20,686 nucleotides of DNA from Prasinococcaceae sp. CCMP 1430. Taxonomy: Eukaryota; Prasinodermophyta; Palmophyllophyceae; Prasinococcales; Prasinococcaceae. A program made the translations under genes and the position numbers. The stretch is from assembly GCA_013416795.1 (NCBI GenBank), contig RQSC01000005.1, positions 369,542 to 390,227 of the forward strand, read 5' to 3'. The notes beneath the pieces were generated by a model, which worked only from the letters and a program-made list of their open reading frames with translations, was not told where the DNA came from and ran no database searches. Below are positions 1-20,686 of the stretch, one piece after another (within the stretch, counting starts at the first letter, position 1; every line of letters starts with the position of its first letter).

Positions 1-987
1 CATCCGCGCGCACGCGCGACGCCCCCGTCCGCGCACGCGCGCGGGGCGGAATTTTCCCGAGCCGCGGGGCCGATCGGCCTGCCGGCCGGGGGCGCGCGCG
101 CACCAACGCGCGCCAACCCAAACCACCCACCCAAGGAATCAGCATGACCTCTCTCAGAATGACCTCCCATCACATACGAAACGAACCCGTATTCGAACAA
201 ACCGTAAACGCGACTCCAGCCAGTCCAGCCATGCTCCGCCATGCATGCTCCGAAAGGCACAAGGAAGCTTCCGCAGACGCGTGGGGAAAAGGGTTACAAG
301 GTGTGAGCGCTGATTTGAGGTTTGGCGCTTGGAGCGGGAGAGGAAAGGGTTCCACAAAATACGCGTACAGACCCTGATATTCAATGCATTCTGATGGTGA
401 TGTTGCAGAGTCGTGGCACCCCGCTGCGCCCGCACAAAAGCGGCCGGCAATGTCTGGTGGTGCGTGCGGGCAGGCGCTGTGCCAGGTCGCTGCCACAGCG
501 CGGGGCGCAGCGCCCTGCTGCCCGCCCGGCCCAAGCGCCAGCACAGCGGACCTGCATCCGTGCCCGCCATGGCGGCGGCGACCGCGCGCGCGCCCCTGCT
601 CACCCCTCCCTCACTCCCTCCCTCCCTCACTCACTCACTCACTCGAGCGCGCGCACCGCGCGCTCTCCGCCCAGGCCAGCCCACCCCCCAGCCCCCCACC
701 ACCACCCCGCCGCACCCCTCGCCGACCAACGTCAGGAGGGGCGCAGCGGAAACGCGGCAGGCGGCGTCGCGTGCGCGCTTCCTGCGCGCCTCCTGTGCGC
801 TTCTTGCGCGCGCGCGTGTGCGTGCGTCCGCGTGCGCGCGTGCAGGTGTGTGTGGCAGCGGGGAAGAGGAAGGGAGGGGGGGGAGGAAGGGCGTCGCGCC
901 CCCGCGCCCCCTCGCGCGCGGTGTGGCGCCGCGCCGCCCCGCGCAGCATGCCCGCCGCCGGGGCGCGCGGCTGTTGGGCGCGCGGCA
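1..987. other. GC-rich upstream region with simple repeats, no gene recognised
   Basis: Roughly the first 130 bases and positions 440-980 are extremely GC-rich. Between about 140 and 430 the composition is less extreme, and a short open frame lies on each strand there, but none resembles a known protein. A CTCACT-type run lies at about 600-645, and a purine-rich tract of mixed G and A at about 857-890. The region probably contains the promoter and 5' leader of the gene that follows. An upstream exon cannot be excluded, since a plausible acceptor (TTGCAG) occurs near 412-418. Confidence 0.5.
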
Positions 988-1600
988 ATGGCGCCGCTGC
1001 GGGGGCCTGCGAGCGCCCCGCACCGAATGCGGGCCAACACGGTGTGCAAGGGCGACACAGCGAAGAAGGCCAAGAGCAAGGCCAAGAGCAAGGCCAAAGG
1101 TAAGGACAAGAAGAGTGAGAAGAAGCTGGCCAAGACCGAGGCTAAGACTAAGACTAAGACCAAAGCCAAGGACAAGAAGAAGAAGAAGAAGCATAAGAAC
1201 ATCAACTCAGCAGAGGTGCGCTCGATGCGCCCGCAGGAGAGGTGCTGCGCGTGCGAAGGGAGGAGATGTTGAAGATGCGCGCTGTGTGAACCTGACACAC
1301 CCGGGACTTTGCGACTGGCAGGTTGGGGCGGTCGAGCTCGCCGCCGAGAAGGCAGCCGCGGCCGTGCTCGTGGAGTCGGTGCTCGAAGCAGAACGCGCTG
1401 CGAATGGTAGCTCTGCCCCAACAATGACATCCGCTGTCGGCGGCGGGCCCAGCTCCTCCCCGATACTCTCGGCCGCGACGACGAGCGGCGGCGCCGCGCA
1501 GGTTGCGGGCGCTCTGATAGTCTTCTCGCTCGGAGCGTGGGCGGCCGCCGCAGTTGCCATGGGAGACTTTGCGGCGTTTCACCTCGTCATGGGACTGTGA
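988..1600 (+). CDS. Lys-rich protein with C-terminal membrane segment, unknown function
   Basis: Not recognised. Two exons, 988-1215 and 1322-1600, join in phase 0 across a 106-bp intron (donor GTGCGC, acceptor CTGGCAG), giving 168 residues. Residues about 24-71 are dominated by Lys-Ala/Lys-Thr/Lys-Lys repeats, strongly basic and probably disordered. The second exon starts with an amphipathic Ala/Glu stretch and a Ser/Gly-rich linker. It ends with one hydrophobic segment at about 134-156, which could anchor the C-terminus in a membrane. The ATG at 988 was chosen for its good context (G at -3, G at +4); the ATG at 1027 has a poor one, and a start further upstream through another intron remains possible. 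The stop lies 111 bp from the convergent stop of the TFIIH gene. The low-complexity N-terminus gives no functional clue. The splice is supported because the two exon frames differ and both junctions are canonical. Confidence 0.5.
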
Positions 1601-1711
1601 TGTGATAGACATTAGTTATGAAGGTTTGTGTCGTGGGCTGTAATCCACCGCTGCCACGACGCACACCGCTGCACGAGCGAGCGAGGACGCGCTGGCGTGC
1701 ACGCACGAGCC

Positions 1712-3025
1712 TCATGCATCCGCCGACAGGCAACCCGGGCAGTTGTGTAGCGTCTGCAGGTACTGGTCACACGCGACGCACAGGAGTGTGCCGCAGCACG
1801 GTCGCCGTAGCACGACCTCGCCCGCACTGCTGCTGGTTGTGGTTGCCGCGCTGCGGTCGCTGTTTCCGCCGAGCACAAAGGTGCTGCCGCATGCGCCACA
1901 CGCTGCGCCCGCCGCCACGGATCCAGCGTCCGCGAGCACTGAGCGCGGGAGAGGAAACAGGTGGTGGTACGAGCGAGCCATCTGCAAGCTCGACGCCAGC
2001 GTGAGGTCGCACGTCGCGCAGATGGCCGGGAGCTCGGCCGCGTGCGTGCGGCAGCGCGGGCACACATTCACACGGGCGCCGTCCCCGTCGCCCTGAGATC
2101 CAGTGCCCGCCGCGCTAGCGGCGGTGGCCGCCGCGTCCTGCGCTTGCTTCGGGAAGCCCATGCAGATGAGAGACGCCGGCACGAGGTCACGTAGCGCCGG
2201 TGGCGGCTTGGCGTGCTCGAGCACGAGCGCGCGGAAGTGAGCCGCGTCGATCGCGACGCCACAAGTGCCCTTGGTTCGCTCGGCCAGCGTGCGGCACACG
2301 TACATCTCGGCGGAGAGCGACACTACGCTTGCGCGCACCTTGGCGCGCACGCATTGCGTGATCTCGACATTGATGTCGCCTGGGTCACACGTCGACAGCG
2401 TCGACGTCAACAGCAACGTCTCTCGCAAGCCGTACGTTGGCACGGCGGCGAGGGCCGTGCGCGCCATGTGTAGCGCGTTCTGCACGCTCGCGTCGCCTGA
2501 CGGCGAGGGTGCCGCGCGAATGGCGGCGAGGTGGGTGTCCGTGCTCGCGCTGAGCTCAGACAGGCGCACGCACACCCCGTCGTGCATCGCCAGCACCGCC
2601 ATGTGCGACAGCGGGTTTGCGTCGAAGAACTCGCGCACGAGCGCAGCCGCGGCCACCGCCGTCGCGCCTGCTCGGCTCGGCCTCACATCGGTTGCCGCCG
2701 CCGCCTTCGAGCAGTCCAGCACGAGGACAACGTAACGAATGACGCCACGCCGTGCGCGCTTCGCAGCTCGCGCAAGCTCCTCAGGGGTGTGCTGCGCCGC
2801 GAGATACGCCGCGCCCGCACCCGCCGCGCCGCCCTTTCGCGCCGTGCCGCGCAGGTTGCCATGCTCGTCCTCAGAGAGCTCCTCCCACGAGCGCTCGTCC
2901 ACGAGCGCGCGGCGGTTCGCGCCCGGCGCCGCAGGAACTCCGCCACCCGTGCCACCCACGGCAGCGCCGCCGCCCGCCCCATCAGCCTGCACGGCGCGGA
3001 AGACGGCGTCGAGGCGCGCCGACAT
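1712..3025 (-). CDS. GTF2H2: TFIIH core subunit p44 (Ssl1/GTF2H2)
   Basis: Intronless, 437 residues; human p44 is about 395 and yeast Ssl1 about 460. In this family the protein sits in the TFIIH core and stimulates the XPD helicase in transcription initiation and nucleotide-excision repair. A von Willebrand A-like fold covers about 95-270. It opens with a VLDCSK segment followed by a D-x-x-P-S-R stretch, the family's usual sequence around its metal-site-like motif, and contains a conserved LICMGFP just after the fold. The C-terminal half carries paired cysteines: C322/C325 with C336/C339, then C376/C379, C410/C411, C416/C419 and C429/C432, matching the zinc-finger plus C4-type RING layout of p44. 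The ATG at 3025 was chosen because it opens directly into the conserved acidic N-terminus (SWEELSEDE); in-frame sequence further upstream runs through the neighbour's promoter. The gene is head-to-head with the EF1-gamma-like gene (124 bp between ATGs). Variable Ala/Gly/Thr-rich insertions sit at about 297-320 and 381-402. Confidence 0.93.
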   Translation of the reverse strand: MSARLDAVFRAVQADGAGGGAAVGGTGGGVPAAPGANRRALVDERSWEELSEDEHGNLRGTARKGGAAGAGAAYLAAQHTPEELARAAKRARRGVIRYVVLVLDCSKAAAATDVRPSRAGATAVAAAALVREFFDANPLSHMAVLAMHDGVCVRLSELSASTDTHLAAIRAAPSPSGDASVQNALHMARTALAAVPTYGLRETLLLTSTLSTCDPGDINVEITQCVRAKVRASVVSLSAEMYVCRTLAERTKGTCGVAIDAAHFRALVLEHAKPPPALRDLVPASLICMGFPKQAQDAAATAASAAGTGSQGDGDGARVNVCPRCRTHAAELPAICATCDLTLASSLQMARSYHHLFPLPRSVLADAGSVAAGAACGACGSTFVLGGNSDRSAATTTSSSAGEVVLRRPCCGTLLCVACDQYLQTLHNCPGCLSADA

Positions 3026-3149
3026 CTGCCAGGGGCGCGCGCGCCCCGCGGCGGNGGGGGGCGGCGGCGCGCCACACGCGGCGCGGCGCGGCGGCATTGG
3101 CGGCGGCGGCGCGGGTGGGCGCGGGGGGCGTTCCCCTGGGCGGGGCGCG
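3026..3149. promoter_or_regulatory. Shared divergent promoter region
   Basis: Only 124 bp separate the two start codons. The stretch is nearly pure G/C with GGCGGC repeats and one unresolved base (n at 3055). No TATA box is visible. By position it must hold the core promoters of both genes; the individual elements cannot be told apart from sequence alone. Confidence 0.55.
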
Positions 3150-4037
3150 ATGGCACTCAGGCTGTACACGTACCCCAACGGCGCGAACGCGATGAAGGCT
3201 CTGATCGCGGCGGAATTCTCGGGCGCCGCGATTGAGCTGCCCCCGTTCGAGATGGTGCGGCCGATCAGCGATGGGCGCGCTTGCGCCTGGCGCCCGTACG
3301 GCCGCCGCCACGCGCGCGTGCTGACCGCGCTGATGAACGCCGCGGCGCGCGCTGCTGGGCAGGGGGTGACGAACAAGACTCCCGACTTCCTGAAACTCAA
3401 CCCGCGCGGGAAGGTGCCGACGCTCGAACTGCCGTGCGGCCGCGGCGTGTTTGAGTCCAATGCCATTGCGCGCTACGTCGCGCGGGTCAACGGCGGCGGC
3501 GGCGCGGCGCTCTTTGGCGCCAATGCGAGGGAGTACGCGGCGACCGAGCAGTGGCTAGACTTTGCGCAGAATGAGGTGGGCAGCAATGTCGGCGCGTGGC
3601 TGTGGCCGCTTTATGGGTTCCGCGCGTACGATGCCCAGGCGGAGGCGAAGGTGAGGGCCATGACACGTTGGGCAGCGAAGACCGCGCCGGTGCCAGCGCA
3701 TTCATACAGTATGTGGGCGTGACTGACGCCCACGCGCTCGTACTCTACAAAACGCTTCGTCTGCCTCCCCCAGGCGAAGGCCACCCTGAAGAAGGCGCTG
3801 CAGGTGGTGGAAAAGGTGCTCTCCAAGCAGGACTTCCTTGTGGGCGGTGCGCTGACGCTGGCGGACATCGTGATGTGCTGCACGCTGCTCAACGCCTTCC
3901 AGTCGCTTTTCGACGAGACCTTCCGCAAGGACATTCCGTCGATCACCAAGTACTTCGAACGCTGCGCGAAGCTGCCGCAGTTCAGGAAGCACATGGGCGA
4001 GGTGGTGCTGTGCAAGAAGACGATGCCGAAGCAATGA
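3150..4037 (+). CDS. GST-fold protein of the elongation factor 1-gamma type, without the EF1G C-terminal domain
   Basis: Three exons: 3150-3254, 3363-3650 and 3774-4037, all joined in phase 0, giving 218 residues. Intron 1 is 108 bp (donor GTGCGG) and intron 2 is 123 bp (donor GTGAGG, acceptor CCCCCAG). Removing intron 1 restores the family sequence, FEM joined to GVTNKTPDFLKLNPRGKVP. The N-terminal thioredoxin-like GST half contains LYTYPNGANAMKALIAA, the GKVPTLEL loop and the ESNAIARYVA segment. The C-terminal GST half has FLVGGALTLADI and the end GEVVLCKK, as in eEF1B-gamma. In that family the GST module organises the eEF1B nucleotide-exchange complex. Full-length eEF1B-gamma has about 400-440 residues with a second conserved domain. 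Here a stop follows immediately after the GST module, and only 115 bp remain before the convergent neighbour's stop. It may be a stand-alone EF1-gamma-like GST rather than the translation subunit itself. Confidence 0.9.
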
Positions 4038-4152
4038 GGTCGCGAGCCAGTGGCAGTGCTCGCGGCGATGCGCAGGCGCCTGGCGCATGCGCGCTCGGAT
4101 TCTAGTTCTGGCATGTTACAGTACTACTTTATGGTACAGTACGAACTGGAGC

Positions 4153-6418
4153 TCAGTCAAACTTGCGCGATCGCACGCCGGCCATGAGGCCGCTCCTGCT
4201 GATGAGTTTCTTCAGACCGCGCGAGCTGAGCAGAGAGTACAGCGCCGCCCCGGCGAGCGCGATTGCTAGCAACATCCCGTATGGCGGGTGCGCCTCAGTG
4301 TAGCACACGAGCTCCGTCTGCAATCCCGCAGCAGCGTCGCCAAGCATCTCGTGCACGGCGCGAAGATCGTGGCGCGAGGAGCGCACGTAGTATGCGCTCG
4401 AGTTGAACGAGTGCAGGCTAGCGAGCGTGGCCGCCTTGCGCAGCTTGTGCGTGAGCAAATTCCAGCGGCGCACGAGCGCGTCATGGTCGGCTGGCGAGAG
4501 CGTCGCATGCTCGTCGCCTAACGCGGCGAAGCGGCTCAGCTCTGAGTGTGCAACGCGGGCATGTGCGTCGATGGCTGAGTGTAGCACGTGGCGAATCGCA
4601 GGGTCGGCCACGGAGAATGGCAGCATGGTTCCCGATGCCAGCGGGCCCAGCGGCGAGTGCCCCTGCAAAGCAAATGCGCACAGCATGCCAAGCGAGCACA
4701 CGAAAGCAGAGCGTTAGCGACCGCCGGCCAAGCCAACACGTACCCGCAGGGGGGCGCAGAGTTCGCAAGTGCGCACGTACCACAGTCCAAAGCGCATCAT
4801 AGCGCAGCTCGCCCCCGCGCGTCTCACTGTCACTCCCGCTCCACCCCGCTCCCGCGCGTGGCACTCCGTAGAGCGCCTCCAGCAGTGCTCCAAGAATGTC
4901 GCGTGGCAGGTCATTCGGGTCGATCACAGCGGCGACTCCACCGCACTCGCTCTGCGAAACGGCTGGATCCGACCTCGAGCGCGACGCAACCACCTGATCG
5001 GCCGCAGCCGATGCCGCGATACCGCCGTCAAGCAGCAGCGAGTCCGTCATGTGCGCCATATCGAAGACGTACACTGGTACGACCCTGCGCTGCTTGATGC
5101 CGCCACCGCCGTGCTCGTCGAGTCCTGCAGGCGCGCGCTCAGCGTCCGCAACCGAAGGCCCGAAGGTTGCAACAACCTTGCGTTCGCCTATAGCAGCGGC
5201 CAGTACACTGTGGCGCATCGCGCGCATGTCCCAGTGCAGCTGCTTCGAGTCGAGAGTGACAGGGCCATGCGCGGCGGCCGCCGTTGCAGCCGCCCCCGGC
5301 GCGGGCGCTGCGGATGTAAGCGCCGCTGCGTACGCCGCGGAGCATGCGTCGCATCTCTGCAGGTCAGTAACCACGGCTGTGAGGGCGAGCGTCTGTCCAT
5401 TGAGCAGCAGCGGCTCGAGCTCCTCCACGGCTGACGCAACGGCCCGCTTGAGCTCGGCGTGACGCTTGGGATCGGCGTGGTCCATGACGTGCACCAGATT
5501 CACCTCCGTCTCCACCACAAGCGCCTGCCGCCGCACCATCGGAGGGGCCACCAGCGCCCGCACGGTGCGCAGTACAAGCGCTGCAACATCCACAGGCAGG
5601 CGCTCCGCGTGCCGCGGCGCCCCAGCGCCAACGGCCGCGCGTGGCAGGCGCGCTGCGCGCGGCAGCGTGTCTGGAAGCACCACGCCCTCCCCGACGCCTG
5701 CCGGGCCGTAGTGCACAGGACCGGCAGTGAGGTCGATCCACGCGTAGCGCTCCCGAGATGCGTACAGCGTTCCGTCGCAGCCACCGTCGCCGGTTTGGCC
5801 GTATCTGTACGTGTAGTTGCGCGGCATCGCCTTGGGGTTGAGCACGTACACGGCGTATGCGAGACTGCTCTCGTGGTGGTCCGCCGCGATGATGTCGTCC
5901 ACGGCGGAGTGCGGCAGCTGCAGGGTCGCGCCGGGGGGCACGCGCCCTCCGGATGCCTCCGCTGCCGCCGCCGCCCCCTCGTATGCATCACCCAGGGAGC
6001 GCTCTATCATATCGGCAAAGCGATCGCTCGCCTTACGAACGTTGAAGTAGAACGCCGTCTCGATCGGCAGCGCATGCGGCGCTGCGCGCGCGGCGAGGCG
6101 AGTGTCGTCAGGCGCATCGCCCAAGAGCACGTGCGCGCTGTCCGCGAGGTTGGCAGCCTCTAGGTACGTGGACACGTCTGCCGCCTCGAGCTGCGCGCTC
6201 CCGCCATGATGCCCACCGAAGCCGACGAGGATGACCTCGACGGTCGACGACGTGCGGAGCGAGGACATGTCTCTGAGGAGCGAGCTGAGCGCAGCGTCTG
6301 CGTGCGTGGGCGCGCGCCACGTGGCCTGCTCGGCGGGGCTGAGCCGCTCGAACGTATCCACCGCTCCAAGCGGATCCACCTCCGCGCCGTGCAGCCGCGC
6401 CTCGTCGCGCCGCGGCAC
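4153..6418 (-). CDS. Large C-terminally anchored membrane protein, uncharacterised plant/algal-type family; 5' end unresolved
   Basis: Two exons, 6418-4781 and 4662-4153, joined in phase 0 across a 118-bp intron (donor GTACGT, acceptor TTTGCAG), giving at least 715 residues. Recognisable segments are VEVILVGFGG near the N-terminus, AWIDLTAGPVHYGP in the middle, and VPVYVFDM followed by DSLLLDG and PNDLPRDILGALLEALYGV. I recall these as resembling the large, mostly unstudied transmembrane proteins of Arabidopsis typified by At5g58100/At3g28720; that comparison is from memory and needs a search. One hydrophobic helix lies at about 675-692, followed by a basic tail (KKLISRSG), suggesting a lumenal body with a short cytosolic C-terminus. 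The coordinate 6418 is the limit of the conserved-looking open frame, not a start codon: the codon there is GTG and an in-frame stop lies at 6449-6451. A true start with a signal peptide probably lies in an upstream exon. An ATG at 6509 in another frame (MRRRARGRAAPRAAALG) could serve if there is a short intron or a sequence error. Confidence 0.7.
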
Positions 6419-6451
6419 CCCATAGGCGCCGTCGGCGCGCGCGCGCGGTCA

Positions 6452-6830
6452 CGCAGCAGCCCAGCGCCGCCGCACGCGGCGCCGCTCGGCCGCGCGCGCG
6501 GCGCCGCATTGCGGGCGGTTAGATCCCACCGGCAACCCCGAGGAAGGGGGTCGGTCGGTCGAGGGGTGGGGTGGCGGTGGTGGGGAGGAGGGCACGGCGT
6601 GCGGTGTGGACCGAGACGCTGGAGCGGTCCGTTGTGGGGCCGGCGGCCTAAATTGCTGGCGCGAAGCGCGACAGCGCCGCGCCCAATGCCGGGCGTTTCG
6701 ATGGCGTCCGGCACGCCCGCGAGGGGGGCGCCCGCTGCGACGCAGCACTGGCGCGCGGGCGACCCCTGAGCTCTACGCTAATTTACAACATGGTCGCCGC
6801 ACTCGCAGCGCGCCCTGCGCGCGGGCGGCG
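6452..6830. other. Spacer between two minus-strand genes; probable promoter and missing 5' exon of the membrane-protein gene
   Basis: GC-rich spacer with a G-rich run on the plus strand at about 6541-6602. It lies downstream of the kinase stop (6831) and upstream of the membrane-protein frame, so it should hold the kinase 3' end and the promoter, and possibly a first exon, of the membrane-protein gene. No convincing signal peptide or canonical splice pair was found by eye. No RNA gene is evident. Confidence 0.45.
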
Positions 6831-7154
6831 CTAGGCGGCCAGCGAGCGCGAGCGCTTCTTCTGGGCGGCGTCGTCGGCTGCCTTGGCGACGCTCGCGTCG
6901 CGCTTCGCCGCTCTGTCGCCGGCGGCCTTGGCGGGCACCGAGCTGCGCGCAGCCGCGCCAGTGGCGCCCATGTCCACCCGCTGGCGCTTCGCTGCATGGC
7001 TTGCACCGTCTTGCGCGCCTTCAAGCGCGGGCGCGGAGGCGTGGGCACGCGCAACCGTCACCTGACCGCGCGTGACCTGCCGCTGGATCTGCGCCGTCGC
7101 TATGTGCTGTTTCCCGCAATCCCCTGGCTGCGGAGGTTTGTGCTTCGGTAGTAT

Positions 7155-7185
<31 letters not shown>

Positions 7186-7191
7186 GGCTGT

Positions 7192-7227
<36 letters not shown>

Positions 7228-9422
7228 GTCGGCGTCGGTTTCGAAGCGTCGAAAGGCTGGTGGGGTGGCAACTTGGGCGGCTGGTGCGGCTGCTGTTGCT
7301 CTGACGGTTGCTTGATGGCCGGCGCGCTCTTTTGCACGCCCGCGTTCGAGGGGCTGGCCTCGTCGCGCAGAAAGGGGTGCGCCAGCGCCTGCTGAGCGGT
7401 CAGGCGCTGCGATGGGTCGTACCGCAGCAGGCCCCTCAGGAGGTCCACGCAGCTGTCCTGCAGATCGTTCGAGGCCGACACGGGCGCCGAGCCCAACACC
7501 GATGAGACCATGTCCGCTAGCCCTCGCATGCGGCGGACCGCGCGCTCCCCCTCGAGGCTTGACCGGCCGTCACGCGCGGGCCAATCGAGCTTGAACACGC
7601 GCCCACCACCGCTGACGGGCGTGCCGCCTGCGGCAAAGTCGCGGAAGTACTCAGTCCCGATGGCTCTGTCGCACCGCGCAGCCATAGATTGGTCCATTCG
7701 CCCGAGCACCTGCTGCATCATCGCCAGATGCTCCAGGTTGTCGTGGGTCTGGAAGAGCGCGTCTCCCGTCAGCAGCTCGACCAAGATGCACCCGATGGAC
7801 CATGCATCGCACGGGTAGCTCCAGCCGAGGCCGAGTATCACCTCCGGCGCGCGGTAGTGGCGCGTCGATACCACGCGGCTGTGGTGTTGGCGCTCAAACG
7901 TAGCTGATCCGAAGTCGATCAATTTGATCGTGTTGGACTTGGGGATTCTATACGAAGACTTGCTGCCGTACGGGCAAGCCACCTTGGAGTACGATGGGTT
8001 GGTGAGGAGCACGTTCTCCGGCTTGAGGTCCGTGTGCGTCAGCTCTAGGCTGTGCATGAACGCGACCGCCTCGAGCAGCTGGCGACCGAAGGCCCGCACA
8101 GTCTGCAGCGGGAACGGGCGGTAGCGGTTTTTGTGCAAGAAGTCAAAGAGCGAGAGCCCCAGGCACTCAAACACCATGCAGACGTGCCCACGGTACTCGA
8201 ACCAGCGCAGGAGCTGCACACAGCGCATCGCGCCCTTGGGGTCCTTGCGGGCGAGCGCGCCCAGCGCCTCGATCTCCATCATGGCCGCGTCACGGTACTT
8301 GGGTACATTGCGAATGATCTTGATGGCCACACGCCGCTTGGTCTCGCGGTCGGCGCACTCGAGCACGCGCCCGAAGGTACCTTCACCCAGCTTGCTCAAT
8401 ATCTTGTATCGCGGCGTAAGGCTCTCGCCGAGCTCAAACACGTAGTGCCCGTCCTCATCGTCAGGCCGCCACGGCGGGCTTGGCCTGTCGTACCACCGCG
8501 GGCGCTCAGGACCCCCCTCGTGCCCCGCAGCGTCGCGCAGGGGCGCACCTCCGTCGCGACCCCCGCCGTCTCGTCCCCTCCTGTCGTCGTACCTCGGCTG
8601 CTCGTGGCGTCGTTCTCGCTCTCGCTCTCGCTCTCGTTCTCGCTCTCGATCCCGCTCTCTCTCCCGGTCCCGCTCGCGCTCGCGCTCCCGCTGCTCGCGC
8701 GAGCGGTCGCGCGCCCTTTCTCGCCTGCTGCGGTCCGACAAGCGGCGCTGGCTGTCTCTCGGCAGGCTGTCGCGTCTGCTACTCCTTCCGCCCTCGCCGC
8801 GACTCCGCCGGCCTGCGCTGCGGCTGCTATAGCGGTAGTCGCTGAACTCTCTCTGCCGCAGGGAACGCGAGTCGCGGCCGCTCGGCCCCGCCCGCTCCAT
8901 GGTGCGGCTGTTGTAGCGCGCGTGGCTGTCGCGCTCGTGGCCGCGGGAGCCGCCCGCACCGCCCGCGCCCCGGCTGTTGCTCAGCGGGCGCGGTCCCGCC
9001 CCTGAGGGCGACGCAAGCCCGCGCCCCGCGCCCCCCAAGCTCCCGCCACGGGCCCCGCCTGTGCCGTCCCGTGGCGCGAGGCTCTGCGAGAGCGTGCGGA
9101 TGGCACTGCGGCTGTGGCTCGCATACCGCAGCGGCTGCACCGAGCTCGACGGCCGCGCGCTGTGGGGCGGTGGGTGGCGGTAGTCCCCCACCGGCGCGCG
9201 CGCCTGCTGCGCGGCGGCGCGCTCCGCCTCCTGAGCCTGCTGCTCCCCGCCCTCCCGCGCCGCGCTGCGCGTGCGGCTCATCCTCGCCCCGCGCGCTGCG
9301 CGCGCGTGCGCTTTTTCCGCCCCTCTTCCGGCCGTGCGCCGCACGCGTCGCGCACGGCGCCCTGCTACCACGGGCCGAGGGCCCGGCCGCGCGCCCCTCC
9401 CCATGCGCCTCGACCTCGGCAT
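6831..9422 (-). CDS. LAMMER/CLK-family dual-specificity protein kinase
   Basis: Intronless, 863 residues from the ATG at 9422. A later ATG at 9281 has the better start context (A at -3) and opens into MSRTRS, so the true N-terminus may be about 47 residues shorter. The N-terminal third is rich in Arg/Ser, then an Arg-Glu run at about 243-272, as expected for a kinase working on SR splicing factors in nuclear speckles. The catalytic domain spans about 339-685: glycine loop GEGTFG at 346-351, lysine K368 in VAIK, catalytic HTDLKPEN (the CLK-type loop) with Asp465, DFG at 503-505, and the LAMMER signature as EHLAMM at 564-569. The tail carries a polyglutamine tract at 733-755 and a basic Ala/Lys-rich end (AAKRQRVD, KKRSRS) that could be a nuclear-localisation signal. 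In the family, such kinases phosphorylate SR proteins and control splicing. The divergent partner is the isomerase gene at 9686. Confidence 0.95.
7158..7226 (-). repeat. CAG-repeat tract encoding polyglutamine in the kinase tail
   Basis: Twenty-three nearly uninterrupted CTG triplets on the plus strand are CAG codons on the coding strand. They encode 11 Gln, Pro-Gln-Pro, then 9 Gln. A run of pure CAG is prone to length change, so allele length may vary between strains. It lies outside the catalytic domain. Confidence 0.95.
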
Positions 9423-9685
9423 CCGCCGGTCAGTCAGATCTAGATAGCTAGAGTCAGTTCCCGTGCCCCGCGCCAAAAAACGCCATCCGGAATCCGAATG
9501 ATGATCCTTATCTTTCGAAGATTCTGGTGGTCATCAGCGGGAGCATCATTCTGCGCGGGGAAACTTTTGCTCAATTAGGGTTACGTTGGGTGCAGGGTTA
9601 CGTTTGGCACTCGGGCGGCGGGCGTGGGCGCGGCGGGGCGGGGGCCGCGGCACGGTGCGCGCGCGGGGCGCGGGGCCGGCGCGCC
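9423..9685. promoter_or_regulatory. Divergent promoter region between the kinase and isomerase genes
   Basis: This 263-bp stretch is the only long AT-richer patch in its neighbourhood (about 9475-9580). It contains a perfect 11-bp direct repeat, AGGGTTACGTT, at 9577-9587 and 9594-9604, 17 bp apart and about 85-110 bp upstream of the isomerase ATG. An AAAAAACGCCATC stretch at 9475-9487 resembles elements upstream of the eL41 gene. These are candidate transcription-factor sites; nothing in the sequence identifies the factor. Confidence 0.5.
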
Positions 9686-10009
9686 ATGGAGCTCAGGCTG
9701 GTGAAGACGCTGTGGGGGGTGGACGACGCGGCGCACCCAGAGCGCTGGCCGGCGCTCTTCGCGCGCATCAAGGCCGAGGGCTTCGCGGCGATCGAGTGCC
9801 CCTTCATCACGTGGATGCAGGACGAGGCGGCGTTCACGGCCGCGCGCAAGGCCGCGGGCCTCGACCTCGTCGTGCAGGTGCACACCACGGCAAAAGTCGA
9901 CGCGACCGGATTTCACTACATGACGTCTCGCGCGCTCGATGACCACACGGCATCGCTCGACGCGATGGTCGACGGTACGTCGTGCGCACCTCACTTCGCT
10001 GAGTTCTCT

Positions 10010-10040
<31 letters not shown>

Positions 10041-10913
10041 CCCCCTCCCGCCACGCCGCGCGGCTGACGATCCTCGTTCCGCGCTCAGACGCGGTGCGCA
10101 TGGGTGCATGCCATGTCAACGCGCACTCGGGCTGCGATTGCTGGGACGTGCCCACTGTTCATGCATACCTCAGGCACGCGCTCGCGACTGAGGCGCGCGC
10201 GGGCATCACCATCAGCCACGAGACGCATCGCAGGCGCCTCTTCTACTCACCGTTCGCCTTCAGGGATTGCTTTATGGGCGCCACGGATACGGCGGGGCTC
10301 GAGGGGGTGAAGGTTAGGCCCGCGCGCGTGCGCGGCTGCTAGCGTTTCCGTGCCACAGCGCCCCGAGCGCGCAGCGCTCGCAGGCGCGCTGCTGAAGGCC
10401 GCGCCATGCGCACGGCAGGCGTTGCGTCTGACCCCCGTGCGCCGGCGCACGCGCTCTCCGTGCACGCGCCGCAATGCTCGCTCGCACGTGCAGGTGACGG
10501 CGGACCTGAGCCACTGGGCGTGCGTGTGCGAGCGCGTGTTTGGAAACGCAGCGTGCACCGACGCAAATGGGTCGGACGACGAGTGGTGGCTGCCCACGCT
10601 CGCGGAGGTTGGTCGGCGCTGTGCGCTCGTGCACGCGCGCGTGGGCTTCGCTGAGGGTCCCCAGGTGCCCGATCCGTCGGCGCCGGAGTACGCGGGCGAG
10701 GTTGAGGCTCACATGAGCTGGTGGGCGGCCATCTGGAACGCACGCGCCGCCGCGGGCGACGCAGTCGTGCTCGCCGAGCCCGAGCACGGTCCGGCCCCGT
10801 ACATGTGGAGCCTTCCACACACGCGTGCCCCGGTCGCCGACCTGTGGGAGGTCAACAGCTGGGTCGCCCGGCAGCTCAAGGAGCGCTTCGCAATGGAGGA
10901 GCTCTACGAGTAA
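9686..10913 (+). CDS. TIM-barrel sugar-phosphate isomerase/epimerase-like protein
   Basis: Three exons: 9686-9974, 10089-10312 and 10494-10913, giving 310 residues. Intron 1 (114 bp, donor GTACGT, phase 1) contains a long CT run. Intron 2 (181 bp, donor GTTAGG) ends in GTGCAG. A GTGAAG donor six bases earlier is possible, but the chosen one keeps GVKVTADLSHW intact. The ATG has a strong context (GCCATGG). The fold is that of the xylose-isomerase-like TIM barrel family. Conserved polar residues suggest a divalent-metal site: E37 in AAIECPF, H109 in NAHSGCD, H140-E141-H143 in SHETH, D175 and H178 in ADLSHW, and the Glu and His of AEPEHGP. The segment HARVGFAEGPQVPDP is typical of bacterial members annotated as sugar phosphate isomerases. 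The substrate cannot be deduced. The family is common in bacteria; here it carries introns, so it is a settled nuclear gene. No targeting peptide is evident. Confidence 0.86.
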
Positions 10914-11488
10914 GCGCGCGGGGACACGCTGGCGCTCCTCTCGAACCAGGCGCGCGCCACGCCGCCGGCGGTGGGCCGCGAGCAGTCCGAAAGTGCTCCG
11001 ACGCACTGCACCACCAGCACTCGACTGCGCTGCGGCCGCGACCGAAATAAGACAGACCCTAATACGATGTTCCTTACCATAACTCGCGCCTCTCGAAGTT
11101 GCGGTTGTCTTTTTTTTTTGCACACGCCCATTTTCCGCTGCGTTTCTTGCCAGAAATGCACCGAAAAGGCTCGTGCTCCGCACCGGGGCTTCCTTTCGCA
11201 TTGCCCCTCCGTGGCCTTCGTAGTCACTTTCATCTCTCGAACCCGCGGCTTCCGCGCATTTCGCGCGCCAGATCGGCGCCCTCACGCACAAAAAAGCGCC
11301 ATCGAAACGCAGGCGCCCCGCGCGGCGGCTGGCCCGCGGGGCACACGGAAGCGCCATCAAAACGCATGCGGCCGCCGTGCGCCAGGCCGGGCGGGGTTCC
11401 GCTCCGCCGCCTCGCTCCCCCGCTAGGGCGGCGCGCGCTGGTGTGGTGCCACAGTGTGTCCAGCCGGCACACCCCCTAGAGAGTCACC
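10914..11488. other. Intergenic region: isomerase 3' end and eL41 promoter
   Basis: The first part is the 3' flank of the isomerase gene. A T10 run lies at about 11110-11119. Nearer eL41, a 17-bp direct repeat with one mismatch, AAGCGCCATC(G/A)AAACGC, occurs at 11294-11310 and 11349-11365, offset by 55 bp, about 125-195 bp upstream of the eL41 ATG. The 5' leader shortly before the ATG is pyrimidine-rich only in patches. No tRNA or other RNA gene was seen. Long open frames on the minus strand here are by-products of GC-rich composition. Confidence 0.5.
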
Positions 11489-12261
11489 ATGAGGCCGAAA
11501 TGGTGCGTGCGGCGCCGCGCGGGGGCGGGGGCGAGGGTGGGTGGAGGCGAAGGGGTAGCGCCGTGCTCGGCGGCCTGCCTGCCATAGTGACAAACTTTTC
11601 TGGCTTTACGGGCTTCTGCGACTCCTGCCCGTCGGCGACTATACCGCCGTGCGCGTCTCCGACACCGGCACCGGCATCCCGCCCGAGATCCTCGCCAAGA
11701 TCTGGGAGCCCTTCTTCACCACCAAGGAAGTCGGCAAGGGCACCGGCCTCGGCCTCTCCACCGTCTACGGCATCATCAAGCAGTCGGGCGGCTTCATCTT
11801 CGCCGACAATGGCCGCCACGGCGGCGCCGAGTTCACCATCTACCTCCCGGTCCATGCCGCGACCGAGGCGCCGGTGACCGCGCTGGTGCCGGGCATCAAG
11901 GAAAAGCCCGCCGACACCTGGGGCACCGGCACGATCCTGGTCGTCGAGGACGAGGACATGGTCCGCGCCATCGCCGAGCGCGCGCTCAGCGGCTCGGAGA
12001 TACCTCGGCGAGCAATGCGGCCTGCTCCCCTGCGCCCTGGGGCTGAGCCGCCGCGCGGAACTGCCGCCGCCGGTCGTGCCCCGCGCGCGCGCGCGCGCGC
12101 GTCTGGCCCTTTGGTTTGCCGTGTTTTTCGGCGATGAGGGTGAGGCCCAACCGAGGCTGACCGATCTGTGCGCTCCACCGCACGCGTGCACCCGCAGGAG
12201 GAAGAAGCGCATGAGGCGCCTCAAGCGCAAGAGGAGGAAGATGAGGCAGCGCTCCAAGTAG
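11489..12261 (+). CDS. RPL41: Ribosomal protein eL41
   Basis: Two exons, 11489-11502 (14 nt) and 12198-12261 (64 nt), splice in phase 2 to 25 codons plus TAG, exactly the universal length of eL41. The product starts MRPKW and continues [20 protein letters not shown], almost identical to eL41 of yeast and animals, which start MRAKW. The protein is a short basic helix in eukaryotic ribosomes, bridging the large and small subunits. The donor is GTGCGT and the acceptor CACCCGCAG. The Trp codon is split after its second base; joining TG with G restores it, which fixes the junction to the base. The 5' exon is too small to be found by open-frame searches. The 695-bp intron is by far the longest in the window and contains a fragment of a bacterial gene (see separate entry). 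The upstream repeats may be its promoter elements. Confidence 0.96.
11503..12197 (+). other. 695-bp intron of the eL41 gene
   Basis: Starts GTGCGTGCGG and ends CACCCGCAG. Other introns in the window are 106-334 bp. About 120 bases of host-like sequence precede the bacterial segment. After it, about 90 bases of mixed sequence lead into a CG dinucleotide run (about 12082-12100) and then host-like sequence up to the acceptor. Its length is explained mainly by the inserted bacterial segment. Confidence 0.93.
11622..11986 (+). pseudogene. cckA: Fragment of an alphaproteobacterial CckA-type hybrid histidine kinase gene
   Basis: One frame encodes, without a break, the C-terminal half of a histidine-kinase ATPase domain and the beginning of a receiver domain. 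It starts near [15 protein letters not shown], with the G1-box [22 protein letters not shown], the G2-box GTGLGLS, then [16 protein letters not shown] and [13 protein letters not shown] linker leads to [24 protein letters not shown], where similarity stops. This order and wording matches CckA, the cell-cycle hybrid kinase of alphaproteobacteria. The dimerisation/phospho-His domain, the ATPase N-box and the receiver phospho-acceptor Asp are all absent, so it cannot work as a kinase. Codons end overwhelmingly in C (GGC, ATC, ACC, CTC), unlike the more mixed host genes. It lies wholly inside the eL41 intron in the same orientation. Boundaries are accurate to about 10 bases. The intact frame suggests a recent insertion; an assembly or library chimera is the main alternative. 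Confidence 0.9.
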
Positions 12262-12768
12262 ATTGCTCGCCGACACGCCTCCTGGCGCACCCGCGTGCGG
12301 GTGTGCCGGTGCGGCTTGGACGCACGCAACTCTGCTTCCTCTAAATATGAGCGCTGGGCGGCATGCCGGCGGACCGTGGCCCGCTTGTGAGTGAGAGGCC
12401 GCGCCGATGAAGTGGATCGCTCTGATCAACATCACCGACGCTGGTATGTAACAAACGACGGGCTGAGCCGACGACGGCCGGCTGCCTTTGCGTCAACTCG
12501 ATCCGTGTAGTGTCCGCGCCGCCGTGGCCGAGGACAGGCCAGGCAGACCCGCCACCTCGCGCTCGAGACAGTGCTCCCACCGCGCGCGTCAAACGTCGCA
12601 CGCCGGGTCGAGCCGCGATTATGCCCACTTGTGCCGCAAGCCGACGCACTCGCGCCAGGGAGCGGTGGGCCTCGGCGGGCATCAATGCGAGTCTTTACTG
12701 TCGCTCGCATCAGGCGGCGCGCGGTCGCCCTCGTCGCTCCGCCGCATCAAGATTCGGCGCACAACTGT
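12262..12768. other. Convergent intergenic region, no gene recognised
   Basis: Lies between the eL41 stop and the stop of the minus-strand transporter gene. It must contain both 3' ends. Short open frames exist on both strands but none resembles a protein family or shows consistent coding character. An AT-richer patch (CTCTAAATATGAG) occurs near 12341-12353. No repeat or RNA gene stands out. Confidence 0.5.
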
Positions 12769-14058
12769 TCATTTGCTGCCACCCGCCGCCTGGCTCGCTG
12801 CCTCCCGCTTCCTGTCCTGGTTCTTGATCATGTTGTACACGAACACCCCGACGAACGCGAGGCCGTAGCCGAACACTTGCGTGCTCGTCACCGGCGAATG
12901 GTACAAGACGTAGGACAGCACGATGAGCAGCCAGTCCTTGATCACACCAGCGACGTTCAGGGACAGCGCCGACTGGCCCTTGATTACCTTGAAGACCGTC
13001 ACGTTGAGCGCGAGGGCGATCGATGCGTTGGTGACCATGACCAACGCGAAGCTCAGAGTGAGGGGTGGCCCCGTGCGCACGATCTTGCCGCCCTCGAGCA
13101 ACATCGCGAAAGGGAGCAGGAAGCCGCCGGTCACGGGCGCGATGTACATGAGCGTCTGGAACGGGTTCAATTTGAGCCCTGCGCGCTGCAGCAGCACCTG
13201 CAATGAGCACACGCGCAGCGACTCCAGCACGAGGGAGGCACACAGCAGCAAGAAGCCGTGCACAACGAAGTGAACTTCTCCGTAGGACGCGATGGCCACG
13301 CCGGTAACGATCATGACGAGGATGCCGAGCTTGGTCACGCGGAAGCGCTCCAGGCCGAAGCCCAAGCCGACAAAGTACACCAACACGGGCATGAATGCCT
13401 TGACCATCTGGATGAATGATACACTCAGGTAGAGGTAAGCCGCGTTGCCAAGCCACAGCACGCCGGCGAACATGGCGCCGATGGGCACGATGCGCTTGAC
13501 GTAGTCCTCCCAGGATATGTCGACCTTCTCGGCGCCGGACACCCCAATCGACGACGCGCCCCACATCATTGACGTACAGAATATCTGGTGCCACGCCGTT
13601 AGCGCGATGGGGAAGCCGAAGCCATAGAATGCCAGAATGAACTGGGCGGGCGGGCGGACAGGTGACACGGTGTGTGCGCCGAGCGGGGGCACGAGCGCGT
13701 GCGTGCGAGCGTGCGCAGGGGCGGGAGCGCGAGCGTGCGCGAGAGTCAGCGCTCGCACAAAACACGCGCAGGCGCGTAGTCCGCACCGGGAGCCACCTGC
13801 ACCGACGCGTGCATGCGCTTGCGCGGTGCGGTGAGGTGCGGTGCAGCGTGCGCGAGTGAGAGTGCGCACCCGCACACGGGCTCAGGCGCCGAGCCTCACT
13901 TTATTGTACAAGATGAGAGCCGAGCTGAGCCCAACCCAGAGCCCGATCTGCCCGAAATTGCGGAGCGTTTCTGTGACGGCGGCGGCCTGCGCTCTCTCTC
14001 CGCGCGCGGCGTCGGGGGCGGCCGTCGACTGCAGCGGGAGCGGCGCGACCGTCTTCAT
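12769..14058 (-). CDS. Triose-phosphate/nucleotide-sugar translocator family membrane protein (TPT/SLC35)
   Basis: Two exons, 14058-13900 and 13641-12769, joined in phase 0 across a 258-bp intron (donor GTGAGG, acceptor CGCCCAG), giving 343 residues, a normal length for the family. Exon 1 ends in GLSSALILYNK and exon 2 opens with FILAFYGFGFPIALTAWHQ, the classic first-helix boundary of plant and algal sugar-phosphate/phosphate translocators. SVSFIQMVKAFMP at about 126-138 is the family's hallmark helix. Further hydrophobic segments give about ten helices in total, with a basic KNQDRKRE tail. The ATG at 14058 has good context (GGCCATGA). The first 30 residues are Ala/Pro-rich and not an obvious bipartite plastid-targeting peptide, so an endomembrane (Golgi/ER) antiporter is as likely as a plastid one. 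The substrate cannot be read from the sequence. It is divergent from the CAF-1 gene across 694 bp. Confidence 0.93.
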
Positions 14059-14752
14059 GGCCGCGGCCCGCAGCCCGCCCGCCTATGGGCCCCCTGCCCT
14101 CCTGCCCGCCCGCCGGGGCTGCTCCCCCCCGCCGCGTCTCCGCGCGACGCCAGCGGACGGCTCCTGCCGGTGCCTGAACCGAGGTCGCGGGGGAGGGAGG
14201 AGTGGGAGGTGGGATATCGCGCAGGCGAGCGCGCCAGTGGGGGGGCGAACGCGCCGCACGAACTTGCCGCGCTCCTCGGCGCCGCTGGGGAACGCGTCCG
14301 GCCCGCCGCGATCTCGCACGGCCGTGGCCGTGGCCCCGCCGCCTCTAATCGCTCTTTTCGCGCCCCTCATCATTTCTGGATGTTTTACCCCCTGTCCGCG
14401 CCCCGCGCGCCCCGGCGCCGCCGGCGATCGCCGCGCGCCGCCCCGGGTCGTTTCCAGGGTGCCCCGCCCCGCGGGGCGCCCCTTTTCGGATGCGGTTTGA
14501 GTTTCGTTTTCGAACGGCGCGACGACGCGTTTTCGCGCCCGGCCGGCGCGCGGGCAGAGGGGGGGTCCCGCCGGCGAAGACGGAGGGCGAGGGCGAGGCC
14601 AAGGAGGGCATCACCGAGGCGGGCGGCACCAGCAGCACACGGCGCGCGCCCGCGGCGGCGGGCGGGTGTGGGGCGGGGAGGCGAGGGGAGGGGAGTAGAG
14701 AGGCGAGGAGGGAAGGGGTGGGGTGGGGGGGTGTTCGGGGGGCGGGGCGGCG
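14059..14752. promoter_or_regulatory. Divergent upstream region between the transporter and CAF-1 p60 genes
   Basis: A 694-bp GC-rich stretch with C-rich and G-rich runs, a short AT-richer patch at about 14365-14395, and a purine-rich segment (GGGGAGGCGAGGGGAGGGGAG type) at about 14676-14750 immediately before the CAF-1 ATG. It should hold both promoters and 5' leaders. Long open frames crossing it have no recognisable content. Confidence 0.5.
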
Positions 14753-16531
14753 ATGCGCGTCAAGGTGGAGCAGATCGTGTGGCACGAACGGCTGCCGGTG
14801 CTGTCGTGCGACATCCGGCCCGCGGAGAGCACCAGCGGGGCTGGCGGCGCGAGGCGCGGCGGCGGCGCGATCACGCTCGCGACCGCGGGCGGCGACCGCG
14901 TGGTCAACCTGTGGACGGTGTCGCCGCCGCCACCGCCCGCCGCCGAGGAGGGCGACGGGGAGGGCGCCAGGCAGGCCGCGGGGGCAGGAAATGGCGCGGC
15001 CACTGCGGGTGGCGTGCAGCACCAGCAGGCGCTCACCTACCACCACAAGACCGTGAACGTGGTGCGGTTCTCGCCCGACGGCTCGATGCTAGTGTCGGGC
15101 GGCGACGGCGGCGAGCTCTTCGTATGGCACCTCGCATCGGTTCCGGGCGGCGGCAAGCAATGGCGCACGCGTCACGTGCTGCGCGGCCACACCGCCGGCG
15201 GAGACATCTTTGACGCGGCCTGGTCCCCGGACAGCGCCTATATCATTAGCGGGTCAGTGGACAACGTGGCGATTGTGTGGAACGTGGCGACAGGCAAGGT
15301 GGTGCACCAGTTCTGCGACCACTCGCACTATGTGCAGGGCGTGGCGTGGGATCCGCTGGGGCGATACGCGATCACTCAGAGCGCCGACCGCAGCTTCCGA
15401 GTGTACGGTAAAGTCGCCGCCGAGAAGGGTGGAAAGCCGCCCAAGGGCAAGGTCGCGACGGGGCCTTTCTACTTGAAGCACATCGTCTCCAAGTGGGAGG
15501 CGCCCACCAAGGCGCCCGTGCCGACGCCAACCAAGGAGGCAGTCGGGGGCGAGGGCTCAGGCAAAGACACGGGCGACGGCAAGGGGGCGGGGGCGGGCGG
15601 CGCCGAGGCTCCCAAACAGAATCGGCACGCGCTCTTCCACGATGAGTCGTCGGGGAGCTTCTTCCGGCGACTTGCGTGGGCGCCGGACGGTTCCTTCGTC
15701 GTGACTCCGGCGGGCATGCACCGCTCGGGGGCGAAGGGGCTGACCTCGACAGCGTACGTCTTCAAGCGCTCGTCGCTGTCCTCACCAGTCGCGCATCTAC
15801 CCACGACGAAGCCGGCAATCGCGGCGCGCTTTTGCCGCTCGGCGTTCGCGCACGACGCAAGCGCGCAGGAGGAGGCAACCAAGGGGCTGTTCGCGCTCCC
15901 GTACCGATTGCTGCTCGCGGTGGCGAGCGTGGACAGCGTCGTCGTGTACGACACAGGGAAACCCGAGCCCATCGCGGTCATTGGCGGCATTCACCTGGCG
16001 CCGCTGTCGGATCTGAGCTGGAGCTCTGACGGCCGCTGCCTCGCCATATCCAGCCAGGATGGCTACTGCAGTTTCGTGTGGCTCGACGACGAAGAGGTAG
16101 GCGAACGAGCTGAGCTCGATCTGCCGAAGGTCACGACACAGTTGATGGCGGCGGACACCGCCATGCTCGCTGCCGCGCCTGGGCCCTCGGCTGGCGACGG
16201 ATCGGAGCCCCCCGCGGCTGTTACGCTGGCAACGGGCGCCACTGGTGCCGCGCCTCGTCGCCTCGTCCCACAGCAGGTCCAGCCCGATGCTCCGGCAGGC
16301 GGCCCGCGACGCATCGTGCCGCAGCAGGTGCGGCCAGATTCCGCGAAGGCTGGCGGCGCCAACCCTGGGCCGAAGCGTCGGATCGTGCCCCAAGAGGTGG
16401 GGGCGGGGTCCTGCGCACCCACGGCCACCGGCGGCGGCGCGGCCACCGATGAAAACGGACAGCCGCCAAAGCAGAAGCGTCGCATCGTGCCCATGGCTGT
16501 CGCGGGCCCTGCCCCCACGGGCTTCTCATGA
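14753..16531 (+). CDS. CHAF1B: Chromatin assembly factor 1 subunit p60 (CAF-1B/FAS2/Cac2), WD40 protein
   Basis: Intronless, 592 residues. CAF-1 deposits H3-H4 on newly replicated DNA in the nucleus; p60 is its WD-repeat subunit and contacts the chaperone ASF1. The N-terminus VEQIVWHERLPVLSCDI is typical. WD repeats follow: ATAGGDRVVNLW, FSPDGSMLVSGGDGGELFVW, WSPDSAYIISGSVDNVAIVWNV, WDPLGRYAITQSADRSFRVY, then a Gly/Lys-rich insertion, FFRRLAWAPDGSFVVTPAG, and the diagnostic EPIAVIGGIHLAPLSDLSW with DGRCLAISSQDGYCSFV. The C-terminal tail is low-complexity but holds four RR(I/L)VP(Q/M)xV motifs at 502-509, 519-526, 542-549 and 576-583. These resemble the B-domain motif by which HIRA and CAF-1 p60 bind ASF1. 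The ATG at 14753 is the first in frame next to the conserved N-terminus. The stop is only 51 bp from the convergent stop of the next gene. Confidence 0.94.
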   Translation: MRVKVEQIVWHERLPVLSCDIRPAESTSGAGGARRGGGAITLATAGGDRVVNLWTVSPPPPPAAEEGDGEGARQAAGAGNGAATAGGVQHQQALTYHHKTVNVVRFSPDGSMLVSGGDGGELFVWHLASVPGGGKQWRTRHVLRGHTAGGDIFDAAWSPDSAYIISGSVDNVAIVWNVATGKVVHQFCDHSHYVQGVAWDPLGRYAITQSADRSFRVYGKVAAEKGGKPPKGKVATGPFYLKHIVSKWEAPTKAPVPTPTKEAVGGEGSGKDTGDGKGAGAGGAEAPKQNRHALFHDESSGSFFRRLAWAPDGSFVVTPAGMHRSGAKGLTSTAYVFKRSSLSSPVAHLPTTKPAIAARFCRSAFAHDASAQEEATKGLFALPYRLLLAVASVDSVVVYDTGKPEPIAVIGGIHLAPLSDLSWSSDGRCLAISSQDGYCSFVWLDDEEVGERAELDLPKVTTQLMAADTAMLAAAPGPSAGDGSEPPAAVTLATGATGAAPRRLVPQQVQPDAPAGGPRRIVPQQVRPDSAKAGGANPGPKRRIVPQEVGAGSCAPTATGGGAATDENGQPPKQKRRIVPMAVAGPAPTGFS

Positions 16532-16582
16532 CGCGCCCCGGTGGATCATGCGCATGTAATTTGCTTCTTCTACATTCTGGCA

Positions 16583-18323
16583 TTATCGCACCCAGCCGCC
16601 AACCGCTACCCCACGCGCGTCAGTGCGCTTGGGCGACAGGAGTGGGCCACGGCCGGCACGCCCGGCTGGCCGCAGCGCCGACGATGGCGACACAACAACG
16701 CTGGGGTTGAAAGCGACCCTCCCAGCATTGCCCTTGCGCACGGGCGGCGTGAGCTCAACTCCGGCTGCTGCGGCTGCGCGACGCGGCGTCTCCGACTCAG
16801 CGACGAAGTGCTCTCGCGCGTTCGCAGCAGCCTCCTCGGCGCGAGCGCGCCGCCGCTGTGCGGCAACCACAGAGCGCACCTGGCCCGCACCAGGGGAAGC
16901 CGCTGCGGCGCCCGCGGCCAGCACGAGCGCGCGGTCACTACCACTGCCCTCAGCGCTACTCTTTCCGTCCACGAGTAGCCCGTTTTGTCGCGTTGTGGCG
17001 GCCTCGCGGGCGCGCGCCTCGTCGAGGGCTGCGTGCGTGGCAGACAGCTGTACTTCGAGTTCCTCGCGCGCGGCGCATCCTCGCGCATGGTCGCGGCGCG
17101 CCGCCTGCAGCTCGCCGTGCAGGGATGCCACGCGCGCCTCCGCGTCGAGCATGCGCTGCGTGAGCTCTGAAGCCACTGCGGCGGTGCCGTCGAAGGCGAG
17201 TTGGCCTCCAGGACTGCCGCCGTCTCCGGGTGCGCGCAGCCTTGCGAGCATGCCCTCCAGCGCAATCACCCGCGCGCCTTGCTCGTCGCGGGTGCTCTCG
17301 GCCGCCTCAGCGCGCACGCGCAGGGCGTCCGTGCGTTGCCTCCACACGGCCGCGTCCTCTCCGTCGCTCCCGACGTCGTCCTCTCGGGCGCCGGCGCGTC
17401 CCTCGCCCGCCCTCCTGCGCGCATCGGCAGTAACGCGGGCCGTAGCGGCCTCGGCGGCGGCCGTCTCTGCCGCCCCGAGGGCCGCCGCGAGGCGCGCCTT
17501 CAGAGCGCCCGTCATCTCGCGCTCGCGCTCGGCCTCCACGCGGGCGCGCCCCGCCGCCTCGTGCGCGTTCGTCCGCGGCCGCCGCGCGTCGCTGCGCGCA
17601 CTCGGCGTCCAGTGCGACCAGGCGCACGCGTAGCGCCTCGCATTCGACCTCCGCTGCCGCCCCCTGCGCGGCCGCCTTCGCCTCCGTCGCCTCGAGCTCC
17701 GCCACGCGCGCCTCCAGCCGCGCGCGCGCGTCCTCCGCGTCGCGCGCGCGCGCCCTGGCCTCCGCTAGCCCAAGCGACGCCACCTCCCCCTCTCGCTCGC
17801 GCGCCGAGGTGCGCGACGCCGCCCCCTGCAACGCGGCGTCGCGCTCCTGCTCGAGGTCCCTGCACAGCGTGGTGAGCCTGTCGACATCGGCGACCAGCAC
17901 GGCGGCGTCGCGGTCACGCTTGGCGTCCTCCTGTTCGACCTGCGCCAGCACGTGTCCGAGCTTGGCCTTGAACTTAGCTTTGAGGCGCGCGCGCTCGGCG
18001 CGCCATGCGGGCTGGGGGTGTCGCGTCGGGCGCGGGCAGGCGCGGGCGCACGAAGTCAGGCACAGATGTTCCGCGACGGCCAAAGTAACGACGCCCGGGC
18101 TGCTCCCCCTTCCCCCTTGACCTCCTGACGGCCACGCGCGCGCAGCCCGCCGCGCACGCACCTTGAACTCATCAGGCAGGTCCGCTAGCCCCCCGCTACC
18201 GGCGCTGCCGCGCTCTCTCGCTCCGCTCGTTTGCGATGGCGCGCGCTTGAGGCCACCCACCGCCGCGTGCGCCTGCGTGTGTGCGCGCAGCGCCGCTGCC
18301 GACATCCTTGAGGGGGGCCCCAT
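16583..18323 (-). CDS. Coiled-coil protein of unknown function, with an apparent frame break
   Basis: Not recognised. Exon 1 (18323-18162) joins exon 2 (from 18011) in phase 0 across a 150-bp intron (donor GTGCGT, acceptor CCCCCAG), giving DEFK joined to PAWRAERARLKAKFK. The following 150 or so residues are a long Glu/Arg/Ala coiled coil. Near 17560-17565 the coiled coil continues in another frame: DERA is followed by EAAGRARVEAERERE one base out of register. That frame runs to the stop at 16583 through more coiled coil (QRMLDAEARVASLHGELQAARRD) and a Ser/Pro/basic tail (FNPSVVVSPSS, LLSPKR). The total is about 530 residues if the frames are joined. A 1-bp assembly error, a real mutation, or a small intron of 70 or 91 bp ending at CGAG could explain the shift. 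The ATG at 18323 is the first in frame downstream of the shared promoter; 18305 is the next. Golgin, centrosomal or kinetochore-type roles are possible but none is supported. Confidence 0.6.
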
Positions 18324-18695
18324 CGCCGCCGCGTCCGACCCGCCGCCATCGCAATCCCTGCCGACTCTTCCCTCACCCACATCATCTCCACTGCCGGGCA
18401 CGCCGCTGGCACCGTTGGCAGACCACCGCTTCGGGTCGGCACTGGAGCTAGCAGTGCCATCGCCAGCAGCCCCTTTGTCCTCCGCAACCGGCACGGCCGC
18501 GGCGAGCTCCGCCTTNGCGCTCGGCGCAGGCACGCGGCGCGAGGCGGCGCCCCCGCGCGGAGGCGGGTGGGGGGAATTAGTGGAGGGGGTTGTGGACGGC
18601 GGAGGGAGGTGGAGAGGGAGGTCCCGGCGGAGGGGCGGGCGGGCGGGCGGGCGAGCGGGCGGGCGGGCGCGCCCAGGGGGGTAGCCTCTGGAGCC
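18324..18695. promoter_or_regulatory. Divergent promoter region between the coiled-coil and ARL1 genes
   Basis: Contains one unresolved base (n at 18516) and a run of GGGC units at about 18636-18669, reminiscent of clustered GC boxes, ending about 25 bp before the ARL1 ATG. The minus-strand coding frame remains open through the proximal half (AELAAAVPVAEDKG and an acidic Gly-rich stretch). The coiled-coil protein could therefore extend further if an upstream start or exon exists, but no in-frame ATG occurs before the ARL1 start. Confidence 0.5.
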
Positions 18696-19572
18696 ATGGG
18701 CATCCTCATGTCGCGGCTGTTCGCGAGCCTCTTCGGCGAGAAGGAGGCGCGCATCCTCGTGCTCGGCCTGGACAACGCCGGCAAGACCACCATCCTGTAC
18801 AGGCTGCAGGTCGGCGAAGTCGTGTCGACCATCCCTAGTGAGTGACGCGCGCCGCCGCACGCGCTGCCTCTAGTGAGTGACGCGCGCTGCCGCGCGGCGC
18901 AGGCGCGTGCATGGGGAGTCTTACCTAGTGCGGCCCCGGGTGCGGGGCGCCAAGGCTCGTGGCGCACGGCGACGTGCTGCGCGCTCCCCGCGCGCCTTGC
19001 CTGCTCTGTGTGGCCTGCGCGGCATTGAAAGGCTGGATCCGCGGCGCCAAGGCCTACGGCATGCCGTGTCGCGGCGCCCGCCCCCCTGTGTGTACTGTGG
19101 TGGCCTGCGTGCGCGTATGACTGACTCCCGTTCTTGTACGCGCGAACGTCCGGGAACTTAACATCATGCAGCGATCGGCTTCAACGTGGAGACAGTCACG
19201 TACAACAACATCAAGTTCCAGGTGTGGGATCTCGGTGGGCAGACGAGCATCCGCCCGTACTGGCGCTGCTACTTCCCAAACACGCAGGCGATCATCTATG
19301 TGGTGGACTCGAGCGATGTGGAACGTATCTCCTTCTCTCGCCAAGAATTCCACGCAATCCTGGAGGAGGAGGAGCTCAAGGACGCCGCGATCTTGGTGTA
19401 CGCCAACAAGCAGGACCTGCCTGGCGCGCTCGATGCGGCGGCTGTGTCAGAGGGCCTGGGCCTGTCGTCCATCAAGAACAGGCAATGGTCTATCTTCCGC
19501 GCGAGTGCCATCAAGGGCGAGGGCCTTTTCGAGGGGTTGGAATGGCTGAGCAATGTTCTCAAGGCGCGGTGA
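18696..19572 (+). CDS. ARL1: Small GTPase ARL1 (ADP-ribosylation-factor-like 1)
   Basis: Two exons, 18696-18837 and 19172-19572, joined in phase 1 across a 334-bp intron (donor GTGAGT, acceptor ATGCAG), giving 180 residues; animal ARL1 is 181. The split Thr codon completes [16 protein letters not shown]. Gly2 is present for N-myristoylation. The P-loop GLDNAGKT is at 24-31, switch I Thr48, WDLGGQ at 66-71, NKQD at 126-129 and SAIK at 159-162. [17 protein letters not shown] and [15 protein letters not shown] favour ARL1 over ARF1. In the family, ARL1 on trans-Golgi membranes recruits GRIP-domain golgins and controls vesicle tethering. The ATG context (GAGCCATGG) is strong. The donor region is tandemly duplicated: an 18-bp copy including GTGAGT recurs 35 bp downstream. 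Confidence 0.96.
18835..18887 (+). repeat. Duplicated 5' splice site in the ARL1 gene
   Basis: The 18-mer CTAGTGAGTGACGCGCGC occurs at 18835-18852 and again at 18870-18887, offset 35 bp, with a few further matching bases. The first copy spans the exon end and the donor in use; the second lies inside the intron. Use of the second donor would add 35 nt, shift the frame, and meet a TGA at 18843-18845. Confidence 0.9.
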
Positions 19573-19974
19573 GAGGGAGGGCCGCGCATGCTCAGACGTC
19601 GCCGGTGGGAGAATGCCTGCCCAGGGCGCAATGCAGCGGTGGCTGCTGCGCGCAATAAGGGGGTGGGGGTGGTAGAGGGTTGTGATCGCGCGTCCCGCCC
19701 GCCTCCCGCGCTGTGCAGATGTTACCAGTGATGCAAAGAGCACGATTCTCGCAGTCATGGCATGCCGCCCCAGCCCGTCAGACGGGGCGCTCGTTCTGTC
19801 GAGCGCGCACCCGCTTGGCTCGAGTCGAGGTCGGCGTTGAGCATGTCAGATCGGCCATATTACAGGGATTGAGCGGACGCGGGCCATCGCAGCGGCTGTC
19901 TAACGCCGCGCGGTCGACCCTGCGTTCGCACTCGCGGCTCGCGCACGGTACAAGCAAGCGCCCCTCGCGCGTGC
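19573..19974. other. Convergent intergenic region, no gene recognised
   Basis: Lies between the ARL1 stop and the B9D1 stop. It must contain both 3' ends. Short open frames on both strands look random. No RNA gene or repeat was identified. Confidence 0.5.
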
Positions 19975-20601
19975 TCACCACGCGCGCGCGCCGCCGGCGC
20001 TCGCCCCGCCCGCGTCCTCAGTGTAGCCGAAGGTGGCCATGTCCTTGGTGAGCACGTTGAGCGTGACCTTCGCGGTGCCGGTGGACTTGACGCGAGTGAC
20101 TTCTCTGCCGTCGCCGCGCGCGGGGAACTTGATGTCGGTGAATTCGGCGGGCGTTCCGGCAAGCCAGCTCGTGAACTGCTGCAGGGCGCTCGCGCTGAGC
20201 GGCCTGTACAGGTGGATCGTGCGCTCGTAGCGGCCGGCCGCCGCGGGCAGGTGCACGCAGCCGTAGCCCTTGATGACGTCCCTACCAAGCGAGTCAACCT
20301 CGAACACCGACACCACCAGCTGCGGCCATCCGAACGCGTTCGTCGACTTGTAGGTCACGTCGAGGGGGAAGTTCCACACGAGCGCTCCGTCAGCGGCGCC
20401 GCCCTTGCGCGTGATCTGTGTAATGCCGTCCTCCATGCCGTCAACGACCGACCAGTCCTCGCCGTGCACCAGCAGGTACTTGCAGTAAGCATTGTTGGCC
20501 TCGGGGATGTCCGCGCTCTCCAGCTGTCCGCTCGCCATGACCAAGAAGTACGACGCGTCGCCGCCCGTTGGCGGCTGCGTGCCGCCCGCTGCCGGCGCCA
20601 T
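19975..20601 (-). CDS. B9D1: B9 domain-containing protein 1 (ciliary transition-zone MKS complex)
   Basis: Intronless, 208 residues from the ATG at 20601 (human B9D1 is about 204). In the family, B9D1 joins B9D2 and MKS1 in the Meckel-syndrome complex at the ciliary transition zone, gating membrane-protein entry into the cilium. The B9 (C2-like) domain fills most of the protein: FLVMASGQLESADIPEANN near the start, then CKYLLVHGEDW, GITQITRKG, ALVWNFPLDVTYKSTN, GWPQLVVSVFEVDSLGRDV, GYGCVHLPAAAGRYERTI, FTSWLAGTPAEFTD and GREVTRVKSTG, ending with VLTKDMATFGY. A GTG six codons upstream is not a credible start in a eukaryote; the ATG has G at -3 and +4. The C-terminal Gly/Ala tail is nonconserved. 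The sequence upstream (20602-20686) is GC-rich leader. Confidence 0.96.
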   Translation of the reverse strand: MAPAAGGTQPPTGGDASYFLVMASGQLESADIPEANNAYCKYLLVHGEDWSVVDGMEDGITQITRKGGAADGALVWNFPLDVTYKSTNAFGWPQLVVSVFEVDSLGRDVIKGYGCVHLPAAAGRYERTIHLYRPLSASALQQFTSWLAGTPAEFTDIKFPARGDGREVTRVKSTGTAKVTLNVLTKDMATFGYTEDAGGASAGGARAW

Positions 20602-20686
20602 CGCGCCACTCTGCGCCACGCACGCGCGCGCGCCGCCTCCTCTCCGCCCCCGCCCCAGATGCTGCGCGCGCGCGGGCGTTCGCGCG

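Follow-up and report, generated by a model that had tools for sequence, protein, structure and literature searches.

The window analysed here is a stretch of 20,686 nucleotides from Prasinococcaceae sp. CCMP 1430 (contig RQSC01000005.1, positions 369,542 to 390,227, forward strand). At 11489-12261 it carries the two-exon gene of the ribosomal protein eL41, whose spliced translation is an intact 25-residue protein, and the intron of this gene holds an insertion that is in part bacterial (Table 1). Elsewhere in the window, a large open reading frame (ORF) on the reverse strand (4481-6418) contains a DUF7906 domain (2.3e-39); an Rfam search of the window returned no match at the gathering score.

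The eL41 intron and its composite insertion

An earlier note on this DNA had put the eL41 splice junction at 11502/12198, which the spliced translation and the GT-AG intron show to be exact, and had placed a bacterial piece between the two exons, as is borne out by the 25-residue product. The bacterial DNA measures 366 bp; the limits first given for it, 11622-11986, have given way to 11623-11988, although the frame read between the first limits is indeed open for 121 residues, with neither stop nor frameshift.

Table 1. Features of the eL41 gene and of the insertion in its intron (window coordinates)
Feature	Position	Strand	Remarks
eL41 exon 1	11489..11502	+	codes MRPK and two bases of W
eL41 intron	11503..12197	+	GT...AG, 695 bp
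Direct repeat GCTCGG (6 bp), left copy	11565..11570	+	edge of composite insertion
Host segment, 53 bp	11570..11622	+	100% identical to C106:1975-2027(-), in a glycosyltransferase group 1 ORF
Sphingomonas cckA fragment	11623..11988	+	second part of HATPase, linker, start of receiver; in frame, no stop
Direct repeat GCTCGG (6 bp), right copy	11992..11997	+	flanks the insertion on the right
(CG)10 run	12082..12101	+	3' side of insertion; possible site of a false overlap
eL41 exon 2	12198..12261	+	includes stop codon; read from spliced translation

What the earlier note overlooked is a second, host-derived piece that directly abuts the cckA piece on its left. When the 2 kb around the insert were searched in the alga's own genome, one match was found besides self, on the other strand of contig C106 and within a 517-aa ORF that carries glycosyltransferase group 1 domains. 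Since the host piece adjoins the cckA piece, the insertion is composite: its two parts differ in source, and its joins are blunt.

The ends of the insertion are sharp, and donor homology has no clear extension past either edge. In 14 comparisons of cckA homology beyond the edges, the relatives L003 (right edge) and L002 (left edge) came out best, but their scores were reached by 17 and 33 of 500 shuffles, respectively, which we take as not significant; alignments of a few other relatives extend to 12004 with gaps, and homology past the edges is mostly at the level of shuffles. Further host matches within 11984-12200 are limited to self and a 20-bp CG palindrome. No N stands at the edges of the insertion, the only Ns of the window being at 3055 and 18516. 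The insertion is flanked by a 6-bp direct repeat that was sought after the insertion had already been seen; a repeat of this length arises by chance in 3.7% of random draws at GC-rich sites and in 1.6% at all sites.

The intron just outside the composite insertion has a GC content of 82% and 80% on its two sides, at about the 95th percentile of the window, which has about 70% overall; the insert has 69%. With insert and host so nearly equal, two compositional arguments made earlier fall away: C-ending codons do not mark the insert as foreign, and a GC step at its edges, proposed as a sign that would refute it, is uninformative.

Placement of the bacterial piece in Sphingomonas

The proposal that the piece comes from an alphaproteobacterial CckA is supported by the NCBIfam models—the CckA equivalogs are the two best of 73 matches (E 1.7e-41 and 7.3e-41), both scoring below whole-protein cut-offs because the sequence is a fragment—and can now be narrowed to Sphingomonas by a tree. 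The HATPase_c profile (111 positions) matches the frame at 2.7e-15, but only with its positions 36-109. Placed on an 825-aa ORF, the fragment covers residues 605-725; the HisKA domain with its phospho-acceptor histidine lies outside it, with no HisKA match in the frame, and the receiver domain is incomplete, as the fragment stops after the first residues of that domain, without the receiver aspartate.

Relatives were sought among species-representative prokaryote contigs, and the best 80 of 558 confirmed relatives were used. The top six of these are all Sphingomonas, 88-90% identical over all 121 residues. The best DNA match among the same 80 is the cckA of S. kyeonggiensis DS2008, with 91.0% identity over 365 aligned positions and two small gaps (window 11625-11988); that of S. 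leidyi is 89% identical, without a gap (11625-11987). Chance is excluded as the source of the match. A protein search was made with the matching part of the CckA of strain R-74633 as query, in which the 8000 candidates sharing most words were scored and 77 are listed at E <= 1e-50; the public Sphingomonas CckA protein P0003 is identical to the insert frame at 118 of 121 residues, and of the three residues that differ one belongs to the first codon, which spans the join.

A tree built from the insert and the 42 higher-ranked of the 80 loci (L002-L043, without the lower 38, L044-L081) places the insert within Sphingomonas, where strain R-74633 is its sister with support 98/94. Its end branch of 0.051 is about that of the sister (0.054), so the change along it is what would be expected had it occurred in the bacterium. 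Between the insert and seven Sphingomonas sequences, dN/dS is 0.145-0.224, as against 0.076-0.194 among those seven; the insert is slightly higher, yet well short of the 1 that a long-silent copy would have. Private changes among seven sequences, given as nonsynonymous to synonymous, number 6:4 in the insert (two of the ten in the codon at the join), 4:1 in L002, 2:3 in L003, 1:2 in L004, 0:4 in L005, none in L006 and 2:4 in L007. The insert is on the nonsynonymous side, like L002; the counts are too few for a conclusion about decay. The near-identity to P0003 and the frame free of stops and frameshifts give no sign of long residence.

Other DNA of the donor was sought in the assembly with a small set of probes. 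The 8.4-kb cckA region of S. kyeonggiensis matches only the piece in the eL41 intron, the TonB plug family has no match in the assembly, and the only match of the LysR HTH adjoins an rps2-like ORF in organelle-like sequence. A 16S search over two Sphingomonas genomes, meant to provide a comparison, gave 0 of 2. Bulk contamination of the assembly by Sphingomonas was not found with these few probes (cckA region, LysR HTH, TonB plug), which may miss pieces.

Displaced segments, single Ns and a mixed contig

When 20,000 window bases were searched in the alga's own genome, 29 matches were listed, four of them 98-100% identical and the others 69-92%. The near-identical four are segments of 387 bp (shared with C73), 187 bp (C82), 59 bp (C79) and the 53 bp from C106 that form the host part of the insertion. 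The 387-bp segment (window 1781-2167) is part of an Ssl1 (TFIIH) ORF and recurs without difference in C73:107050-107436; we judge it native in the window, where the ORF runs through, and displaced in C73, where a single N—found via this match—touches the copy. The 187-bp segment (18329-18515), which lies beside an Arf-family gene and is shared with C82:307128-307314, ends exactly at the N at 18516 and is judged displaced in the window, as an open frame runs through the C82 copy. The 59-bp segment (14567-14625) is 98% identical to C79:231311-231369 and has no N nearby. An ORF through the other copy was the basis for judging which copy is displaced in three pairs: C106 and window 11570, window 1781 and C73, and C82 and window 18329.

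Similar material was found in two 10-kb stretches elsewhere, each of which contains one N. In C50 (L107), one of 21 matches is near-identical: 2845 bp at 906-3750, 100% identical to C77:225913-228756, which end beside an N at C50:3751 and encode a dynein heavy-chain fragment that breaks off inside AAA_9 (profile positions 2-149 of 222). Directly before it is a stretch with 74% similarity to the Arf-family region of the window. In C144, four of 12 matches are 99-100% identical and at least 93 bp long (755, 502, 172 and 93 bp); the longest of them, with 99% identity to C107, stops at 2412, beside an N at C144:2413, and the other three touch no N in the searched locus. The segments of C50 and C144 are displaced or duplicated.

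Over all 40 kb compared with the whole assembly, nine segments of at least 53 bp recur elsewhere at 98-100% identity. Four Ns were searched before any match was known, and at three of them, window 18516, C50:3751 and C144:2413, a near-identical segment (187, 2845 and 755 bp, respectively) ends exactly beside the N; the N at window 3055 has no such neighbour. These four and the N in C73 are the ones tested, from a count of 11 single Ns in 131,089 host bases. We infer that the single Ns are assembly joins.

Contig C136 (476,838 bp) is of mixed content: nuclear-like DNA of 68% GC at 100-110 kb; at 246-256 kb, an rRNA operon of bacterial or plastid type with atpA and rbcL next to it; at 390-400 kb, a different plastid sequence that carries rps7, ndhB, ndhG and an rbcL of its own; and another SSU near the end of the contig. 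The identities of rps7 and ndhG were checked by Pfam; atpA, rbcL and ndhB are what we take these genes to be by eye. Two different intact rbcL genes imply at least two plastid genomes on C136, and the contig must therefore be chimeric or mixed with another alga. At C136:283800 (L120), within organelle-like sequence, a LysR-type regulator ORF lies downstream of an ORF that we presume by eye to be rps2-like; a LysR gene in a green plastid would be unusual.

Mitochondrial rRNA genes also appear in more than one place. In one stretch (L101), rnl, rns and rnl pieces share a strand, with another rnl piece on the opposite one; this is the unusual order given for the mitochondrial rRNA genes of Prasinoderma coloniale in PMC3873408, which names cob and rps12 as their neighbours. 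Judged by this rRNA gene order, the host would almost certainly be that species. The mitochondrial rRNA stretches L085 (C41, 72 kb) and L086 (C98, 226 kb) are identical over 3542 bp, and may be two mitochondrial inverted-repeat copies or mitochondrial DNA joined to other sequence.

Origin of the insertion

We consider it probable, at about 0.68, that the cckA insertion is a misjoin or wrong gap fill of the assembly and not a product of the alga. Under this reading, a very GC-rich stretch of the eL41 intron would have been wrongly bridged—first by the 53 bp from the host's glycosyltransferase ORF, then by 366 bp of cckA from a Sphingomonas in the sequenced material, whose reads would have been present in the data—and the composite bridge would have been closed onto the remainder of the intron. 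Low coverage of GC-rich DNA may have prompted the wrong bridge, the (CG)10 run may have aided a false closure, and the insertion could have arisen in the same way as the segments beside Ns. Sphingomonas is a common reagent contaminant genus.

This reading starts from what is observed: the insertion is composite, each of its pieces is identical or nearly so to its source, and there are other displaced pieces, several of which exactly abut single Ns. The displaced near-identical pieces, together with the mixed contig C136, favour a misjoin or wrong gap fill; as the insertion is the same kind of material as the segments next to Ns and lies in a very GC-rich intron, we judge a wrong fill or misjoin to be likeliest. 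Several points stand against an artefact: both flanks belong to the same gene, unlike in a random library ligation; the blunt joins lack the overlaps that an assembler normally needs; neither edge has an N; the flanking 6-bp repeat has a chance of 1.6-3.7%; no other Sphingomonas DNA came up with the few probes used; and the 59-bp piece at window 14567, like three of the C144 segments, touches no N. Moreover, the published P. coloniale strain is described in PMC7455551 as axenic and sequenced with long reads, with its contigs screened for bacteria; however, the assembly analysed here, with 145 contigs and single Ns, appears to differ from the 22-chromosome one presented there.

Several of the same features would suit a genuine capture, which we hold as a tentative second explanation. 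In this case, non-homologous end joining would have mended a double-strand break in the eL41 intron and taken in two stray fragments, a part of the alga's own glycosyltransferase gene and a bit of DNA from a lysed Sphingomonas; the patch would be tolerated as it is spliced out, and would be too recent for visible decay. The blunt joins of two fragments, the flanking direct repeat, the lack of N at the edges, the intact splice sites with a complete eL41, and the isolation of the one bacterial piece in the searches made would fit such an event, and mosaic captures are described for organelle DNA in PMC6215612. Against it stand the displaced segments and the mixed contig elsewhere in the assembly, and the identity of 118 of 121 residues to a public protein means that the event would have to be recent. 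The earlier note had read the locus as a natural capture in a host intron: the cckA piece in the intron stands, but capture by the living alga is put in doubt by the displaced segments, the N-abutments and C136. Relatives of the donor Sphingomonas are mainly from soil and fresh water, which, like the occurrence of the genus as a reagent contaminant, would also tell against capture. The fuller claim—that a recent composite break-repair patch truly sits in the intron of an essential ribosomal gene of the alga, whose nucleus, as the other displaced gene fragments would then imply, takes up loose DNA, both its own and bacterial, at a high rate—we regard as unlikely.

An old transfer retained for a function, with the fragment kept as an intronic element or giving a protein, is very improbable: the frame is open for 121 residues and nonsynonymous changes prevail among the private ones (6 to 4), but the piece starts and stops inside domains, has neither the phospho-acceptor histidine domain nor the receiver aspartate, and has an end branch like that of its bacterial sister. 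We therefore reject a functional element or protein, and no result suggests the intronic role that had been raised as a possibility. With 19 HATPase_c matches at E <= 0.001 in the genome, insert included, the frame might be taken for part of a histidine kinase of the alga itself; this is scarcely credible given 91% DNA identity to Sphingomonas, and is rejected by the tree.

If the insertion is an artefact, it is a warning: with nine near-identical segments in 40 kb, any gene transfer or duplication claimed from this assembly should be backed by reads. If it is real, bacterial DNA would have been caught entering an algal nucleus by end joining, before decay, with a donor known to the level of genus and a piece of host DNA ligated to the bacterial one. 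The titles and abstract openings of the literature surveyed do not report the insertion; nothing wider is claimed.

The insertion resembles numts, nupts and mosaic numins (PMC6215612) in that short fragments of different origin are joined in a nuclear genome, as expected of end joining; it differs in its sources, a free bacterium for one fragment and a nuclear gene for the other, and its presence in the living alga is putative. Filler DNA in double-strand break repair (see PMC2567098, PMC2671141) is likewise composite and has a short direct repeat at its ends, whereas here a single assembled allele was compared and the repaired break is putative. The likeness to the hybrid histidine kinase CckA of Sphingomonas is one of sequence (118 of 121 residues to P0003, 91% of DNA to S. 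kyeonggiensis DS2008); the insert holds only 121 of about 800 residues, without HisKA or phosphorylation sites, and lies in the intron of a eukaryote. Chimeric assembly and contamination are known faults of eukaryotic genome sequences; the eL41 insertion differs from them in having no N and in the continuous host flanks on both sides, and shares with them the short, near-identical foreign or displaced pieces, several beside single Ns, and the company of a mixed contig.
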